Assembly (NCBI RefSeq): GCF_014642835.1
Contig: NZ_BMJA01000001.1
Span: 1,165,102 to 1,229,101, forward strand
From: Dyella nitratireducens
GTDB taxonomy: Bacteria; Pseudomonadota; Gammaproteobacteria; Xanthomonadales; Rhodanobacteraceae
Length of the DNA: 64,000 nt
Direction of reading: 5' to 3'
Position numbers and translations under genes: made by a program. The notes beneath the pieces were generated by a model. The model worked only from the letters and a program-made list of their open reading frames with translations. It was not told the origin of the DNA and ran no database searches. Shown piece after piece: positions 1 to 64,000 of this stretch (position 1 is its first letter; the number at the start of each line of letters is the position of its first letter).

Positions 1-1
1 C

Positions 2-232
2 GCATCGGCGGCGGCACACGTCGGCATTACTCGTCCGCCGCTGGGACCCTTGCTTGCAAGCGGAGCATTTCGTATATCGCTCGTGCTGTCGATGTTGATG
101 GGTGTTGTCGCCTTGTGGCGTTTGATACCGCGGGTCGATGCACGGCGGATTCGCATCGGCAGTGCGTGTGTGGCAGTGGCCGTAGTGATGGCGGTGGTGT
201 TCGGCATAGCCACTACTTTGGTCAGCGCCTGA
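2..232 (+). CDS. C-terminal end of an unidentified membrane protein (cut by window edge)
   Basis: The frame is open from the left edge to a TGA at 230-232, giving about 76 codons. The visible part holds two hydrophobic stretches (around FRISLVLSMLMGVVALW and ACVAVAVVMAVVFGIATTLV) separated by a short basic loop, PRVDARRIRIG. This is typical of the end of a polytopic inner-membrane protein. A TTG at 50 could serve as a start, but the frame has no stop before it, so a longer gene beginning outside the window is more likely. The family is not recognisable from this fragment. A REP pair begins six bases after the stop. Confidence 0.5.
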   Translation, partial: ASAAAHVGITRPPLGPLLASGAFRISLVLSMLMGVVALWRLIPRVDARRIRIGSACVAVAVVMAVVFGIATTLVSA

Positions 233-237
233 GATAC

Positions 238-309
238 GTAGGTTGGGGTGCAAACCCCAACATCGGGCGGCGTGTAGATGGCAATGTTGGGGTTTGCACC
301 CCAACCTAC
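238..309. repeat. GTAG-headed REP pair (copy 1)
   Basis: Each arm has a GTAG head, then a perfect 8-bp stem GTTGGGGT/ACCCCAAC closed by a GCAA tetraloop; the right arm is the same unit in inverse orientation, ending CTAC. The arms are separated by about 25 variable bases. The GTAG head plus hairpin is the hallmark of REP elements mobilised by RAYT (Y1-type) transposases. It lies between the left-edge gene and the 3' end of tkt. Confidence 0.9.
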
Positions 310-323
310 GATTTCTCGCAAGC

Positions 324-347
324 ACCCTCTCCCTGGCGGGAGAGGGT
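324..347 (-). terminator. Hairpin downstream of tkt
   Basis: A perfect 10-bp inverted repeat, ACCCTCTCCC / GGGAGAGGGT, with loop TGGC, lies 12 bases beyond the tkt stop. There is no clear T-run, so it may be a repeat-derived palindrome (similar CCCTCTCC/GGAGAGGG hairpins occur at 13902-13926) that acts as a weak terminator or 3' stabiliser. Confidence 0.5.
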
Positions 348-359
348 ATCCGTGATATC

Positions 360-2354
360 TCAGCCTATGACCTTCTTCACCGCGTCCACCACATGCGACA
401 CGGTGAAACCGAAGTGCTCGAACAAGGCCGGCGCGGGTGCCGATGCACCGAAGGTGGTCATGCCCACCACGTCGCCATCCAGGCCCACGTACTTGCGCCA
501 GAAATCGGCACTGGCCGCTTCTACCGCCACGCGCGCGCGGCACCAGCCGGGCAACACGCCTTCGCGGTATTCCAGCGGCTGGGCGTCGAACACTTCATTG
601 CAGGGCATCGACACCACACGCACCGGCACGTTCTGCTGCGCCAGCGTGCGCGCCGCTTCCATGGCGAGCTCCACTTCGGAGCCGGTGGCGATCAGGATCG
701 CCTTGAACTTGGTATCCGCCGGCTCGAACAGCACGTAGCCACCGCGCTTGATGTCGGCCAGCTGCTGCGCCGTGCGCTGCTGATGCTTGAGCGTCTGGCG
801 CGAGAAGATCAGGCACGAAGGACCATGCTTGTGCTCAATCGCCACCTTCCATGACACCGCCGACTCCACGGCATCGCACGGACGCCACACGCGATTGTTC
901 GGGATCAGACGCAGCGTCGCCAGATGTTCCACCGGCTGGTGTGTGGGACCGTCCTCGCCCAGGCCGATCGAATCATGCGTGTACACGCGGATCACGTGCG
1001 CGGGAATCAGCGCACTCATGCGCACCGCATTGCGCGCATAGTCGGAGAACACCAGGAAGGTGCCGTCATACGGTATAAAGCCGCCGTGCAGTGCCAGGCC
1101 GTTGGCAATTGCGCTCATGCCGAATTCGCGCACACCGTAATGCACGTAGTTGCCGTCGGGACCGGTGACGCTCTTGCTGCCCTTCCACATGGTGAGGTTG
1201 GAGCCGGCGAGATCCGCGGAGCCGCCGATCATTTCCGGCAGCAGCGGGCCGAACGCATCCAGCGCCATCTGCGACGCCTTGCGCGAGGCGACGTCCGGGC
1301 CATCGGCGTTGACTTTGTCGACGTACGCCTGCGACTGCTTGGCCCAATCGGCCGGCAGTTCGCCTGCCGTGCGGCGGTGGAATTCCGCGGCGAGTTCCGG
1401 ATAAGCGGCTTCGTACTTGGCGAAAAGTTCGTTCCACCGCTGCTCGCGTTCGGCGCCGATCTTTTTCTTGTCCCATGCGGCGTAGATCTCTTGCGGGATT
1501 TCGAAAGGAGGGTGACGCCAATCGAGCTCATCGCGTGCAGCCGCGACTTCATCCTTGCCGAGCGCAGCACCGTGCGATTCTTCCTTACCCTGCTTGTGCG
1601 GCGCGCCGAAGCCGATGATGGTCTTGCAGCAGATCAGGGTGGGCTTTTCGCTCTGTGCAGTGGCGGCGGCAATCGCTTTCTTCACCGCTTCGGCGTCATG
1701 GCCGTCCACGGCGCGGATCACGTTCCAGCCGTAGGCTTCGAAACGCTTCGGCGTGTCGTCGGTAAACCAGCCTTCTACTTCGCCGTCGATGGAGATGTTG
1801 TTGTCGTCATAGACCGCAACCAGCTTGCCCAGCTTCCACGTGCCCGCCAGCGAAGCAGCTTCGTGCGACACGCCTTCCATCATGCAGCCGTCGCCCATGA
1901 ACACGAAGGTATGGTGATCGACGATGGTATGGTCCGGACGATTAAAGTGCTGGGCGAGCAGCTTTTCCGCCAGTGCAAAACCGACCGAATTGGCGAAGCC
2001 CTGACCGAGCGGGCCGGTGGTGGTCTCCACGCCTGGCGTTTCGCTCGCTTCCGGGTGGCCTGCCGTCTTGGAATGCAGCTGGCGGAAGCGCTTGAGCTCC
2101 GCCATCGGCAGATCGAAGCCAGTCAGGTGCAACAGCGCGTACTGCAACATCGAACCGTGGCCGTTGGAGAGCACGAAGCGGTCGCGGTTGGGCCACTTCG
2201 GGTTGACCGGGTTGAACTTCAGGTAGTCGTTCCACAGCACTTCGGCGATGTCGGCCATGCCCATCGGCATGCCGGGGTGGCCGGACTTGGCTGCCTCCAC
2301 GGCATCCATGGCTAGGGCGCGGACGGCGTTGGCGAGTTCGCGGCGAGATGTCAT
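360..2354 (-). CDS. tkt: Transketolase
   Basis: A 664-residue protein of normal family length. Transketolase moves two-carbon ketol units between sugar phosphates in the non-oxidative pentose phosphate pathway, using thiamine diphosphate in the cytoplasm. The N-terminal TPP domain has the GDGCMMEG motif (about residues 154-161) and the early SGHPG segment. The pyrimidine-binding domain begins near [11 protein letters not shown], and a C-terminal transketolase domain follows. The ATG at 2354 is preceded by GGAG at a spacing of 9. An upstream in-frame start (2387) would add 11 residues unlike the family. Downstream lies a hairpin and a REP pair. A perfect 13-bp palindrome sits 29 bases upstream of the start. 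Confidence 0.97.
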
Positions 2355-2382
2355 CAGCGGTTTCTCCAGGGGCAGGCGCAAA

Positions 2383-2395
2383 GACAATTATTGTC
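2383..2395. promoter_or_regulatory. Perfect palindrome upstream of tkt
   Basis: GACAAT-T-ATTGTC is a perfect 6+1+6 palindrome 29 bases upstream of the tkt ATG, in an AT-rich spot of otherwise GC-rich DNA. Its position suits an operator for a dimeric repressor, but no regulator is identifiable. Chance occurrence cannot be excluded. Confidence 0.35.
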
Positions 2396-2600
2396 GCCGA
2401 TCGTCCGCTGTCTGTCGTCCAATGCCGACATCCCTCTGATTTCACGGCTTAAACCTGGCCTTAACTTCTTCCCTGGCCAGGGAAGATTCTCTGCATCACT
2501 CCCTTCTAATACCGCTGCTGCGCCTCGCAGCCGTTCCCCCGAACGCCTCTCCCCACGACGTTCGGATTCGGAAACACAAAAGACAAAACGGAGTTTTTCC

Positions 2601-3374
2601 ATGCGCAAGATCCTTCTCTCTGCGGCAATAGCCGCTGCGGGCCTCATTGCCCTTCCCGCTTTTGCCCAAAACAGCTCGGGCTATCTACCAACGCAGACCA
2701 TCAGTTCCAATAGCGCAAGCACACCCCTGATGCCCGTGGCGCAGGGCTATTTGCCTACTCAAACGATCGGCTCCGGCAACTGGTTCATCGATGCCGGTGT
2801 CGGCCGCACCGGTAGCTCCACCAGCGGCGGCTTCGGCTCCAACCTGAGCGGTGATTTCAACTTCGGTAAAAGCCAGCGCGGCCGCAAGACGGGTTACGAC
2901 CTGGTTGGCGGCTATCGATGGAAACTCGGCCCGAACCTGGCGCTGGGCCTGGAAGCCGGCTATGCGGATCTCGGCAACTTCAAGCTCCAGAACACCTTCA
3001 ACGGCGACAAGATCGACCAGACCTCGACGACCCAGGCGCTGCACGGCTGGCTACTGGGTGCGAACGGCCGCATCAATCTGGCCACTGCGTGGTATCTGTC
3101 GGCGCGTGGCGGCTTCTTCCACGCCAACGATTACAACCACATCTATGACAACGTCGACCAGAACCTCGGCGAATTCACCACCACCAAGGCCGGCCGCAAT
3201 GGCTGGTACGCCGGCGTAGGCACCGGCTGGGATATCGACGAGCACTGGGGCGTTGGCCTGAGCTACGACTACTACCACGCCAATGCCGGCAGGGTGCGAC
3301 TTGCCGACCAGCAAATCGCAACGCTCAAACGTTCCACCAGCATCCTTTCGCTTACCGGCGAATATCGATTTTGA
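2601..3374 (+). CDS. Outer-membrane beta-barrel protein
   Basis: 257 residues. The ATG at 2601 follows a CGGAG ribosome site by 7 bases and gives a classical signal peptide (MRKILLSAAIAAAGLIALPAFA, cut after AFA). The mature N-terminus carries two copies of GYLPTQTI separated by a Ser/Asn-rich linker, then a barrel of alternating aromatic/Gly strands (GYDLVGGYRWKLG, LGLEAGYADLG, WYLSARGGFFHA, WYAGVGTGWDI) ending in the outer-membrane signal-like ...LTGEYRF with terminal Phe. This is the OmpA/OmpW-like small porin or opacity-protein fold; substrate unknown. The next gene encodes a related barrel, so the two look like a diverged tandem duplication, each with its own leader and hairpin. Confidence 0.85.
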   Translation: MRKILLSAAIAAAGLIALPAFAQNSSGYLPTQTISSNSASTPLMPVAQGYLPTQTIGSGNWFIDAGVGRTGSSTSGGFGSNLSGDFNFGKSQRGRKTGYDLVGGYRWKLGPNLALGLEAGYADLGNFKLQNTFNGDKIDQTSTTQALHGWLLGANGRINLATAWYLSARGGFFHANDYNHIYDNVDQNLGEFTTTKAGRNGWYAGVGTGWDIDEHWGVGLSYDYYHANAGRVRLADQQIATLKRSTSILSLTGEYRF

Positions 3375-3380
3375 GCATCC

Positions 3381-3412
3381 GGGATGAGCGGCACTTTGTG
3401 TCCGCTCATCCC
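3381..3412 (+). terminator. Hairpin after the first barrel gene
   Basis: An 11-bp perfect inverted repeat, GGGATGAGCGG / CCGCTCATCCC, with a 10-base loop begins six bases after the stop codon. No strong T-run follows, so termination strength is uncertain. Confidence 0.6.
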
Positions 3413-3583
3413 TTCGTACACGTAGTCTTAATCAACTCTTAATATTGAACTGATCGGTATTGAATCTATCGGACGCGTCCTCATCTCATGGCTACGCACG
3501 CACAAGCATGCGTACGGGGCAGTCGGCTTCCCCCTCTAGTGCCGACCCGCCCCGATCAAAAAAAGCATGACAAGGAGTACTCC

Positions 3584-4177
3584 ATGAAGAAGACGCTGTT
3601 TGCTGTTGCCCTGGCCGTTGCGGGCTTTGCCGCCGTTCCCGCCGCTTTCGCCCAGAGCGCCTCCACCCCGACAGCCCAACAGGGCTGGTATATCGATGGC
3701 GACATCGGTTATGGCCAGATCAACAAGGGCCCATATGATTCCAAGGGTGATGCCATTGGCGGCATCAAGGGCGGTTACCGCTTCGCGATCAATCCCGAGA
3801 TGTCGGTTGGCGTGGAAGCCGGTTACCAGTACCTGGGCCGCATCGATGCGCGTTATTCGAATGATTCCTCGCTCCGTTCCAAGCTGTACGGCCCGACGCT
3901 CGGCGCGAACCTGCGCTACAACTTCACACCCAAGTGGTACGGCGAAGTACGTGGCGGCGCCTTCTACGCGCAAGGCCAGGGCCTGACCGACAGTTACAAC
4001 TCGAGCTACCAGCGCTTCGATCGCACCCGCTACTACGCTGGTGTGGGCGTGGGTTACAACCTCACGCAGAACTGGAGCGTGGGCGTGAACTACAACTATT
4101 ACGACGGCTCCAACCGCAACCATGGGGTACAGCTGCAGACCAATGCGTACACGGCGTCGGTGGAATATCGCTTCTAA
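3584..4177 (+). CDS. Outer-membrane beta-barrel protein (paralogue)
   Basis: 197 residues, starting at the ATG at 3584 behind AAGGAG (spacing 8). The signal peptide is MKKTLFAVALAVAGFAAVPAAFA. The mature chain has alternating strands typical of an eight-stranded barrel (GWYIDGDIGYGQ, GGIKGGYRFAI, VGVEAGYQYLG, WYGEVRGGAFYAQ, YYAGVGVGYNLTQNWSVGVNYNYYD) and ends ...ASVEYRF, with the terminal Phe used for BAM-dependent insertion. It resembles the preceding gene in strand spacing but lacks the GYLPTQTI repeats. Function unknown; an adhesion, porin or structural role are all possible. A strong bidirectional terminator follows. Confidence 0.85.
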   Translation: MKKTLFAVALAVAGFAAVPAAFAQSASTPTAQQGWYIDGDIGYGQINKGPYDSKGDAIGGIKGGYRFAINPEMSVGVEAGYQYLGRIDARYSNDSSLRSKLYGPTLGANLRYNFTPKWYGEVRGGAFYAQGQGLTDSYNSSYQRFDRTRYYAGVGVGYNLTQNWSVGVNYNYYDGSNRNHGVQLQTNAYTASVEYRF

Positions 4178-4198
4178 TAAAACGTGGTACCAGCTCCA

Positions 4199-4230
4199 AC
4201 AAAAAGAGCGCCCTATGGCGCTCTTTTTGT
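4199..4230. terminator. Bidirectional rho-independent terminator
   Basis: A 14-bp perfect stem (ACAAAAAGAGCGCC / GGCGCTCTTTTTGT, loop CTAT) gives a T-run on both strands. It separates the barrel gene from the convergent aldolase gene. Confidence 0.93.
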
Positions 4231-4258
4231 TTATGCACGGATCGTAGTGGCTAAACGA

Positions 4259-5263
4259 TCAGCCCTTCCACTGCCCCAGCGCGGCCAGGCCGTTGTCCTT
4301 GGCGCGTGCATGGACGACTTTCTGCGCTTCAGCGACATTGGTCTTCAAATCCTTCGACCACAGCTTGAGCGCGGCCTGCTGCATGGCACGGCCGTAGGAG
4401 AACGACAGCGGCCACGGATGCGGCCCCATGCGGTTCATCGCATTGAGGTGGGCGGTGGACTGTTCGTCGGTCTGGCCGCCGGAGAGGAACACGATGCCCG
4501 GCAGCGTGGCCGGCACGGTGGTCTTCAGCACGCGCACGGTGGCTTCGGCCACTTCCTCGACATCGACTTGTTCATCCGCGTCCTTACCCGGAATCACCAT
4601 GCTGACCTTCAGGATGGTGCCTTCCAGCAGCACGTTCTGCTCATACAAGGCATTGAAAAGGCTGCGCAGCACAGCTTCGTGCACTTCATAGCTGACTTCG
4701 ATGCTGTGGTCACCGTCCATGATCACTTCCGGCTCGACCATCGGCACCAGGCCGGCTTCCTGGCACAGCGCCGCATAGCGGGCCAGTGCCTGGGTATTGG
4801 CTTCGATGGCGGTGGAGCTGGGGTTGTCTTCGCTGATGTTGATCACGGCACGCCACTTGGCGAACTGCGCGCCAAGCTTCACGTACTCGGCCAGGCGCTC
4901 GCGCAGGCCATCAAGGCCCTCGGTGATCACATCGCCCGGGAAACCGGCCAACGGCACGGTGCCCTTGTCCACCTTGATGCCCGGGATGATGCCGTTCTTC
5001 TTCATGATCTGGGTAAACGGCACGCCATCCTTGGTGGATTGACGGATCGTTTCGTCGTACAGGATCGCGCCAGAGATGTGCTCGGAGAGGTTCGGCGTGG
5101 TGAGCAGGAGCTCGCGATAGGCGCGGCGGTTCTCTTCCGTATTCTCGATGCCGACCGACTCGAAGCGCTTCTTGATCGTGTTGGTCGATTCATCGATGGC
5201 GATGATGCCCTTGCCGGGGGCCACCATGGCCAGGGCGACGCTCTCGAGATCTTCAATGCTCAT
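4259..5263 (-). CDS. fba: Class I fructose-bisphosphate aldolase
   Basis: 334 residues. It cleaves fructose-1,6-bisphosphate to dihydroxyacetone phosphate and glyceraldehyde-3-phosphate by a Schiff-base mechanism. The eukaryote-type glycolytic aldolase fold is clear: VAPGKGIIAIDEST near the N-terminus, the phosphate-binding KWRAVI segment, the Schiff-base lysine in EGTILKVSM (about Lys219), and the LSGGQTDEQSTAHLNAMN signature. The ATG at 5263 has GGAG at spacing 7; the 13 residues from an upstream in-frame start are not family-like. It is not the DhnA-type FbaB of E. coli. Neighbouring glycolytic genes (pyk, gapA, tkt) suggest a loose central-carbon cluster rather than one operon. Confidence 0.95.
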   Translation of the reverse strand: MSIEDLESVALAMVAPGKGIIAIDESTNTIKKRFESVGIENTEENRRAYRELLLTTPNLSEHISGAILYDETIRQSTKDGVPFTQIMKKNGIIPGIKVDKGTVPLAGFPGDVITEGLDGLRERLAEYVKLGAQFAKWRAVINISEDNPSSTAIEANTQALARYAALCQEAGLVPMVEPEVIMDGDHSIEVSYEVHEAVLRSLFNALYEQNVLLEGTILKVSMVIPGKDADEQVDVEEVAEATVRVLKTTVPATLPGIVFLSGGQTDEQSTAHLNAMNRMGPHPWPLSFSYGRAMQQAALKLWSKDLKTNVAEAQKVVHARAKDNGLAALGQWKG

Positions 5264-5399
5264 GGGACGACTCCGTAAAACTTTGGCGGCGCGAGGCCGC
5301 AAGGGAGGGAGGCCGCCCTAGCGGGCGGTCAAGATGGAAAGCGCGCGATTATAGCCCCAAGCCGTCGTTGGGGCGTTCAGAGCCGGTCTTGGGGGGCGG

Positions 5400-5840
5400 T
5401 CAGGTCTGGCTGTAGCCCGACAGTTTGCAGGGTGCCATCAGCTGCGCGCGCTGGGCGGGGTCGTCGGGAGAATTGAAGGGAACGACGTAGTAAGTAGCGA
5501 CCGGCATGTGATTTTTGTTGGTCAGCGAGGGTCCGTAACGGAAATTGGACACCGCGCTCACCGCCGCTTTGCCGAGGTCGCTCTTCGGCACCATCTTGGC
5601 CACCTGCACGTTCATCGGCACACCGTCGCTGCCAATCGTATAGGTCACCGCGATGCAGCTGGGCTTGTAGATGTTGACGCCGCTGTTGGGCACGTCCACC
5701 GAAACATCGCGGTTGAGCAGAATCCACTGATTGGACAACTGCTCCGGCGCCACCTTTTGCGCCTGCTGGGCCATGGCCGGCATACCGGCTGCCAGCAGGG
5801 CCGCCATGAGCAAGGATGGGGCGAAACGAATCGTGCGCAT
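5400..5840 (-). CDS. Secreted TonB C-terminal-domain-like protein
   Basis: 146 residues. The ATG at 5840 lies behind GGAGG (spacing 7) and starts a signal peptide (MRTIRFAPSLLMAALLAAGMPAMA). The mature region CIAVTYTIGSDGVPMNVQVAKMVP...AAVSAVSNFRYGPS matches the pattern of the TonB/energy-transducer C-terminal fold (beta strand, DG turn, then a helix ending in F-x-x-P/G). Unlike a true TonB it has no proline-rich spacer, and its only hydrophobic segment looks like a cleavable signal. It is therefore probably a soluble periplasmic protein of the family. Its partner is unknown. It sits between fba and pyk with its own leader. Confidence 0.65.
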   Translation of the reverse strand: MRTIRFAPSLLMAALLAAGMPAMAQQAQKVAPEQLSNQWILLNRDVSVDVPNSGVNIYKPSCIAVTYTIGSDGVPMNVQVAKMVPKSDLGKAAVSAVSNFRYGPSLTNKNHMPVATYYVVPFNSPDDPAQRAQLMAPCKLSGYSQT

Positions 5841-5923
5841 GGCGGAACCTCCGATGTAGTTGTGGGGACGTGGCACCAGTCTAGCCAACCCACGCCCATC
5901 CAGCGCGAGTCGGCTTTGCGCTG

Positions 5924-7396
5924 TTACAGATCGCGCAGACTTTCCACCACGCCATCCGCACCCACCGACAGCAGCTTGAGCGTGTTGGTGCCACCGCCCT
6001 TGCCGATGTGGTCGCCATGCGTAAGCACCACGCGGTCGCCTTCTGACAGTTTGCCCGCACCGAACAACTGGCGCACCGCTTCGCGTGCGGAGACGGCCGG
6101 GTTCAAAGTGTCGTGCGTGAATTTCACGGGCTGCACATCGCGCAGCACCAGCATGCGGCGGCGTGCGTCATCAAACGGCGATAGCGCATAGATCGGCACC
6201 GCGCTGCGGTAACGCGACAGCCATTGCGCGGTAGCGCCGGATTCGGTCAATGCCACGATCGCACGCACGCCGATCTCGCTGGCCAGCAGCATCGCCGCCA
6301 GGGCGATAGCCTGGTCGGTGCGATCCAGATGGTGCCCATCTTTGGTGAGTGTTTCCTTCGGCTCAAACTGACGCTCGGCGCCCAGGCAGATACGGCGCAG
6401 CGCGGCCACTGCCTTATCCGGATGCGCGCCCGCGGCCGACTCTTCGGACAACATGACCGCATCCGTGCCGTCGATCACCGCGTTGGCCACATCCAGCACT
6501 TCGGCACGCGTGGGGATCGGTGAGCGCACCATCGATTGCAGCATCTGCGTCGCGGTAATCACGGCGCGATTGCGCTGCACGGTTTCGCGGATGATCTTCT
6601 TCTGCAGGCCCGGCAGTTCGGCGTCACCGATTTCCACGCCGAGGTCGCCACGCGCCACCATCACCACGTCGGACGCATCGATGATTTCGCCAAGCACTGG
6701 AATCGCATCGGCACGCTCGATCTTGGCCACCAGCGATGCGTTGCCGCCAGCTTCCTTAAGCAAGCGGCGCGCAAGATCCATGTCGGCAGCAGAGCGCACG
6801 AACGAGACCGCAAGAAAATCAGCACCGATCTCCGCGGCAAGTTTGATATCCGCCTTGTCCTTGTCGGACAGTGCGTCGACAGACAAGCCACCGCCCTGGC
6901 GATTCAAACCCTTGCGATCGGAAAGACGGCCACCGATCAGCACTTGGCAACGGATTTCGGTACCGACCACTTCAAGCACGGTCAGCGCAACCAGGCCATC
7001 ATCCAGCAGCAGGATGTCGCCCGCGTTCACATCCTTGGGCAAACCCAGATAGCTCACGCCCACCCGCGTGGTATCACCAGGCGCTGCATCAGCGCGGCAA
7101 TCGAGCACGAACGGATCGCCGTCACGCAGCTCGATCGGACCGTTAGCAAAACGCTCCACGCGAATCTTCGGCCCCTGCAGGTCGGCCAGGATGCCTACCT
7201 CGCGACCAACTTTTTCCGCCGCCTTGCGCACCGCCGCCGCGCGCGCGCGGTGATCGTCGGGTTGCCCATGCGAAAGATTGAGGCGTACCACATTGACGCC
7301 TTCGGCAATAATTTTTTCGAGCATGCCGGGCGCATCGGTGGCCGGGCCCAGGGTTGCGACGATCTTGGTACGGCGAGAGTGAGTGTCAGTGGCCAT
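5924..7396 (-). CDS. pyk: Pyruvate kinase
   Basis: 490 residues. It transfers phosphate from phosphoenolpyruvate to ADP in the last step of glycolysis. Typical motifs are present: RRTKIVATLGPAT at the N-terminus, LNLSHG, LADLQGPKIRV, the B domain, the catalytic/metal stretch AKIERADAIP...VMVARGDLGVEIG, TATQMLQSM, and the C-terminal allosteric domain. The chosen ATG (7396) gives the family-like start MATDTHSRRTKIV; no good Shine-Dalgarno is visible before it. The 283 bases upstream hold its promoter, including the palindrome GCAATATTGC and direct repeats of TGCAATAT. Confidence 0.96.
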   Translation of the reverse strand: MATDTHSRRTKIVATLGPATDAPGMLEKIIAEGVNVVRLNLSHGQPDDHRARAAAVRKAAEKVGREVGILADLQGPKIRVERFANGPIELRDGDPFVLDCRADAAPGDTTRVGVSYLGLPKDVNAGDILLLDDGLVALTVLEVVGTEIRCQVLIGGRLSDRKGLNRQGGGLSVDALSDKDKADIKLAAEIGADFLAVSFVRSAADMDLARRLLKEAGGNASLVAKIERADAIPVLGEIIDASDVVMVARGDLGVEIGDAELPGLQKKIIRETVQRNRAVITATQMLQSMVRSPIPTRAEVLDVANAVIDGTDAVMLSEESAAGAHPDKAVAALRRICLGAERQFEPKETLTKDGHHLDRTDQAIALAAMLLASEIGVRAIVALTESGATAQWLSRYRSAVPIYALSPFDDARRRMLVLRDVQPVKFTHDTLNPAVSAREAVRQLFGAGKLSEGDRVVLTHGDHIGKGGGTNTLKLLSVGADGVVESLRDL

Positions 7397-7679
7397 TGCG
7401 CGGAGTTTTGAAATTTGTCGGACGAGACTAGCAGAACACCATGGCTGCACTGCAATATCTTTTTGCGTGCAAACGTATGCAATATTGCGTGCGGCACTGC
7501 CGCAAAGCCAGCATCTGGCGGTTTGGACGGCTAGACGTAAATGGGTTTATCCCATCTGTGCGGCCCACCCCTTCATCGGTCCGGCTGCTTGATCACAGGA
7601 TCGATACCTTCGCGCATGGTCATCGGGACATACCAACGCGCCACGGCGGGCGTCACGAAACTGCCATCTCGTCCGCTTA

Positions 7680-8492
7680 TCAATCATTCTGCAAGGCCAG
7701 ATTCAAAACTTCAGCCAGCCGCCTGCCCGCTTCGCGCAGGCGGCTATCGGCCACCGGCAGCTCAGCATCGACGTAGGCCTGATCAATCTTGTGATTGTTG
7801 GGGTAGATGTCACGCGTGATCTGACAAGACTCTTCCGCCCATTGCGCCGAGGGCTTGTCGAACGGCGCGATCGGCGGCGGCAGCGGGGCAATGCCTTCGG
7901 CGTTGAGCCGCTTGGCATATGCCTTCCAATCCAGGCCGCGTGTACTGAGCAGACCCGAATCCCACACCCTGTGCAGATTCATGCCCTGCCCTTGGAATTG
8001 CACCTGGTAGGCATTGCCGCCGGCATCGTCACGGTAGCCGCCGTGCAGCGGCTGATGAATGTCACCCACGAAGTGCACCACAAACTTGAGTGCCTGCAAC
8101 CTCGCTGCATCCGGCTGGCTGCGATCGCTCAAGATGATGAGGTAATGGGGAATGGCTTCCACCACGCATTGGCCGTTCTTGCAGTCCCGCGGCGGCACGT
8201 ACTTGCAGGACTGATCGCGGAAATCGATGTAGTGCAGTGCGCGTGTTTCCTTCCACAAGTCCTGCTGCTTGGGATCGTTGCGGATCTCGTCCGGCCAGCT
8301 TGCGATATCGGCCAGGGACTTGGTGTGGTCCAGCGCCAGCAGGTGTTCCACTTCCGCTTCAGCCGCCGGGCTTAGATGTCGCTGCGCCAGCTCCGCCACC
8401 ACGCTATGCCCGAGCGGCCCCCATCCATACGCGGCAGGCGCGATGGCCAGGCTGGCGAACAGTGCAGCGGCAAGGCGACGTGCGGAAAGCAT
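7680..8492 (-). CDS. Secreted S1/P1-type zinc nuclease
   Basis: 270 residues with a signal peptide (MLSARRLAAALFASLAIAPAAYG). The mature protein begins with the WGPLGH segment whose Trp and His belong to the trinuclear zinc site. Other ligand motifs follow: DEIRND, HYIDF, VVHFVGDIHQPLHGG and NLHRVWDSG. This family cleaves single-stranded DNA/RNA and 3'-nucleotides outside the cytoplasm. The start at 8492 follows AAGGGA at spacing 7; an in-frame upstream start would place 35 unlikely Cys/Arg-rich residues before the signal. It probably serves nucleic-acid scavenging. Confidence 0.9.
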   Translation of the reverse strand: MLSARRLAAALFASLAIAPAAYGWGPLGHSVVAELAQRHLSPAAEAEVEHLLALDHTKSLADIASWPDEIRNDPKQQDLWKETRALHYIDFRDQSCKYVPPRDCKNGQCVVEAIPHYLIILSDRSQPDAARLQALKFVVHFVGDIHQPLHGGYRDDAGGNAYQVQFQGQGMNLHRVWDSGLLSTRGLDWKAYAKRLNAEGIAPLPPPIAPFDKPSAQWAEESCQITRDIYPNNHKIDQAYVDAELPVADSRLREAGRRLAEVLNLALQND

Positions 8493-8529
8493 GCTGGGGT
8501 CCCTTAGGAAGCAGCACGGAATAATGCCA

Positions 8530-8553
8530 CACGCCTGATGACAATCAGGCGTG
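8530..8553 (-). terminator. Hairpin overlapping the osmC stop codon
   Basis: A perfect 10-bp stem, CACGCCTGAT / ATCAGGCGTG, with loop GACA. The osmC stop codon (8545-8547) lies inside the right arm, so the hairpin forms in the last codons and 3' end of that transcript. No T-run is seen. Confidence 0.55.
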
Positions 8554-9009
8554 ACTGGTATGCACCACCGCTCCCGTCGCGTCGCGCACGCTGACATCCA
8601 CCATCACGCCCTGCCGCACGCTTTCGGTGACGATGCAGAAATCCTCGAACTGGGCCAATGCACGCTCGGCATGTTCGAGTGCGGAAGTCGATTCGGCCAG
8701 TTGCATCTCCACCTGGATGCGCGTGACGCGCAAGCGGCCATGTTCGTTGCGCTCAAGTACCGCGCGTGCCTTGGTCACCAGTTTCTCAGGCGCGTTTTTA
8801 TACTTGCGCAAGGCAAACAGCAGACTGGCGGACAGGCAGTTCGCTACTGCCGCAATGAGCAAGCGGTCTGGGTTAGGCCCCGCCCCGTGACCCAGCGGTG
8901 CGGTTTCATCCGTGGTGATGTCCGGTATGGCGGTGCCATCGAAGCGAACCTTGAACTCGTAGTCACCGGTTTGCTCCAAAGTCAATTCAACCAGCTGCTC
9001 GGCGCTCAT
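8545..9009 (-). CDS. OsmC/Ohr-family peroxide-detoxification protein
   Basis: 154 residues. OsmC-family proteins reduce organic hydroperoxides using two cysteines. Here the first Cys is in AAVANCLSASL (about Cys58) and the second in FEDFCIVTESV (about Cys125), the expected arrangement of two helices carrying the redox pair. The start has GAGG at spacing 7. It is transcribed divergently from gapA. The local set of peroxide genes (tpx at 10767, katB at 50648) fits an oxidative-stress role. Assignment to the Ohr, OsmC or YhfA subgroup is not possible by eye. Confidence 0.85.
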   Translation of the reverse strand: MSAEQLVELTLEQTGDYEFKVRFDGTAIPDITTDETAPLGHGAGPNPDRLLIAAVANCLSASLLFALRKYKNAPEKLVTKARAVLERNEHGRLRVTRIQVEMQLAESTSALEHAERALAQFEDFCIVTESVRQGVMVDVSVRDATGAVVHTSHA

Positions 9010-9170
9010 GACATTTCCTCACTTAAGGACAGTCACGCATCATGCACGATTCCGGGCACACGGACCTTCCCCGGATGAGGGACAGCGCCGGTTCGGGCTA
9101 GAATGCGGGTTTCGGTAGCCCCTCTGGCTGCCGCTTCGCTGCCCCATCATCCTTTGGAGGACGCTGTCTC

Positions 9171-10184
9171 ATGGCCATCAAGGTCGCCATCAATGGTTAC
9201 GGTCGTATCGGCCGCAATACTCTGCGCGCGCTGTACGAAGCCAAGCGCACGAACGAAATCCAGATCGTCGCGGTGAACGACCTCGGCAACGCCGAGACCA
9301 ACGCGCACCTCACGCAATACGACACCGCCCACGGCCGGTTCCCGGGCGAAGTGTCGGTCGATGGCGGCGAGCTGGTCGTCAATGGCGATCGCATCAAGGT
9401 CTGCGCCGAGCGCGACCCGTCCAAGCTGCCGTGGGGTGACCTCGGCATCGATGTGGTGCTGGAATGCACGGGCCTGTTCACGTCAAAGGCCAAGGCCGGC
9501 GCACATCTTGCTGCCGGCGCCAAGAAGGTGATCATCTCCGCCCCCGGCGACAAGGACGTGGACGGCACCTTCGTGTACGGCGTTAACCACGACAAGATCA
9601 CTGCGTCGCACCAGGTGATCTCCAACGCCTCCTGCACCACCAACTGCCTGGCGCCGCTGGCCAAGGTGCTGCACGAAAAGATCGGCATCGTGCACGGCCT
9701 GATGACTACCATTCACGCCTATACCAACGACCAGGTGCTGACGGACGTCTACCACTCCGACCTGCGCCGCGCCCGCTCCGCCACGCATTCGCAGATCCCG
9801 ACCAAGACCGGCGCCGCCGCCGCGGTGGGTCTGGTGCTGCCGGAACTGGCCGGCAAGCTGGATGGCTTCGCGATCCGCGTACCGACCATCAACGTGTCGG
9901 TGGTAGACCTCTCCTTCGTGGCTGCACGCAACACCACCAAGGAAGAAATCGATGCCGCCATCAACGAAGCCGCCAACGGCGCGCTGAAGAACATCCTGGC
10001 GGTGAACACCAAGCCGCTGGTGTCGATCGACTTCAACCACAATGCCCATTCCTCCATCTACGATTCGACGCAGACGCGCGTCATGGGCGGCACGTTGGTG
10101 AAGGTGCTCAGCTGGTATGACAACGAATGGGGCTTCTCCAACCGCATGCTGGATATGACCAAGGCGTTGCTGGCGGCGAAGTAA
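9171..10184 (+). CDS. gapA: Glyceraldehyde-3-phosphate dehydrogenase, type I
   Basis: 337 residues, normal length. It oxidises glyceraldehyde-3-phosphate to 1,3-bisphosphoglycerate with NAD(P). The Rossmann start is [16 protein letters not shown]. The active-site motif [12 protein letters not shown] has catalytic Cys155, the His is in [10 protein letters not shown], and the C-terminal [12 protein letters not shown] is present. GGAGG lies 10 bases before the ATG. A TAGAAT element at about 9096 could be a -10 box, with no confident -35. A strong terminator follows. Confidence 0.97.
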
Positions 10185-10201
10185 GCTGAACCATCTGCTG
10201 C

Positions 10202-10232
10202 AAAAAAAAGCCGGGCGTGCCCGGCTTTTTTC
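10202..10232 (+). terminator. Rho-independent terminator of gapA
   Basis: The stem AGCCGGGC/GCCCGGCT with a 2-base loop is flanked by an A-run before and a T-run after. It lies 18 bases past the gapA stop. Confidence 0.92.
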
Positions 10233-10291
10233 TTGTCCTGAGCGTCCTCTTGCCGCATGAGCACCTTGTCCACCGGGAGTATCATGACGGC

Positions 10292-10705
10292 ATGCAAGAA
10301 CCATCCAAACTCGACCCTTCGCAGATCGCGCTGCTGGTCGATCGCTTCTACGAGAAAGTGCGGGCCGACCCTTTACTAGGCCCCGTTTTCAACGCCGCCG
10401 TCCACGACTGGGACGAACATAAGCGCACGCTGACCTCGTTCTGGAGTTCCGTGGCGTTGCGCGCCAATAGCTATCGCGGCAATCCCATGGCGGTACACCG
10501 TATGCAGCCCAGCATTCGCACCGAACATTTCGAGCGCTGGCTGTCGCTATGGAAGACCACGACACGCGAAGTGCTGGATGAGGACGACGCCAGGCTCATG
10601 CTTGAACATGCCGATCGCATTGGTCGCAGCCTGCGCTTGGGAATGGGCCTGCCGGAACATCTCGGCAAGAATCCGTTCGCCATTCCCGTGATCGGTCGTA
10701 GCTGA
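10292..10705 (+). CDS. Group III truncated haemoglobin
   Basis: 137 residues. The sequence LVDRFYEKVRADPLLGPVF at the N-terminus is the B-helix region with Phe-Tyr at the distal site. FWSSVALRANSYRGNPMAVHRMQP and HFERWLSLW contain the proximal His region and the Trp conserved in group III (P-type) globins. Such proteins bind oxygen or nitric oxide and are linked to NO or redox protection. The ATG at 10292 is 12 bases after GGGAG; an ATG at 10284 is out of frame. The frame extends upstream only into the gapA terminator. Confidence 0.88.
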   Translation: MQEPSKLDPSQIALLVDRFYEKVRADPLLGPVFNAAVHDWDEHKRTLTSFWSSVALRANSYRGNPMAVHRMQPSIRTEHFERWLSLWKTTTREVLDEDDARLMLEHADRIGRSLRLGMGLPEHLGKNPFAIPVIGRS

Positions 10706-10720
10706 GCAGAACTGCTGCAC

Positions 10721-10756
10721 ATATCCATCGCCTCGCTTCAATGAGGCGATGGATAT
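10721..10756. terminator. Long inverted repeat between convergent genes
   Basis: Perfect 14-bp arms, ATATCCATCGCCTC and GAGGCGATGGATAT, with an 8-base loop lie between the globin gene and convergent tpx. No T-run is present, so this is a structural or bidirectional terminator by position. Confidence 0.65.
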
Positions 10757-10766
10757 CGCAATCCTC

Positions 10767-11267
10767 TCAACCCAACGCTTTCAGTGCCGCATCGTAATTC
10801 GGCTCGTTGGCAATCTCGCCAACCAGTTCGGTGTGCAGCACTTGATCGTGCTCATCCAGCACCACGACTGCACGTGCAGCGAGACCGGTCAGCGGACCGG
10901 AAGCGATCGCAACGCCGTAGTGCTTGAGGAAATCATGTCCACGCATGGTCGATAGAGTGACAACGTTGTTGAGGCCCTCTGCGCCACAGAACCGCGCCTG
11001 AGCAAAGGGCAGGTCGGCCGAGATGCAAAGCACGACAGTATTATCGAGCTGGCTGGCCTTTTCGTTGAACCGGCGCACCGACGTGGCGCAGGTTGGCGTA
11101 TCGACGCTGGGGAAAATATTGAGCACCTTGCGCTTGCCGTCGAAACTGGCGAGCGCCGCGTCGGAAAGATCCTTGGCGACAAGGCTAAACGCAGGTGCCT
11201 TGTTGCCGACGGCCGGCAGCTGGCCGTCGACTTGAACCGGATTACCTTTGAGAGTGACTTGGGACAT
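10767..11267 (-). CDS. tpx: Thiol peroxidase (2-Cys, Tpx type)
   Basis: 166 residues. It reduces hydrogen and alkyl peroxides, recycled by thioredoxin. The peroxidatic cysteine is in [14 protein letters not shown] (Cys60) and the resolving cysteine in ARFCGAEGL (Cys94), the same spacing as in E. coli Tpx. The N-terminus [18 protein letters not shown] is standard. AGGAG lies 6 bases before the ATG. It is monocistronic and convergent with the globin gene. Confidence 0.96.
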
Positions 11268-11353
11268 GGAAATCTCCTGGCGTCTGTGAGGGGGGATCGC
11301 CGGAAGATAACGCCGATGCCGCGGCGCGTCACCTGTTCATACCGATGCTCGTG

Positions 11354-11373
11354 ATCCCGGCAAGCGCCGGGAT
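11354..11373. repeat. CCGGC-type palindromic repeat
   Basis: The stem ATCCCGGC / GCCGGGAT with tetraloop AAGC lies just downstream of fahA. It belongs to the widespread GTCATTCCCGGC-like intergenic palindromes seen elsewhere in this window (45721, 48285, 57457, 58953). Confidence 0.65.
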
Positions 11374-11381
11374 TCACCGCA

Positions 11382-12365
11382 TTACTTCAAAGGCGCAACA
11401 ACTTGCTCGATCGCACCGAAGATCGAAACACCCTGCTTGTCGGTGATTTCGATACGCAAGCTGTCGCCGAACGTCAGGAACGGTGTGCTCGGCTTGCCAT
11501 CGCGCAGCGTTTCCACCGTGCGCTGCTCGGCCAAGCAGGAGGCACCCTTGCTGGTGTCTTCGTTGGCGATGGTGCCGGAGCCGACGATGGTGCCCGCCGT
11601 CAGCGGCCGTGTCTTGGCGGCATGCGCCACGAGCTGGGCGAAATTGAACTGCATGTCGACGCCGCATTCGGCTTCGCCGAACCACTTGCCGTTGAGCCAG
11701 GTAAGCATCGGCAAGTGAAGCTTCTCGCCTTGCCAGGCATCACCGAGTTCATCCGGCGTGACGAACACCGGCGACAACGCCGAACGCGGTTTCGATTGGA
11801 GGAAGCCGAAACCCTTGGCGAGTTCGCCGGGAATGAGGTTACGCAAGCTGACATCGTTGATCAGGCCAATGAGTTGGATGTGGCCAACGGCCTGCTCGGC
11901 GGTGACGGCCATCGGTACGTCGTCGGTGATGACGATGATTTCGGCTTCCAGGTCGATGCCGTAATCCTCGCTCGGCACCACAACGGGATCGCGAGGTCCC
12001 AGGAAGCCTGCGCTGGTTGCCTGGTACATCAGCGGATCGACGTAGAACGACTCGGGCACTTCAGCACCACGCGCACGACGCACGCGTTCGACGTGCGGTA
12101 GATAGGCGCTACCGTCGACGAATTCATAAGCGCGTGGTAGCGGTGCCGCCAGCGCAGACATATCCAGCGCAAACGCGCCGACTGCTTTACCTGCGTTGAG
12201 TTCATCCGACAAGGCATTCAGGCGTGGCGCGATGTTTGACCAATCGTCCAGCGCCGCCTGCATGGTCGGCGCAATGCCGGTGGCCTTCGCCGCCCGCTGC
12301 AAATCGCGACTGACTACAATCAGCGTGCCATCACGGCCGCCTTCCTTGAGACTGCCCAGTTTCAT
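11382..12365 (-). CDS. fahA: Fumarylacetoacetate hydrolase family protein
   Basis: 327 residues. By context it is the last enzyme of tyrosine degradation, splitting fumarylacetoacetate to fumarate and acetoacetate. The FAH fold is visible in DYGIDLEAEIIVITDD (metal-binding acidic residues), LINDVSLRNLIP, GFGFLQSKPRSALSPVFVTP, and TIVGSGTIANED. GGAG lies 7 bases before the ATG. It is 98 bases downstream of hmgA on the same strand, so the order is hpd-hmgA-fahA. A maleylacetoacetate isomerase gene (maiA) is not in the window. Confidence 0.9.
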   Translation of the reverse strand: MKLGSLKEGGRDGTLIVVSRDLQRAAKATGIAPTMQAALDDWSNIAPRLNALSDELNAGKAVGAFALDMSALAAPLPRAYEFVDGSAYLPHVERVRRARGAEVPESFYVDPLMYQATSAGFLGPRDPVVVPSEDYGIDLEAEIIVITDDVPMAVTAEQAVGHIQLIGLINDVSLRNLIPGELAKGFGFLQSKPRSALSPVFVTPDELGDAWQGEKLHLPMLTWLNGKWFGEAECGVDMQFNFAQLVAHAAKTRPLTAGTIVGSGTIANEDTSKGASCLAEQRTVETLRDGKPSTPFLTFGDSLRIEITDKQGVSIFGAIEQVVAPLK

Positions 12366-12463
12366 GCATTCACTCCATCGACTGCGTTACACGCAGCCTT
12401 CCACGTGATCAACCTGCGGCGGCGCAACGGCGCCCGCCATCGGATTATTTTGCCATGCGCGTT

Positions 12464-13762
12464 TCACGCGTGCTCCGCATCGAAATGCTTGGCGATGCCT
12501 TGCCAGCACTGGTAATAGTCGTGCTGCAATTGCGGCGCGGCCAGCGCCTGCTTGGTGGGATGGATCACCTTGCGCGTTTCGAGCATGAAGGCCATCGTAC
12601 CGGTGATGTGGTCCGGCTTGCTGACGTCGGCCTTGCTGGCCTTTTCAAAGGTTGCCGCATCCGGACCATGTCCGCTCATGCAGTTGTGCAAACTGGCACC
12701 GCCGGGCGCGAAACCACCGGCCTTGGCGTCGTACACGCCTTCGATCAGGCCCATGAATTCGCTGGCGATGTTGCGATGGAAATATGGCGGACGAAAAGTA
12801 TGTTCGGCCACCAGCCAGCGCGGCGGGAAGATCACGAAATCCACGTTGGCCGTGCCGGGTGTGTCGCTGGGCGAGGTCAGCACGGTGAAGATGGACGGGT
12901 CGGGATGATCGACACTGATCGAGCCAACCGTGTTGAAGCAGGTCAGATCGTATTTATAGGGCGCATAGTTGCCATGCCAAGCCACCACATCCAGCGGAGA
13001 GTGGTCGATGCCCGCCTTCCATAGCGCGCCCTGGAATTTCACGATCAGCTCAAAATCGCCTTCGACGTCTTCATAAGCTGCGAGTGGCGCCAGGAAGTCG
13101 CGCGGCAAAGCCATGGCGTTGGCGCCGATCGGACCAAGATCCGGCAAACGGAACAGCGCACCGAAGTTTTCCGCGACGTAGCCGCGCGCTTCGGCATCCA
13201 TCAGTTCCACACGGAAACGCACGCCACGCGGAATCACCGCGACTTCCAGCGGCTTGATCTCCAGCACGCCCAATTCGGTAGCGATGCGTAAACGCCCCAA
13301 CTGCGGCACGATCAACAGCTCGCCATCCGCGTTGTAGAAGAAACGCCCTTGCATCGAGCGGTTGGTAACGTACATGTGGATGCCACAACCGGCCTGCTCG
13401 GCGGAACCGCCGTTGCCGGCGATGGTTACCAGGCCGTCGACGAAATCCGTCGGCTGCGACGGTAGCGGCAACGGATCCCAGCGCAGCTGATTCGGCGTGG
13501 CCGGCACTTCATCGAAACGGTTGTGGAAACTGGCATGCGCAAGCGGCTCGAATGGCCTGTGCATCGCGGCCGGCCGAATGCGGTACAACCAGCTGCGGCG
13601 ATTGGTGTGGCGCGGCGCGGTAAAGGCACTGCCGGACAGTTGTTCCGCATACAAACCATGCGCGACGCGCTGCGGCGAATTCTGGCCAGCCGGAAGTATG
13701 CCTGGAATGGCCTCGCTGGCGAATTCGTTGCCGAAGCCGGATTGGTAGCCGTTCGATTGCAT
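12464..13762 (-). CDS. hmgA: Homogentisate 1,2-dioxygenase
   Basis: 432 residues. It opens the homogentisate ring with iron(II) and oxygen to give maleylacetoacetate. The family start [17 protein letters not shown] is present. The iron ligands are in the C-terminal cupin: [18 protein letters not shown] (His and Glu) and [10 protein letters not shown] (His). The ATG at 13762 gives [11 protein letters not shown]; a GTG four codons upstream (13774) is a possible alternative, as no strong ribosome site decides between them. It is the middle gene of the tyrosine/phenylalanine catabolic cluster. Confidence 0.96.
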
Positions 13763-13901
13763 CGTGGGTATCACTCTTGCCTGGCTTTTTATCCCTCTTC
13801 CCTCGACGAAAGAGACGGGGATGAGGGGCTGATCATGCGGGAATGCACATCAAGGCAAGGTTCTTTTCAGGCTTGAGGCAAGCCTTGTCCCCTCACCCCA
13901 A

Positions 13902-13926
13902 CCCCTCTCTCCAGAGGAGAGAGGGG
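13902..13926. repeat. Palindrome between hpd and hmgA
   Basis: An 11-bp perfect stem, CCCCTCTCTCC / GGAGAGAGGGG, with loop AGA lies nine bases after the hpd stop. It resembles the CCCTCTCC hairpin after tkt. It could partly separate hpd from hmgA expression. Confidence 0.6.
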
Positions 13927-13934
13927 CCTGAAAA

Positions 13935-15029
13935 TTACAGCACGCCGCGGCGCATCTGGTCGCGCTCGATCGACTCGAACAGCGCCTGGAAGTTGCCTTC
14001 GCCGAAGCCTTCGTTGCCTTTGCGCTGGATGATCTCGAAGAAGATCGGGCCGATATTGTTTTGCGTGAAGATCTGCAGCAGTTTGCGCTGCTTCGTCTCC
14101 GGATCGGCGTCGATCAGGATCTTGTTCTTCGCCAGCCGCGGCACATCCTCGCCGTGGTTCGGAATGCGCATGTCGACCACGTCGAAATAGGTATCGGGCG
14201 TATCCAGAAACGCGACATTCTTCGCACGCATCGCCTCCACCGTTTCGTAGATGTTGTCGGTGAAGCAGGCGATGTGCTGAATACCTTCACCATGATAGGC
14301 GTCGAGGTATTCGTTGATCTGGCTCTTCGGATCGCTCGATTCGTTGAGCGGAATGCGTACGATGCCGTCCGGCGCGGTCATCGCTTTCGACACCAGGCCG
14401 GTCTTCGCACCCTTGATGTCGAAGTAGCGGATCTCGCGGAAATTGAACAGCCGCTCATAGTAATCGGACCACTTCTGCATGTTGCCGAAGTACAGGTTGT
14501 GCGTGAGGTGGTCGATGAAGGTGAGGCCGAAGCCGACCGGATGCTGGTTGGCACCCGGCACCGGCTCGTAGTCGCCGTCATACACGTCCCCGGCATGGCC
14601 GTAACGATCCACCAGATACAGCATGCAGTCACCGATCCCTTTTACCACGGGAGCGTTCACCGCCTTGGTATCGACCCTGTCACTCACGGCCTCGCCGCCA
14701 TTGGCCAGTACCGCCTTCAGCACGTCATCGGCGGGCTTGTTGAAGCGGATCGCGAAGCCGCAGGCGCAGGGACCGTGCTTGGCGGCGAAGTCGGCAGCGA
14801 AGGAATCCGGATCTTCATTGACCAGGAAGTTCACGTCACCCTGGCGGTACACCGTGATGGCGCGGCGCTTGTGCTTGAGCACCGCCGTAAAGCCCATGTT
14901 CTGGAATAACCTATGCAAATCGCCGGCTCGGCCCGCCGGGGCGGCGAATTCAACGAATTCGAATCCGTTGATGCCCATGGGGTTCTCGAAGGTGGTGACG
15001 TGCATGCCGAGATTGGGTTGGGCGTTCAT
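13935..15029 (-). CDS. hpd: 4-Hydroxyphenylpyruvate dioxygenase
   Basis: 364 residues. It converts 4-hydroxyphenylpyruvate to homogentisate. The two vicinal-oxygen-chelate domains are clear, and the C-terminal domain carries the iron triad: His in LTFIDHLTHN, His in EGIQHIACFT, and Glu in IGPIFFEIIQRKG. GFGEGNFQALFESIERDQ is the family C-terminal helix. The ATG at 15029 has AGGAG at spacing 6. It is divergent from a MarR gene 125 bases away, with a palindromic candidate operator between them. Confidence 0.97.
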   Translation of the reverse strand: MNAQPNLGMHVTTFENPMGINGFEFVEFAAPAGRAGDLHRLFQNMGFTAVLKHKRRAITVYRQGDVNFLVNEDPDSFAADFAAKHGPCACGFAIRFNKPADDVLKAVLANGGEAVSDRVDTKAVNAPVVKGIGDCMLYLVDRYGHAGDVYDGDYEPVPGANQHPVGFGLTFIDHLTHNLYFGNMQKWSDYYERLFNFREIRYFDIKGAKTGLVSKAMTAPDGIVRIPLNESSDPKSQINEYLDAYHGEGIQHIACFTDNIYETVEAMRAKNVAFLDTPDTYFDVVDMRIPNHGEDVPRLAKNKILIDADPETKQRKLLQIFTQNNIGPIFFEIIQRKGNEGFGEGNFQALFESIERDQMRRGVL

Positions 15030-15113
15030 GGCGCTCTCCTGATGAAGTCGATGCGCGACGACGGCGATGTCAGCGTTCCACCACATGCCATCATCGGATT
15101 CATACGCCCCTTA

Positions 15114-15131
15114 TAGTTACATTTGAAACTA
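15114..15131. promoter_or_regulatory. Candidate MarR operator between hpd and marR
   Basis: An inverted repeat, TAGTT - 8 bases - AACTA, lies in the AT-rich hpd/marR intergenic region, ending 22 bases before the marR ATG. The size (18 bp) and dyad symmetry suit a MarR dimer. The regulatory link is inferred from position. Confidence 0.5.
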
Positions 15132-15153
15132 ATTGCAAGGAACACCGCCACAA

Positions 15154-15645
15154 ATGTCCCATCCGCGCAAGCCAGCCCCCGCTGGAGCCGAACACGCCCC
15201 CCTCGAACTCGAGCGTTTCCTGCCCTATCAACTGTCGATTCTTTCGAACACGGTGAGCCAGGCGATCGCGAACGACTACCAGCGCCGCTACGACCTCAGC
15301 ATGACCGAGTGGCGCGTGATGGCAGTATTGGCCCGTTTTCACGGGCTATCCGCGCGGGAAGTAGCCGAACGCACGGCGATGGACAAGGTGGCAGTGAGCC
15401 GCGCGCTGGCCGGTCTGGTCGAAGCCGGCCGTGTGCATCGGGAAACTCATGGCAACGACAAGCGCCGCTCGGTGCTAAGCCTGACGGAGGCAGGCTGGCA
15501 GATCCACGATGACGTGGCGCCCATGGCGCGTGCGCACGAGCGCGAGTTGCTAGCCAGGCTGGATGAGAACGAACGTCAGTGGCTGACACGCATCCTGGAC
15601 AAACTGCTGGAAGACGCACCAGGAATGAAACCAGGCGAGCGCTGA
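15154..15645 (+). CDS. MarR-family transcriptional regulator
   Basis: 163 residues. The winged-helix DNA-binding domain is visible: LSMTEWRVMAVLARFHGLSAREVAERTAMDKVAVSRALAGL (helix-turn-helix), then the wing VHRETHGNDKRRSVLSLTEAG. The ATG at 15154 gives MSHPRKPAP; AAGGA lies 12 bases upstream, and a TTG at 15133 is a possible earlier start. Its divergent placement next to hpd suggests control of tyrosine/homogentisate catabolism in response to an aromatic intermediate. It ends 30 bases from the convergent transporter gene. Confidence 0.88.
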   Translation: MSHPRKPAPAGAEHAPLELERFLPYQLSILSNTVSQAIANDYQRRYDLSMTEWRVMAVLARFHGLSAREVAERTAMDKVAVSRALAGLVEAGRVHRETHGNDKRRSVLSLTEAGWQIHDDVAPMARAHERELLARLDENERQWLTRILDKLLEDAPGMKPGER

Positions 15646-15674
15646 AACGCTTCAGCGCTCGCTGCTTGCCCTCG

Positions 15675-17183
15675 CTATTTCACACCGTGCATCAAGCGGT
15701 TCACCAGCGGTGAAATCAACAGCAGCAGCACGCCGGATCCCGCCAGCACATAGAAGCAGAAGGTGAACCCGCTCAGGGCCGAGGCCGCCGTCATGCCGGT
15801 GGCACCACTGATATGCGAGGCCAGCATGCCGGAGAGATTGCCGCCCAAGGCGGTGGATAGGAACCAGCCGCCCAGCCCAAGCCCCACCAATCGCGGCGGT
15901 GCCAGCTTGGTCACCATCGACAGGCCGATCGGCGAGAGGCACAGCTCGCCTACCGACTGGAACAGGTAGCACATCGCCAGCGGCCAGAACGGAATCAGTC
16001 CGTGAGGATCGATCAGGTGCGACAAGGCATAGATCAGGCTGATGAAGCCGACACCCTCGAAGATCAACCCCAGGCCGAACTTGCGCGGAATGGAAGGCTC
16101 CTTGTGGCGCTTGGCCAGCCAGCCCCAGGCCAGCGCGGTCACCGGCGCCAGCGCCACCACCCACAGCGGCGTCATCGCCTGGAACCAGCCCACGGGGAAC
16201 ATCCAGCCGCCGAACATCTGCCGATCCACCAGGTTTTCGGCCAGGAAATTGAAGGTGGTGCCGAACAGGTAATAGAACACCCAGAACAGCACGTTGAAAG
16301 CGAAGATGATCAGCATGGCGATAACGCGATGGAGCTGCACGCGATCGTGACGCAAGGCTTCGGCAATCAGCACCACCACCATGCCGACGAACAGCACACC
16401 CATTACCCATTGCAGACCCACGGCACCCAGCTTGGCGAGCAGCAGATACGTCACCGGCACGGCGATCGCCACGCCAACCACCACTTGCAGCACACGCATA
16501 CGGCTCTCGCTGCCCGGCGCCGGACGCCCCACGCCACGCAAGCCACGCCGCCCGAACCAGAACCACAGTAGGCTCAAAAGCATGCCCACACCGGCCGCTG
16601 CGAACACGATGCGGAAGTTCTGCTGCAGCGGTGTCTTGGTGAAATAGCTGGCCATCCAGCCGGTGATGATTGGCGCCAGGAAGGCACCGCAGTTGATGCC
16701 CATGTAGAACAGCGTAAAGCCGCGATCTCGGCGTTCGTCGCCAGGCGGGTAGAGCTGCCCCACCATCGAGGAGATATTCGGCTTAAACAGAGCATCACCC
16801 ACGATCACCATCGCCAATCCGAACAGCAAGGCATCGCGGCTAGGGATCATCAGCACAAACAGGCCCGCCGACATGACCACAGCACCGAGCAAGATCGAGC
16901 GCTGATAGCCGATGATCTTATCGGCCACGTAGCCCCCAAACACACCGAAGGCAAACGCCAGCGCTACGTAAGCACCGAAGATACTGCTGGCCCAGCCCTG
17001 CCCGGTGGGATCACCGTTGTAGAACTGCGCTACGGCATACAGCGCCAGCACCCAGCTGAGGCTGTAGTACGCGAAGCGCTCCCAGAACTCCGTCATGAAC
17101 AGCATCCACAACGGGCGCGGGTGGCCAAACAGTTGTGGAAAGTCGGGCGTGGCCTGGACGCCGGCTTCGGAATGCTGGTTCAC
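15675..17183 (-). CDS. POT/PTR-family proton-coupled peptide transporter
   Basis: 502 residues, about 12-14 membrane segments. It imports di- and tripeptides with protons. POT signatures are present: the E-x-x-E-R-F-x-Y-Y motif as EFWERFAYYS near the N-terminus and FYMGINCGAFLAPIITG (PTR2 signature). GTG at 17183 is the start, preceded by AGGGG at spacing 7. The first internal ATG would delete the region before the first membrane helix. Its position beside tyrosine and tryptophan catabolic genes fits use of peptides as amino-acid source. Confidence 0.92.
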   Translation of the reverse strand: MNQHSEAGVQATPDFPQLFGHPRPLWMLFMTEFWERFAYYSLSWVLALYAVAQFYNGDPTGQGWASSIFGAYVALAFAFGVFGGYVADKIIGYQRSILLGAVVMSAGLFVLMIPSRDALLFGLAMVIVGDALFKPNISSMVGQLYPPGDERRDRGFTLFYMGINCGAFLAPIITGWMASYFTKTPLQQNFRIVFAAAGVGMLLSLLWFWFGRRGLRGVGRPAPGSESRMRVLQVVVGVAIAVPVTYLLLAKLGAVGLQWVMGVLFVGMVVVLIAEALRHDRVQLHRVIAMLIIFAFNVLFWVFYYLFGTTFNFLAENLVDRQMFGGWMFPVGWFQAMTPLWVVALAPVTALAWGWLAKRHKEPSIPRKFGLGLIFEGVGFISLIYALSHLIDPHGLIPFWPLAMCYLFQSVGELCLSPIGLSMVTKLAPPRLVGLGLGGWFLSTALGGNLSGMLASHISGATGMTAASALSGFTFCFYVLAGSGVLLLLISPLVNRLMHGVK

Positions 17184-17378
17184 GAGGTTACCCCTTTGGC
17201 TTCAATCAAATTTAAGAAGATGTAACGAGCCAAACGCATTCCGTCAAATGCAACGCAGCAACATGGGCCAGCTATCGCCTCGGCGAAGGCCAATATCTAT
17301 TCCGAATACCTTGCACAAAACGCTCAAACTGGCATGTTCTTGCGCATCTCGCTCGGCATGTCTGCGATGCCCTGTCGC

Positions 17379-17449
17379 GTAGGTTGGGGTGCAAACCCCA
17401 ACATGGAGATGCATGCGCATGAGAGCGTTGGGGTTTGCACCCAACCCAC
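17379..17449. repeat. GTAG-headed REP pair (copy 2, right arm degenerate)
   Basis: The left arm is canonical (GTAG, GTTGGGGT-GCAA-ACCCCAAC). The right arm has lost one C in the stem and ends CCCAC instead of CCTAC. It sits 15 bases downstream of kynA, between kynA and the POT gene's upstream region. Confidence 0.85.
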
Positions 17450-17463
17450 AAATCAGCGCATCT

Positions 17464-18312
17464 CTAGCTTCCCAATACGGTGCGCACATCCAGCAGCTCA
17501 GGAAAGAACTCCAGGTCCAGCGCCTTCTTCAAGAAGGCAACGCCAGAGGAACCTCCCGTGCCGCGCCGGTGTCCGATGATCCGCTCCACTGTTTTCATAT
17601 GGCGGAAACGCCAAAGCTGGAAACTCTCTTCCATGTCCACCAGTTGCTCGCACATGTGGTACTCCGGCCAGAACGCCGCACGCTGTTCATAGATGCGCTT
17701 GAACACCGGCAATAAATCTTCATGGCGCTGATACGGTTCGCTCCAATCACGCTCGATCCGCGCGGCCGGCACGGCATGGCCGCGGCGCGCAAGATAGCGC
17801 AGGAATTCGTCGTACAAACCGGGCGCTTCCAGCGCGTCACGCAAACGCGCCTGCGCCGCCGGATCATATTCGAACACCTTGAGCATCTGTGCATTCTTGT
17901 TGCCCAGCATGAACTCGATGATGCGGTATTGCAGCGATTGAAAGCCGGACGACGAACCCAGCGCGTCGCGAAATTCCAGGTATTCCGACGGGGTCAGCGT
18001 CTCCAGCACCGCCCACTGTTCGAACATCTGCCGCTGCACGTGCTTCACGCGCGCAAGAATTTTCAGGCACTCGTTCACATCATCCACACGCAGATGCGCG
18101 ATGGCCGAGGTCAGTTCATGGATGATCAGCTTCATCCACAGTTCGGCCACTTGGTGCATCACAATGAACAGCATTTCGTCGTGATGCGGAGGCTGGGTGA
18201 GCGGCTGCTGTGCGGCAAGCAGTTGATCCAACCGCAGATAGCCTCCATAAGTCGTCCGGCCGCTCAGGTCGAGTTCGATGCCTGCCTCGAGGTCCCGCTG
18301 GTTTTCCGTCAT
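17464..18312 (-). CDS. kynA: Tryptophan 2,3-dioxygenase
   Basis: 282 residues. This haem enzyme opens the indole ring of tryptophan to N-formylkynurenine, the first step of the kynurenine route. Family motifs: [32 protein letters not shown] (with the active-site Phe and His), [17 protein letters not shown], and near the C-terminus [23 protein letters not shown], which includes the proximal haem His. The ATG at 18312 has no strong Shine-Dalgarno. It is divergent from pdhA. Later kynurenine genes are not in the window. Confidence 0.96.
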
Positions 18313-18582
18313 GGCGCCCGCAAACCCGCAAAAAAATGGAATGTTAACCGTTATGACGAACCCCTACGTACGGAGTCGCATGCTGCAGTGTACCTTGCGA
18401 TGCAGCAAGGCGGCCTGCTAAAAAATGCCGTTTGTCTGGGTCCAAAAGGTCGCTCTGACTACACACACAACGTGGTGACGCCCACGTAAAATAAGTCAAA
18501 GCATCCGCAGCGCGCCTGGCCCCACTGGATGGGCCGCGCCTCCCCCCGCACCGTTTTCCCCTACCCTTTCCGGGAGCGAGTC

Positions 18583-19668
18583 GTGTCCATCGCCGCCAAG
18601 TTTGAAATCGAATATCTGCAATATCTCGATGCCGAAGGCAAGCAGGTTCGTGATGACCTGCCTGCATTCACCAAAGACCTCGACCATATGGTCGAGTTGT
18701 ACAAGCTGATGATGTCCACCCGCGTGTTCGACGCCAAATCGGTGGCACTGCAACGTACCGGCAAGCTGGGCACCTATGCAAGCTGCCTCGGTCACGAAGC
18801 CTCTCACGTCGGCATCGGCAGCGCCATGAAGCCGGAAGACGTGCTTGCCGTGAGCTATCGCGAATACGGCGCGCAGCTTTACCGTGGCGTGCAGCCGCGC
18901 GAGGTTTACATGTACTGGGGCGGCGACGAGCGCGGCAACGATTACCAGAACGAACCCGCACGTCACGACTTCGCCTGGTCGGTGCCGATCGCCACGCAAT
19001 GCCTGCACGCCGCAGGCACCGCGCTGGCATTCAAGATCCGCAATGAAAAACGCGTAGCCGTGTGCACGATTGGTGACGGTGGTTCGTCGAAAGGGGACTT
19101 CTACGGCGCCATCAATATTGCCGGCGCACAGAACCTGCCGATGGTGGCGGTGATCGTTAACAACCAATGGGCCATCTCGGTACCGCGCAAGATCCAGTCC
19201 GGCGCACCGACGCTGGCACAAAAAGGTATTGCCGCCGGCCTCTACTGCATCCAGGTGGACGGTAATGACATCATCGCCGTGCGCAAGGCGATGGAGGATG
19301 CGCTGGAACGCGCTCGCAACGGTGAAGGTGGCAGCGTGCTGGAACTAGTCACCTATCGCCTCAGCGATCACACCACCGCCGACGATGCACGCCGCTACCG
19401 CGGCGAGCAGGAAGTGAAGGATGCCTGGGCGAAGGAGCCGATGAAGCGCCTGCGCAACTGGCTGGTCGCCAAGAAGGTGTGGGACGACGCAAAGGAAGAA
19501 GCCTGGAAGGCCGAGTGCGACGAGTGGATGGACAACGAGGTGAACGCCTACCTCCAGACCAAGACCCAGCCCGTCACGGCGATGTTCGACTACACCTTCG
19601 CCGAAGTCCCCGCAGACCTCGCCAAACAGCGCGACCTCGCGCTCTCGCTCGACAAGAAGGCGCACTAA
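18583..19668 (+). CDS. pdhA: 2-Oxoacid dehydrogenase E1 alpha subunit (pyruvate or branched-chain type)
   Basis: 361 residues. With the E1 beta subunit it decarboxylates a 2-oxoacid using thiamine diphosphate. The TPP motif is GDGGSSKGDFYGAINIAGAQNLPMVAVIVNN, and TYRLSDHTTADDARRYR is the phosphorylation-loop region of the E1alpha family. GTG at 18583 is the best start, since GGGAG stands 6 bases before it; a more upstream ATG has no such site. It is the first gene of a tight E1alpha-E1beta-E2 operon. Substrate (pyruvate versus branched-chain oxoacids) cannot be settled by eye: the heterodimeric E1 occurs in both. No E3 gene is adjacent. Confidence 0.9.
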   Translation: MSIAAKFEIEYLQYLDAEGKQVRDDLPAFTKDLDHMVELYKLMMSTRVFDAKSVALQRTGKLGTYASCLGHEASHVGIGSAMKPEDVLAVSYREYGAQLYRGVQPREVYMYWGGDERGNDYQNEPARHDFAWSVPIATQCLHAAGTALAFKIRNEKRVAVCTIGDGGSSKGDFYGAINIAGAQNLPMVAVIVNNQWAISVPRKIQSGAPTLAQKGIAAGLYCIQVDGNDIIAVRKAMEDALERARNGEGGSVLELVTYRLSDHTTADDARRYRGEQEVKDAWAKEPMKRLRNWLVAKKVWDDAKEEAWKAECDEWMDNEVNAYLQTKTQPVTAMFDYTFAEVPADLAKQRDLALSLDKKAH

Positions 19669-19671
19669 GCC

Positions 19672-20652
19672 ATGGCACAGATCACTCTTATCGAAGCCGT
19701 CACCCAGGCGCTTGCTTATGAAATGGCCCATGACGACAGCGTCGTCGTGCTGGGCGAGGACGTTGGCGTCAATGGTGGTGTGTTCCGCGCCACGCAGGGT
19801 TTGCAGGAAAAATTCGGTCCGCTGCGCGTGCTCGACACGCCGCTGGACGAAACCACCATCGGCGGCGTTACCGTGGGTCTTGCCGCGGCAGGCATGAAGC
19901 CGGTAGCCGAAGCGCAGTTCGAAGGCTTCATCTACCCGATGATGGAGCAGATCGCCTGCCACGCTGCGCGCATGCGCAACCGCACGCGCGGACGCCTTAC
20001 CGTGCCGGCCGTATGGCGCGCGCCGTGGGGCGGCGGCATTCGCGCGCCGGAGCATCACTCCGAAGCGAACGAGCACCTGTTCACCAACATCCCCGGCCTG
20101 CGTGTAGTGATGCCTTCGTCGCCCGCACGCGCGTATGGCTTGCTGCTCGCTGCGATTCGCGATCCAGATCCGGTGATGTTCTTCGAACCGAAGCGCATCT
20201 ATCGTCAGTACAAAGAGGAAGTGCCGGACGACGGCGAGGCGCTGCCGCTCGACGTGTGCTTCGTGCTGCGCGACGGCACCGACGTCACTATCGTCACCTG
20301 GGGCGCGCAGGTGAAAGAGGCGCTTGAAGCTGCCGACGCGCTGGCCGAGGAAGGCATCAGCGCTGAAGTCATCGATGTCGCCACGCTCACGCCGCTTGAC
20401 TTCGACACCATCGCCGAATCGGTACAGAAAACCGGCCGCTGCGTGATCCTGCACGAAGCACCCAAGACGGCCGGTTTCGGTGCGGAAATCGCTGCACGCA
20501 TCGCCGAGGAATGCATCTACGACCTGCTCGCGCCCGTAGAGCGCGTGACCGGTTGGGATACGCACATCCCGCTGTTCCGTCTGGAGATGAAATACCTGCC
20601 GAGCGCCGAGCGCGTGGTGGAGGCCGCCAAGCGCACGCTCGCGGCATCCTGA
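19672..20652 (+). CDS. pdhB: 2-Oxoacid dehydrogenase E1 beta subunit
   Basis: 326 residues, three bases after the pdhA stop. Motifs of the E1 beta family are present: VVVLGEDVGVNGGVFRATQGL, DTPLDETTIGGVTVGLAAAGMKPVAEAQF, and the C-terminal swivel domain with VIDVATLTPLD and ILHEAPKTAGFGAEIAARI. It forms the alpha2beta2 E1 with the preceding product. The spacing implies translational coupling. Confidence 0.93.
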   Translation: MAQITLIEAVTQALAYEMAHDDSVVVLGEDVGVNGGVFRATQGLQEKFGPLRVLDTPLDETTIGGVTVGLAAAGMKPVAEAQFEGFIYPMMEQIACHAARMRNRTRGRLTVPAVWRAPWGGGIRAPEHHSEANEHLFTNIPGLRVVMPSSPARAYGLLLAAIRDPDPVMFFEPKRIYRQYKEEVPDDGEALPLDVCFVLRDGTDVTIVTWGAQVKEALEAADALAEEGISAEVIDVATLTPLDFDTIAESVQKTGRCVILHEAPKTAGFGAEIAARIAEECIYDLLAPVERVTGWDTHIPLFRLEMKYLPSAERVVEAAKRTLAAS

Positions 20653-20731
20653 CGTCCTCAGCCCTTCCCCTGCTACGCGCGGGGGAGGGAGCAAAAAACC
20701 GAACACAAACTCACATTTCGGAACTCCGAAC

Positions 20732-22108
20732 ATGGCCGACATCAAGACGTTCTACCTGCCGGACCTCGGCGAAGGCCTGCCCGACGCAACCATCGTCGAG
20801 TGGCACGTGAAGGAAGGCGACACCATCAAGCTCGATGCACCGCTGGTATCGATGGAAACCGCCAAGGCCGTCGTCGACGTGCCCTCCCCTTACACCGGCA
20901 AGGTCACCAAGCTGCACGGCGCTGCCGGCGACGTGATCGAAACCGGCGCTGCGCTGGCCGAATTCGAGCCGGACCCGAACGCCAAGCAACGCGCGGAAGC
21001 CGAATCCACCGGCCATCATCACGGCCCCAAGAAGCCTGCCGCAGCGGAAGCAAAGAAGGTCACCGCCTCCGATGAAGGCGGCGAAATCGAAGCCAGCAAC
21101 GGCAACGCCGAGCGCGAAGACGAAGGCACCGTGGTCGGCGCCATGGTCAGCGGCAGCCACGTGCACGTCGAACAGGCTTCCAGCGTCGGCGGCGTGAAGG
21201 CGGTGCCGGCCGTGCGGGCCTTGGCGAAGAAATTCAAGGTAGATATCACGCGTGTGCGCGGTACTGGCGCCGATGGCGTGGTGACCATGCAGGACGTGAA
21301 GAACGCCGCCGCCAACGGTACCGCTGCGCTTGGCGCGGCACCGGCTCGCGCCGTGCCGGCCTCCGCCGGCCGCCATCTCGCGCCCGAGCTGCCACAGCCG
21401 GAACCGGCACGCACCGCCGTGTCGCTCGCCGGCAAGCCGGTGCGCACCGCGCCGCCGAGTGTTAAGGCCAGTGGCCAGCCGGAACAGCTCAAGGGCGTCC
21501 GCCGCAACATGGCGCGCGTGATGGCCGAAGCACACGCCAACGTGGTGCCTACCACGCTGGTGGACGATGCCGACCTGCATGCCTGGATCGGCAAGCAGGA
21601 CATCACCGCACGCCTGATCCGCGCGATCGTCGCAGCTTGCAAGACCGTACCTGCGCTCAACGCCTGGTTCGACGGCAAGAACCTCACCCGCACTTTGCAT
21701 CCGCACGTGGACATCGGCATCGCCGTGGATACGGAAGATGGCCTGTTCGTGCCGGCTCTGCGTAATGCCGACGTGCTGGACGGCACCGGCATCCGCGCCG
21801 GTATCCAGCGCCTGCGCGCGCAGGTGGAAGATCGCACGATCCCTTCCTCGGAACTCAGCGGCTACACCATCAGCCTGTCCAACTTCGGCATGTTTGCTGG
21901 CCGCTACGCCACGCCAGTGGTGGTACCGCCGTGCGTAGCGATCATCGGCGCCGGCAAGCTCAGCCATGACGTGGTTGCGGTGATGGGTGGCATCGAAGTG
22001 CACCGCCGCATGCCGATCAGCCTCACGTTCGATCATCGTGCGGCAACCGGCGGCGAAGCAGCGCGCTTCCTGAAGGCGCTGTTGGACGATCTGTCATCGC
22101 CGAATTGA
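20732..22108 (+). CDS. pdhC: Dihydrolipoamide acyltransferase (E2)
   Basis: 458 residues. Domains in order: one lipoyl domain with the lipoylated lysine in METAKAVVDV (Lys45), a His/Glu-rich linker, a peripheral-subunit-binding domain (PAVRALAKKFKVDITRVRGTG...TMQDVKNA, about 155-190), an Ala/Pro-rich linker, and the catalytic domain. The catalytic motif near the C-terminus reads DHRAATGG (His435), where the classical family pattern is DHR-x-x-DG; the aspartate position is a threonine here. It transfers the acyl group from lipoamide to CoA. It is 79 bases after pdhB; a strong terminator follows. Confidence 0.92.
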   Translation: MADIKTFYLPDLGEGLPDATIVEWHVKEGDTIKLDAPLVSMETAKAVVDVPSPYTGKVTKLHGAAGDVIETGAALAEFEPDPNAKQRAEAESTGHHHGPKKPAAAEAKKVTASDEGGEIEASNGNAEREDEGTVVGAMVSGSHVHVEQASSVGGVKAVPAVRALAKKFKVDITRVRGTGADGVVTMQDVKNAAANGTAALGAAPARAVPASAGRHLAPELPQPEPARTAVSLAGKPVRTAPPSVKASGQPEQLKGVRRNMARVMAEAHANVVPTTLVDDADLHAWIGKQDITARLIRAIVAACKTVPALNAWFDGKNLTRTLHPHVDIGIAVDTEDGLFVPALRNADVLDGTGIRAGIQRLRAQVEDRTIPSSELSGYTISLSNFGMFAGRYATPVVVPPCVAIIGAGKLSHDVVAVMGGIEVHRRMPISLTFDHRAATGGEAARFLKALLDDLSSPN

Positions 22109-22123
22109 TCGATCTATCAGACC

Positions 22124-22157
22124 ACAAAAAAAGCGCCCGCAATGGGCGCTTTTTTGT
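22124..22157. terminator. Bidirectional rho-independent terminator
   Basis: The stem AAAAAAGCGCCC / GGGCGCTTTTTT with loop GCAAT has A- and T-runs on its two sides. It ends the E1/E2 operon; the convergent MFS gene lies beyond it. Confidence 0.93.
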
Positions 22158-22250
22158 GACTTCCATAGTCGTCAGGTTTGTTGCAGAAATTAAGCCTGTT
22201 GACCGTTTTGGCAGTCGCAACAGGGCAGCGCATAGAGCGACAAGGTAAAA

Positions 22251-23654
22251 CTAGGCTTTGGCGCAATCGTTCAAACGCAAGTGCCGCGTTTCCGGTGCCC
22301 AGAAGATCGACACTGCCATGCCGACGACCAGCACGACTGCCAGCGCCATCATTGATACTTGCAGCCCGAAGACTTTCATGCTGATCGGCAGCAGGAAGAC
22401 GCCCACCGCTGAGCCAAGACGGCTGCATGCGATGGCAAACCCCACACCACTGGCTCGCACTTCCGTAGGAAAGCATTCGGGTGGGTATACACCGACCAGG
22501 TTGGACACGGCCGACAGCGTGGCGGTGAATAGTGCGAACGACGCCACCATGGCCAGGGATGCCGATGCGGGCAGTAGGCTCAGCAACGCCAATGACGCCG
22601 CAGTGATAGCGAAAGAACTGATCAAAAACGTGCGTCGCTGCAGCTTGACCGTCAACCAGATGCCCGCCACTGCCCCCGCTACCAACAGGCCGTTCAGTAG
22701 AAGGTCCGCGCCACTGTCGTCCGGTAGGTGAATGATCTGCAGGATGCTCGGTAAAAAGGTGTAAATCGCAAAATACGGAATCACCAAACACACGAAGAAG
22801 ATGCAATTGAATGCTGTTCGGCGAATCATGTCGCGTTGGAACAGACGTGCGAAACCGCCCGAAACGTGGTCATCGTCGCGTGCACTGATATCCAGCACCA
22901 CCTCTGGGCCGAAATGCTTCTTTACCACGGCATCCGCTTCGGCTTGGCGCCCCTTGTTGAACAGCCAACGCGGTGATTCCGGCGTACCCATGCGCAAGAT
23001 CAGCACGATCAACGCAGGTACACCGCTCGAGGCTAGCAGCCAGCGCCACGCATCGGGATCGGTCGAGTGCTGCACGAAATGCATGCCAATCAGGTTGGCC
23101 ACCACGTAACCAACGGTCCATATGACACTGAATGAGCCAAGTAACATGCCGCGATGTTTGCGCGGCGAGAACTCGGCAAGCATGGCGTGCCCCACCGCAA
23201 AATCCCCACCCATACCCAAGCCCAGCAAGGCGCGTAGCAGGCACAGCATCAGCGGCGTGTCGACATAGAATTGCGCGAAGGCCGCGGCGGTGATGATCAC
23301 GAAGCTGAGCAGGAAGATCTTTTGCCTGCCTACCCGATCGGATAGCCAGCCGAACAGAAGGCTGCCGAGAAAGATGCCTAGGAGTGTGGAGCTGCCGATC
23401 AGGCCTTCCCATAACGCGCGGTGTTCCGCCTGCACGCCTGGTATCTGATCCACGAAAGGCGTCAAAGCATAGGCAATGGTGCCGATCGCGTAGCCTTCCG
23501 TAAGGTGCGCACCGAAAGTAAGCGCGGCGATCTTGCAATGGAAGAAGTTGAGCGGCACGTCATCCAGCAGAATCTTTCCAGCTCTCTGTCTGGCGCCTTC
23601 CCCGTAGCCGGCTGGTGCCTTCGCAACCAGTGTCTGTCCATCTCCGCTACCCAT
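22251..23654 (-). CDS. MFS transporter (sugar/metabolite:H+ symporter group)
   Basis: 467 residues with about 12 membrane helices. Family signs: GWLSDRVGRQK (the loop 2-3 MFS motif), RALLGLGMGGDFAVGHAMLAEFSPRKHRG (sugar-porter-like signature), PESPRWL after helix 6 and PTEVRASGVGFAIACSRLGS in the second half. The ATG at 23654 has AGGAGG a few bases upstream, better than the ATG at 23669. It lies 72 bases after the aldehyde dehydrogenase gene and is probably the last gene of the fae-akr-aldh-mfs operon. Substrate unknown; a small organic acid or aromatic/aldehyde product is likely from context. Confidence 0.88.
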   Translation of the reverse strand: MGSGDGQTLVAKAPAGYGEGARQRAGKILLDDVPLNFFHCKIAALTFGAHLTEGYAIGTIAYALTPFVDQIPGVQAEHRALWEGLIGSSTLLGIFLGSLLFGWLSDRVGRQKIFLLSFVIITAAAFAQFYVDTPLMLCLLRALLGLGMGGDFAVGHAMLAEFSPRKHRGMLLGSFSVIWTVGYVVANLIGMHFVQHSTDPDAWRWLLASSGVPALIVLILRMGTPESPRWLFNKGRQAEADAVVKKHFGPEVVLDISARDDDHVSGGFARLFQRDMIRRTAFNCIFFVCLVIPYFAIYTFLPSILQIIHLPDDSGADLLLNGLLVAGAVAGIWLTVKLQRRTFLISSFAITAASLALLSLLPASASLAMVASFALFTATLSAVSNLVGVYPPECFPTEVRASGVGFAIACSRLGSAVGVFLLPISMKVFGLQVSMMALAVVLVVGMAVSIFWAPETRHLRLNDCAKA

Positions 23655-23726
23655 GGCTCCTCCTTCCATTGCGGGGCGCGGGCTGCGCCCCCGTTGCATA
23701 CGCCGTTGGTGTGCCTCGTTTTCTCT

Positions 23727-25190
23727 TTAACCGTCTAGACCACCTAACATGAGGTACTTCAGCTCCATGTACTCGTCGATACCGTATTTGGAGCCCTCAC
23801 GGCCAAGGCCGGATTCCTTTACGCCCCCGAACGGGGCCACTTCGGTGGAAATGATCCCCTCGTTGATGCCCACCATGCCGCTTTCCAGCGCGCCGGCCAC
23901 GCGCCAGCTGCGGGCGATATCACGCGTGTAAAAATAAGCAGCCAGGCCATAAGGCGTACCGTTGGCTGCGGTCACGACTTCTTCCTCGGAGTCGAAACGG
24001 AAACAGGCGGCGACCGGGCCGAAGGTTTCTTCCTGAGCGATCAGCATGCCGTGCGTGGCATCCACTAGCACGGTCGGTTCGAAGAACGTGCCACCCAACG
24101 CATGCGGCTTACCGCCCATAAGAACACGCGCTCCTTTGACCACGGCATCCGCCACATGCTCCTGCACTTTGATCAACGCAGCCCGGTTGATCAACGGGCC
24201 TTGCTCGAAGTCGCCGGCGAGTGCATCGCCGACGCGCAGCCTACTTACAGCATCCACCAGTGCCTGGGTAAAAGCTTTATAAATGCCGTTTTGCACATAG
24301 AAGCGGTTCACGCAGACACAGGTCTGTCCTGTATTGCGGAATTTGGACGCGATCGCACCGCGCACCGCTGCATCGATATCGGCATCATCAAACACGATGA
24401 AGGGTGCGTTGCCACCCAATTCGAGCGAAAGCTTCTTGAGCGTATCCGAGCACTGACGCGCCAGCAGCTTCCCGGTACGGGTGGAACCCGTAAACGAAAG
24501 CTTGCGCACGATGCTGGAACCCGTAAGCACAGTACCGATGGCTATGGCATCACCGGAAACAATGTTGAACACACCCGCAGGAATCTCGGCGAGTTCAGCC
24601 AGCACGGCCAGTGCGAAGGCGGACAGCGGCGTTTCCTCCGAAGGCTTGAGCACCATGGTGCAACCGGCAGCCAACGCAGGCGCCGCTTTGCGGGTGATCA
24701 TGGCGAGCGGAAAGTTCCATGGCGTGATGGCGGCGACGACGCCAATCGGCTCACGTACGACCAGAATCTTCGCGTGTGGTGACGGACTGGGAATGACGTC
24801 GCCATAAGCGCGTTTGGCCTCTTCAGCGAACCACTCGAGGAAGCTCGCCGCATACGCAACTTCGCCGCGAGCCTCGGCCAGAGGCTTGCCTTGTTCGCGC
24901 GACAACAACTCAGCCAAGGCTTCGCGATGCACCAACATCAACTCGCCCCAACGGCGCATCCTGCTGCTTCGTTCTTTCGCAGTCAGCGCACGCCAGGCGG
25001 GAAACGCTTTGGCGGCGGCATCCACGGCTTCTTGTGCCTCGGCGCGACCACCTTTGGCTACCTCGGCAACGACGGAACCAGTCGCCGGGTTATAGACGGG
25101 ATAGGTTTCCGAACTGCCGCGCCAATGGCCATCGATGTAATGGCCATTGCGCAGAAGGCTGGTCTCAATGCTCCGATCGCCGTCGTTCAT
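23727..25190 (-). CDS. NAD(P)-dependent aldehyde dehydrogenase (succinate-semialdehyde dehydrogenase-like)
   Basis: 487 residues. ALDH motifs: PWNFPLAMITRKAAPALAAGCTMVLKPSEETP (cofactor binding), FTGSTRTGKLL, the catalytic Glu in LSLELGGNAPFIVF, and the catalytic Cys in FRNTGQTCVCVNRFYV. The C-terminal APFGGVKESGLGREGSKYGIDEYMELKYL is typical of GabD-like enzymes, but substrate is open. AGGAG stands 8 bases before the ATG, and the start overlaps the stop of the upstream aldo/keto reductase gene as ATGA. With fae and the reductase it suggests processing of an aldehyde. Confidence 0.9.
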   Translation of the reverse strand: MNDGDRSIETSLLRNGHYIDGHWRGSSETYPVYNPATGSVVAEVAKGGRAEAQEAVDAAAKAFPAWRALTAKERSSRMRRWGELMLVHREALAELLSREQGKPLAEARGEVAYAASFLEWFAEEAKRAYGDVIPSPSPHAKILVVREPIGVVAAITPWNFPLAMITRKAAPALAAGCTMVLKPSEETPLSAFALAVLAELAEIPAGVFNIVSGDAIAIGTVLTGSSIVRKLSFTGSTRTGKLLARQCSDTLKKLSLELGGNAPFIVFDDADIDAAVRGAIASKFRNTGQTCVCVNRFYVQNGIYKAFTQALVDAVSRLRVGDALAGDFEQGPLINRAALIKVQEHVADAVVKGARVLMGGKPHALGGTFFEPTVLVDATHGMLIAQEETFGPVAACFRFDSEEEVVTAANGTPYGLAAYFYTRDIARSWRVAGALESGMVGINEGIISTEVAPFGGVKESGLGREGSKYGIDEYMELKYLMLGGLDG

Positions 25191-26224
25191 GCTGTTTTCT
25201 CCTTGTCATTTGCAAACCATCCCTGTGCCGGACGCGGCTCACGCGCGATGCGGCGACCTGCGGTGTAATCGTTAATCAGATCACACGGCGTGTAGTTGCG
25301 TTCCAGTTCGAACAGATCGTCTTCGTCCAGCTTCATGTTGAGCGCAGCCATTGCACTGTCGAACTGAGTGGGAGAATCCGCACCCACCAGCATGCTGGTG
25401 ACATGCGGCCGCGCCAGCACCCAAGCCTGAGCAATCTGCGCAGCCGACACGCCGTGACGCTCGGCTACACGTGCAGCCGATGCAGCAACCGCCTGAGAGG
25501 CGTCATCACCGTACATTTGCGCGGTGAAGAAATCCGTCTTGTTTCGAGTGGATTTCACATCGCCTGTAAGCAGGCCGCGTGCCAGCGGGCTGAACACCGA
25601 CACGCCGATGCCCTGGTCGGCGCAGTAAGGAATCATCTCGCGCTCTTCCTCGCGATAGGCAAGATTGAGCTGCAATTGCATGTTGATGGGCTTGTCCCAG
25701 CCATGCCGTTCACACGCCTGGATGATCTTGGCGAGCTGCCAGGTGTACATGGTGGACACACCGACGTAGCGTGCCTTGCCACTGCGGACGATGTCGTTCA
25801 ACGTACCCATGGTTTCTTCCACAGGCGTATTCACGTCGAAGTAATGCAGCATGTAGATGTCGACGTAATCCATGCGCAAACGGGTGAGCGAACCGTCGAT
25901 GCCATCCATGACGTGCTTGCGCGAATGGCCACCCGCGTTGGGATAGCTGCCCATGTCGTAGCCCACCTTGGTGGTGATCACGACTTCCTCGCGCCGCACC
26001 AGGCGCTTGAGAATGCGGCCGACCACTTCCTCACCCACGCCGGTGGAATAGAAATCCGCCAGATCAATGAAATTGACACCGGCCTCGAGCGCGTGCCGCA
26101 CGATCGGCTCGCTCTGCGCTTCGTCAAAAATCCACGGTTTCCACTGCGGTGTACCCATGTTCATGGTGCCGAGGCAAAGCCGTGACACCTCAAGGCCGGA
26201 TCGGCCGAGACGTACGTATTCCAT
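25187..26224 (-). CDS. Aldo/keto reductase
   Basis: 345 residues, NADPH-dependent reductase of the AKR superfamily (TIM barrel). The catalytic tetrad is visible: Asp in NFIDLADFYSTG, Tyr in the same stretch, Lys in VVITTKVGYDMG, and His in YMLHYFDVNTP. The NADP-binding C-terminal part holds SVFSPLARGLLTG. The ATG at 26224 is preceded by AGGAG (spacing 6). It begins 19 bases after the fae stop and overlaps the dehydrogenase start by four bases, so the three are co-transcribed. Confidence 0.93.
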   Translation of the reverse strand: MEYVRLGRSGLEVSRLCLGTMNMGTPQWKPWIFDEAQSEPIVRHALEAGVNFIDLADFYSTGVGEEVVGRILKRLVRREEVVITTKVGYDMGSYPNAGGHSRKHVMDGIDGSLTRLRMDYVDIYMLHYFDVNTPVEETMGTLNDIVRSGKARYVGVSTMYTWQLAKIIQACERHGWDKPINMQLQLNLAYREEEREMIPYCADQGIGVSVFSPLARGLLTGDVKSTRNKTDFFTAQMYGDDASQAVAASAARVAERHGVSAAQIAQAWVLARPHVTSMLVGADSPTQFDSAMAALNMKLDEDDLFELERNYTPCDLINDYTAGRRIAREPRPAQGWFANDKEKTA

Positions 26225-26243
26225 GTGCGGCTCCTGCTGTCCC

Positions 26244-26765
26244 TCAAGCCTTGGGGGTGTAGAACGGATTGCTGACGTTGGCAGCCGCAGCGAACACATC
26301 CCTGCGATCCGGCAGGCCGAGCATCGCGGCGCGGATGGCGTTCTTGCAGGCGCGGTAGTTGTTCTCGTAGACAGCGTCGAGATCGTCGCAAGCAGGATTC
26401 ACCCAATTGGCCGACACGATGACCCAATCGTTGTTCGCCTCCGGCGGCAGCACACCCTCTTCCAGCGACTCCGCAACGGCCTTGGCGATGCCAGCCTGCG
26501 AGGCACCCCACGTAGCGTTGCCGTGGAATTCATTGGCGATCTGCGCCTTGTTGACGTACAGCGTCAGCGGTTTGGTGGGCACGCCCGGGCGGGCAATGAT
26601 CACGAACGGCGCATGCCCTGCAGAAGGTGTGGCCAGTGCGGTGGCGAATGCCTGCCCTGCAGGGCCATGGCGAGGACCGACCAGCACGTTGATGTGCGCG
26701 AGGTTGACGCCGGGTCCTTCGAATCCTTCACCAATGTAAAGCAGCTTGCTATCCGTTGCGCTCAT
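26244..26765 (-). CDS. fae: Formaldehyde-activating enzyme (Fae) homologue
   Basis: 173 residues. The core matches the Fae family: GEGFEGPGVNLAHINVLVGPRHGPAGQAF, with the catalytic histidine retained (LAHINV, about His24), then IARPGVPTKPLTLYVNKA, which corresponds to the conserved CKPNTLMFNK region. In methylotrophs Fae condenses formaldehyde with tetrahydromethanopterin. No other H4MPT-pathway gene is present in the window, and this copy heads an operon with an aldo/keto reductase, an aldehyde dehydrogenase and an MFS transporter. It may act on another aldehyde or cofactor, or simply bind formaldehyde. ATG at 26765 chosen; a GTG four codons upstream is possible. Confidence 0.85.
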   Translation of the reverse strand: MSATDSKLLYIGEGFEGPGVNLAHINVLVGPRHGPAGQAFATALATPSAGHAPFVIIARPGVPTKPLTLYVNKAQIANEFHGNATWGASQAGIAKAVAESLEEGVLPPEANNDWVIVSANWVNPACDDLDAVYENNYRACKNAIRAAMLGLPDRRDVFAAAANVSNPFYTPKA

Positions 26766-26997
26766 GTCTTCCGTCACCCCAAAAACCTTCGAAGGTTCGA
26801 TTGTGCGGTGGGCGTAGCGGATAAGTGAGCCAACTTGTTCCGATATAAAGCTCGGTGATTGCCGTATGTGTCGTACTGCTATCCCTACAAGAAACTCGTA
26901 TCTTTATCGCCGTGTAGTTTGGCAGCGGCTGGATTGAAAAACATGCTGGCAGGCGTGCTGCGTGAAAACGGCATACGCTTCCACCTGAAGCTTCCCA

Positions 26998-28380
26998 TCA
27001 AGCGATTTCCGCCGTCATCTGCAACGGCAGGCGCATGATGACTTCCAGGCCGCCATCACCCAGGTTTCCCGCCGTCACTTCCCCGCCATGGGCCTGCATC
27101 ACTCGCTGCACGATCGCCAGCCCCAGCCCGTGGCCGCTGGCTTGCGCAGCATTGGTGCCGCGGAAAAAGGGCCGGAACATGAGGTGCAACTCTTCCTCCG
27201 GCACACCAGGCCCGTTATCGCTAACACGCAGTTCGGCGAATGACTCACGATGTCCTAGCACGATCTGCACGACACCACCGGACGGACTGAACTTGATGGC
27301 ATTGGCGATCACGTTGTCCAGTGCGCGCTCAAGCAGAATGCTGCTGCCCTGCACGGTGGCCGGCCCATCATCCGTCATCTGCAAAGCAATACCGCGTGCT
27401 TCGGCATCGATGCGCGTAGCAGCAACGCGATCTCTGGTCAGCGCAACCAGATCGACCGATTCGCGCACCATTCCGGGCAAGCCGCCTTCCAGACGCGATA
27501 GCGCCAGCATCTCCGCGGTCATGCGGTCCATGCGGGAGATTTCATGCTCAGCGCGCTCGAAATGCGCAGCAGCCTCTTCCGGACTCACACTGTGCTGAGC
27601 CAGATCAAGAATCAGATGCAATCGCGCGAGCGGTGAGCGTAATTCGTGCGAGAGATCCTGCAGTACACCACGATCGTGCGCCACCAGATGTTCGATGCGC
27701 TCGGCCATGCCGTTGAAATCACGCGCGAGCTGACCGAGCTCGTCATGTTTGTTGCTCCAACGCCGATCCACGCGCGTCGTAAATTCGCCCGTGGCCATTT
27801 TGTGGGTGGCTTCGCGCATCGCTTCCACCGGCCGGGATACGCTGCGCGCCACCCACCAGCCGATGGCGGCGATCATCAATAGCGAAAGCCCCAACTGCAC
27901 GCCAAGCAAAATCTTTCCACGTGTCCGTGGAGGAATGCGCGAACGCGAACTGCTTACCGCCACAAGTTGCCGCACACGCCCGTCCGTACCTGTCACGTTC
28001 TGTACGGCGACGTAGAAGCCGGGCCACGGATGCAACGCGATGTCGTTGCCAGATGCCAGCCAATCCGGCAGCACATCGCGTATCGATGGCGGCAGACGTA
28101 TGTCGCGCAGGGGGACTCCTTTTTCATAGAGCGTGGCATCCACACCTTGTTCGCGTTGCTGCCTTACCCAGTCGTTCAGTCCACCAGGCCCTCCCTTTTC
28201 ATAGGCCTGTTCGGCGGCCTGCGCCAAGGCTGGCCAATCGAAGTCCTGTTGCATCGAAAAGGTAATGAAGCTGCGCGTCAGCAAGCCGCCGAGCATCAGC
28301 ACCAATACATTGGCGATGCAGACGGAAATGAGCAGGCGCCAGAACAGTGGGCTGCTAAAAGGGCTTTTGAAGGAACTCAT
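26998..28380 (-). CDS. cpxA: Envelope-stress sensor histidine kinase, CpxA-like
   Basis: 460 residues. Inner-membrane kinase with a first membrane helix (about 15-35), a periplasmic sensor of about 120 residues, a second helix (about 158-178), a HAMP domain, the dimerisation H-box LQDLSHELRSPLARL (phospho-accepting His245), and an ATPase domain with N box (ALDNVIANAIKFSP), SDNGPGVP and GHGLGLAIVQR. Its start overlaps the cpxR stop (ATGA). With the CpxR-like regulator and the divergent Spy/CpxP gene it forms a Cpx-type envelope stress system. The sensor domain is typical in size for CpxA. Confidence 0.88.
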   Translation of the reverse strand: MSSFKSPFSSPLFWRLLISVCIANVLVLMLGGLLTRSFITFSMQQDFDWPALAQAAEQAYEKGGPGGLNDWVRQQREQGVDATLYEKGVPLRDIRLPPSIRDVLPDWLASGNDIALHPWPGFYVAVQNVTGTDGRVRQLVAVSSSRSRIPPRTRGKILLGVQLGLSLLMIAAIGWWVARSVSRPVEAMREATHKMATGEFTTRVDRRWSNKHDELGQLARDFNGMAERIEHLVAHDRGVLQDLSHELRSPLARLHLILDLAQHSVSPEEAAAHFERAEHEISRMDRMTAEMLALSRLEGGLPGMVRESVDLVALTRDRVAATRIDAEARGIALQMTDDGPATVQGSSILLERALDNVIANAIKFSPSGGVVQIVLGHRESFAELRVSDNGPGVPEEELHLMFRPFFRGTNAAQASGHGLGLAIVQRVMQAHGGEVTAGNLGDGGLEVIMRLPLQMTAEIA

Positions 28381-29072
28381 GCCGGCGCCGCGCTATTGGG
28401 TACCAACACGTAACCGGCGCCGCGCACGGAATCAATGCGTGGCGCCTGCCCCGACGCTTCCGCCAGCTTGTGGCGAAGCCGGCTGACGTGCACGTCAATG
28501 CTGCGGTCGAAGCGCTCCAGCTCACGCCCCAATGCCACGCGTGTCAGCGAGGTCTTATCGATCACTTCACCGGCACGTTGCACCAGCAACAACAGCAGCG
28601 CGAATTCAGCACCCGTGAGGTTGAGTTCCTGTTCGCCGGCAAATGCACGCCGTTCACCAGGGTGCAAGCGCAATACACCGGCAGTGAGCTCGCCTACGCT
28701 TTCCACCGTGTGACGGCGCAATTGGGCGCGCACGCGTGCCAACAGTTCGCGCGGCAGGCATGGCTTGGAAAGATAATCGTCCGCGCCCAGTTCCAGACCG
28801 ACCACGCGATCCACCGGCTCGCCACGTCCGGACAACATGATTACCGGCAGGCGATACTGCGCACGCAAGTCGCGCAAGGTATCCAGGCCGCTGCGGCCAG
28901 GCATCATGACATCGAGAATCAAGAGATCCGGGCGCAAAGCCGGATCGCGCAGACGCGCCAGCACTCCTTCGCCATCGTGCACCACTTCCACCTGCAGGCC
29001 TTCGCGCCGCAGGTATTCGGCGAGCAGCGAACACAGCTCGCGATCGTCATCGCCAATCAATATTCGGGACAT
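28377..29072 (-). CDS. cpxR: OmpR-family response regulator, CpxR-like
   Basis: 231 residues. The receiver domain has the acidic pocket DDDREL, the phospho-acceptor Asp54 in LLILDVMMPGRSG, and Lys103 in DDYLSKP. Stretches such as DDDREL-x-SLL and GLELGADDYL are very close to E. coli CpxR. The C-terminal winged helix includes LTGAEFALLLLLVQRAGEVIDKTSL and RGAGYVLVP. It is divergent from the Spy-like gene with a CpxR-type box between them. The Shine-Dalgarno is weak. Confidence 0.92.
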   Translation of the reverse strand: MSRILIGDDDRELCSLLAEYLRREGLQVEVVHDGEGVLARLRDPALRPDLLILDVMMPGRSGLDTLRDLRAQYRLPVIMLSGRGEPVDRVVGLELGADDYLSKPCLPRELLARVRAQLRRHTVESVGELTAGVLRLHPGERRAFAGEQELNLTGAEFALLLLLVQRAGEVIDKTSLTRVALGRELERFDRSIDVHVSRLRHKLAEASGQAPRIDSVRGAGYVLVPNSAAPA

Positions 29073-29150
29073 TATCCAAACCGTCGACAGAACCTACTTA
29101 CTATCGCATGACAACTGCGAGCCGCCGCCTGTCGCTTGCGCTGGGCTGAC

Positions 29151-29165
29151 TTTACCCTTCTTTAC
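29151..29165. promoter_or_regulatory. CpxR box upstream of the Spy-like gene
   Basis: TTTAC-CCTTC-TTTAC is the exact reverse complement of the CpxR consensus GTAAA-N5-GTAAA. It lies 79 bases before the Spy-like start and 79 bases before the cpxR start on the other strand, so it could serve both. Confidence 0.8.
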
Positions 29166-29243
29166 AACGCAGCAAAGATCTTAAACCTGCCCCTGCTTTC
29201 CAATAGTCACAACAAAATCCTCCACCCAAGCAGGAGTTGCACC

Positions 29244-29741
29244 ATGCGTAAGTCGATCACCCTATCTCTCATTCTCTCGGCAGCGATCGGCGTGTCCGCG
29301 CTGGCCTTCGCCCAGGGCGGTCCTGGTTTCGGTCCTGGCATGCACGGCCATCACGGCGGTGCCGAAATGGCCCTCCGCGGTTTGAACCTCACCGATGCCC
29401 AGAAGGCCCAGATCAAGCAGATCGTGCAGCAGAGCTTTGCCTCGCTGAAATCACAGGGACAGGCCGTTCACCAGCAGCGCGAGGCATTCGAAGCACTGTC
29501 GCCGAACGCGTCCAACTACCAGTCCGCTGCGGCCAGCCTGGCCCAGGCGGAAGCCAACTTCACCAGCGCCCGCATCACTGCCCGGGCTGCTGTCACGGCG
29601 CAGATCTACAACACCGTGCTGACCAGCGCACAGCAAAGCCAGTACACCAGCAACAAGGCTGCGGCACAGGCCCGCAAGGCACAGTGGCAGCAGTTCAAGG
29701 CCGAACACCCGCTGCCGTCGAGCGCCAGCTCGGCCCAGTAA
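29244..29741 (+). CDS. Spy/CpxP-family periplasmic protein
   Basis: 165 residues with a signal peptide (MRKSITLSLILSAAIGVSALAFA) then GGPGFGPGMHGHHGG, a Gly/His-rich segment often seen in this family. The LTxxQ motif appears once (LNLTDAQKAQIKQI) and helices follow (SFASLKSQGQAVHQQREAFEAL, ITARAAVTAQIYNTVLTSAQQSQY with a second, degenerate LTxxQ). Such proteins act as ATP-independent chaperones or feedback regulators of CpxA. The ATG at 29244 has AGGAG at spacing 7. It is followed by a strong terminator. Confidence 0.88.
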   Translation: MRKSITLSLILSAAIGVSALAFAQGGPGFGPGMHGHHGGAEMALRGLNLTDAQKAQIKQIVQQSFASLKSQGQAVHQQREAFEALSPNASNYQSAAASLAQAEANFTSARITARAAVTAQIYNTVLTSAQQSQYTSNKAAAQARKAQWQQFKAEHPLPSSASSAQ

Positions 29742-29808
29742 GGCGCGACAAAGCATAAGAAGAACATCGGTTAGCGATTCTTAGCGGACGTTCTAGCCGA
29801 TAACCTGA

Positions 29809-29840
29809 GCGATCGCCGCTGCACCGGCGATCGCTTTTTT
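29809..29840 (+). terminator. Rho-independent terminator
   Basis: A perfect 10-bp stem, GCGATCGCCG / CGGCGATCGC, with loop CTGCAC and six T residues follows the Spy-like gene by about 70 bases. Confidence 0.92.
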
Positions 29841-29940
29841 ATTGCCCATCCAAACCCTGCTTCCTGGACAGAGAGCACTGTCACGCATTTGTCTTGCGCA
29901 GCCCGTAGCTTTCCTGGTGCTGACCACCGAGGGCAAGCTC

Positions 29941-31524
29941 ATGCAGACGGAAGCAACCGCAGTCAGTACGGCCACCTCCACCCAGGGCTCCGGACGGATA
30001 TTCGGCATTCTGTTTGGCCTGATCTTGCTGGCAGGCGCGGGATATGCGGGCTTGCACCTCGTCGATGATCTTTCCATCGTGCGCTCGCATTCGTTCACCC
30101 CATTCGTCCTGCTGGGCGTGGCTTTGCTGATCGCCCTGGGTTTTGAATTCGTGAACGGTTTTCACGATACGGCCAATGCGGTGGCGACGGTGATCTACAC
30201 GCATTCGATGCCAGCCAATCTGGCGGTGATCTGGTCGGGGATCTTCAACTTCCTGGGCGTGCTGACGTCCTCGGGCGCCGTAGCGTTCACGGTGGTATCC
30301 CTGCTGCCGGTGGAACTGATCCTGCAGGTAGGCAGCGGAGCCGGTTTTGCGATGGTGTTCGCGCTGCTGTTCGCAGCCATTCTCTGGAATCTCGGCACCT
30401 GGTATTTCGGCTTGCCGAATTCGTCCTCGCACACCCTGATCGGGTCGATCATCGGCGTGGGCCTTGCCAATCAGTTGACGGCGGTAAAAAGCGGTACCAG
30501 CGGCGTGGATTGGAATGCCGCCTTCGGCGTGCTGCGCGGCCTGGTCTTTTCGCCTATCGCCGGCTTTATCCTTGCTGGCCTGCTGATGTTGTTGTTGAAG
30601 GCGTTGATCAAGATTCCCGCCCTGTATCGTGCGCCGGAAGGAAACAAGCCGCCGCCGTGGCCGATTCGCGCGCTGCTGGTACTTACTTGCACCGGCGTGA
30701 GTTTCAGCCATGGTTCCAACGACGGCCAGAAAGGCATGGGTCTGATCATGCTGATCCTGATCGGCACCGTGCCTACAGCCTATGCATTGAATGGCGCCGT
30801 ATCCGGTGGCCAGGTGCAGACCTTCCATCAAGTGACGGTGCAAACCCAGCAAGTGCTGGACACCCTCGACCACGGCGTGCATGCGAACGGCAATCCGCGA
30901 GACCTCGTCACGGCGTCACTGCAACAGCACAAACTTCTGCCCGGCACGATTCCCGCGCTGTCGGCACTGCTGGCCAACATCGACCAGCAAATAGGCAACC
31001 GCCCGTCACTGCGCTCAGTGCCGCAGGAGCAGATGGGCAACGTACGCAACGACATCTACCTGGCGAATGCCGCCATTCCACTGGTGTTGGCGCAACCGGA
31101 CGTGAGCGGTGACCAGAGCAAGACGCTTACGACCTGGCGCGGTCTTGCTGCCAAGGCCACGCAATTCATTCCGGCTTGGGTAAAGGTGGCCGTTGCACTG
31201 GCACTGGGCCTCGGCACCATGGTGGGTTGGAAGCGCATCGTGGTGACAGTCGGCGAGCGCATTGGCAAAGAGCATCTCACCTATGCACAAGGTGCATCGG
31301 CCGAGTTGATCGCCATGGGCTTGATTCAAGCAGCCGACATGTACCACCTGCCAGTCAGCACCACACACGTGCTGACATCGGGCGTGGCCGGCACGATGGC
31401 GGCAAACGGTTCAGGCCTGCAATGGGCCACCGTGCGCAATCTGCTGATGGCGTGGGTACTCACCTTGCCCGCGTCGATCCTGCTGGCAGGCGTGCTCTTC
31501 GTGGCGCTCAAGCATCTGTTCTGA
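29941..31524 (+). CDS. pitA: Inorganic phosphate transporter, PiT family
   Basis: 527 residues, about ten membrane helices. The two PiT signature repeats are present: EFVNGFHDTANAVATVIYT in the first half and, in the second, CTGVSFSHGSNDGQKGMG. STTHVLTSGVAGTMAANG near the C-terminus and PNSSSHTLIGSIIGVGLA in the first half are the paired family motifs. It imports phosphate as a metal complex with protons. A large soluble loop (about residues 285-420) lies between the halves. The ATG at 29941 is preceded by GAGGG. Confidence 0.93.
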   Translation: MQTEATAVSTATSTQGSGRIFGILFGLILLAGAGYAGLHLVDDLSIVRSHSFTPFVLLGVALLIALGFEFVNGFHDTANAVATVIYTHSMPANLAVIWSGIFNFLGVLTSSGAVAFTVVSLLPVELILQVGSGAGFAMVFALLFAAILWNLGTWYFGLPNSSSHTLIGSIIGVGLANQLTAVKSGTSGVDWNAAFGVLRGLVFSPIAGFILAGLLMLLLKALIKIPALYRAPEGNKPPPWPIRALLVLTCTGVSFSHGSNDGQKGMGLIMLILIGTVPTAYALNGAVSGGQVQTFHQVTVQTQQVLDTLDHGVHANGNPRDLVTASLQQHKLLPGTIPALSALLANIDQQIGNRPSLRSVPQEQMGNVRNDIYLANAAIPLVLAQPDVSGDQSKTLTTWRGLAAKATQFIPAWVKVAVALALGLGTMVGWKRIVVTVGERIGKEHLTYAQGASAELIAMGLIQAADMYHLPVSTTHVLTSGVAGTMAANGSGLQWATVRNLLMAWVLTLPASILLAGVLFVALKHLF

Positions 31525-31692
31525 GTTTCGCGCAACCTGCACACGCAACAAGCTGAAAACAGTGCTTTGGCGATGCGAGCACATCGCTGAACCGACGCAA
31601 AGTTTCGTTGCATTTTGCCACGTCGCCTTCATGCACCGCCTGCTGCCATGTGCAGGCGGATCCAATCCGTGTGAGCTAGCGGAACGATGCAA

Positions 31693-31718
31693 CCCTCCCT
31701 ACGACACGTAAGGGAGGG
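31693..31718. repeat. Palindrome downstream of trpS
   Basis: Arms CCCTCCCT and AGGGAGGG are separated by ten bases, 12 bases beyond the trpS stop. It resembles the CCCTCCCC repeats at 52433; a T-run is absent, so terminator function is uncertain. Confidence 0.5.
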
Positions 31719-31729
31719 AGCGCTTCTGC

Positions 31730-33103
31730 TCACTCACTTTTTTCTTGCTCGGCAAGCGAGTCGAGGGCTGCACGCAGGTAGCTCAACGCTTCATCGCGCT
31801 CGAGTTCGTCCGCGTATTCCGGCGCGGTGGCAACGGGTTCGTCATCCAGCGCCAATACCAATGAGCGCGGCAAGCTGCGCACGGTAGCGGCCGCACCACC
31901 GAGTGTCTTCAGGCGCTTTTGTACCGCACCGGCTTCTTTGGGGTCTTTGAAGGATTTGGATAGCAGCAGCTCCTCGCCTTCCGACGAAAACAGGCGGAAG
32001 CGGAAGCTGCCATCACTATCACGGAAACTGGCAAAGCGCGGCGGCTTGGCAGCCTTCTGCACCTGCGTGGATTTACCGGCAGCCACGTTGGCCGACGACA
32101 TCGCGCGCAGACCTATCGCATCGCGCAATGCCGCGATTTTCGGACCGGCAATCGCACGTGCCTTGCGTGCACCTTCGCGCAGGATGCCTTCGATGTCGGC
32201 AGGGCGCGCGATCAGCTGTTCATAGCGCTCACGCATCGGCGCGATATCGGCTTCCAAACGCTCATACAGCACCTGCTTGGCCTCACCCCAGCCTATGCCC
32301 TCTTCCAGTGCGCGGCGGAATGCATGGCTTTCGGTTTCGCTGGCGAAAGCGCGGAAGATGGTAAACAGCGAGGAGCTTTCCGGATCCTTCGCTTCGCCCG
32401 GCATGCGCGAATCGGTCACGATGCGCATGATGATTTCACGCAAGTGCTTTGCGCCGCCGGCAAACAACGGAATAGTGTTGTCGTAGCTCTTGGACATCTT
32501 GCGGCCGTCCAATCCCGGCAACGTGGCAACCTGTTCCTCGATCACCACTTCGGGCAAGACAAAAAACTCGCGGCCGTAGATATGATTGAAACGCTGCCCG
32601 ATGTCGCGCGCCATTTCGATGTGCTGGATTTGATCACGCCCCACCGGCACTTGTTGCGCATCGAACGCGAGGATGTCCGCCGCCATCAGCACCGGGTACA
32701 TGTATAGGCCTGCGGTAATACCTGCATCCTGGTCTTCACCGGTTTCGGTGTTCTTGTCGACCGCCGCTTTGTAGGCATGCGCACGATTGAGCAAGCCTTT
32801 CGCGGTAACGCAGGTCAAAAGCCACGTGAGTTCTGGAATTTCCGGAATATCGGACTGCTGATAGAACGTCACCTTATCCGGATCCAATCCCGCCGCCAGC
32901 CAGGTGGCTGCAATTTCCAGGCGCGAACGTTCGATGCGGGCCGGGTCATCGCTCTTGATCAGCGCGTGATAGTCGGCCATGAAAAAGAACGCATCGACGT
33001 CGGTACGACGGCTGGCAGCAATCGCCGGCCGAATTGCGCCGACGTAATTGCCCAAGTGCGGCGTACCGGTGGTGGTGATGCCTGTAAGGACGCGTGTTTG
33101 CAT
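31730..33103 (-). CDS. trpS: Tryptophanyl-tRNA synthetase with a C-terminal extension
   Basis: 457 residues, longer than the usual 330-400. Class I synthetase signatures: the HIGH-like TPHLGNYVGAIRP, LMAADILAFDAQQVPVGRDQ, and KMSKS. After the catalytic and anticodon domains comes a linker (about 340-365) and an extra domain, FASFRDSDGSFRFRLFSSEGEELLLSKSFKDPKEA...KRLKTL. This resembles a YegP/DUF1508-type beta-rich unit, and an acidic tail follows. The extension's role is unknown. ATG at 33103 chosen because it starts directly before TRVLTGITTTG; the ribosome site is weak. Confidence 0.93.
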   Translation of the reverse strand: MQTRVLTGITTTGTPHLGNYVGAIRPAIAASRRTDVDAFFFMADYHALIKSDDPARIERSRLEIAATWLAAGLDPDKVTFYQQSDIPEIPELTWLLTCVTAKGLLNRAHAYKAAVDKNTETGEDQDAGITAGLYMYPVLMAADILAFDAQQVPVGRDQIQHIEMARDIGQRFNHIYGREFFVLPEVVIEEQVATLPGLDGRKMSKSYDNTIPLFAGGAKHLREIIMRIVTDSRMPGEAKDPESSSLFTIFRAFASETESHAFRRALEEGIGWGEAKQVLYERLEADIAPMRERYEQLIARPADIEGILREGARKARAIAGPKIAALRDAIGLRAMSSANVAAGKSTQVQKAAKPPRFASFRDSDGSFRFRLFSSEGEELLLSKSFKDPKEAGAVQKRLKTLGGAAATVRSLPRSLVLALDDEPVATAPEYADELERDEALSYLRAALDSLAEQEKSE

Positions 33104-33170
33104 GCGGCAATCCAAAGAAGGTCAAACACCCGCGCACCCTGCGCGGGCCGGATTTTGCAGTGTACGGGCT

Positions 33171-34094
33171 TTAATCGGGTTCGCGCATCAAGGTGGACTT
33201 GCCGAACAACGATTCCACCAACTCCACCGCCAATCTTGCCGTGCGGTTGCGCTTGTCGTAGGCAGGATTCAACTCGACGATGTCCAGCGAGCCCAGGCGA
33301 CCGGCATCGGCAATCATTTCCATGCACAGCTGCGCTTCGCGATAAGTCGGGCCGCCACGCACGGTGGTGCCTACGCCCGGCGCGATCGACGGATCCAGAA
33401 AATCCACATCGAAGCTCACATGCAGATGGGTGTTTTCATCCAGGCCGTCCAGCGCTTCTTCCATCGTGCGTTTCATGCCCACTTCGTCGATGTGGCGCAT
33501 GTCGTAGATATCCATTTTCGCCTGGCGCACCAGCCGCTTCTCGCCTTCGTCCACCGAGCGGATACCGATCTGGCGAAACACATCAGGCGTGACAGCTGGC
33601 ACCTTATCGCCGATTTCCACCAGCTCGCGCGGACCGGTGCCGCACAGGCAAGCCACCGGCATGCCGTGGATGTTGCCCGAGGGCGTCACCTGCGAGGTAT
33701 TGAAATCGGCGTGCGCATCCAGCCACAGCACACGCAACTTGCGGCCCTGCTCCCGGCAATGGCGCGCGACCGCACTGATCGAACCGATCGCCAGACAATG
33801 ATCGCCACCCAGCATGATCGGCAAACGACCGGTCTGCAGTTCCTGATGAATGGCGGTATGCACGGCAAGGTTCCAGGCAATCACTTCCGGCAAATGCCGA
33901 TAACCGTTCTCCGGCGGCTGCCAGGGATTCATCGGTCCATGCAGATTGCCGCGATCGATCACTTCGATGCCGCGCCGGCGCAGCTTCTCCCCAAGCTGTG
34001 CCACGCGCAGGGCCTCAGGACCCATCGAGGCCCCACGGTGCCCTGCGCCGATATCGGTCGGCACGCCGACCAGTGCAACCACTTGTTTTTTCAT
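33171..34094 (-). CDS. rocF: Arginase
   Basis: 307 residues. It hydrolyses arginine to ornithine and urea with two manganese ions. Ligand motifs: MLGGDHCLAIG, LWLDAHADFNT, and SFDVDFLDPSIAPGVGT. The N-terminus MKKQVVALVGVPTDIGAGHRG is typical of arginases rather than agmatinases. The ribosome site before the ATG at 34094 is weak. It has its own transcription unit between trpS and the toxin-antitoxin remnant. Confidence 0.94.
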   Translation of the reverse strand: MKKQVVALVGVPTDIGAGHRGASMGPEALRVAQLGEKLRRRGIEVIDRGNLHGPMNPWQPPENGYRHLPEVIAWNLAVHTAIHQELQTGRLPIMLGGDHCLAIGSISAVARHCREQGRKLRVLWLDAHADFNTSQVTPSGNIHGMPVACLCGTGPRELVEIGDKVPAVTPDVFRQIGIRSVDEGEKRLVRQAKMDIYDMRHIDEVGMKRTMEEALDGLDENTHLHVSFDVDFLDPSIAPGVGTTVRGGPTYREAQLCMEMIADAGRLGSLDIVELNPAYDKRNRTARLAVELVESLFGKSTLMREPD

Positions 34095-34210
34095 ACCACT
34101 TTGCTCGTGCTTTTTTAGTGGGATGCAAGTGTAGCCGGTCAAAGCGGCATGGGCTTACCGCTCAAGTAGCCGACCTGGCATTGCCGTGCGACCTTGCCTG
34201 ATGCTTTCCC

Positions 34211-34232
34211 ATTGTATCTTTTTGGATACAAT
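34211..34232. promoter_or_regulatory. Palindromic operator at the toxin start
   Basis: Arms ATTGTATC and GATACAAT with a 6-base spacer form a perfect dyad that ends on the toxin start codon. The right arm also resembles a -10 box. This is the usual place for autorepression by a HigA-type antitoxin. Confidence 0.65.
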
Positions 34233-34483
34233 GACCATGAAGTACATCATCAAGCAAACGGAAGAGTTTGCCCTTTGGCACAAGAGATTACGGGATGTAC
34301 AGGTGCGCGCTGCAGTGACCCGCCGCTTGGAACGCGCCGCAAACGGCAATCTGGGCGACGTCAAAACCGTTCGCGAGGGCGTATCAGAGATGCGCATCGA
34401 CATAAGCAAATGGTGACGACAAAACAACTCAGCAAACGGACATCAAGCGCGCACTGCGGCTTATGCAGGAGTATCAGACATGA
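34231..34483 (+). pseudogene. Broken RelE/HigB-type toxin gene
   Basis: The reading frame from ATG 34231 (MTMKYIIKQTEEFALWHKRL...GNLGDVKTVREGVSEMRIDISKW) matches the N-terminal two-thirds of the Gp49/HigB-like addiction-module toxin family and stops at 34414-34416. The C-terminal part of the family reappears immediately in the next frame from 34412 (GDDKTTQQTDIKRALRLMQEYQT), ending in a TGA at 34481-34483. The central segment that normally reads like GPGYRVYF...LLCGG (about 20 residues) is missing. So the gene has an internal deletion that also shifted the frame. The remnant's stop overlaps the antitoxin ATG as ATGA, the arrangement expected of the intact operon. Confidence 0.82.
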
Positions 34484-34773
34484 AAAAGAAACTGCTCGCT
34501 TTCGACCCTTCGGAACTGCTCGATAGCGACGAGGCGATTGCTGCGTACCTGACCCAGGTACTGGCCGACGGCGACACGGATGAGCTGCTACGCGCCATCG
34601 GCCATGTCGCGAAAGCACGCGGCATGGCACATATTGCGGAAGAAACAGGACTCGGTCGCGAAAGTCTCTACAAGGCACTTCGCCCTGGGGCAAACCCGCG
34701 ATTTGATACCGTCCTGAAGGTTTGCCACGCCATCGGCGTGCAATTCTCAGCCCACCCAATCGCTCACGCATGA
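34480..34773 (+). CDS. HigA-like antitoxin (addiction-module antidote)
   Basis: 97 residues, apparently intact. The N-terminus FDPSELLDSDEAIAAYLTQVLADGD and the helix-turn-helix MAHIAEETGLGRESLYKALRPGANPRFDTVLKVCHAIGVQF are typical of antidotes paired with Gp49-like toxins. It overlaps the toxin remnant's stop by four bases. With the toxin disrupted it may persist as a solitary DNA-binding regulator. The gene ends 12 bases before the 3' end of tRNA-Thr, which lies on the opposite strand. Confidence 0.88.
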   Translation: MKKKLLAFDPSELLDSDEAIAAYLTQVLADGDTDELLRAIGHVAKARGMAHIAEETGLGRESLYKALRPGANPRFDTVLKVCHAIGVQFSAHPIAHA

Positions 34774-34785
34774 CGATTCGGAAAC

Positions 34786-34861
34786 TGGTGCCGACAGTCT
34801 GACTCGAACAGACGACCTACCGCTTACAAGGCGGTTGCTCTACCAACTGAGCTATGCCGGC
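34786..34861 (-). tRNA. tRNA-Thr (anticodon TGT)
   Basis: 76 bases on the minus strand including encoded CCA. The acceptor stem pairs GCCGGCA with TGTCGGC; the D arm is GCTC/GAGC; the anticodon arm is ACCGC-CTTGTAA-GCGGT with anticodon TGT; the T arm is GTCTG-TTCGAGT-CAGAC. All four helices are intact. It follows the SPOR-domain gene on the same strand. Confidence 0.95.
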
Positions 34862-34891
34862 ACTGGATCGGACATTCTAGCAGGGCTGGCC

Positions 34892-35620
34892 TCAAAAGCA
34901 GCCCGTGCTGTGCGAGCCGATGGCAGGGTCATGGACTCGGCTGCGCCAGTCGAAGTGCTGACTATCCGTGGGAATCAGGTCCAGCCAGTATTCGGGCACG
35001 TTTTCAGTGCGCTCGGTCATCTGGACCGGAAAGCCGGCCGCGACGATCTCATCGCGGCGTTTGCGCGCATTGGCGGGGTCCTTGAACAGACCTAGCGACA
35101 CGGTGTTCTGGTTGTCGCCCGCGCTTACCACGAAGTAATCCTGGATATTGCGTGCGCCGAGTTGGCGGGCCTGTGCCAAGGCGGCCGAGTGGTTCGGACT
35201 GGGCGGCAGGTGTACCCACCAGCCGCGGGTCTGGGTCGTCTGCTCCTGGCGCGCGCGCATGCGCAGCACTTGGGCGCCGAGCGCGTTGCGGGCGATGCGC
35301 AGGTCTTCCTGCGTCGCAAACGGCCCCAGTGCCATGCATGCGTAGCTGAGGGTGTTGGCACTGGGTGCTGTGGCAGGCAATGCATTGGTGCTGGCAGTTG
35401 CAGGAGCCGAAGTCGGCGCGGCAGCCGTGGCCGGTGGTGCCATCGAAGCAGCGTGAGCCACCGTCGTCGCTGGCGGCGGCAGTTCGGAAAGCAGGTGCAA
35501 CTTGGGCACGCCTGGATCGGTGGCGAAACTGGCGTGCGTGTCGTTCTGACCAAGCAGCAACCATGCGCCAACGGCGATATTCAAGGCGATCAGTAGAACA
35601 AACAGCAAGCGCAGCAGCAT
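34892..35620 (-). CDS. SPOR-domain protein
   Basis: 242 residues. An N-terminal membrane anchor (MLLRLLFVLLIALNIAVGAWLLLG) is followed by an Ala/Pro/Thr-rich linker and a domain whose repeats LSYACMALGPFATQEDLRIARNALG and NTVSLGLFKDPANARKRRDEIVAAG have the SPOR (peptidoglycan/septum-binding) character. It is probably an inner-membrane protein projecting into the periplasm. It is the third gene of the birA-coaX-SPOR run, 28 bases after coaX. The start at 35620 excludes 55 Cys/Pro-rich residues that are not protein-like. Confidence 0.8.
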   Translation of the reverse strand: MLLRLLFVLLIALNIAVGAWLLLGQNDTHASFATDPGVPKLHLLSELPPPATTVAHAASMAPPATAAAPTSAPATASTNALPATAPSANTLSYACMALGPFATQEDLRIARNALGAQVLRMRARQEQTTQTRGWWVHLPPSPNHSAALAQARQLGARNIQDYFVVSAGDNQNTVSLGLFKDPANARKRRDEIVAAGFPVQMTERTENVPEYWLDLIPTDSQHFDWRSRVHDPAIGSHSTGCF

Positions 35621-35648
35621 CGAACCATTCCCCCGAGGATGAGCGATT

Positions 35649-36419
35649 CTAGGAGGATGGATGCGATGGATGTGAGAGCCTGTTTGATGTCGCGGCCCAC
35701 ACATTGAGGCCGCGGAGCACACTGTCGGCGGCAAGCTCAGCGGGCAGGCCAAGCAGCGGCAGCAAGGTCGCCGCATCGCCGCCATCCAGCAGCAAGCACG
35801 GTGTGCCGCCCGATTGCTTGGCTACCTTCGTTGCAAAGCGTTCGATCAAGGCGGCAACCGCCTGCCAGCAGCCGGAGACAACCGCATCGGCCGTGTTGTC
35901 GGCGATATCGCGAATCGCGCCGGGCTGGTACGGCTTCACGCGTGCGGTGGCGCCGAACAGCGATTGCTGCATCAGCAACGGCCCCGGGGCGATCAAGCCG
36001 CCCAAGTGCTGCCCATCTGCCGTCAGTGCATCCAGCGTCAGCGCGGTACCAATGCCGGCCAGCACACATGGCGACGCTCCCGCCGCATGCGCCGCTACCA
36101 TGGCGAGGAAGCGATCTACGCCCAGCCGTTGCGGCTCGGCGTAGGCGATACGCACACCGCAAGCTTCGGCCGGTGTACGCACCCAGTCCACTGGCCGCGC
36201 AAAAACCTCAGCGACGATGCTTTCGATCTGCGCTTCGCGCGAGGCATCGACCACCGACGCGCCAAGCACTTGCTGAGGCTGTCCCTGTTCACGCCATGCC
36301 TGTGTCAGCGCCGCCGAAACGTCCTCCTCCCACGCTGCCGCACCCCGCGCCACCCAGTTGTCGGCACTGACCAACGCCCATTTCAAACGGGTATTGCCGA
36401 GATCGAGCAGCAGCCTCAT
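35649..36419 (-). CDS. coaX: Type III pantothenate kinase
   Basis: 256 residues. It phosphorylates pantothenate, the first step of coenzyme A synthesis. Motifs of the ASKHA-fold family: LLLDLGNTRLKWAL (phosphate 1), LGVDRFLAMVAAHA, and AGIGTALTLDAL. The start overlaps the birA stop as ATGA, so the two are coupled. A type III enzyme explains the absence of need for CoaA. Confidence 0.94.
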   Translation of the reverse strand: MRLLLDLGNTRLKWALVSADNWVARGAAAWEEDVSAALTQAWREQGQPQQVLGASVVDASREAQIESIVAEVFARPVDWVRTPAEACGVRIAYAEPQRLGVDRFLAMVAAHAAGASPCVLAGIGTALTLDALTADGQHLGGLIAPGPLLMQQSLFGATARVKPYQPGAIRDIADNTADAVVSGCWQAVAALIERFATKVAKQSGGTPCLLLDGGDAATLLPLLGLPAELAADSVLRGLNVWAATSNRLSHPSHPSS

Positions 36420-37387
36420 GCGCGTCGCACCGTTACGTCGGCGCTATCGATACCGCGCAAGCCCGCTGCGGTCTGCAACTGCAGCGCACCGCGCGCATCG
36501 ATGCCGGCGCCGATGCCATCGAGTTCACCCATGGCACCGCTCACGCGCAGCGGCACGCCACGCAGGGCGTCGTGCTCGGCATATTCATCGACGAAAGCGC
36601 TGAAGCCTTCCTGCTCAAATTGCTGCAGGCCTTCCACCAGGCTGGTGATCAACGCCGCCGCCGCACGATTGCGGTCGGGTGGCACGCCCTGGGCAAGCGT
36701 GGCCAGATCGCAGACGGATTGCCCGGCCTGCTCGCGCAGCGCGTCGGTAAGCCGTAGGTTGAGGCCAATGCCAATCACCGCTGCGCACGGCCCCTGATAT
36801 TCACCACTCAACTCGACCAGGATGCCAGCCAGCTTGCCGCCATCTGCCAGCACATCGTTAGGCCATTTCAGGCTGGCGCCATCGATGCCGAACGCGTGCA
36901 AGGCACGCAGCACGATCACCCCGGTAGCCAGTGACAAGCCCGACAGCGCCGCGAAACCCGCCTCGAACCGTTTCAGGCAAGACAGGTAGATGTTCAAGCC
37001 GGGTGGCGAAAGCCAGCTGCGCCCGCGCCGGCCGCGGCCTGCTGTCTGGGTTTCTGCCATCACGATGCTCAGGTCGGAGGCCTCGTTGCCACGCCGCTGC
37101 AATTCGCTGGAGGTGGAGTCGATCTCCCAATGGACCTCCAACGCGCCAAGCCGCCGAGCCACCGCCACCGGCAGTGCCGAACGAATCGCCTGCTCTTCCA
37201 GCATCTGGATCGGCCACGGCAGCCGGTAACCGGCCGCCCCTGCGGATTCGACCGGCAAACCACGCTGACGCAACGCCTCGATCTGCTTCCAGATCGCAGC
37301 ACGGGTGATACCTGCCTCGGCGGCTAGACGCGAGCCGGAAAGTGTCTCCCCGGAAGCCAGGATGGCCAGGAGCTGTTGCGGCTGCAT
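36416..37387 (-). CDS. birA: Biotin--protein ligase / biotin repressor
   Basis: 323 residues. The N-terminal winged helix (LLAILASGETLSGSRLAAEAGITRAAIWKQIEALRQRG) is followed by the catalytic domain with the biotinyl-AMP loop GRGRRGRSWLSPPGLNIYLS, LKWPNDVLADGGKLAGILVE and IGIGLNL. The C-terminal SH3-like domain is present. Retention of the DNA-binding domain suggests it can act as repressor. ATG at 37387 chosen; no strong ribosome site. It is the first gene of birA-coaX-SPOR. Confidence 0.95.
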   Translation of the reverse strand: MQPQQLLAILASGETLSGSRLAAEAGITRAAIWKQIEALRQRGLPVESAGAAGYRLPWPIQMLEEQAIRSALPVAVARRLGALEVHWEIDSTSSELQRRGNEASDLSIVMAETQTAGRGRRGRSWLSPPGLNIYLSCLKRFEAGFAALSGLSLATGVIVLRALHAFGIDGASLKWPNDVLADGGKLAGILVELSGEYQGPCAAVIGIGLNLRLTDALREQAGQSVCDLATLAQGVPPDRNRAAAALITSLVEGLQQFEQEGFSAFVDEYAEHDALRGVPLRVSGAMGELDGIGAGIDARGALQLQTAAGLRGIDSADVTVRRA

Positions 37388-37721
37388 GGTCTCAACGATC
37401 CCGGGGATAAACGGATCGTACGGATTGCAGCAAGATAGGAGGAAGGGCAACTGACATTGAAGAAATAAACTTGAGGTTTAGGACGGCAACAAATGTTGTC
37501 AACTGCACGGCCAAGGCTTCTTTCGGAAAATCAAAAGGTTGTCTATCAACACAACCATCATGCCTTTGCTCAATAAACTATTAGTTTATCGCTTCAACAA
37601 CGTTTGTTTCTTTTGTTGTCAACAAACGTTGCTTTTGACGCCATGCGTGGCACTGGCATCCAGCCGAGGTTTCTGGGACCATCGGGCGGCTAGGCTTGAT
37701 GCCTTGGGGGCTTTGATCGCC
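37388..37721. other. AT-rich divergent intergenic region with clustered palindromes
   Basis: Region between birA and the Ser-rich gene. It contains four dyads: CAACA-AA-TGTTG (37487-37498), GGTTGT-N8-ACAACC (37537-37556), ATAAACTA-T-TAGTTTAT (37573-37589, perfect) and CAACGTTTGTT-N12-AACAAACGTTG (37598-37631, perfect 11-bp arms). The motif GTTGTCAAC recurs. Base composition is clearly lower in GC than the surroundings. No RNA gene or protein is recognisable. Confidence 0.6.
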
Positions 37722-38090
37722 ATGCGCGCCACTTCATTGCTGCTCGTCTGCTTGCTCGGTCTTGGGGCTGCCGCCAACGCGGCAGCTACAAGCGGTGCTG
37801 CTTCGACTGCCGGTAGCATGGGCGGAAGCGCTGGCTGCACGGAGCACAGTAGCAGCGACCATGGCAGCAGCCATGACACATCGTCATCCAATGGGGATGC
37901 GATGAGCGTGTCGCATCACGGAGGTTCGTCCTCCTCGTCATCATCTTCCAGCAACCGCTCCGGTAACTCCGGCAGTGGCATGGATGAGAATCCCCCCCGC
38001 TTCAACAGCAACGAGTCGTCGCCCGATGGCTCCTCGCACGGTTCCTCCGGACTCAGCTGGCAGTCGCTGCTGCCCGGGTCGATCCAGTAA
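37722..38090 (+). CDS. Small secreted serine-rich protein
   Basis: 122 residues. Signal peptide MRATSLLLVCLLGLGAAANA, then a Ser/Gly/Ala-rich chain with a run of nine consecutive serines (about residues 69-77), several His-Gly-Ser clusters and one cysteine. It is low-complexity and probably disordered; the Cys could be modified or form a dimer. Function not recognisable. The ATG at 37722 starts exactly at the signal peptide; the ribosome site (GGGGG) is far. Convergent with phoQ. Confidence 0.55.
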   Translation: MRATSLLLVCLLGLGAAANAAATSGAASTAGSMGGSAGCTEHSSSDHGSSHDTSSSNGDAMSVSHHGGSSSSSSSSSNRSGNSGSGMDENPPRFNSNESSPDGSSHGSSGLSWQSLLPGSIQ

Positions 38091-38117
38091 CCGCTTTTCT
38101 TCCCAACCCGTAGCAAG

Positions 38118-39560
38118 TCAGGTTGGCGGCAGTGCCACGCTGAATCGTGCGCCGCCGAATTCCGGCGAGCGATCCACTGTCAACTCACCGTTATAGGCAC
38201 GCACGATGTCCTGCACGATGGACAGGCCGATACCGTGGCCTTTCACGCGCTCGTCACCACGTACGCCGCGCTGCAGGATTTTCTCGACCATGTCGCCTTC
38301 GATGCCGGGACCGTCATCCTCCACACTAAGCAGCAGGCCCGGTCGTGGACGACCTGGCAGGCGTTGCGTCTTCACCACCAACAGCACATGGTGGCCCGCC
38401 CACTTGAAGGCGTTCTCCAGCAGATTGCCCATCAGCTCCAGCAGGTCGCCCTGCTCGCCATAGAACGCCGCGCCGTCCTCGATATCGAATTCGCAAAGGA
38501 CATTCTTCGCGGCGTAGACCTTTTCCAGGCTTTGCACCAGGTCTTCGGCACGACCGGCGATCGGCACGGCGGCGGCAAATGTCTGGCGTCCGGTAGTCGC
38601 CGCGCGTGCGAGCTGGTAGGCAACCAGTTCGTCCATACGGCGCACCTGGTCCAGCACCGGTGCGCGAACTGCGGGAGGCAGCTCACTGGATTCCACCTGC
38701 GAACGAATCACCGCCAGCGGCGTCTTCAAGCTGTGCGCCAGGTCGGCGAGAGTGTTGCGATAACGCGTGCGTTGCTCGCGCTCACTATCGACAAAAGCGT
38801 TGATGCGCTGCGTAAGTCCGGTGAGTTCCATCGGATATTGGCTATCCAGATGATCGCTCTGGCCACGCTCGACGCGGCTCATGTCGCTGGCCACTTTGCG
38901 CAAGGGCGTAAGACTCCAGCGCAGCAGCAGCAGTTGCAGCACGATCAGCATCACACCCAGAGTGGCAAGCCAGCCGACCAGGCTGCGCCGGTATACGGTG
39001 GTGTTGCTTTCCAGTTCGTCCTCGGTCTGCGCCACCGTAAAAGTGAGATGCACCGGCGGGCGTTCCGGCGCTCCCGCCGTTGCCGGCACATCCAGCGCTA
39101 TGCCGAAACTGTAGTAGTAAAGCCGTCCCAGTTCCGTATCCACCGGGCCGATGAATTGCGACTGCCCCGGTTGCATCTGGTGCAGAAAACTGAAGTCGCG
39201 CTGCAGCGCGGACGACGACTCCCAATGGAAGCCGTGGTCGCCCATCACCACGGCATACAGGCCGGAACCAGGACGGGAGAACATGGGGTCCGGTGGCGTA
39301 TCCGGCAGCAACGGTGTGCCGTCACGTCGCGGGTCGGTGCCGGCGATATAAGTGATTACATAATCGTGCAGGCGGCCCTGCAGCTTGTTGAGTTCACTGT
39401 CAGCATAGGTGCGCGACAAGGTCCAGCCAACCGCGCCCAGGAAGGCGGCCAGCACGAGGCCGGTGGTAAGCGCCGCTCGCGCCGCCAGTGAGAACGGGCG
39501 GCGCTCGGCTGCATCATTCGTCTTCGCTGCGAGGGATGGCAAAGCGGTACCCGCGTCCAC
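38118..39560 (-). CDS. phoQ: Sensor histidine kinase, PhoQ-like
   Basis: 480 residues. First membrane helix about 27-47, a periplasmic sensor of about 145 residues, second helix about 195-213, HAMP, the H-box LADLAHSLKTPLAVI (His276), and an ATPase domain with LLENAFKWAG, VEDDGPGIEGD and KGHGIGLSIVQDIV. Asn-box and G-boxes are intact. The only early in-frame start is GTG 39560, which overlaps phoP by 47 bases; a TTG at 39542 is an alternative. Order is PepSY-phoP-phoQ, all overlapping. Confidence 0.88.
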   Translation of the reverse strand: MDAGTALPSLAAKTNDAAERRPFSLAARAALTTGLVLAAFLGAVGWTLSRTYADSELNKLQGRLHDYVITYIAGTDPRRDGTPLLPDTPPDPMFSRPGSGLYAVVMGDHGFHWESSSALQRDFSFLHQMQPGQSQFIGPVDTELGRLYYYSFGIALDVPATAGAPERPPVHLTFTVAQTEDELESNTTVYRRSLVGWLATLGVMLIVLQLLLLRWSLTPLRKVASDMSRVERGQSDHLDSQYPMELTGLTQRINAFVDSEREQRTRYRNTLADLAHSLKTPLAVIRSQVESSELPPAVRAPVLDQVRRMDELVAYQLARAATTGRQTFAAAVPIAGRAEDLVQSLEKVYAAKNVLCEFDIEDGAAFYGEQGDLLELMGNLLENAFKWAGHHVLLVVKTQRLPGRPRPGLLLSVEDDGPGIEGDMVEKILQRGVRGDERVKGHGIGLSIVQDIVRAYNGELTVDRSPEFGGARFSVALPPT

Positions 39561-40200
39561 GCACCGTCTCGATCGGCTTCAACGTCCCTTCCGCATCCAG
39601 CTTCCTGCGCAGGCGGCCGATGAAGACCTCGAGCACATTCGAATCGCGATCGAAATCCTGTTGATAGATGTGCTCGGTGAGGTCGGCTTTCGACACCAGC
39701 TCGCCTGCATGCAGCATCAGGTATTCCAGCACTTTGTACTCATAGCTGGTGAGGTCCACCGCCTTGCCTTCCACCGTTACGGTTTGCGCCGTGGTGTCCA
39801 GCTTGATCGGCCCGCACGCCAGCACCGGCTTGGACCAGCCGCTCGCGCGGCGCACCAGCGCGTTGATGCGCGCCAGCAACTCTTCGACATGGAACGGTTT
39901 GACCAGGTAATCGTCGGCGCCGTGCTTCAGGCCTTCCACTTTGTCCTGCCAGCTGCCGCGCGCGGTGAGGATCAGGATGGGATAACGCTGGCCGGCTTCG
40001 CGCAGCGACTTGACCAGATCCATGCCCGACATCTTGGGCAGGCCCAGGTCGATGATAGCCAGATCGAACGGTACTTCGCGGCCCAGGTACATGCCTTCTT
40101 CGCCGTCCTGAGCGGTGTCCACGGCAAATCCGTCGCGTTTGAGTCGAGCCGCCAGCGTCTCGCGCAGCGGCGCTTCGTCTTCGACCAGGAGGATGCGCAT
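39514..40200 (-). CDS. phoP: Response regulator, PhoP-like
   Basis: 228 residues. Receiver with Asp51 in DLAIIDLGLPKMSGMD and the PhoP-characteristic PILILTARGSWQDKVEGLKHGADDYLVKPFHVEELLARINAL. C-terminal winged helix with LTSYEYKVLEYLM, SNVLEVFIGRLRRKL and TVRGRGYRFAIP. AAGGAG stands 8 bases before the ATG. The start overlaps the stop of the PepSY gene by one base (TGATG). It likely controls envelope and divalent-cation or antimicrobial-peptide responses. Confidence 0.92.
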   Translation of the reverse strand: MRILLVEDEAPLRETLAARLKRDGFAVDTAQDGEEGMYLGREVPFDLAIIDLGLPKMSGMDLVKSLREAGQRYPILILTARGSWQDKVEGLKHGADDYLVKPFHVEELLARINALVRRASGWSKPVLACGPIKLDTTAQTVTVEGKAVDLTSYEYKVLEYLMLHAGELVSKADLTEHIYQQDFDRDSNVLEVFIGRLRRKLDAEGTLKPIETVRGRGYRFAIPRSEDE

Positions 40201-40517
40201 CAGTGTTTCTCCTTCTTGCTTCCGCCGTTGGGGGACTTCTTGGTGGATTGTGCCGCAGGCGACACGCGGGTGGCATCAGCAGGCACGGCGATGACGCGCA
40301 CATGCCCTTCAGGTGTAAGCACCTTGATGCGGTACTCTACCCTGCGACCGATATGACGCGGTTCGGCCGACAACACCTTGCCGCCGACTCGTTGCTGTAC
40401 TTGCGTAACGGCCTGATCCAGGCTCATGCCTCCAGGTGGCGGCGATGACTGGGCGAGAGCCGAGCCGGCCACCAACAGCCCGGCCGCGGCCATCCATGCG
40501 AGTTGCTTCAAAGCCAT
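40200..40517 (-). CDS. PepSY-domain periplasmic protein
   Basis: 105 residues with a signal peptide (MALKQLAWMAAAGLLVAGSALA). The core SLDQAVTQVQQRVGGKVLSAEPRHIGRRVEYRIKVLTPEGHVRVIAVPA is a PepSY-like domain, and the tail is Lys/Ser-rich. Such small proteins are often encoded with PhoPQ-type systems, where they may tune the sensor. Overlap with phoP implies co-translation. Confidence 0.85.
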   Translation of the reverse strand: MALKQLAWMAAAGLLVAGSALAQSSPPPGGMSLDQAVTQVQQRVGGKVLSAEPRHIGRRVEYRIKVLTPEGHVRVIAVPADATRVSPAAQSTKKSPNGGSKKEKH

Positions 40518-40618
40518 AATCCCGTGATTGGGTGCCGGAGGGATCCGGCCGACGGGACATACTGCTCAACCCGGGCTGAATAATGACCGGACGGCTGAAC
40601 GGACCTTCATGATGACCT

Positions 40619-41608
40619 TCACGCGGCGGCCAGCATCGGCGCCATGGCCTGCTCGACGAGCGCCCAGCCCGCGCCTTCCCGGTGTGCCCCTTCACTCAAG
40701 ACACGCCGGAAACCACGCGCCCCCGGCTCGCCCTGGTAGAGCCCCAACAGATGACGGCAGATGTGCTTCAGCGCCGTACCCCGCGCCAGCTCTGCCTCCA
40801 CATAAGGCCGCATGTGTTGCAGCACACTTTCGCGGGTTGGCAGCGGCACGCCATATAGCACCTCCTCGACCCGGGCGAGTACATAAGGATCGTGATACGC
40901 CGCACGCCCCAGCATCACACCATCCACATGCGTGAGATGTTCGCGCACCGCCTCCACCGTGGTGATGCCGCCATTGATCACTACCACCAGCTGCGGAAAC
41001 TCACGCTTCAGGCGATAGACGCGCTGGTAATCCAGCGGCGGAATCTCGCGGTTTTCTTTCGGCGACAACCCTTGCAACCACGCCTTGCGTGCATGCACCA
41101 CCAGCACTTCCACACCGGCATCCAGCATGGTCTCGGTGAAGTGCTGCAAATCCGCGTAGTCGTCCTGATCGTCGACACCAATACGGCATTTCACGGTAAC
41201 CGGCACCGACACTGCATCGCGCATCGCCTTGACGCAGTCACCCACCAGTACCGGCTCGCGCATCAAGCACGCCCCAAACCGCCCGGACTGCACTCGGTCG
41301 GAAGGGCAGCCCACGTTGAGGTTGATTTCGTCATAACCCGCCTGCGCGCCGTGGCGCGCCGCTTCCGCCAGCTCCTGCGGATCGCTACCGCCAAGCTGCA
41401 ACGCCACGGGGTGTTCCTGTTGGCTGTGTTCCAGCAACCGCAACTGCCGGCCACGCACCAGCGCCGCGCTGGTAACCATTTCGGTATACAGGCGTGCGTT
41501 GGGGGAAAGCAGGCGATGGAAGTAACGGCAATGCCTATCCGTCCAGTCCATCATGGGCGCTACGGACAGGTGCCAGTCGTTGGGGTTGATGCTGTGCATA
41601 CCCATCAT
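40619..41608 (-). CDS. dusA: tRNA-dihydrouridine synthase A
   Basis: 329 residues. FMN enzyme that reduces uridine 20/20a in tRNA. Family motifs: LSVAPMMDWTDRHCRYFHRLLSP, YDEINLNVGCPSDRVQSGRFGACLM with the catalytic Cys in NVGCPS, VKCRIGVDD, VVHARKAWLQGLSPKENREIPPL (a DusA signature), VVVINGGI and VMLGRAAYHDPYV. Three closely spaced ATG codons (41608, 41605, 41599) are possible starts; AGG five bases before 41608 favours the first. Confidence 0.95.
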   Translation of the reverse strand: MMGMHSINPNDWHLSVAPMMDWTDRHCRYFHRLLSPNARLYTEMVTSAALVRGRQLRLLEHSQQEHPVALQLGGSDPQELAEAARHGAQAGYDEINLNVGCPSDRVQSGRFGACLMREPVLVGDCVKAMRDAVSVPVTVKCRIGVDDQDDYADLQHFTETMLDAGVEVLVVHARKAWLQGLSPKENREIPPLDYQRVYRLKREFPQLVVVINGGITTVEAVREHLTHVDGVMLGRAAYHDPYVLARVEEVLYGVPLPTRESVLQHMRPYVEAELARGTALKHICRHLLGLYQGEPGARGFRRVLSEGAHREGAGWALVEQAMAPMLAAA

Positions 41609-41677
41609 TCTACCTGGCTGGCGAAGTCGAGGACTTTTCCCCTCCCTTTGCCACATGCAACGCACCGTATGGCTTAG

Positions 41678-42364
41678 CTATACGAGTTCGAAGATAGAGC
41701 CAATCACAAGATCGGGATGGCTTGTCCTGATATCCCTGCCGTAGTTATATCCGTAGTGCACAGCCGCGACCGCCATGCCTGCTGATCGTGCTGCTTCAAC
41801 ATCGTTAATCGAGTCGCCTACCACCAAGCAATCGTTTGGCATAAGGGCAAGCTTTTTGGCCGTGTGCCATAGCGGCGCAGGGTCTGGCTTTTTCACGGAA
41901 AGATCGTCACCACCAACCCAGACGCTAAAGAATCTGCCGATCTGAAGATGATCGAGCAAAGGCTTTATCAAGTGCGAGGGTCTATTGGAGCAGATGGCCA
42001 AGCGACAGCCTTGTACGACAAGCGCCGGCAATGCTTCCACCACACCGTGAAAAAGCCTGGATTGACGGGTGAACTCGTCACCGAAGTGCCGCATGAACAG
42101 CGCCAATGCACGCTCGTGCACGTGCGTTACATCCTCACCCGCGAACCGCAGTGCACGCTCGACCAGCTTGCTCGCTCCATTACCCAACCAGTCTCTAACA
42201 CGCACCTCTCCCGCCGGAGCATGTCCCAAATCAGCAAGCGTCCGGTCTACTGCCACCGCAAGGTCAGGCACCGTGTCGACCAAAGTTCCGTCGAGATCAA
42301 AGATGATGCCCTTGTAGCGGGCGGCAGGTTTGGTAAGGCGTTCGAAGGCATCGGCAGAAGACAA
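41678..42364 (-). CDS. gph: HAD hydrolase, phosphoglycolate phosphatase-like
   Basis: About 228 residues from the TTG at 42364. Motif I is IIFDLDGTLVDTVPD, motif II is LAICSNRP, motif III is the Lys in SVKKPDPAPL and motif IV is VGDSINDVEAARSAG. It likely dephosphorylates 2-phosphoglycolate or a similar substrate. No ATG exists in this frame near the expected N-terminus; a GTG at 42433 (VTLDNRALL) is another option. The frame continues upstream through a REP pair, so the long upstream extension is not real. Confidence 0.82.
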   Translation of the reverse strand: MSSADAFERLTKPAARYKGIIFDLDGTLVDTVPDLAVAVDRTLADLGHAPAGEVRVRDWLGNGASKLVERALRFAGEDVTHVHERALALFMRHFGDEFTRQSRLFHGVVEALPALVVQGCRLAICSNRPSHLIKPLLDHLQIGRFFSVWVGGDDLSVKKPDPAPLWHTAKKLALMPNDCLVVGDSINDVEAARSAGMAVAAVHYGYNYGRDIRTSHPDLVIGSIFELV

Positions 42365-42516
42365 GCGAAGTTCTCTTGAAGGGACATAAATGAAGCCGCG
42401 TTGGGGCAGCAACGCACGATTATCCAGAGTCACATGGCTGAGTGATGGCAATGGCCTGCCCAAGGTGTGGCATGGCACGAAATGCCCGAGCTTTGCCTCG
42501 AAATCGAGGACCCATG

Positions 42517-42588
42517 TAGGTTGGGGTGCAAACCCCAACATCAGGATGCATGCGGATGCCGATGTTGGGGTTTGCACCCCAACCTACG
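42517..42588. repeat. GTAG-headed REP pair (copy 3)
   Basis: Both arms are perfect (GTAG, GTTGGGGT-GCAA-ACCCCAAC and the inverse ending CTAC). It lies upstream of gph, 150 bases from the chosen start. Confidence 0.92.
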
Positions 42589-42775
42589 GTTTTTGTCTCA
42601 CTCAGTTTCCGATCGATGTTGCCACACACGCCTGCAACCGCGGCACGAATCGCAACAGCTTCAACTGATTGCCAGTCCAGAGATAGAAAAGAGTGCCGCT
42701 TGCAGTGCAAAAATGGCCGTCCATTTGAATCGCATCGCTGTTTCCTTTTGGGTTTGCCTCAGGCGGTCCGCTGCA

Positions 42776-42988
42776 TCAACGCGCATCTTCGGTGGCCGGA
42801 TCTGTCCCAAGATGTAGCGAATCGGCCATCTGCTTGATCACCGGCGACCATTTAGCCTCTTCGCGTGGATCGTAGTCGAAGCGCACGGTTGCCAAGGTGT
42901 CATCGTGAATGATCACCTTCTCGTACACGATGCGGCCCGCCGGGCTGATGAGGGAGGCACCAACCTTTCCTCCGGCAAACATGTGCAC
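42776..42988 (-). pseudogene. Possible C-terminal fragment of an unknown protein
   Basis: The frame reads protein-like (VGASLISPAGRIVYEKVIIHDDTLATVRFDYDPREEAKWSPVIKQMADSLHLG), open upstream to a TAG at about 43015, with no ribosome site before the GTG (42988) or following ATG. The chain begins in mid-domain (FFANDDTVHMFAGGKVGA), so it looks like the end of a larger protein whose N-terminal part was lost. Family not recognised. It could also be a real 70-residue gene. Confidence 0.4.
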
Positions 42989-43076
42989 CGTATCGTCGTT
43001 CGCAAAAAAGGATAACTACCGACTAGGGCGGTACTTTGCCGCCCTGCCGATATCCGATCCATCGAACATCACGTAC

Positions 43077-43784
43077 CTACATGCTTGGCGCCGCCGTGCC
43101 GTCCGACCATTTGCTCACCGTGATCATCTGCACATTGATCGATGCCGGCGGGGCAAGAAACTGCGGATTCGAGATCACGGGCGACCCGGCCAGATCGGCA
43201 CCCCAATCCATATTGGCGGGCGTATAGAACATCACATGCGGCATCCAATGGCCGGCCTGGTCATCCAGATAACCTTGCTTGGACATCATGTAAGACATCG
43301 CACCCGGCTCCAGCGGCGGCAGCTGTTTTGCAGCGAATGCAGTCTGCATGCCCTGCTTGATGCCGTCCTTGGATTGCCCACTCAGCACAAGAGTCGCCCT
43401 TTTGAGCGTGATCGGCAGGATGGATCTTGCAGCCTGCGGATTGAAGCACGTGGGTCCACGCAGCTTCGGATTCCAGAACTGCGGCGCATCGAACGCCGAC
43501 ATCCATGACCGATCGACGATGCACACATAGCCATTCGTGCCTTTGACTACCGTGACGTAGCCATGTGCCTGCAGCATCATCACGGTGGCATGGTCGGAAA
43601 TGGCCGCTGGGGCGGCGCTCCGTGCCAGCTTTATTTCGGCGGCTTGGTCGGCCATCAAGTATTGGGAAAGCGGCGCCATGCTGGGATAGCTGTGCTGCGC
43701 TTGCTGGGCCGTGGCAGGGCCGGCAACCATCACGGCAAGCAGGCATGATCCAAGCAAACAGCTGAAAGAGTGGGCGTTTTTCAT
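43077..43784 (-). CDS. Secreted protein of unknown function
   Basis: 235 residues; signal peptide MKNAHSFSCLLGSCLLAVMVAGPATA. GGGGAG stands 10 bases before the ATG at 43784. The mature chain contains ISDHATVMMLQAHGYVTVVKGTNGYVCIVDRSW, PQFWNPKLRGPTCFNPQAARSILPI, a long helix (KDGIKQGMQTAFAAKQLP) and MSYMMSKQGYLDDQAGHWMPHVMFYTP. The two cysteines suggest one disulphide. It matches conserved secreted hypotheticals rather than a named enzyme. Divergent from fpr. Confidence 0.7.
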   Translation of the reverse strand: MKNAHSFSCLLGSCLLAVMVAGPATAQQAQHSYPSMAPLSQYLMADQAAEIKLARSAAPAAISDHATVMMLQAHGYVTVVKGTNGYVCIVDRSWMSAFDAPQFWNPKLRGPTCFNPQAARSILPITLKRATLVLSGQSKDGIKQGMQTAFAAKQLPPLEPGAMSYMMSKQGYLDDQAGHWMPHVMFYTPANMDWGADLAGSPVISNPQFLAPPASINVQMITVSKWSDGTAAPSM

Positions 43785-44177
43785 CTTGCTTTTACTCCCC
43801 TTGTTTCGTTGCTGGGCAGGACGTTCGAAGCACACCCAAGCTACCCGCCCGACGTGCGTCCGGCCGGCAATGGGGTGTGCTATGTAACGACGAAGACAGG
43901 GGCGGCAAATCGACACCAAGGCCAGGCATGAAAAAACGGCATAACACCGGCAGGCGCAGGGCCTGAACCTCGCGCCGCACCTCCCTTGCCTCCCCCTACC
44001 CCATCCCCACCATGGGAAAGCGATTAACGCGAGCACAGGGCAAATGACGTAATCTATGCAGCTTGTTCCGTGGCAAACACGGCACTCGCAAGGCAACGGC
44101 CCTGCCTCTCCCCGCGAGTCACCCGCTGTCCCGTACAGCGCGCTTTCCCCGTCCCACAACCCGAGAAGACAAACACC
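43785..44177. other. Divergent intergenic region between secreted protein and fpr
   Basis: Holds the two promoters. Apart from the ribosome sites no repeat, RNA gene or convincing operator was seen; an in-frame upstream extension of fpr (to 44070) is not family-like. Confidence 0.5.
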
Positions 44178-44954
44178 ATGGTGGCTTTGGCGACCGAGCA
44201 AGTAATTGACGTCCATCATTGGAATGGCAGCCTTTTCAGCTTCCGCACCACACGCGATCCAAGTTTCCGTTTCGATAGCGGGCAGTTCGTGATGATCGGC
44301 CTGGAAGTGGACGGCCGTCCGCTGATGCGCGCGTATTCGATCGCCAGCGCCAGCTGGGAAGAACACCTTGAGTTCTTTTCGATCAAGGTGGAGAACGGCC
44401 CACTCACCTCGCGCCTGCAGCACTTAAAGCCTGGCGACAACATTACGGTAAGCCGCAAGCCGACCGGCACCCTGGTGCTGACCGACCTGAAGCCCGGCAA
44501 GCATTTATATCTGCTCGGCACCGGCACGGGCCTGGCGCCATTCATGAGCATCATCCGCGATCCGGAAACCTATGAGCGTTTCGACAAGATCGTGCTGGCT
44601 CACGGCGTACGCAACATCAACGACCTGGCCTATTCGGACTATCTGCAGAACGAATTGCCGCAGCACGAATACCTCGGCGAGCTGGCCCGCGAGAAGCTGA
44701 TCTACTACCCCACGGTAACGCGCGAACCGTTCCGTAACCGCGGGCGTATTACCGACAACATCGTGGATGGCGCGATGGCCGCGGCCATTGGCCTGCCGAC
44801 GCTCAATCCGGAGACGGATCGCGTGATGCTGTGTGGCAGTCCGGCGATGCTGGATGACCTGTGTGCGTTGCTGGATGCGCGTGGGTTCCAGGCCTCGCCG
44901 CGTACGCGTGAGGCGGGTGATTACGTGATCGAGCGAGCATTCGTCGAGAAGTAG
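44178..44954 (+). CDS. fpr: Ferredoxin--NADP+ reductase
   Basis: 258 residues. Plastidic-like subclass IIA FNR: FAD motif RAYSIAS, then VENGPLTSRLQHLKPGD, NADP-binding LYLLGTGTGLAPFMSIIRDPETYERF, and the C-terminus ...YVIERAFVEK. It exchanges electrons between NADPH and ferredoxin/flavodoxin, for Fe-S repair and oxidative stress. The ATG at 44178 gives MVALATEQVIDVHHW. The stop codon TAG is the TAG of the REP head GTAG at 44951-44954. Confidence 0.95.
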   Translation: MVALATEQVIDVHHWNGSLFSFRTTRDPSFRFDSGQFVMIGLEVDGRPLMRAYSIASASWEEHLEFFSIKVENGPLTSRLQHLKPGDNITVSRKPTGTLVLTDLKPGKHLYLLGTGTGLAPFMSIIRDPETYERFDKIVLAHGVRNINDLAYSDYLQNELPQHEYLGELAREKLIYYPTVTREPFRNRGRITDNIVDGAMAAAIGLPTLNPETDRVMLCGSPAMLDDLCALLDARGFQASPRTREAGDYVIERAFVEK

Positions 44955-45024
44955 GTTGGGGTGCAAACCCCAACATCACGATCCTGACCGACATGGCAAT
45001 GTTGGGGTTTGCACCCCAACCTAC
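44951..45024. repeat. GTAG-headed REP pair supplying two stop codons (copy 4)
   Basis: Perfect arms. The left GTAG provides the fpr TAG (44952-44954). The right CTAC, read on the minus strand as GTAG, provides the TAG (45021-45023) of the convergent kinase gene. The element therefore fills the whole space between the two genes. Confidence 0.95.
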
Positions 45025-45674
45025 GAATCGCGCACGCGGCCCTTTCCCTCGTTATCCCAATAACCGAATAGCCGCCGCGCAATCAACTTATAAAGCCGCT
45101 TTCCCGTCGCGCGCCACAACCGCGAATGTGGCGCAGGCGTATTCAACATCGTCCACTGGCGCGCCGTGAGCGCATGCGCGCAATACGTGCGCTTGTGTTT
45201 GAGCAGATGGCGCAAATCCTCGCGCGCCAATAACCGAAACAGACGACCACGCTTGCCACGTGTCCAGGCAATCTGGAAATCGACCAGTCCCGGGCGCCCA
45301 TCCGCGCGCACCAGCCAGTTCGGTTCCTTCGCCAGATCGTTGTGCACGATGCCGTGCCGATGCAGTTGCGCCAACAGGCGCAAGGCATCGCGGTAGTAAG
45401 CAGGATCGCGTGGCTGCGCTTGCTGCATCGGTCGGCCGGCCATATAGCTGCGCAGCAGCTCACGCCCGTTCCATCCCAGCAGCGCGGGCACGCCATCGAC
45501 ACCCTCCAGCTTCGCCAGTGCACGCGCTTCGCGCGCGGCGGCGCGATAAGCGAAAGCACGCGCCCACCAACGGGCCGCACGAATGTCGCGACGCACGCAC
45601 AGCACGCCATCGCGCTGGACGATTTCGATGCGCCCTAGCTCGTCGGCTTTTAGCAGGATGGGATGATCTGTCAC
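45021..45674 (-). CDS. Small protein kinase-like protein (RIO/LPS-kinase type)
   Basis: 217 residues. The kinase-like core has ALAKLEGVDGVPALLGW, LRLLAQLHRHGIVHNDLAKEPNWLV (catalytic loop HND with Asn), and PGLVDFQIAWTRG (D-F-x motif). This is the RIO1/lipopolysaccharide-core kinase (Kdo/WaaP-like) type; a target in LPS or elsewhere is not visible. GTG at 45674 is the start (no in-frame ATG nearby). The C-terminal residues DS and TAG stop sit at a REP head, so the C-terminus may have been cut by REP insertion. Confidence 0.7.
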   Translation of the reverse strand: MTDHPILLKADELGRIEIVQRDGVLCVRRDIRAARWWARAFAYRAAAREARALAKLEGVDGVPALLGWNGRELLRSYMAGRPMQQAQPRDPAYYRDALRLLAQLHRHGIVHNDLAKEPNWLVRADGRPGLVDFQIAWTRGKRGRLFRLLAREDLRHLLKHKRTYCAHALTARQWTMLNTPAPHSRLWRATGKRLYKLIARRLFGYWDNEGKGRVRDS

Positions 45675-45720
45675 GCGCTTACCGATGTAGAAACCTTTGC
45701 AAATGACCGCCGCAAACTCT

Positions 45721-45842
45721 GGCTGTCACGCCGGCGAACGCCGGAATCCAGTCAGATATGCTGTGCGCAGCACACAAAGCCCTTTATGAAGTGTGCGGTG
45801 CACGTCATTCTAGACTGGATTCCGGCGTTCGCCGGCATGACG
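45721..45842. repeat. Inverted pair of CCGGCG-type palindromes
   Basis: The left unit at 45721-45749 has stem CCGGCG-AA-CGCCGG and ends TCCAG; the right unit at 45814-45842 starts CTGGA and is its near-exact reverse complement. Each is itself a hairpin, and together they form a REP-pair-like structure over 122 bases. Confidence 0.8.
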
Positions 45843-45907
45843 ATTCGCTTCGAAACAGCATTGGCGTGAGCATCAAGCTCGAAGCACTGCCGCCCAAGGA
45901 CCTTCGC

Positions 45908-46402
45908 ATGCTCTTCATGGACATCGCGCTCTACGCACTCGCCATCGCCCTGATCGTAGGCGGCCTGATCGGCACGATATTGCCCACGATCCCAGGCATC
46001 CCGATGATCTTCGGCGGCATCTGGCTGGCCGCGGCACTGGATGACTACCAGCTCCTCGGCGTCACCTGGGTGATCGTCCTGGGCGTGCTGGCCGCCATCG
46101 GCGTAGCGGTGGATTTCATCTCGGCAACGCTCGGCGCCAGACGCGTCGGCGCCAGCTCGCTGGCCATTTGGGGAGCATCGATCGGCACCTTCGTCGGCAT
46201 GTTCTTCGGCATACCCGGCCTGGTCCTCGGCCCCTTCGTCGGCGCCCTGATCGGCGAACTCGTTTCCAGCAAAAGCGTGCTGCGTTCGGCCCACGTAAGC
46301 ATCGGCACCTGGCTGGGACTGCTGTTCGGCACGCTGGTGAAACTGGTGCTGTCGGTGGTGATGGTGGCGCTGGCGGCGGGGGTTTGGCTGTTGAACCTGT
46401 GA
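45908..46402 (+). CDS. DUF456-family membrane protein
   Basis: 164 residues, about four membrane segments. The family pattern is visible: ALIVGGLIGTILPTIPGIPMIFGGIWLAA, then FISATLGARRVGASSLAIWGASIGTFVGMFFGIPGLVLGPFVGALIGEL, and a C-terminal hydrophobic stretch. AAGGA lies 7 bases before the ATG at 45908. Function of this family is not known. It stands alone between a repeat pair and the DUF885 gene. Confidence 0.85.
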   Translation: MLFMDIALYALAIALIVGGLIGTILPTIPGIPMIFGGIWLAAALDDYQLLGVTWVIVLGVLAAIGVAVDFISATLGARRVGASSLAIWGASIGTFVGMFFGIPGLVLGPFVGALIGELVSSKSVLRSAHVSIGTWLGLLFGTLVKLVLSVVMVALAAGVWLLNL

Positions 46403-46472
46403 CAGTTGGGGCATGCGCCGCACGCGCGATGTCGAATAAGCTCGCCGCTCCAACTTCACAGGGATATTCGTC

Positions 46473-48245
46473 ATGATGAAACGTCTCGCCTTGGCCGCGG
46501 CGGTCGCTGCGGCTGCCACCGGAACGGCGTTCGCACAAGGCTCCCAAACGCCATCCTGGGTCGAGCGCAGCAATCAAGACGCCCAGACCTTGCTCAAGGT
46601 CCAGGCCCAGTTCAACCCCGAGAACGCCACGCAGATCGGCCTGCCGGGCTACGACGACAAAGTCACCGACCTGAAGCCGGGGACGGACGAACGCCAGATC
46701 GCAGCCCTGAAGGAAGCGAAGAGCAAGCTCGAAACGATGTTGGCTGCCGAACACGATCCCAATGTGCGCCAGGATCTGCAAATCATGATCAAGGCTGCCG
46801 CGCTGAACATCGAAGGCACCCAGCTCAACGACAAATACCTGCTGCCCTACGTGGACGTGGGCCAGCTGTTCTTCGGCGGTGAGTTCTACCTGCTCAAGGA
46901 CGACGTGGATGCCAAGCGCAGAGCCTTGGCGGTGAAGCGTCTGGAATGCTACGTGGGCAAGGCACCGGGCTGCACACCGATGACGCAGCTGGCCGAAGCA
47001 AGAACCACCGAGCGCTTGTCCGATTCGCATCTGCTTGGCCCTTATAAAGGCAACGTGGACCAGCAGCTCGCCAACACGCAACGTTATGCGCAAGGCATTC
47101 GCCAGTTGTTCGTGAAGTACAAGCTGGACGATGCCGATGGCAAGGCCGCACTCGATGCGATGGACGCACAGCTCAAGGACTATGACGCGTGGGTACGCAA
47201 AACCATCGTGCCCCATGAACGCACCGATTTCCGCGTGCCCGAGCCGCTGTACGCCTATAACCTCAAGGCCACCGGCATCGACATACCGGCCGATGACCTG
47301 ATCAAGCAGGCGCAACTCGAATTCATGGAAGTACAGCAGGCCATGGCGGTCATGGCGCCGGTCGTGGCCAAGGATGAAGGCATTCAAGCGACCGATTACC
47401 GCGACGTGCTGAAGGCCCTGAAGAAGCAGCAGCTCGGCAAGAACGATGTGGAGCCCTGGTACCACCAGATCATCGCCAAGATCGAAGACACCATCCGCCG
47501 CGAACACATCGTCACATTGCCGCAGCGTGAAATGCAGATGCGCGTGGCTTCCGACGCCGAGGCGGCGGCCACGCCTGCACCGCACATGGATCCACCGCCG
47601 CTTATCAACAACCGCGGCGAGCGCGGCACTTTCGTGCTGACCATGGGCAATCCGTCTACCACCGGCGACAGCTCGGATGCCTACGACGACTTCACCTTCA
47701 AGGCCGCCGCCTGGACACTCACCGCGCACGAAGGCCGCCCGGGGCACGAACTGCAGTACTCGGCCATGGTGGAGCGCGGCGTATCGCTGGCGCGCAGCCT
47801 GTTCGCATTCAACAGCGTGAATGTGGAAGGCTGGGCGCTGTATTCCGAAGCGGAAATGCTGCCGTATGAACCGCCGGCCGGTCAGTTCATCACGCTGCAA
47901 TTGCGCTTGATGCGCGCGGCACGCGCGTTCCTCGATCCCATGCTGAATCTTGGACTGATCAGCAAGGAACGTGCACATGACGTGCTGCGTGACGACGTGG
48001 GTCTATCCGAAGCGATGACGCGCGAGGAACTGGATCGCTTCACCTTCAACAGTCCTGGTCAGGCAACCGCCTATTTCTACGGCTACATGCGCTTGGAGCA
48101 ATTGCGCCTGCAGACCGAGCTGGCGCTGGGCAAGCAGTTCAATCATCAAGCCTTCAACGACTTCATCATCGGCCAAGGCTTGCTGCCGCCGGATCAATTG
48201 GCGGAAGCGGTGCGAACGCAGTTCATTCCGTCGCAGAAGAAGTGA
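46473..48245 (+). CDS. Secreted DUF885-family metallopeptidase-like protein
   Basis: 590 residues with a signal peptide (MMKRLALAAAVAAAATGTAFA). The family zinc motif is TAHEGRPGHELQYS (HE-x-x-PGH), followed by NSVNVEGWALYSEAEMLPYEPPAG (Glu ligand region) and GQATAYFYGYMRLEQLR. DUF885 proteins are predicted zinc peptidases acting outside the cytoplasm; substrate is unknown. Length is normal. The gene has its own leader. Confidence 0.85.
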   Translation: MMKRLALAAAVAAAATGTAFAQGSQTPSWVERSNQDAQTLLKVQAQFNPENATQIGLPGYDDKVTDLKPGTDERQIAALKEAKSKLETMLAAEHDPNVRQDLQIMIKAAALNIEGTQLNDKYLLPYVDVGQLFFGGEFYLLKDDVDAKRRALAVKRLECYVGKAPGCTPMTQLAEARTTERLSDSHLLGPYKGNVDQQLANTQRYAQGIRQLFVKYKLDDADGKAALDAMDAQLKDYDAWVRKTIVPHERTDFRVPEPLYAYNLKATGIDIPADDLIKQAQLEFMEVQQAMAVMAPVVAKDEGIQATDYRDVLKALKKQQLGKNDVEPWYHQIIAKIEDTIRREHIVTLPQREMQMRVASDAEAAATPAPHMDPPPLINNRGERGTFVLTMGNPSTTGDSSDAYDDFTFKAAAWTLTAHEGRPGHELQYSAMVERGVSLARSLFAFNSVNVEGWALYSEAEMLPYEPPAGQFITLQLRLMRAARAFLDPMLNLGLISKERAHDVLRDDVGLSEAMTREELDRFTFNSPGQATAYFYGYMRLEQLRLQTELALGKQFNHQAFNDFIIGQGLLPPDQLAEAVRTQFIPSQKK

Positions 48246-48606
48246 TGGTGCACGGCCTCTCACATCTTCGAGCCTGCGATCGTCGCCCCGGCGAAAGCCG
48301 GGGCCTAGTGCCTTGACCCGCAAGCAAAGTCGCTGGGTGATTCGCTTCGCTCACCCCTTCGGGGCCGTCCATTCGGACGTTCTCCGCGCTTCGCGCTACG
48401 TCCGGCTTTCGCCGGGACGACGATTCAAGACCCTTTCGCATTCCCAAGCCAGGATGCAAACCCCGACATGGCGGCGTGAAACTGCGGCAAAGCTCACACT
48501 CGGGATTTGTGAAGACCGTCATCACATGGACTCCACAGTTCATCAAGCTACCTGTCAGGAAAATAACTGTCACGGATATCGCCTCCCCGATATCCGTTAA
48601 TCCTGC

Positions 48607-48634
48607 AACCCCGCACCCCCGCGGGGTTTTTTTT
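48607..48634 (+). terminator. Rho-independent terminator
   Basis: AACCCCGC / GCGGGGTT stem, 6-base loop, then a T-run of eight. Orientation fits plus-strand transcription, although the nearest plus-strand gene ends 360 bases upstream. Confidence 0.85.
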
Positions 48635-48638
48635 GGGC

Positions 48639-48667
48639 AAAAAAACTCCCCCGCCTGAGCGGGGGAG
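48639..48667 (-). terminator. Rho-independent terminator of the secreted gene at 48682
   Basis: The stem CTCCCCCGC / GCGGGGGAG with loop CTGA is followed on the minus strand by a run of seven T. It starts 14 bases past the stop codon. Confidence 0.92.
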
Positions 48668-48681
48668 CCGGTGTGCACCAC

Positions 48682-49692
48682 TCAGTATTTCAGCGTGACG
48701 CTGCTGGCGGTGGTGGAAACGTTGTAGTTGCACTGTGGCGAGGTTGAGCCCACCGGATAGTCCGCACCCCATGGCGTATTCGAAATCTTGGTAAAGGCGG
48801 TGTTGTAGACCGCGATACTCGAATACGTGAGTGGCGAACTGGCTGGCAGCTCGTTGCAACTGCTGACACCGTATACCTCCATCACGCCACCGAATACCCA
48901 TTTCAAGTTGCCGTACGGATCGGTGCTGAGCGTCGTGCTCTTGCCGGTGGTCACGTCCTTGGAGGTGATCGCCCAAGTGCTGCAGGCGTTAGCAGCCTTG
49001 CACTGGGTGGTGCCGAGGATGGTATCGCCCGCCTTGGTGTTGATCGGGCCGCTGTAGTAGGTCGTGCCGCTGACGCAACAGTTCCAGCTCGACAGCGTCC
49101 ACACCGTGCCGCTGAAAGCGTCATAGCCGAGCACGGGTTGCAGAATGCTCTCTACGGTTGGCAACTGCTCCAATCCCGGGAAGAAATAATCGGTCTGTCC
49201 GGACTGGTTGGTCGGTGTGCTGGGCACCTTCCATGTCGCTACGATCTTGCCGATGTTGACGGAACTATCGTAGTTGGCATCTTCCACCCAGCCGTTGATG
49301 GTGGGCTGGTGCAAGGCCTGAATCGCCGGCATGTAGGAACTGCCGTTCGGCTCCACGCGCGTGCCGTCGAAACGATAGTGCGGTTGCGTGCAGGCCGCCG
49401 GCTTGCGCACCGTGCCATCGGGCGATTCGATGCTGCCATCGGCGTGCAAGGTTTCGCTTTCTTCCACACGTTGTACGCACGATGGCGAGAAGAAGCCATT
49501 CGGCGTCACCACATAGTCGGTTGGCACGCCTTGGGGCCGCTGGCTGGTTGCAAACTCGCCGACCGCCTTGGGCGTAAACGATTGGGTTGCGCTATCTGCT
49601 GCGAATGACATGCCGCACGCGCCGAATACAGCCATGGCGACGAGTGCGGCTGCACTCTTCCACGATATCCGCCGTTGCATAGATGGTTTCAT
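48682..49692 (-). CDS. Secreted beta-rich protein, function unknown
   Basis: 336 residues. Signal peptide-like start (MQRRISWKSAAALVAMAVFGACGMSFA; ATG 49692 or 49680). The C-terminal domain (about residues 120-336) is Thr/Ser/Tyr-rich with patterned Trp and Cys: VATWKVPSTPTNQSGQTDYFFPGLE, ILQPVLGYDAFSG, WTLSSWNCCVSGTTYYSG, GDTILGTTQCK, and a C-terminal WGADYPVGSTSPQCNY. The T-W-x-VP segment recalls eqolisin-like (G1 peptidase) secreted domains, but the assignment is tentative. Well-formed terminator downstream. A long structured leader (49693-49952) precedes it. Confidence 0.65.
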   Translation of the reverse strand: MKPSMQRRISWKSAAALVAMAVFGACGMSFAADSATQSFTPKAVGEFATSQRPQGVPTDYVVTPNGFFSPSCVQRVEESETLHADGSIESPDGTVRKPAACTQPHYRFDGTRVEPNGSSYMPAIQALHQPTINGWVEDANYDSSVNIGKIVATWKVPSTPTNQSGQTDYFFPGLEQLPTVESILQPVLGYDAFSGTVWTLSSWNCCVSGTTYYSGPINTKAGDTILGTTQCKAANACSTWAITSKDVTTGKSTTLSTDPYGNLKWVFGGVMEVYGVSSCNELPASSPLTYSSIAVYNTAFTKISNTPWGADYPVGSTSPQCNYNVSTTASSVTLKY

Positions 49693-49952
49693 GATACGCG
49701 TATCCCTCTTCAAGTGAGTGGACGCGCTCCTTCGCATACGAAGGGCTTTTCACCGCTCGGGTGAAGCACGAAACACAAGATCCCCGAAAGGGTACCCAGA
49801 CCGTCCCTGTCGCCCTGGCAGGCAGGGCCGGGGCACTCTCGCGGCGAGGGCGTGCAACAGCGGTGAAGACATCGCCGCCTTTTCACGCCATTTGCACGAG
49901 TCACCGCACAAAAACCGAGGGTTGATGCAATCTCATGTGTGGGGGATACCCA

Positions 49953-50579
49953 TCAATCCCTGGCACCCAGTTGCCGCAGCGCCGCCGCCATGTCCTGGTT
50001 GCCTTGTTTTACAGCCATAGCCATGGGCGTCTGGCCTTGCGCATCCCGGCTGTCGAGACGTGCACCTGCATGCGCCAGGTCGGCAAGCAGGTCGTTGCGG
50101 CCGAACAACGCAGCGAAGGCAAGCGCCGTTTCCCCGGCGTTATTGGCCTGATCGATGGGGCATCCGGCATGCAGCAGCCGGCGTGCGATATCGGTATGGC
50201 CTTTGTAGATGGCACCCATCAACGCCGTGTTGCCGTTGTGGTCGGCGATGCAGGCGTTGGCACCCGCGCGGAGCAGATAGTCCAGCGCTTCGGGTTGCTC
50301 ATCATAGGCAGCCAGCACCAAAGCGGTATAACCGGAGCCGCTGCGTGCATCGATGGGGTAATGCGCGTCGTGCAGCAGACGCAGGATGTCCACCCTGCCC
50401 GCCCTGGCGGCATCGAACCACTCAGGGTCATAACGGTGCGCATCCACCCATTGGGCGTTCGAGGCTTGTTTCAACGCACTTGCACGCGTCCAAAGGCGCA
50501 ACGGTGGAAAACAAGCATAGGCGCCAGCGAGCAGCACCACGGCGATGACCAAGACTATGACGATACGACGACCTTGCAT
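49953..50579 (-). CDS. ankB: Ankyrin-repeat membrane protein (AnkB-like)
   Basis: 208 residues. One N-terminal membrane helix (MQGRRIVIVLVIAVVLLAGAYACF), then about five ankyrin repeats (e.g. SGYTALVLAAYDEQPEALDYLLRAGANA, NGNTALMGAIYKGHTDIARRLLHAGCP, AGETALAFAALFGRNDLLADLAHAG). Located 68 bases after a secreted catalase, as in the Pseudomonas aeruginosa katB-ankB pair, where AnkB supports KatB function. Its repeats probably face the periplasm. Confidence 0.88.
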   Translation of the reverse strand: MQGRRIVIVLVIAVVLLAGAYACFPPLRLWTRASALKQASNAQWVDAHRYDPEWFDAARAGRVDILRLLHDAHYPIDARSGSGYTALVLAAYDEQPEALDYLLRAGANACIADHNGNTALMGAIYKGHTDIARRLLHAGCPIDQANNAGETALAFAALFGRNDLLADLAHAGARLDSRDAQGQTPMAMAVKQGNQDMAAALRQLGARD

Positions 50580-50647
50580 GGCTAGATGCTCGCGACGAAT
50601 GAAGGAGAAGAAACGCGCCCCGCCATCCTTGCGCGGGGCGCAACGGC

Positions 50648-52186
50648 TCAGCCGTCGGAAAGCTGATCAGCCAGGCTCTTCACGCGCGCCACGTCAGCGT
50701 GCGTAGCCTTGGCCAAGCGTGTGCCGTAGTCGGCATCCGCCTTGTAGAAATACGAAAGCATCGTGTACTTGTTGCCCTCGTTGGTGACGTGATTGAGGTC
50801 AGCACTCAGAGCCGTGATCAGGTCCGCCTTGTCCTGTGCCGACAGGGCACGGTAGTACTCGCCCGCCTGCAGGAAGTTTCGCTTCTTGTCGATCGCCTGC
50901 TGCTGGGTAGTGCCGCTCAATGCCGTCTGTACCAGCCGACCATTCGGATCTTCGGAAACTTCCCTGGCGGTGGACGGCTCGAAGTTGATCTCGCCCTTGC
51001 GGCCACTGCTATTCATCGCGCCGTCCTGGTCCTCGGAGCTCACCTGCACCAGCGGACGGTTGATGGGAAGACTCTGGTAGTTGGCGCCCAGGCGATACAT
51101 CTGCGTATCGGCATAGGCAAACAGGCGGCCCTGCAGCATGCGGTCTTCCGAAGCTTCGATACCCGGCACCATGCGCGAAGGTGCAAAGGCCGACTGCTCG
51201 GTGCTTTCAAAGTAGTTGTCCGGCACGCGGTTCAGCGTCATGGTGCCGATCTTGCGCTCCGGGACACCCGACCAGACCTTGGTGTCGTCCAGTGCGTTGT
51301 AGTCGAACTTGGCCAGATCCTTGGGCTCCAGCACCTGGATATAGAGATCCCACTTGGGATCCTCGCCGTTCTTGATCGCGCCATACAGATCATTGGTCAT
51401 GTGGTTCCAGTCGGCGCCGATGGAAGGAGCAATGTCCTGCGGGCGTATGCCGTGCATGCCCTGCTCGCTCTTCCAATGGAACTTCACGTAGTGCACGTCG
51501 CCGTTGGCGTTGACCATCTTGAACGCGTGGACGCCGTAGCCATCCATGCGCCGGTAGCTATCGGGCATGCCTTCGTCCGAATACAAGCGCGTCAACATCG
51601 ACGTCGCTTCCGGCGTATGGGCGAAGAAGTCGAACGCCAGGTTGGCATCCTGCACACCCGTCACTGCACTCGGTTTGTTGGCGTGCACGAAATCCGGAAA
51701 CTTGATCGCATCGCGAATGAAGAAGATCGGCAGGTTGATGCCCACCAGATCCCAGTTGCCCTGCTGTGTGTAGAACTTGGTGGCAAACCCACGCGGATCG
51801 CGCGCTTGTTCGGGCGAGCCGCGATAACCCATCACGGTGGAGAAACGCACGAATACCGGCGTGGTCGTGCCAGGTTTGAACACCACTGCCTTGCTTAGAT
51901 CGGAAATATCCGCCGTAGCCTGGAAGACACCCGCCGCACCGGTGCCACGCGCATGCACCACACGCTCGGGAATACGCTCGCGATCGAAGCGCTGCAGCTT
52001 TTCGATCAAATGGGAATCTTGCAGCAAGGTCGGGCCGCCGGGGCCTGCCGTCTGCGAGTTCTGGTTGTCGCCAACCGGCGCGCCGGCATCGGTGGTGAGA
52101 TGGACGTCTTGTGCTTGAAGGCCCAGGGCCATGCACAGCGACATGGCAAGCACGGAATAACGCGTAAAGCTTTTTATCGTTTTCAT
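50648..52186 (-). CDS. katB: Periplasmic haem catalase (KatB-like)
   Basis: 512 residues with a signal peptide (MKTIKSFTRYSVLAMSLCMALGLQAQ), so it is exported. Catalase motifs: distal His in RIPERVVHARGTGAAGVF, RFSTVMGYRGSPEQARDPRGFATKFYT, the catalytic Asn in WDLVGINLPIFFIRDA, and the proximal Tyr in RLFAYADTQMYRLG. It degrades hydrogen peroxide entering the periplasm. GAGGAG stands 6 bases before the ATG. ankB follows on the same strand. A half-site resembling an OxyR target lies about 95 bases upstream. Confidence 0.94.
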   Translation of the reverse strand: MKTIKSFTRYSVLAMSLCMALGLQAQDVHLTTDAGAPVGDNQNSQTAGPGGPTLLQDSHLIEKLQRFDRERIPERVVHARGTGAAGVFQATADISDLSKAVVFKPGTTTPVFVRFSTVMGYRGSPEQARDPRGFATKFYTQQGNWDLVGINLPIFFIRDAIKFPDFVHANKPSAVTGVQDANLAFDFFAHTPEATSMLTRLYSDEGMPDSYRRMDGYGVHAFKMVNANGDVHYVKFHWKSEQGMHGIRPQDIAPSIGADWNHMTNDLYGAIKNGEDPKWDLYIQVLEPKDLAKFDYNALDDTKVWSGVPERKIGTMTLNRVPDNYFESTEQSAFAPSRMVPGIEASEDRMLQGRLFAYADTQMYRLGANYQSLPINRPLVQVSSEDQDGAMNSSGRKGEINFEPSTAREVSEDPNGRLVQTALSGTTQQQAIDKKRNFLQAGEYYRALSAQDKADLITALSADLNHVTNEGNKYTMLSYFYKADADYGTRLAKATHADVARVKSLADQLSDG

Positions 52187-52279
52187 GGATGACTCCTCGA
52201 GGGTTTGAGGTACGCAACAGCCGGCGTATTTCCACCGATGGAGTCTTCACGCGTCTAATTGTTTGTTCGGATCGGGTTG

Positions 52280-52294
52280 ATAGGTTGTTTCTAT
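52280..52294. promoter_or_regulatory. OxyR-like half-site upstream of katB
   Basis: ATAG-N7-CTAT, the half of the OxyR consensus (ATAG-N7-CTAT-N7-ATAG-N7-CTAT), is found with a T at the expected second inner position. The second half is absent at exact spacing; another CTAT occurs at 52303. It suggests but does not prove OxyR control. Confidence 0.4.
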
Positions 52295-52432
52295 ATGGAC
52301 GTCTATTTGGTGCAAGCAACCAATGTACGTAGCAAAGACCGGAAAAGATGTCACCCACGATCAACTCTGCCGCACCAAGCAGCAAAAAATTTGGGGCAGC
52401 AGCCGGCATCTCGATCATCGCGAAAGACCATC

Positions 52433-52585
52433 CCCTCCCCTGCTCGCAGGGGAGGGTTAAGGTGGGGTGCGAGCGAAGCGAGCGGCGGGTGCTAGACGTC
52501 GCCGCAACGCGTATCCCACGGAATTAGCCACACGCTAAAGCACAAGCAACCCCACCCCAGCCCTCCCCTACTATCGCAGGGGAGG
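52433..52585. repeat. Inverted copies of a CCCTCCCC palindrome
   Basis: The left unit has stem CCCTCCCCTGC/GCAGGGGAGGG (52433-52456) followed by GGTGGGGT. The right unit (52562-52585, arms CCTCCCCT/AGGGGAGG) is preceded by ACCCCACC, so the two are reverse complements. About 100 unrelated bases lie between. Confidence 0.7.
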
Positions 52586-52603
52586 AAGTCGATCGCGGCA
52601 AGC

Positions 52604-53863
52604 TCAGCCACCGGCCATCACCCATCCCACCGGCTCTCGGCTTACGGTACGTGTATTCGTCAACGGAAGCCCAAGCGTCTGCCACACCGACACCATCGCA
52701 CCAGCCAATGCATCCACCAGCGCGTGATCGTGAAACGGCCCCGGCGTAATGCGCAGCCGCTCGGTTCCACGCGGCACGGTCGGATAGTTGATCGGCTGGA
52801 TATAAATCCCATGGCGCTCCAACAGCAGATCGCTCGCCTGCTTGCAGAGATCCGGATCACCCACCATCACCGGCACGATATGCGTGTCAGTCATCATCAC
52901 CGGCAATCCGGCATCCAGCAGCGCCTTGCGCGTAGCAGCCACCGCAGCCTGCTGGCCTGCGCGCTCGGCTTGCGACGTTTTCAAGTGCGCAATCGATGCC
53001 GTGGCGGCAGCCGCAATGGCCGGCGGCAATGCGGTCGTGAAAATGAAACCCGGTGCATGCGAGCGCACCGCGTCGATTACGGCACGCTTGCCGGCGATAT
53101 AGCCACCCAGCGTGCCGTAGGCCTTGGCAAGCGTGCCTTCAATCACGTCGATGCGATCCATCAGCCCCTCGCGTTCGGCCATGCCGGCGCCGCGCGGTCC
53201 GTACATGCCCACGGCATGCACCTCGTCGATATAGGTCATCGCGTTGTAACGCTCGGCCAGATCGCAGATACCGGCAATCGGCGCAACATCACCATCCATG
53301 GAATACACGCTTTCAAACACGATCAGTTTGGGACGATTGCCCGCGCGTGCGAGCAGCTCGTCCAGGTGCGCCAAATCATTGTGACGCCAGACCAGCTTGT
53401 CGCTGCCCGCTGCGCGCACGCCTTCGATCATCGAGTTGTGGTTGAGCGCATCCGACAAGATCAGGCAGTCGGGTAGCAGCTTCGCCATCGTGGAAATGCC
53501 GGCCAGGTTGGATACGTAGCCGGAGGTAAAGACCAGCGCCGCCTCTTTGCCATGCAGATCGGCCAATTCATGCTCCAACCCCACCACGGCGCGATGCGTG
53601 CCGGAAATATTGCGCGTGCCGCCCGCACCCGCGCCCATGCTTTGCGCCGCCTCGGTCAAGGCATGCACCACGGCAGGGTGTTGGCCCATGCCGAGGTAGT
53701 CGTTGGAGCACCAGATCACGATATCCCGCGGGCCGTCCGGGCCGTCCCAGGTTGCATGGGGAAAGCGGCCGGCCTGGCGTTCCAGGGTGGCGAAGACGCG
53801 ATAGCGGCGCTCCTGCTTCAGCTGGTCCAGTGTGGATTGGAAATGGGCAAGGTAGTCGATCAT
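52604..53863 (-). CDS. hemA: 5-Aminolevulinate synthase (C4/Shemin type)
   Basis: 419 residues. Condenses glycine and succinyl-CoA to 5-aminolevulinate with PLP. Hallmarks: [17 protein letters not shown] at the N-terminus, [90 protein letters not shown], and the PLP lysine in [16 protein letters not shown] (Lys247, near the usual position). These distinguish it from the related KBL/AONS enzymes. Gammaproteobacteria normally make ALA from glutamyl-tRNA, so this copy is unusual. No tetrapyrrole or antibiotic gene is adjacent. AGGGGA lies just before the ATG. Confidence 0.9.
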
Positions 53864-54169
53864 GGCATCCCCTGGAGCTGCTCCTGTCGCCGGCGGGCGA
53901 ATACTGCAGCGATCCTACGGAAGGCTCACGGATTGTTGAAATTGAAAAATGATTTGAACTTCATAGAAGCCGCCTATAGACGGGAGGCTTGAGCCCTCGT
54001 CCTCCGGGAGTGGGAGTACCCCGCCCATGGCTAGCTCACATCTTTTGGACGGCTATTGCACAAACCGCAAACACAGGCTTACGCTGAAGCCGCATCCACA
54101 CGATCCCCCCGTGTCCCCACACGGCGTGACGGATGCCTACAACCCACATCGTCGTCAGGAGGTCGTCTT
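53864..54169. other. Divergent region between hemA and tonB
   Basis: About 306 bases containing both promoters. An AT-rich patch (about 53935-53965) is noticeable; no repeat or RNA gene recognised. A hairpin is possible around 53967-53990 (AAGCC.../...GGCTT), weak. Confidence 0.4.
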
Positions 54170-54832
54170 ATGCCGTCCGCAAGCCTGGCAGTCGTTCGTC
54201 GTGCGCATCATCCAGATATGGTGCGCGTGGCTGCGCTCAGCGCAGCCATTACCCTTAACCTTGCCGCACTGGTCTTCGCACTGCGTCCGCTGGCACCGCA
54301 GATTGCCGAAGTGTTGAAGTCTCCGCCGCCCACGATCATGGACGTCATCGCCCAGCCACCGCCGCCGCCCCCACCGCCACCCATCGTGCTCAAGCCGTTG
54401 CCGAAGGCCATACCGGTTACGGCACCCGTGCACATACCGGTGGTGCAACATGAGTCTCCACCTGTCATCAACACACCGCCCACGACAGAACCTACGCACA
54501 ACCCCGTACCGGCAACACCGCCTGTCGTCGCACCACCGCCAACCATCGCGCCGGGTGTGGTATCGCTGGCCTACCGTTCGTCGCCCTTGCACTTCCCCAC
54601 GCAAGCTTTGCGCCAGCACATGCAAGGCACCGTGCTGTTACGCGTCTTGGTGGATGAAAGCGGCAAACCCGTCGAAGTGATCATCGATCACAGCAGCGGC
54701 TATCCGTTACTGGATAAAAGCGCGCGCGAACAAGTGATGGCGAGCTGGCAATTCCAGCCCGCCGTGATAGACGGCCGCAACGTCAAAGCGTGGGCGCAGG
54801 TACCTGTCACTTTCGTTCTGCAGGATATGTAA
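54170..54832 (+). CDS. tonB: Energy transducer TonB
   Basis: 220 residues. An N-terminal membrane anchor (MVRVAALSAAITLNLAALVFAL) is followed by a proline-rich periplasmic spacer (PPPPPPPPP and many Pro-Thr/Val) and the C-terminal TonB fold (SPLHFPTQALRQHMQGTVLLRVLVDESGKPVEVIIDHSSGYPLLDKSAREQVMASWQFQPA). It couples the proton-motive force to outer-membrane receptors. AGGAGG stands 7 bases before the ATG at 54170. ExbB/ExbD genes are not adjacent. Confidence 0.9.
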   Translation: MPSASLAVVRRAHHPDMVRVAALSAAITLNLAALVFALRPLAPQIAEVLKSPPPTIMDVIAQPPPPPPPPPIVLKPLPKAIPVTAPVHIPVVQHESPPVINTPPTTEPTHNPVPATPPVVAPPPTIAPGVVSLAYRSSPLHFPTQALRQHMQGTVLLRVLVDESGKPVEVIIDHSSGYPLLDKSAREQVMASWQFQPAVIDGRNVKAWAQVPVTFVLQDM

Positions 54833-54891
54833 ACGGACAGCGGGGTCCGGTATGCGAACGATGCCGGATCCCGCTGTGCAGTACTCATGCG

Positions 54892-55176
54892 CTAGTGCGA
54901 TATCGGCGTCACCGCCGGCTTGCGTGCAAGATGCACGATCGTCCATATCAACCCGAACAACAGCAACGCCGGCAGCAATACCGGCAACAACGACAGGGCG
55001 ATCACCGGCAAGATCAACAGCATCACCACGCCACTGATCACGACGCCCATCGCGCCGGCAAGCAGGCTGAACAAACCGCCGATCAAACCAAAGGTGAGCT
55101 TGAAGAAAAAGCCGACCAGCGAGCCGACCAGCCACAGCCCGCCTATCACCAAGAAGATTGCCATCAGCTCGATCAT
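54892..55176 (-). CDS. Small hydrophobic membrane protein
   Basis: 94 residues. ATG at 55176 behind GGAGG (spacing 7). Almost entirely hydrophobic: two or three helices separated by Gly (IFLVIGGLWLVGSLVGFFFKLTFGLIGGLFSLLAGAMGVVISGVVMLLILPVIALSLLPVLLPALLLFGLIWTIVHLARK). The Gly-zipper-like pattern is seen in several inner-membrane small proteins. Function not recognisable. Confidence 0.6.
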   Translation of the reverse strand: MIELMAIFLVIGGLWLVGSLVGFFFKLTFGLIGGLFSLLAGAMGVVISGVVMLLILPVIALSLLPVLLPALLLFGLIWTIVHLARKPAVTPISH

Positions 55177-55411
55177 GTCCGTTCCTCCGACGTCGGTACG
55201 CGTTCGATGCGTTTGATCCGACAAAGGTTTAAGGAATTGTCCGCAAAGCTTGCACAGCCGCGATCGTGACTGGGTAACTGTGGCTAAGGATAAGCCGATG
55301 CATGCTTTCCTTCATGCCTCGGAAGTCATGCCGGTTGCCCGCCTTGGCCTTACGACCATTTAACGGTGCGCATGCTCCACTGCCGCCATCTACGGTCTGC
55401 TTACGAGTCCC

Positions 55412-55990
55412 ATGCGTACATACCGAAACAGTCTTAAAAACTTGCGTGATATTGCACTTGCGTATTCGCAGGAAAAGAACCCGGACCTCGCTTCGCTGTC
55501 GCGCGAGCTGGGCGCTATTGTGCATCGCGATGCGCAAGCGCTTGCCGATGGTCTATCCGATTTGCGAACGCACAATCGCGGTTTCGAACGTTGGATGCTG
55601 GCCCGCCGTGGCCGTCCTGGCGTCAGCGTGCTGGTGATGGCATGGCCGCCCGGCTATAGCTCACCGTCGCACGATCATGCGGGTTTGTGGGGTATCGAGA
55701 TGAGCCTGTATGGCGCGCTCGAAGTGGAGTCGTGGACGCGCCCGTCCACATCGCATCCCTGGCAATTGCGCGGACGCGATTGGCTAGGTCCTGGCGACGC
55801 AACATGGTTCGATGCGGACCCGCCTTACATGCATCGCTGCCGCAATCTTTCGCGACAGGAAACGGCGCTGACCTTGCACGTGTACGGCGGCGATCTGGAA
55901 GACTACGCCACGTACGAGCAAGTCGAAGCAGAGCCGTATTGGCTGAGCTTGCCGCAGCGCGCTCGCATTGCCGGTCCGCTCCGCCTCTGA
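55412..55990 (+). CDS. Cysteine dioxygenase-family cupin
   Basis: 192 residues. The cupin motif SPSHDHAGLWGIEMSLYGALEVESW carries the two His ligands (H-D-H) and the bacterial Gly in place of the eukaryotic cross-linked Cys. The third His is in MHRCRNLSRQETALTLHVYGG. Oxidises cysteine to cysteine sulfinate, or is a relative acting on another thiol. No strong ribosome site; ATG 55412 chosen. The next gene encodes an FAD protein 40 bases downstream, so the two form an operon. Confidence 0.85.
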   Translation: MRTYRNSLKNLRDIALAYSQEKNPDLASLSRELGAIVHRDAQALADGLSDLRTHNRGFERWMLARRGRPGVSVLVMAWPPGYSSPSHDHAGLWGIEMSLYGALEVESWTRPSTSHPWQLRGRDWLGPGDATWFDADPPYMHRCRNLSRQETALTLHVYGGDLEDYATYEQVEAEPYWLSLPQRARIAGPLRL

Positions 55991-56030
55991 CATCAACCAC
56001 AAGGCTGATCACCTACACCAAAGGAGTGAC

Positions 56031-57398
56031 ATGTTTCGACGCGTCGCCATCATTGGCGGCGGCGCCGGGGGAGCCACGCTGCTCAGTGAACTGCTGGAGC
56101 GTCCCACGCCGCAGCCCCTGCATCTGGATTGGTACACCGGCGGCGGCACGCCAGGTCGCGGCATTGCCTATGGCACGCGTTCGGAACGACACCTGCTGAA
56201 CGTGCGTGCCGCTTCCATGGGCATGTTCGCGAACCGTCCCAGCGGTTTCCTGGAATACATGCAGAAGCGCGACCCCAACATCTCGGGCACCGATTTCCTG
56301 CCGCGATGCTGGTACGGCGAATACCTCGAAACGGAAACTGTCGCCGCACTGGCGCGTGCGAAAAGCAACGGCCATGACGTGCGCGTCATACCGTATGCCG
56401 TCGATGCGATGGTGCCCGAAAACGACGGCGTCACCATCTTCCAGGGTGAAACCACGACGCGTGTCGAAGCGGCCGTGCTTGCGCTCGGCACGCTGCCGCC
56501 GCGTCCGCTTCCGCAAGTGCATGACGCCGTGCTCGCCAGCGGCCGCTACGTGACCCAGCCGTGGTCCTTGCTGGCCGAAGCCAAGCCGGATACGCAGGCA
56601 CATCATGTCGTGGTCATCGGCCTCGGACTCACCGCCGTGGACGTGATCATCGAATTGGCTGCGCTGTGGCCGAACGCGCGCTTCACGGCCATCTCCCGCC
56701 ATGGCCGGCTGCCGGAAGTCCACCAGGCCAGCGCGTCGCTGCCGTTCGAGGACGGCGACGAATTGATCGAAACGATGCGCGATGCGCCCGACATCCGCAC
56801 CTGGATGCATCTGCTGCGTGACGCCATCGAACATACCGACGACTGGCGCCGCGTGATCGATTGCCTGCGTCCGCATACACAAGCCCTGTGGCAGCTGCTG
56901 CCGCACGGCGACCGCGGGCGTTTCCTGCGCCATGCGCGCTCGATCTGGGAACGGTCGCGCCATCGCTTGCCGCTGCAGATAGCGCAATCCATCACCGCGC
57001 TCGAACAGGAAGGCCGCCTGCAACGACTGAGCGGTCACCTGCACAGCGTGATGCTTGGCGAACATGGTCCGCGCATACAGTACCTGCCCAGGCTCGAAAG
57101 CCAGGAGCGCGTGCTCGATGCGGATCTGGTCGTGCAAAGCATCGGTCTGGACAACGACATTCGCGGCACGCAGCACACCTTGCTGCAGCAGCTGATCACC
57201 AACGGCCACATCCGTCCCGATCCATTTGGCCTGGGGATTCAAGCCGCACCGGATGGCCGCCTGCTGCACGACGGCAATGCATGGCCGCGGTTCTACGCGA
57301 TCGGCAGCATGTTGCGCGGCACGCTGTGGGAATCCACGGCGATGCCGGAGATACGGCAGCAGGCGCGGCAGTTGGCGGAGCGGTGGCTGGCGGAGTGA
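56031..57398 (+). CDS. FAD/NAD(P)-binding oxidoreductase
   Basis: 455 residues. The N-terminal Rossmann motif is RRVAIIGGGAGGATLLSELL, a second one is HHVVVIGLGLTAVDVIIELAAL, and RHLLNVRAASMGMFANRPSGFLEYM is typical of the FAD-NAD(P)-binding family next to cupin thiol dioxygenases. AAGGAG stands 4 bases before the ATG. The substrate is not known; pairing with the dioxygenase suggests sulfur-compound oxidation. Confidence 0.85.
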   Translation: MFRRVAIIGGGAGGATLLSELLERPTPQPLHLDWYTGGGTPGRGIAYGTRSERHLLNVRAASMGMFANRPSGFLEYMQKRDPNISGTDFLPRCWYGEYLETETVAALARAKSNGHDVRVIPYAVDAMVPENDGVTIFQGETTTRVEAAVLALGTLPPRPLPQVHDAVLASGRYVTQPWSLLAEAKPDTQAHHVVVIGLGLTAVDVIIELAALWPNARFTAISRHGRLPEVHQASASLPFEDGDELIETMRDAPDIRTWMHLLRDAIEHTDDWRRVIDCLRPHTQALWQLLPHGDRGRFLRHARSIWERSRHRLPLQIAQSITALEQEGRLQRLSGHLHSVMLGEHGPRIQYLPRLESQERVLDADLVVQSIGLDNDIRGTQHTLLQQLITNGHIRPDPFGLGIQAAPDGRLLHDGNAWPRFYAIGSMLRGTLWESTAMPEIRQQARQLAERWLAE

Positions 57399-57402
57399 CA
57401 AC

Positions 57403-57430
57403 GTAGGTTGGAGTGCAAAACCCAACCTAC
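57403..57430. repeat. Collapsed single REP
   Basis: GTAGGTTGG at one end and CCAACCTAC at the other, with ten bases between. It looks like the left and right arms of the REP pair fused after deletion of the middle. Confidence 0.75.
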
Positions 57431-57450
57431 GCTTCGATGCATCCCTGAAA

Positions 57451-57480
57451 ATGGACTCCCGCTTTCGCGGGAATGACGAC
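57451..57480. repeat. CCCGC-type palindromic repeat
   Basis: The stem TCCCGC / GCGGGA with loop TTTC, flanked by GGAC and ATGACGAC. A member of the second palindrome family. Confidence 0.7.
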
Positions 57481-57521
57481 CTTCTGGAGAACGTTCATCA
57501 TGTCATGATTTACTTCATGCC

Positions 57522-58922
57522 ATGACCCTTCCGCACCTTCTCACCCTGCTCGCCATCCTGCTGCATGCCATCGGCATCCTCGCCGCCATGCATGCCGTGA
57601 TGAATACGCGTACGCCGCAAGGTGCATTCGCATGGGGTTTGGGTCTATCGCTGCTGCCTTACTTCACCTTGCTGCCGTATCTCTATCTCGGCCGCAGCCA
57701 TTTCCAGGGTTATGTCACGCTGCACCGCGTGCATCGCCAGCGTCTTTCGCAGGCTGCGCAGCGCGGCGAACGTAACGGCATACCGCCGTCGTGCACCCGC
57801 TACAGCGCGCTGGTGCAAATGATGCACGGCACGTTTCATCCGGGTCAGCAATTGACATTGCTGGTCGACGGCGACGCGGCGTTCGAGGCGATCTTTCAAG
57901 CCATCGCGCATGCCCAGAGCTGCATCCTGGTGCAGTTCTTCATCTTCCATGACGACGGCCTCGGCCGGCGCATGCAGCAAGCGCTGCTCGAACGGGCTGC
58001 TGACGGCGTGCGCGTGTTCGTGCTGTTCGACGGCATCGGCAGCCATGCCCTGCCACGGCAGTACGTGGAAACGCTGCGCAACGGCGGCGTGGCCATCCAT
58101 TCCTTCACCACGCGGCGGCGCCCCAATCGTTTCCAGCTCAATTTCCGCAATCATCGCAAGATCGTCGTGGTGGATGGCTGGATCGGTTTTCTCGGCGGAC
58201 TCAACGTGGGTGACGAGTATCTCGGCCTCAAGCCGCCGCTTGCCCCGTGGCGCGATACCCATCTGCAACTGGCCGGCCCGGCGGTGGCCGATCTGCAGCG
58301 CAGCTTTGCGGTGGACTGGCACTGGGTGACCGGTGAGCTGCCACCCATGTTGCCGCCCCGAATCGCGGATGGCAGCGCCCACACGCTGATCGCCGTCTCC
58401 GGTCCGGCCGATCCGCAGGAAACCTGCTCGCTGTTCTTTACCGTCGCCATCAATGCCGCCTGCAAGCGGCTATGGCTCAGCACGCCCTATTTCGTGCCGG
58501 ACCAGGCCGTGCTGTCGGCGCTGCGCCTGGCGGTGATGCGCGGCGTGGATGTGCGCGTGCTGCTGCCTTCGCGTCCGGATCATCACACCGTGTTTCTCGC
58601 CTCCACCTTGCATGCGCATGACGCGATCGACGCCGGCATCCGCATGTATCGCTATCAACCTGGTTTCATGCATCAGAAGGTGATTCTGATCGACGACGAC
58701 ACGGCGTGCGTCAGCAGCATGAACCTGGACAACCGCTCGTTCCGGCTCAATTTCGAAATCGGCGCGCTGAATGTCGATCGCGCTTTTGCCGAAGATGTGG
58801 AGCGGATGTTTCTGGAGGACTTCGGCAAGTCGGTGGAAATCACGCGCGATGAATATCGCAAGGCCGCCTATTTGCGGAAGCTCGCCATGCACGTGGCGCG
58901 GCTGTTTGATCCGATACTGTAG
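57522..58922 (+). CDS. cls: Cardiolipin synthase (phospholipase D type)
   Basis: 466 residues. Two N-terminal membrane helices (about 5-25 and 38-57) are followed by two HKD motifs: NFRNHRKIVVVDGWIGFLGG (His211, Lys213, Asp218) and FMHQKVILIDDDTACVSSMN. It joins two phosphatidylglycerol molecules to cardiolipin in the inner membrane. The ATG at 57522 has no strong ribosome site; two other ATGs at 57500 and 57505 are out of frame. Followed by a perfect GAAA-loop hairpin. Confidence 0.94.
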   Translation: MTLPHLLTLLAILLHAIGILAAMHAVMNTRTPQGAFAWGLGLSLLPYFTLLPYLYLGRSHFQGYVTLHRVHRQRLSQAAQRGERNGIPPSCTRYSALVQMMHGTFHPGQQLTLLVDGDAAFEAIFQAIAHAQSCILVQFFIFHDDGLGRRMQQALLERAADGVRVFVLFDGIGSHALPRQYVETLRNGGVAIHSFTTRRRPNRFQLNFRNHRKIVVVDGWIGFLGGLNVGDEYLGLKPPLAPWRDTHLQLAGPAVADLQRSFAVDWHWVTGELPPMLPPRIADGSAHTLIAVSGPADPQETCSLFFTVAINAACKRLWLSTPYFVPDQAVLSALRLAVMRGVDVRVLLPSRPDHHTVFLASTLHAHDAIDAGIRMYRYQPGFMHQKVILIDDDTACVSSMNLDNRSFRLNFEIGALNVDRAFAEDVERMFLEDFGKSVEITRDEYRKAAYLRKLAMHVARLFDPIL

Positions 58923-58952
58923 GAAGTGCTTGCGCACCGTTAGTGGTTCGGG

Positions 58953-58982
58953 TCGTCATTCCGGCGAAAGCCGGAATGACGA
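58953..58982. repeat. GAAA-loop palindrome (perfect 13-bp stem)
   Basis: TCGTCATTCCGGC / GCCGGAATGACGA with loop GAAA, 30 bases after the cls stop and before a convergent gene. It is the cleanest copy of the second palindrome family and may double as terminator. Confidence 0.85.
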
Positions 58983-59011
58983 GGAACATACATCACTGCA
59001 GCAGAAAACCC

Positions 59012-59395
59012 TCAATCGCCGCGCAACGCATTGCGCCAATCACCGCCGCGCAATATCCAACCCAACCCCGCTCCCACCAGCGCGCCGACCATTTCCCAGA
59101 ACACGCGCAACCCGATGCTGTCCGGATCGTGCACCTGCGCCAGCCGGGCTTTCAGGTACTGGAGCGAATTCATGGTGGCGTAGTTGAAATAGATCAGATC
59201 CCACATGTCGCCACTGGCGGTCAGCAGCAGGGATACCAGGAAAGCAATGGCGATCATCCGCAGCGGACTCCAACCCTGCTTGCGGCCGATGGCGTAGACG
59301 ACCAGATACACCAGCAAGGCCACGACCGCACTGATGCCGCCTGCTTCCAGGCCGCCCACCAGCCCATAGCCCATCCACGATTGGTCGTAATGCAT
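59012..59395 (-). CDS. Small inner-membrane protein, unknown
   Basis: 127 residues from ATG 59395. Three or more helices: GYGLVGGLEAGGISAVVALLVYLVVYAIG, LRMIAIAFLVSLLLTASGDMWDLIYF and RVFWEMVGALVGAGLGWIL. An alternative start is ATG 59431. Not recognised. Divergent from pncA, 88 bases apart. Confidence 0.6.
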   Translation of the reverse strand: MHYDQSWMGYGLVGGLEAGGISAVVALLVYLVVYAIGRKQGWSPLRMIAIAFLVSLLLTASGDMWDLIYFNYATMNSLQYLKARLAQVHDPDSIGLRVFWEMVGALVGAGLGWILRGGDWRNALRGD

Positions 59396-59483
59396 CTGCC
59401 GTTCCCGTGTTCCTGAAGTGATCGCTTGCATTATGCCGCTGCTCCGCGGTGGAATCTTGCGACCATTGCCGCGGACTCGAGTC

Positions 59484-60119
59484 ATGCATCCCCATGCCGC
59501 CCTGATTGTTGTCGACGTGCAGCCGGATTTCATGCCCGGCGGCGCGCTGGCCTGCCACGAAGGGGATGCCATCGTCCCCGGCATCGACCGGTTGCTGCGC
59601 AGCCGTCCTTTCCGGCAAGTGGTGGCCACCCAGGACTGGCACCCACGCGGGCATATCTCTTTCGCCAGCACGCATGCGGGAAAGCATCCGTTCCAGCAGA
59701 TGTCGCTTTACGGCCATCTGCAGACCCTGTGGCCCGATCACTGCGTGCAGGACACGCCGGGCGCGGCGTTGCATCCAGGCATCGACTGGTCACCGGTCGA
59801 CCTGATCCTGCGTAAGGGCAGCAACCCTGGGGTGGATTCCTATAGCGCGTTCCAGGAGAACCACGGCCCGGATGGTCAGCGCCCCCGCACCGGGCTGGCT
59901 GGATGGCTCCGGGAACGCGACGTGAGCGAGGTGTACGCCGTGGGCCTGGCACGAGACGTGTGCGTGTTGTGGACGGTGCAGGATGCGCTGGCGGCGGGAT
60001 TTCGCGCGCATGTGATCTGGGATCTGACACGACCGGTGACGCCGGAGAGTGATGCGGCGACGCGGGCCACGTTGGAGGAATGGGGGGTTGGAATCGTGGA
60101 TTCGGCCAGCCTTACGTAG
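59484..60119 (+). CDS. pncA: Nicotinamidase / pyrazinamidase
   Basis: 211 residues. Hydrolyses nicotinamide to nicotinate in NAD salvage. Catalytic Asp in LIVVDVQPDFMPGGAL (Asp11), metal-binding DWHPRGHISF, Lys in ILRKGSNPGVDSYSAF (Lys111) and Cys in VGLARDVCVLWTVQDA (Cys160). The ATG at 59484 lacks a strong ribosome site. The stop TAG (60117-60119) is the TAG of a REP head GTAG. Confidence 0.93.
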   Translation: MHPHAALIVVDVQPDFMPGGALACHEGDAIVPGIDRLLRSRPFRQVVATQDWHPRGHISFASTHAGKHPFQQMSLYGHLQTLWPDHCVQDTPGAALHPGIDWSPVDLILRKGSNPGVDSYSAFQENHGPDGQRPRTGLAGWLRERDVSEVYAVGLARDVCVLWTVQDALAAGFRAHVIWDLTRPVTPESDAATRATLEEWGVGIVDSASLT

Positions 60120-60188
60120 GTTGGGGTGCAAACCCCAACATCGCCATGCTTGTCGGAGTCTTATGTTGGGGTTTGCACCCCAACCTAC
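60116..60188. repeat. GTAG-headed REP pair supplying the pncA stop (copy 5)
   Basis: Perfect arms. The left GTAG provides the pncA TAG. The right arm ends 7 bases before the stop codon (60195-60197) of the convergent CPXCG gene. Confidence 0.95.
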
Positions 60189-60194
60189 GAAGCA

Positions 60195-60383
60195 TCAGGC
60201 GTCGTCCTCGCCGGTCACGCTTACGTGCACATCCTCATCCGCCCCGATCCACACTGCCACGCTGATCGGCCGGCAGCACACCTGGCAATCTTCGATGTAC
60301 TGCTGATCACCGGCTGAGGCATCGACCAGTATCTCGATGTGCTCACCGCAATAGGGACATTGGATGCTGTGTGGCGAGAGCAT
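60195..60383 (-). CDS. CPXCG-motif cysteine-rich protein
   Basis: 62 residues. Zinc-ribbon-like: CPYCGEHIEIL near the N-terminus and CQVCCRPISV in the middle, acidic C-terminus. The family is conserved in Gammaproteobacteria without known function. It follows the HAD gene by 7 bases and is probably co-transcribed. Confidence 0.82.
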   Translation of the reverse strand: MLSPHSIQCPYCGEHIEILVDASAGDQQYIEDCQVCCRPISVAVWIGADEDVHVSVTGEDDA

Positions 60384-60390
60384 GTCCACG

Positions 60391-61110
60391 TCAAACCCCG
60401 GCGCGCTCGGCCAACTGTGCAATCGCCGCAGGAATGGCGGAAGGCATGTCGACGGTCAGCATGCGCGGCGCATCCGCTTCGCCCAGGCCGTTCTCCAGCT
60501 CGTGCTCCCAGGTCACGTGATAAGGCATGTGCACACCCCAGCCGCCCAGGCGGATCACCGGCTCGATATCCGAGCGCAGCGAATTGCCCACCATCGCGAA
60601 CTGCGCCGGCTCCAGCGAGAACTCGTTGAGCACGCGCCGATAGGTGGTCGTGTCCTTTTCCGAGACGATCTCGATGCGGTGGAACAGGTCCGCCATGCCG
60701 GACTGCGTCACTTTCTTTTCCTGATGGAACAGGTCGCCCTTGGTGATCAACACCACCGCGTGATGCTCGGCCACGGCGGCGACGGCCTCGCGTACGCCGG
60801 GCAGCAGTTCCACCGGGTGTTGCAAAACCGTCTTGCCGATCTCAACCAGCGCATGAATGTCGGCTGCGGAAATACGGCCGCCGGTGACCGCGATGGCGGT
60901 TTCCACCATCGACAGCGTCATGCCTTTTGCCCCATAGCCGAACAGCTTCAGATTGCGCCGTTCGGTGGCCAGCATGCTGGCCTGCACCTGGGCATCGCCC
61001 ACGTCCACGTAGCGCCCGACAAGGTCGGTGAAACGTGCGCTGGCTTTGCGGTAATAACCCTCGCTATGCCAGAGCGTGTCGTCGCCGTCGAAGCCGATAA
61101 GCTTGAGCAT
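60391..61110 (-). CDS. HAD-superfamily phosphatase
   Basis: 239 residues. Motif I is LIGFDGDDTLWHSE, motif II is VVLITKGD, motif III Lys is in IVSEKDTTTYRRVL, motif IV is AMVGNSLRSDIEPVIRLGG. AAGGA stands 6 bases before the ATG at 61110. Substrate unknown. It is divergent from the channel gene. Confidence 0.85.
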   Translation of the reverse strand: MLKLIGFDGDDTLWHSEGYYRKASARFTDLVGRYVDVGDAQVQASMLATERRNLKLFGYGAKGMTLSMVETAIAVTGGRISAADIHALVEIGKTVLQHPVELLPGVREAVAAVAEHHAVVLITKGDLFHQEKKVTQSGMADLFHRIEIVSEKDTTTYRRVLNEFSLEPAQFAMVGNSLRSDIEPVIRLGGWGVHMPYHVTWEHELENGLGEADAPRMLTVDMPSAIPAAIAQLAERAGV

Positions 61111-61214
61111 GGTCCGTCCTTCGGATGGGACTGGCAAGCTTAACGCGCCGACCGCTCCGGCGCATGCGCGGGCGCTACAATTCCTTCACAGCATTGGCAC
61201 AGGGGTTGGCAAGC

Positions 61215-62114
61215 ATGAACGGCAAGCGGGCAAACTCCTTCTGGCAACGGCCGCGCGTCGTGCAGATCGGCGGACGCCCCTTCGTCTCCGAAGGGTTGAA
61301 TGAACACTTCTGGGACGACTTCTACCATCGCGCGCTGACCATGAGCTGGCCGGGCTTCTTCGGCGTGGCGATCAGCGTGTTCCTGATTTTCAATGCCCTG
61401 TTCGCGATGGTCTACCAGATCGACCCGAACGGCATCGCCAACCAATTCCCGAAAGGCCTGCCCGGCGCCTTCTTTTTCAGCGTGGAAACCCTGGCCACGG
61501 TGGGCTATGGCGACATGCATCCGCAGTCGGTCTACACGCATGTCGTCGCCACGGCGGAGATCATCCTGGGGATGGGCAACATCGCCGTGTTCACCGGCCT
61601 GATCTTCGCCCGCTTCTCGCGTCCGCGCGCGAAAATCCTGTTCGGCAAGCACCCCATCGTGCGCATGATCGACGGCAAGCAAACGCTGATGCTGCGCGCC
61701 GCCAACATGCGGCAGAACCTGATTGCGCAAGCATCGGCCGAACTGCACCTGCTGCGCCTGCATGCTTCACCGGAAGGCTTTCAAATACGCCGCATTGAAG
61801 ATTTGAAGCTGGTGCGCGACCACCATCCGATCTTCATGCTGAGCTGGAACGTCATGCATGTGATCGACGAGGCGAGCCCGCTGTACGGCGTTCCGCTCGA
61901 AAACCTCGAATCCAGCGAAGCCGCCTTGCTGCTCACCATCGAAGGCATCGACGAAACCACGTCACAATCGATGATGGCGCGCCACCAATGGGGCATCAAA
62001 GATGTGCGCTGGAATCACCGCTATGTCGACTTGATACACAGGGACAGCGATGGCGTCAGCATCGTTGACTACAACGTGTTCCATGATGTGTTGCCGTTGG
62101 ATGAGGAAGCGTAG
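61215..62114 (+). CDS. Inward-rectifier-type potassium channel (KirBac)
   Basis: 299 residues. Two membrane helices flank a pore helix with selectivity filter TVGYGD (95-100). An N-terminal slide helix region precedes and a large C-terminal beta-rich domain (immunoglobulin-like) follows, as in KirBac. The ATG at 61215 has AGGGG at spacing 9. The TAG stop is the TAG of a REP head (62111-62114). Confidence 0.9.
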   Translation: MNGKRANSFWQRPRVVQIGGRPFVSEGLNEHFWDDFYHRALTMSWPGFFGVAISVFLIFNALFAMVYQIDPNGIANQFPKGLPGAFFFSVETLATVGYGDMHPQSVYTHVVATAEIILGMGNIAVFTGLIFARFSRPRAKILFGKHPIVRMIDGKQTLMLRAANMRQNLIAQASAELHLLRLHASPEGFQIRRIEDLKLVRDHHPIFMLSWNVMHVIDEASPLYGVPLENLESSEAALLLTIEGIDETTSQSMMARHQWGIKDVRWNHRYVDLIHRDSDGVSIVDYNVFHDVLPLDEEA

Positions 62115-62185
62115 GTTGGGGTGCAAACCCCAACATGGTTGCCCGTGGTCGAGATGGCAATGTTGGGGTTTGCACCCCAACCTAC
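62111..62185. repeat. GTAG-headed REP pair supplying the channel gene stop (copy 6)
   Basis: Perfect arms; left GTAG gives the channel TAG. The right arm ends 6 bases before the stop of the convergent YCII gene. Confidence 0.95.
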
Positions 62186-62191
62186 GAAGGC

Positions 62192-62566
62192 TCACGCGCC
62201 TACACGCTTCCTCTCCGCATCAATATCCTTCACAGGCCTCACCTCGATACATCCGGTAGCCGCCCACGGAAACGACTGCGCAATACGCACGGCCTCATCG
62301 ATATCCTTCGCCTCGATCAGGTTGAAGCCGCCCAGGTATTCACGTGCCTCCGCAAAAGGCCCATCAACCACCATGGTGCGGTTGTTGCGCACGCGCACTG
62401 TCTTGGTCTTCGCCGGCGGCTCCAATTGCATGGAATCGAGCAGATGCCCTTCGGCGCGCAACTCATCGGCGTGCTTGAAGCAGCCGTTCATCATCGTGTC
62501 GTACTGGCCCGGGGGCAGCGTGTCCAGCAGGGTGTCGTCGTTGTAAATCATGACCAGAAATTTCAT
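62192..62566 (-). CDS. YCII/DGPF-domain protein
   Basis: 124 residues. Start MKFLVMIYNDDTLLD; motif TMVVDGPFAEAREYLGGFNLIEAKDIDEAV is characteristic of YCII-related (PF03795) proteins, which often pair with sigma factors. The ATG at 62566 was chosen since the upstream extension is Cys/Pro-rich. Role unknown. Confidence 0.85.
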   Translation of the reverse strand: MKFLVMIYNDDTLLDTLPPGQYDTMMNGCFKHADELRAEGHLLDSMQLEPPAKTKTVRVRNNRTMVVDGPFAEAREYLGGFNLIEAKDIDEAVRIAQSFPWAATGCIEVRPVKDIDAERKRVGA

Positions 62567-62771
62567 GGGTTTCTCACAAGGACAGGGGAATGAAAGGCGG
62601 CCGACAGCCGGCGCAGGGTAGGCCAAGCCGGAAGCGCGGTCCAGGGCTATTTCAGCGGGTCATTCGCTCACCGTTCGAGACGCCACAGGGGTGCCTGCCT
62701 TATAGTTCACACGCTTATCTCTAGACATAGCGGCGCCCATCTGCCGCCCCGTGCCCCTCCGAGTAACCTGA

Positions 62772-63071
62772 ATGGGAATGCTTAACAACGCCTGGCTCGT
62801 GCTGGGATTGATCGGCCAGACAGTGTTTTCAGGCCGCTTTCTGCTGCAGTGGATCTACAGCGAATACAAGCGCCGGAGCGTGATCCCGGTGGCGTTCTGG
62901 TACGCCAGCATCATTGGCGCCCTGCTGCTGCTGTGCTACGCCTGCTACAAGAAAGACCCGGTCTTCATCGTGGCCCAGACCAGCGGCCTGCTGATCTATT
63001 TGCGCAACCTGCAGATGCGCCGGCGCGACAAGAAAGAACCCGCAGCCCAGTCGTCGGAGCTTGCATCATGA
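62772..63071 (+). CDS. Lipid-A biosynthesis N-terminal-domain (LAB_N) protein 1
   Basis: 99 residues, three membrane helices. The pattern LIGQTVFSGRFLLQWIYSEYKRRSVIPVAFWYASIIGALLLLCYA is LAB_N (lipid-A disaccharide synthase N-terminal domain). The domain stands alone here. Its stop overlaps the next start (ATGA). Confidence 0.85.
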   Translation: MGMLNNAWLVLGLIGQTVFSGRFLLQWIYSEYKRRSVIPVAFWYASIIGALLLLCYACYKKDPVFIVAQTSGLLIYLRNLQMRRRDKKEPAAQSSELAS

Positions 63072-63343
63072 CGCTCAGCAACCAGGCCCTGTGGATCGGC
63101 CTAGGCATGGTCGGGCAGCTGCTGTTCGGCGTGCGCTTCCTGGTGCAGTGGCTGTACAGCGAAGCGCGTGGGCAAAGCCTGATCCCACCCGCCTTCTGGT
63201 ACCTGAGCGTGGCCGGTGGCGTGATCGTGTTGAGCTATGCGATCCACCAGCGCGAGTTGGTATTCATCATCGGCGAGGCAGTCACCCTGGCCATCTTCCT
63301 GCGCAACCTGATCATGTTGCGCAAGCAACCCGAGTCCGACTAG
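63068..63343 (+). CDS. LAB_N protein 2
   Basis: 91 residues, a second copy of the same domain (MVGQLLFGVRFLVQWLYSEARGQSLIPPAFWYLSVAGGVIVLSYAIHQRELVFIIGEA). The two products are alike in length and topology (QW-x-YSE, IP-x-AFWY-x-S). Coupled to the first gene by a 4-base overlap; the two may form a heterodimer. Confidence 0.85.
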   Translation: MTLSNQALWIGLGMVGQLLFGVRFLVQWLYSEARGQSLIPPAFWYLSVAGGVIVLSYAIHQRELVFIIGEAVTLAIFLRNLIMLRKQPESD

Positions 63344-63358
63344 CCGCTGACGCCGCCC

Positions 63359-64000
63359 ATGCGCCTGCTCCTGCCCTGCATCGCCATCCTGGCACTGTTG
63401 ACCGCAAGAGCAAGCGCAGCCCACTCCTTCGATACGCGCCCCGAACAAGCCGTACTCGCGCGCCTGCTGCCGCAGCAGGCGCAGCAATTCGAACTCGGCA
63501 ACTTGCCGTCCGCGAACCGCCATGAACGTTTTCGCATTGCCAGCGACAACGGTCATATCCAGGTGCAAGGCAGCACGCCGAGCGCGCTGCTGTTCGGCGT
63601 GAACTGGTATCTCAAATACATCGCGCACGTGCAGATATCCCCCAACGGCGATCGCGTCGGTGCCGCGCCTTTTCCATTGCCGACGACGGTGATCGAGAAA
63701 GCAACGCCCTATCCTTACCGCTACGCGCTCAATGAGAACGTCGACGGCTACACCTCGCCATACTGGGACTGGCCGCGCTGGCAGCGGGAAATCGACGTAC
63801 TCGCGCTTTCCGGCATCAACGCCGTGTTGATCGAACGCGGTACGGACAGCGTGCTTTATCAAACCTTCCGCGACGCCGGCTATTCGGATAAGGAAGTCCG
63901 CGCTTGGATCACCCAGCCTGCGCACCAGAACTGGCAGCTGATGGGCAACCTGTGCTGCTACAACGGGCCGATCAGCACGGCGCTGATGCAGAAGCGTGCG
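63359..64000 (+). CDS. Alpha-N-acetylglucosaminidase-like protein (GH89), cut by window edge
   Basis: 214 codons visible and open at the right edge. Signal peptide MRLLLPCIAILALLTARASA. The N-terminal domain is followed by YRYALNENVDGYTSPYWDWPRWQREIDVLALSGINAVLIERG and ITQPAHQNWQLMGNLCCYNGPI, which match GH89/NAGLU enzymes. Periplasmic or outer-membrane; likely cleaves terminal alpha-GlcNAc. The start is 15 bases after the LAB_N stop, suggesting co-transcription. Confidence 0.85.
   Translation, partial: MRLLLPCIAILALLTARASAAHSFDTRPEQAVLARLLPQQAQQFELGNLPSANRHERFRIASDNGHIQVQGSTPSALLFGVNWYLKYIAHVQISPNGDRVGAAPFPLPTTVIEKATPYPYRYALNENVDGYTSPYWDWPRWQREIDVLALSGINAVLIERGTDSVLYQTFRDAGYSDKEVRAWITQPAHQNWQLMGNLCCYNGPISTALMQKRA

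What the first reader, a model, noticed from the sequence alone, without database searches (positions are those of the whole stretch)
22251..26765. Orphan Fae operon: fae-AKR-ALDH-MFS
A formaldehyde-activating-enzyme homologue with its catalytic His (LAHINV) heads an operon with a reductase, a dehydrogenase and a transporter (gaps 19 bases, 4-base overlap, 72 bases). No H4MPT pathway gene is visible. The set could be a small aldehyde-handling pathway where Fae captures or senses an aldehyde, with reduction and oxidation branches and export/import of the product.
Basis: partly seen in the sequence, partly recalled or inferred. Interest (0 to 1): 0.72.

Follow-up and report, generated by a model that had tools for sequence, protein, structure and literature searches.

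The report
Formaldehyde-enzyme relative in aldehyde operon
A soil bacterium carries a gene set in which a relative of a formaldehyde-capturing enzyme sits with two aldehyde-processing enzymes and a transporter, although marker genes of the cofactor pathway that enzyme normally serves are missing, which points to an unknown job for this branch of the enzyme family.

Summary
Four minus-strand genes (22251-26765) encode a Fae-family protein (PF08714, 170.9 bits), an aldo/keto reductase, an ALDH5/succinate-semialdehyde-type dehydrogenase and an MFS transporter. The genome (99.97% complete, probably Dyella) has one Fae, no MCH, no FTR, and a glutathione-dependent formaldehyde dehydrogenase.

The set is a conserved cassette. 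Of the 80 best loci (Dyella, Burkholderiaceae), 71 have all four genes, 8 lack a detected transporter, 1 has fae plus an AKR fragment. In 50 of those 80 genomes, MCH occurs in 16, exactly those with a second, true-type Fae within 5 kb of mch; the orphan Fae is in all 50. In the genus, 9 of 16 genomes have it; in the other 7 the four genes are absent between aceF and a sensor kinase. Gene order varies in distant relatives, and the reductase family changes in Streptomyces, but an ALDH5-type gene stays nearby.

The Fae forms its own clade: the catalytic His is kept in 23/23, but three of six (recalled) H4MPT-site residues are replaced. Best reading: an H4MPT-independent Fae-like enzyme in a carboxylated-aldehyde module. 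Its reaction, acceptor and substrate are unproven. New variant of a known kind.

The parts
26244..26765 (-). fae-like gene, 173 aa, first gene of the operon
   Evidence: PF08714 170.9 bits, TIGR03126 146.6 bits; separate clade; ATG with GGAAG upstream, read by eye
25187..26224 (-). aldo/keto reductase gene, 345 aa
   Evidence: PF00248 237.8 bits; closest solved chains 7utf and 8hwn, E about 1e-58; directly downstream of fae in 80 of 80 loci, a fragment in L088 and split in L042
23727..25190 (-). ALDH5-type (succinate-semialdehyde-dehydrogenase-like) gene, 487 aa
   Evidence: TIGR01780 685.6 bits; best solved match E. coli GabD 3jz4; catalytic and carboxylate-binding residues kept
22251..23654 (-). 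MFS transporter gene (ORF can also start at 23699)
   Evidence: PF00083 197 bits, PF07690 139.3 bits; found in 71 of 80 loci
22126..22155 (.). bidirectional terminator-like hairpin between the operon and the converging aceF gene
   Evidence: AGCGCCC-GCAAT-GGGCGCT between an A-run and a T-run, read by eye; no tool test

Best explanation
The four genes are a self-contained, horizontally moving cassette for one carboxylated aldehyde (a semialdehyde like succinate semialdehyde) or its hydroxy-acid or amine precursor. The transporter moves the acid, the reductase interconverts hydroxy-acid and semialdehyde, and the ALDH5-type dehydrogenase oxidises the semialdehyde irreversibly to a dicarboxylate (all inferred from family and residues). 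The Fae-like protein keeps the histidine, lysine and glutamine of the Fae active site but has a rebuilt cofactor pocket, and it occurs where H4MPT genes were not found. It most likely does the same chemistry, adding an aldehyde to (or freeing it from) an amine-bearing acceptor, with an acceptor that is not H4MPT. Shown: orphan status for the markers tested, separate clade, gene linkage, absence as a block in relatives, residue pattern. Inferred: substrate, acceptor and reaction. Rough likelihoods: independent of H4MPT 0.93; functionally tied to the AKR/ALDH pair 0.9; carboxylated semialdehyde as the pair's substrate 0.55; Fae as an aldehyde-acceptor enzyme with a non-H4MPT acceptor 0.5.
For: No MCH or FTR in the own genome. 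Among 50 of the 80 genomes with the cassette, 34 have no MCH; true-type Fae (233-239 bits) is in exactly the 16 with MCH, while the orphan is in 50 of 50. Linkage: AKR and ALDH in 79 of 80 loci and beside all 6 orphan-type Faes of a 398-genome phylum sample; other orders in G447 and Ensifer, another reductase family in Streptomyces. In 7 of 7 genus mates without fae, none of the four genes lies in the stretch with aceF and the kinase. Clade and residues: H, K, Q kept 23 of 23; D19 is N in 23 of 23; L48 and T68 replaced in 23 of 23 (residue roles recalled). R167, R285 and S448 of the ALDH match the carboxylate-binding triad of human SSADH, in 8 of 8 operon ALDHs.
Against: No activity data. The triad indicates an acidic aldehyde only, and is also used for other aldehydes. 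The same AKR/ALDH pair could work without Fae. In Streptomyces, 819 bases separate fae from the oxidoreductase gene, so linkage there is looser. The Fae is still over the TIGR03126 cut-off. The MCH absences in the 50 genomes rest on drafts whose completeness is not given.
Confidence: 0.45

Rival explanations
1. The orphan Fae joins formaldehyde to tetrahydrofolate (forms methylene-H4F) and recovers C1 units released when the imported compound is demethylated; AKR and ALDH process the remaining skeleton.
For: H4F is the pterin C1 carrier general to bacteria (recalled). A role of Fae-like proteins in H4F-linked transfer has been suggested (PMC11748545, section 20). The changed pterin contacts would fit another pterin. 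The Streptomyces operon has a glycine-betaine-type ABC transporter.
Against: No demethylase gene in the cassette; glutathione-dependent formaldehyde dehydrogenase is present in the genome; no H4F-specific residue test was possible.
Confidence: 0.2
2. The orphan Fae senses or buffers an aldehyde and regulates or protects the pathway without turnover.
For: Sensing or regulatory roles were proposed for Fae-like proteins (PMC3728764 passages; PMC11748545 section 20).
Against: The catalytic His, Lys and Gln are all kept; no DNA-binding or signalling domain; LysR genes already lie near many copies of the cassette.
Confidence: 0.12
3. The orphan Fae makes or breaks a carbon-carbon bond (aldol or retro-aldol of a hydroxymethyl acid), giving formaldehyde and the semialdehyde that AKR and ALDH then use.
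For: It would explain why no pterin is needed and why Fae stays with an ALDH5-type gene in the relatives seen. Invariant Lys73 could in principle form a Schiff base (speculation).
Against: No Fae-fold protein is known to do this (recalled); no neighbour points to such a substrate.
Confidence: 0.1
4. It is an ordinary Fae that uses H4MPT taken up from outside or made by unrecognised genes, or a relic.
For: Over the TIGR03126 cut-off; 16 of 50 host genomes do have MCH.
Against: 34 of 50 host genomes have no MCH and the 16 that do have a separate true-type Fae beside mch; H4MPT-contact residues changed; low dN/dS of 0.04-0.08 speaks against a relic.
Confidence: 0.06

Closest known systems
[quoted passage not shown]
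   Same: Same family (phmmer E 5.8e-21); active-site His17, Lys66 and Gln83 equivalents kept
   Different: Separate clade; Asp19, Leu48 and Thr68 replaced; no mch or ftr in the genome; different operon partners
Fae-like proteins of unknown function (Fae2, Fae3; Groups 2-4 of PMC11748545)
   Same: Fae homologues outside the characterised groups, roles unknown
   Different: The Fae2/Fae3 discussed there occur in methylotrophs with H4MPT. Four rows that I labelled Fae2/3 lack the His (E or M) but keep Thr68; orphan rows are the reverse. Whether this clade is one of Groups 2-4 could not be seen, because the figure is not held
Succinate-semialdehyde dehydrogenase GabD / ALDH5
   Same: 59.7% identity to E. 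coli GabD, same catalytic and carboxylate-binding residues; over the TIGR01780 cut-off
   Different: Below the GabD equivalog NF008415 (712.2 against 828); in an operon with Fae, AKR and MFS
Carnitine degradation (MSA-DH) and sulfolactaldehyde dehydrogenases
   Same: SSADH-like enzymes acting on an acidic aldehyde; the carnitine operon also has a LysR and a transporter gene (PMC11353897 and PMC10599462, passages)
   Different: The passages read name no fae; no oxygenase or aldolase gene is in this cassette

Membership tests
True Fae (H4MPT-dependent formaldehyde-activating enzyme) | Sequence family score | tested here: met
   PF08714 170.9 bits (cut-off 27); TIGR03126 146.6 (cut-off 118.05)
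True Fae (H4MPT-dependent formaldehyde-activating enzyme) | Catalytic histidine | tested here: met
   H24 in the window; 23 of 23 orphan rows; role of the residue recalled
True Fae (H4MPT-dependent formaldehyde-activating enzyme) | H4MPT-contact residues Asp19, Leu48, Lys66, Thr68, Gln83 (roles recalled from UniProt) | tested here: not met
   Lys66 and Gln83 kept in 23 of 23; Asp19, Leu48 and Thr68 replaced in 23 of 23; true rows keep all five in 25 of 25
True Fae (H4MPT-dependent formaldehyde-activating enzyme) | Falls in the true-Fae clade | tested here: not met
   23 orphan rows on one side of one branch, support 89/79, 88% of bootstrap trees
True Fae (H4MPT-dependent formaldehyde-activating enzyme) | H4MPT pathway in the same genome | tested here: not met
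   No PF02289 and no PF01913 in a 99.97% complete genome; the other pathway genes were not searched
True Fae (H4MPT-dependent formaldehyde-activating enzyme) | Condenses formaldehyde with H4MPT | not testable with these tools
   Needs an assay
ALDH5 / succinate-semialdehyde dehydrogenase | SSADH subfamily model | tested here: met
   TIGR01780 685.6 against 646.35
ALDH5 / succinate-semialdehyde dehydrogenase | Catalytic Cys/Glu and the Arg-Arg-Ser carboxylate site, plus ALDH5-specific Lys214 and Cys342 | tested here: met
   C291, E257, R167, R285, S448, K168, C293 in the window; roles from PMC11681614 passages. Cys342 is Ala in the Streptomyces enzyme
ALDH5 / succinate-semialdehyde dehydrogenase | Oxidises succinate semialdehyde | not testable with these tools
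   Needs an assay; the GabD equivalog cut-off was not reached (712.2 against 828)
Aldo/keto reductase | Family score and Asp-Tyr-Lys-His tetrad (recalled) | tested here: met
   PF00248 237.8 bits. In the window: DLADFYS, TTK and LHY motifs. The first two were found in 6 of 6 AKRs looked at, the His motif by my pattern in 2 of 6; the other 4 were not examined further
Fae-like Groups 2-4 of PMC11748545 | Place in the published tree | tested here: inconclusive
   The text names no Burkholderia or Streptomyces and the figure is not held

The most novel reading that the evidence does not exclude
The orphan clade is a new enzyme: a Fae that has left H4MPT behind and joins an aldehyde to (or frees it from) another acceptor, as one step of an undescribed, horizontally spread semialdehyde pathway in which the reductase is interchangeable between two unrelated families.
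Probability: 0.35. Interest if true: 0.75.

Novelty: new variant of a known kind. Interest (0 to 1): 0.55.

Why it matters
Fae-like proteins without a known role are an open question in C1 biology (PMC11748545 and PMC3728764, parts read). This clade gives a clean test bed: hosts in which no H4MPT marker was found, a fixed set of partner enzymes, close relatives without the cassette for comparison, and three residue changes that predict a different acceptor. It also warns that the annotation 'formaldehyde-activating enzyme' in Dyella and many Burkholderiaceae should not be read as methylotrophy or H4MPT metabolism.

Tried and rejected
Kinase and response regulator upstream (26998-29072) as part of the system: rejected, because the 7 fae-less genomes of the genus keep the kinase on the same stretch as aceF. 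A perfect 14-base palindrome before fae as an operator: in the window only, 1 of 81 upstream regions. A riboswitch: the only Rfam match in the window is a tRNA at 34789-34861. Flanking genes in Burkholderiaceae (H-NS, beta-lactamase family, sigma-54 activator, fimbrial genes, RF3, GntP permease) as pathway genes: they change between groups of loci. Structure of the orphan Fae: prediction too poor to use (mean pLDDT 44.2), so no fold search was made. Literature: ten counted searches of the held open-access library; no listing and no passage read describes this operon. One search was too broad to be informative and one search was about SSADH residues. Seen as passages and found not to bear on it: PMC13029678, PMC5209427, PMC11264596, PMC4776306, PMC3226654, PMC4744692, PMC8153426. 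A class sample of 369 genomes had an orphan-type Fae only in the own genome. A weak Fae hit in G063 was not followed.

Rows dropped and labels: of the loci I asked for, L176, L125 and L127 gave no usable stretch, so 54 rows remained. The label 'true' rests on 63-92% identity to M. extorquens Fae for 21 of 25 rows, not on a test of mch in each. Methylocystis b, which I had grouped with Fae2/3, fell inside the true clade, and Methylocystis a was in no group. The 50 genomes are my choice from the 80, made before any result. Some genomes recur under two handles: by contig and position, G072, G074, G076, G078, G080, G082 are those of L015, L011, L012, L016, L014, L013, and G529 and G602 look like G266 and G257.

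Full report
What is there. They belong to PF08714, PF00248, PF00171 and PF00083/PF07690. The Fae is over the cut-off of TIGR03126 and the ALDH over that of TIGR01780 (SSADH), though below the GabD equivalog model. A terminator-like hairpin lies between the operon and the converging aceF gene (by eye).

No H4MPT markers. The window's genome is 99.97% complete, with one Fae, no MCH and no FTR. It has a glutathione-dependent formaldehyde dehydrogenase, 734.2 bits against a cut-off of 543.95, so ordinary formaldehyde removal need not depend on this operon. The operon ALDH has no close second copy in the genome: the next best is 40% identical.

A conserved cassette. A scan of genome contigs kept the best 80 of 255 confirmed loci: six from the Dyella genus (two of them metagenome bins with other labels) and 74 from Paraburkholderia, Burkholderia, Caballeronia, Trinickia and Ralstonia, at 82-92% Fae identity. 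Downstream of Fae on the same strand, 71 of 80 have AKR, ALDH and MFS, 8 have AKR and ALDH without a detected MFS (one, L070, is cut by its contig end), and 1 (L088) has only an AKR fragment (details). Flanking genes further out differ between groups of loci. The window has no room for it between MFS and aceF.

Beyond that group. In an even sample of 398 genomes of the phylum, 6 (two of them already seen, by position) have an orphan-type Fae at 274-337 bits with my alignment A2; the next best score is 138. All 6 have AKR and ALDH beside it. G428 has Fae-AKR-ALDH-MFS at 68/75/73/58% identity and G447 has MFS-Fae-AKR-ALDH at 56/65/70/65%. By eye, not by test, the G447 neighbours look like the fur-glnS-nagE region of enterobacteria. 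Among plasmids, Ensifer adhaerens has AKR-Fae-ALDH followed by a LysR-like gene. Streptomyces clavuligerus (16 plasmid records) has a glycine-betaine-type ABC transporter, Fae, then after 819 bases a beta-hydroxyacid-dehydrogenase-type oxidoreductase (PF03446/PF14833) and an ALDH annotated as SSADH. So Fae stays near an ALDH5-type gene while order, transporter and even the reductase family change. In a class sample of 369 genomes only the own genome had the orphan type, so it is patchy outside Burkholderiaceae and Dyella.

Gain or loss as a block. Nine of 16 genomes of the genus have the Fae. In the other seven, located through the kinase gene, none of the four genes was found in the 10.5 kb taken, and aceF and the kinase lie 74-895 bases apart in five, about 2.3 kb apart in L160 and about 4.5 kb apart in L164. 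The four genes are therefore the unit, and the two-component system is not part of it.

Independence from H4MPT. I submitted 50 of the 80 genomes to MCH and Fae searches. MCH occurs in 16 of 50. A Fae of 233-239 bits occurs in exactly those 16, each within 5 kb of an mch on the same contig; the orphan Fae (161-174 bits) occurs in all 50 and in those 16 lies on another contig than the mch next to true Fae or more than 100 kb away. Against a clean split: one MCH-negative genome (G253) has a second Fae-like protein of 185 bits and another (G269) a 36-bit fragment; further Fae-like copies of 190-203 bits occur in five MCH-positive genomes. The completeness of these genomes is not given.

A separate Fae clade with a changed pocket. 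A tree of 54 rows puts the 23 orphan rows on one side of one branch (89/79; 88% of bootstrap trees) with a long stem; the Ensifer and Streptomyces rows are long, so their place is less sure. At six positions that I recall from UniProt as active site (17) and H4MPT contacts (19, 48, 66, 68, 83), the true rows read H, D, L, K, T, Q in 25 of 25. Orphan rows keep H, K and Q in 23 of 23 and have no D, L or T: N 23; V 20, M 2, Q 1; Q 17, E 3, P 2, V 1. Many further positions are fixed differently in the two groups.

What the partners say. The ALDH is 59.7% identical to E. coli GabD and keeps the catalytic pair and the Arg213/Arg334/Ser498 equivalents (R167, R285, S448), as do all 8 operon ALDHs examined, the Streptomyces one included. 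In human SSADH these three bind the carboxylate of the semialdehyde (PMC11681614, passages). Equivalent residues bind malic semialdehyde (PMC11353897, passages) and, for the two Arg, are proposed for sulfolactaldehyde (PMC10599462, passage), so they point to an acidic aldehyde rather than to one substrate. Both AKRs and beta-hydroxyacid dehydrogenases include known semialdehyde reductases (recalled). dN/dS of the window against six relatives is 0.04-0.08 for Fae, 0.07-0.10 for AKR, 0.05-0.08 for ALDH, 0.07-0.11 for MFS and 0.11-0.16 for the kinase; dS is often above 1, so these are rough.

Literature. Fae-like proteins of unknown function are known. Single fae2 and fae3 deletions had no growth effect in Methyloversatilis (PMC5023235, passages). 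A five-group tree leaves Groups 2-4 without function and mentions sensing or H4F roles (PMC11748545, sections 12 and 20 and passages). Additional functions were proposed in Methylophilaceae (PMC3728764, passages). The searches of the held library listed no paper that I recognised as describing a Fae-AKR-ALDH operon; most subscription journals are not held.

Verdict. What the Fae-like protein does remains inferred. New variant of a known kind; interest 0.55.

Noticed in passing
   Followed up: partly
G253:C8:10850-11323 (genome of L044, Paraburkholderia silviterrae): A second Fae-like protein of 185 bits in a genome without an MCH match; possibly another orphan type.
   Followed up: no
L042, L053 and L022: AKR and/or MFS matches are split into pieces in Paraburkholderia symbiont bins (L042, L053) and MFS in P. 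elongata (L022), which may be decaying genes or assembly errors.
   Followed up: no
L095 5308-6492 (Methylocystis iwaonis plasmid): Two adjacent fae genes on a plasmid; both fall in the true-Fae clade in my tree.
   Followed up: partly
L010 (G063), match 1501-1773: A weak Fae match (E 4.2e-4, 21.9 bits, below the cut-off) inside a 794-aa open frame in another genus of the family.
   Followed up: no
window 26784-26797: A perfect 14-base palindrome AACCTTCGAAGGTT just upstream of fae, absent upstream of fae in the 80 other loci.
   Followed up: yes
L160 and L164 between aceF and the kinase: The sites without the cassette hold about 2.3 kb (L160) and 4.5 kb (L164) of other DNA there, so this spot may accept insertions repeatedly.
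   Followed up: no
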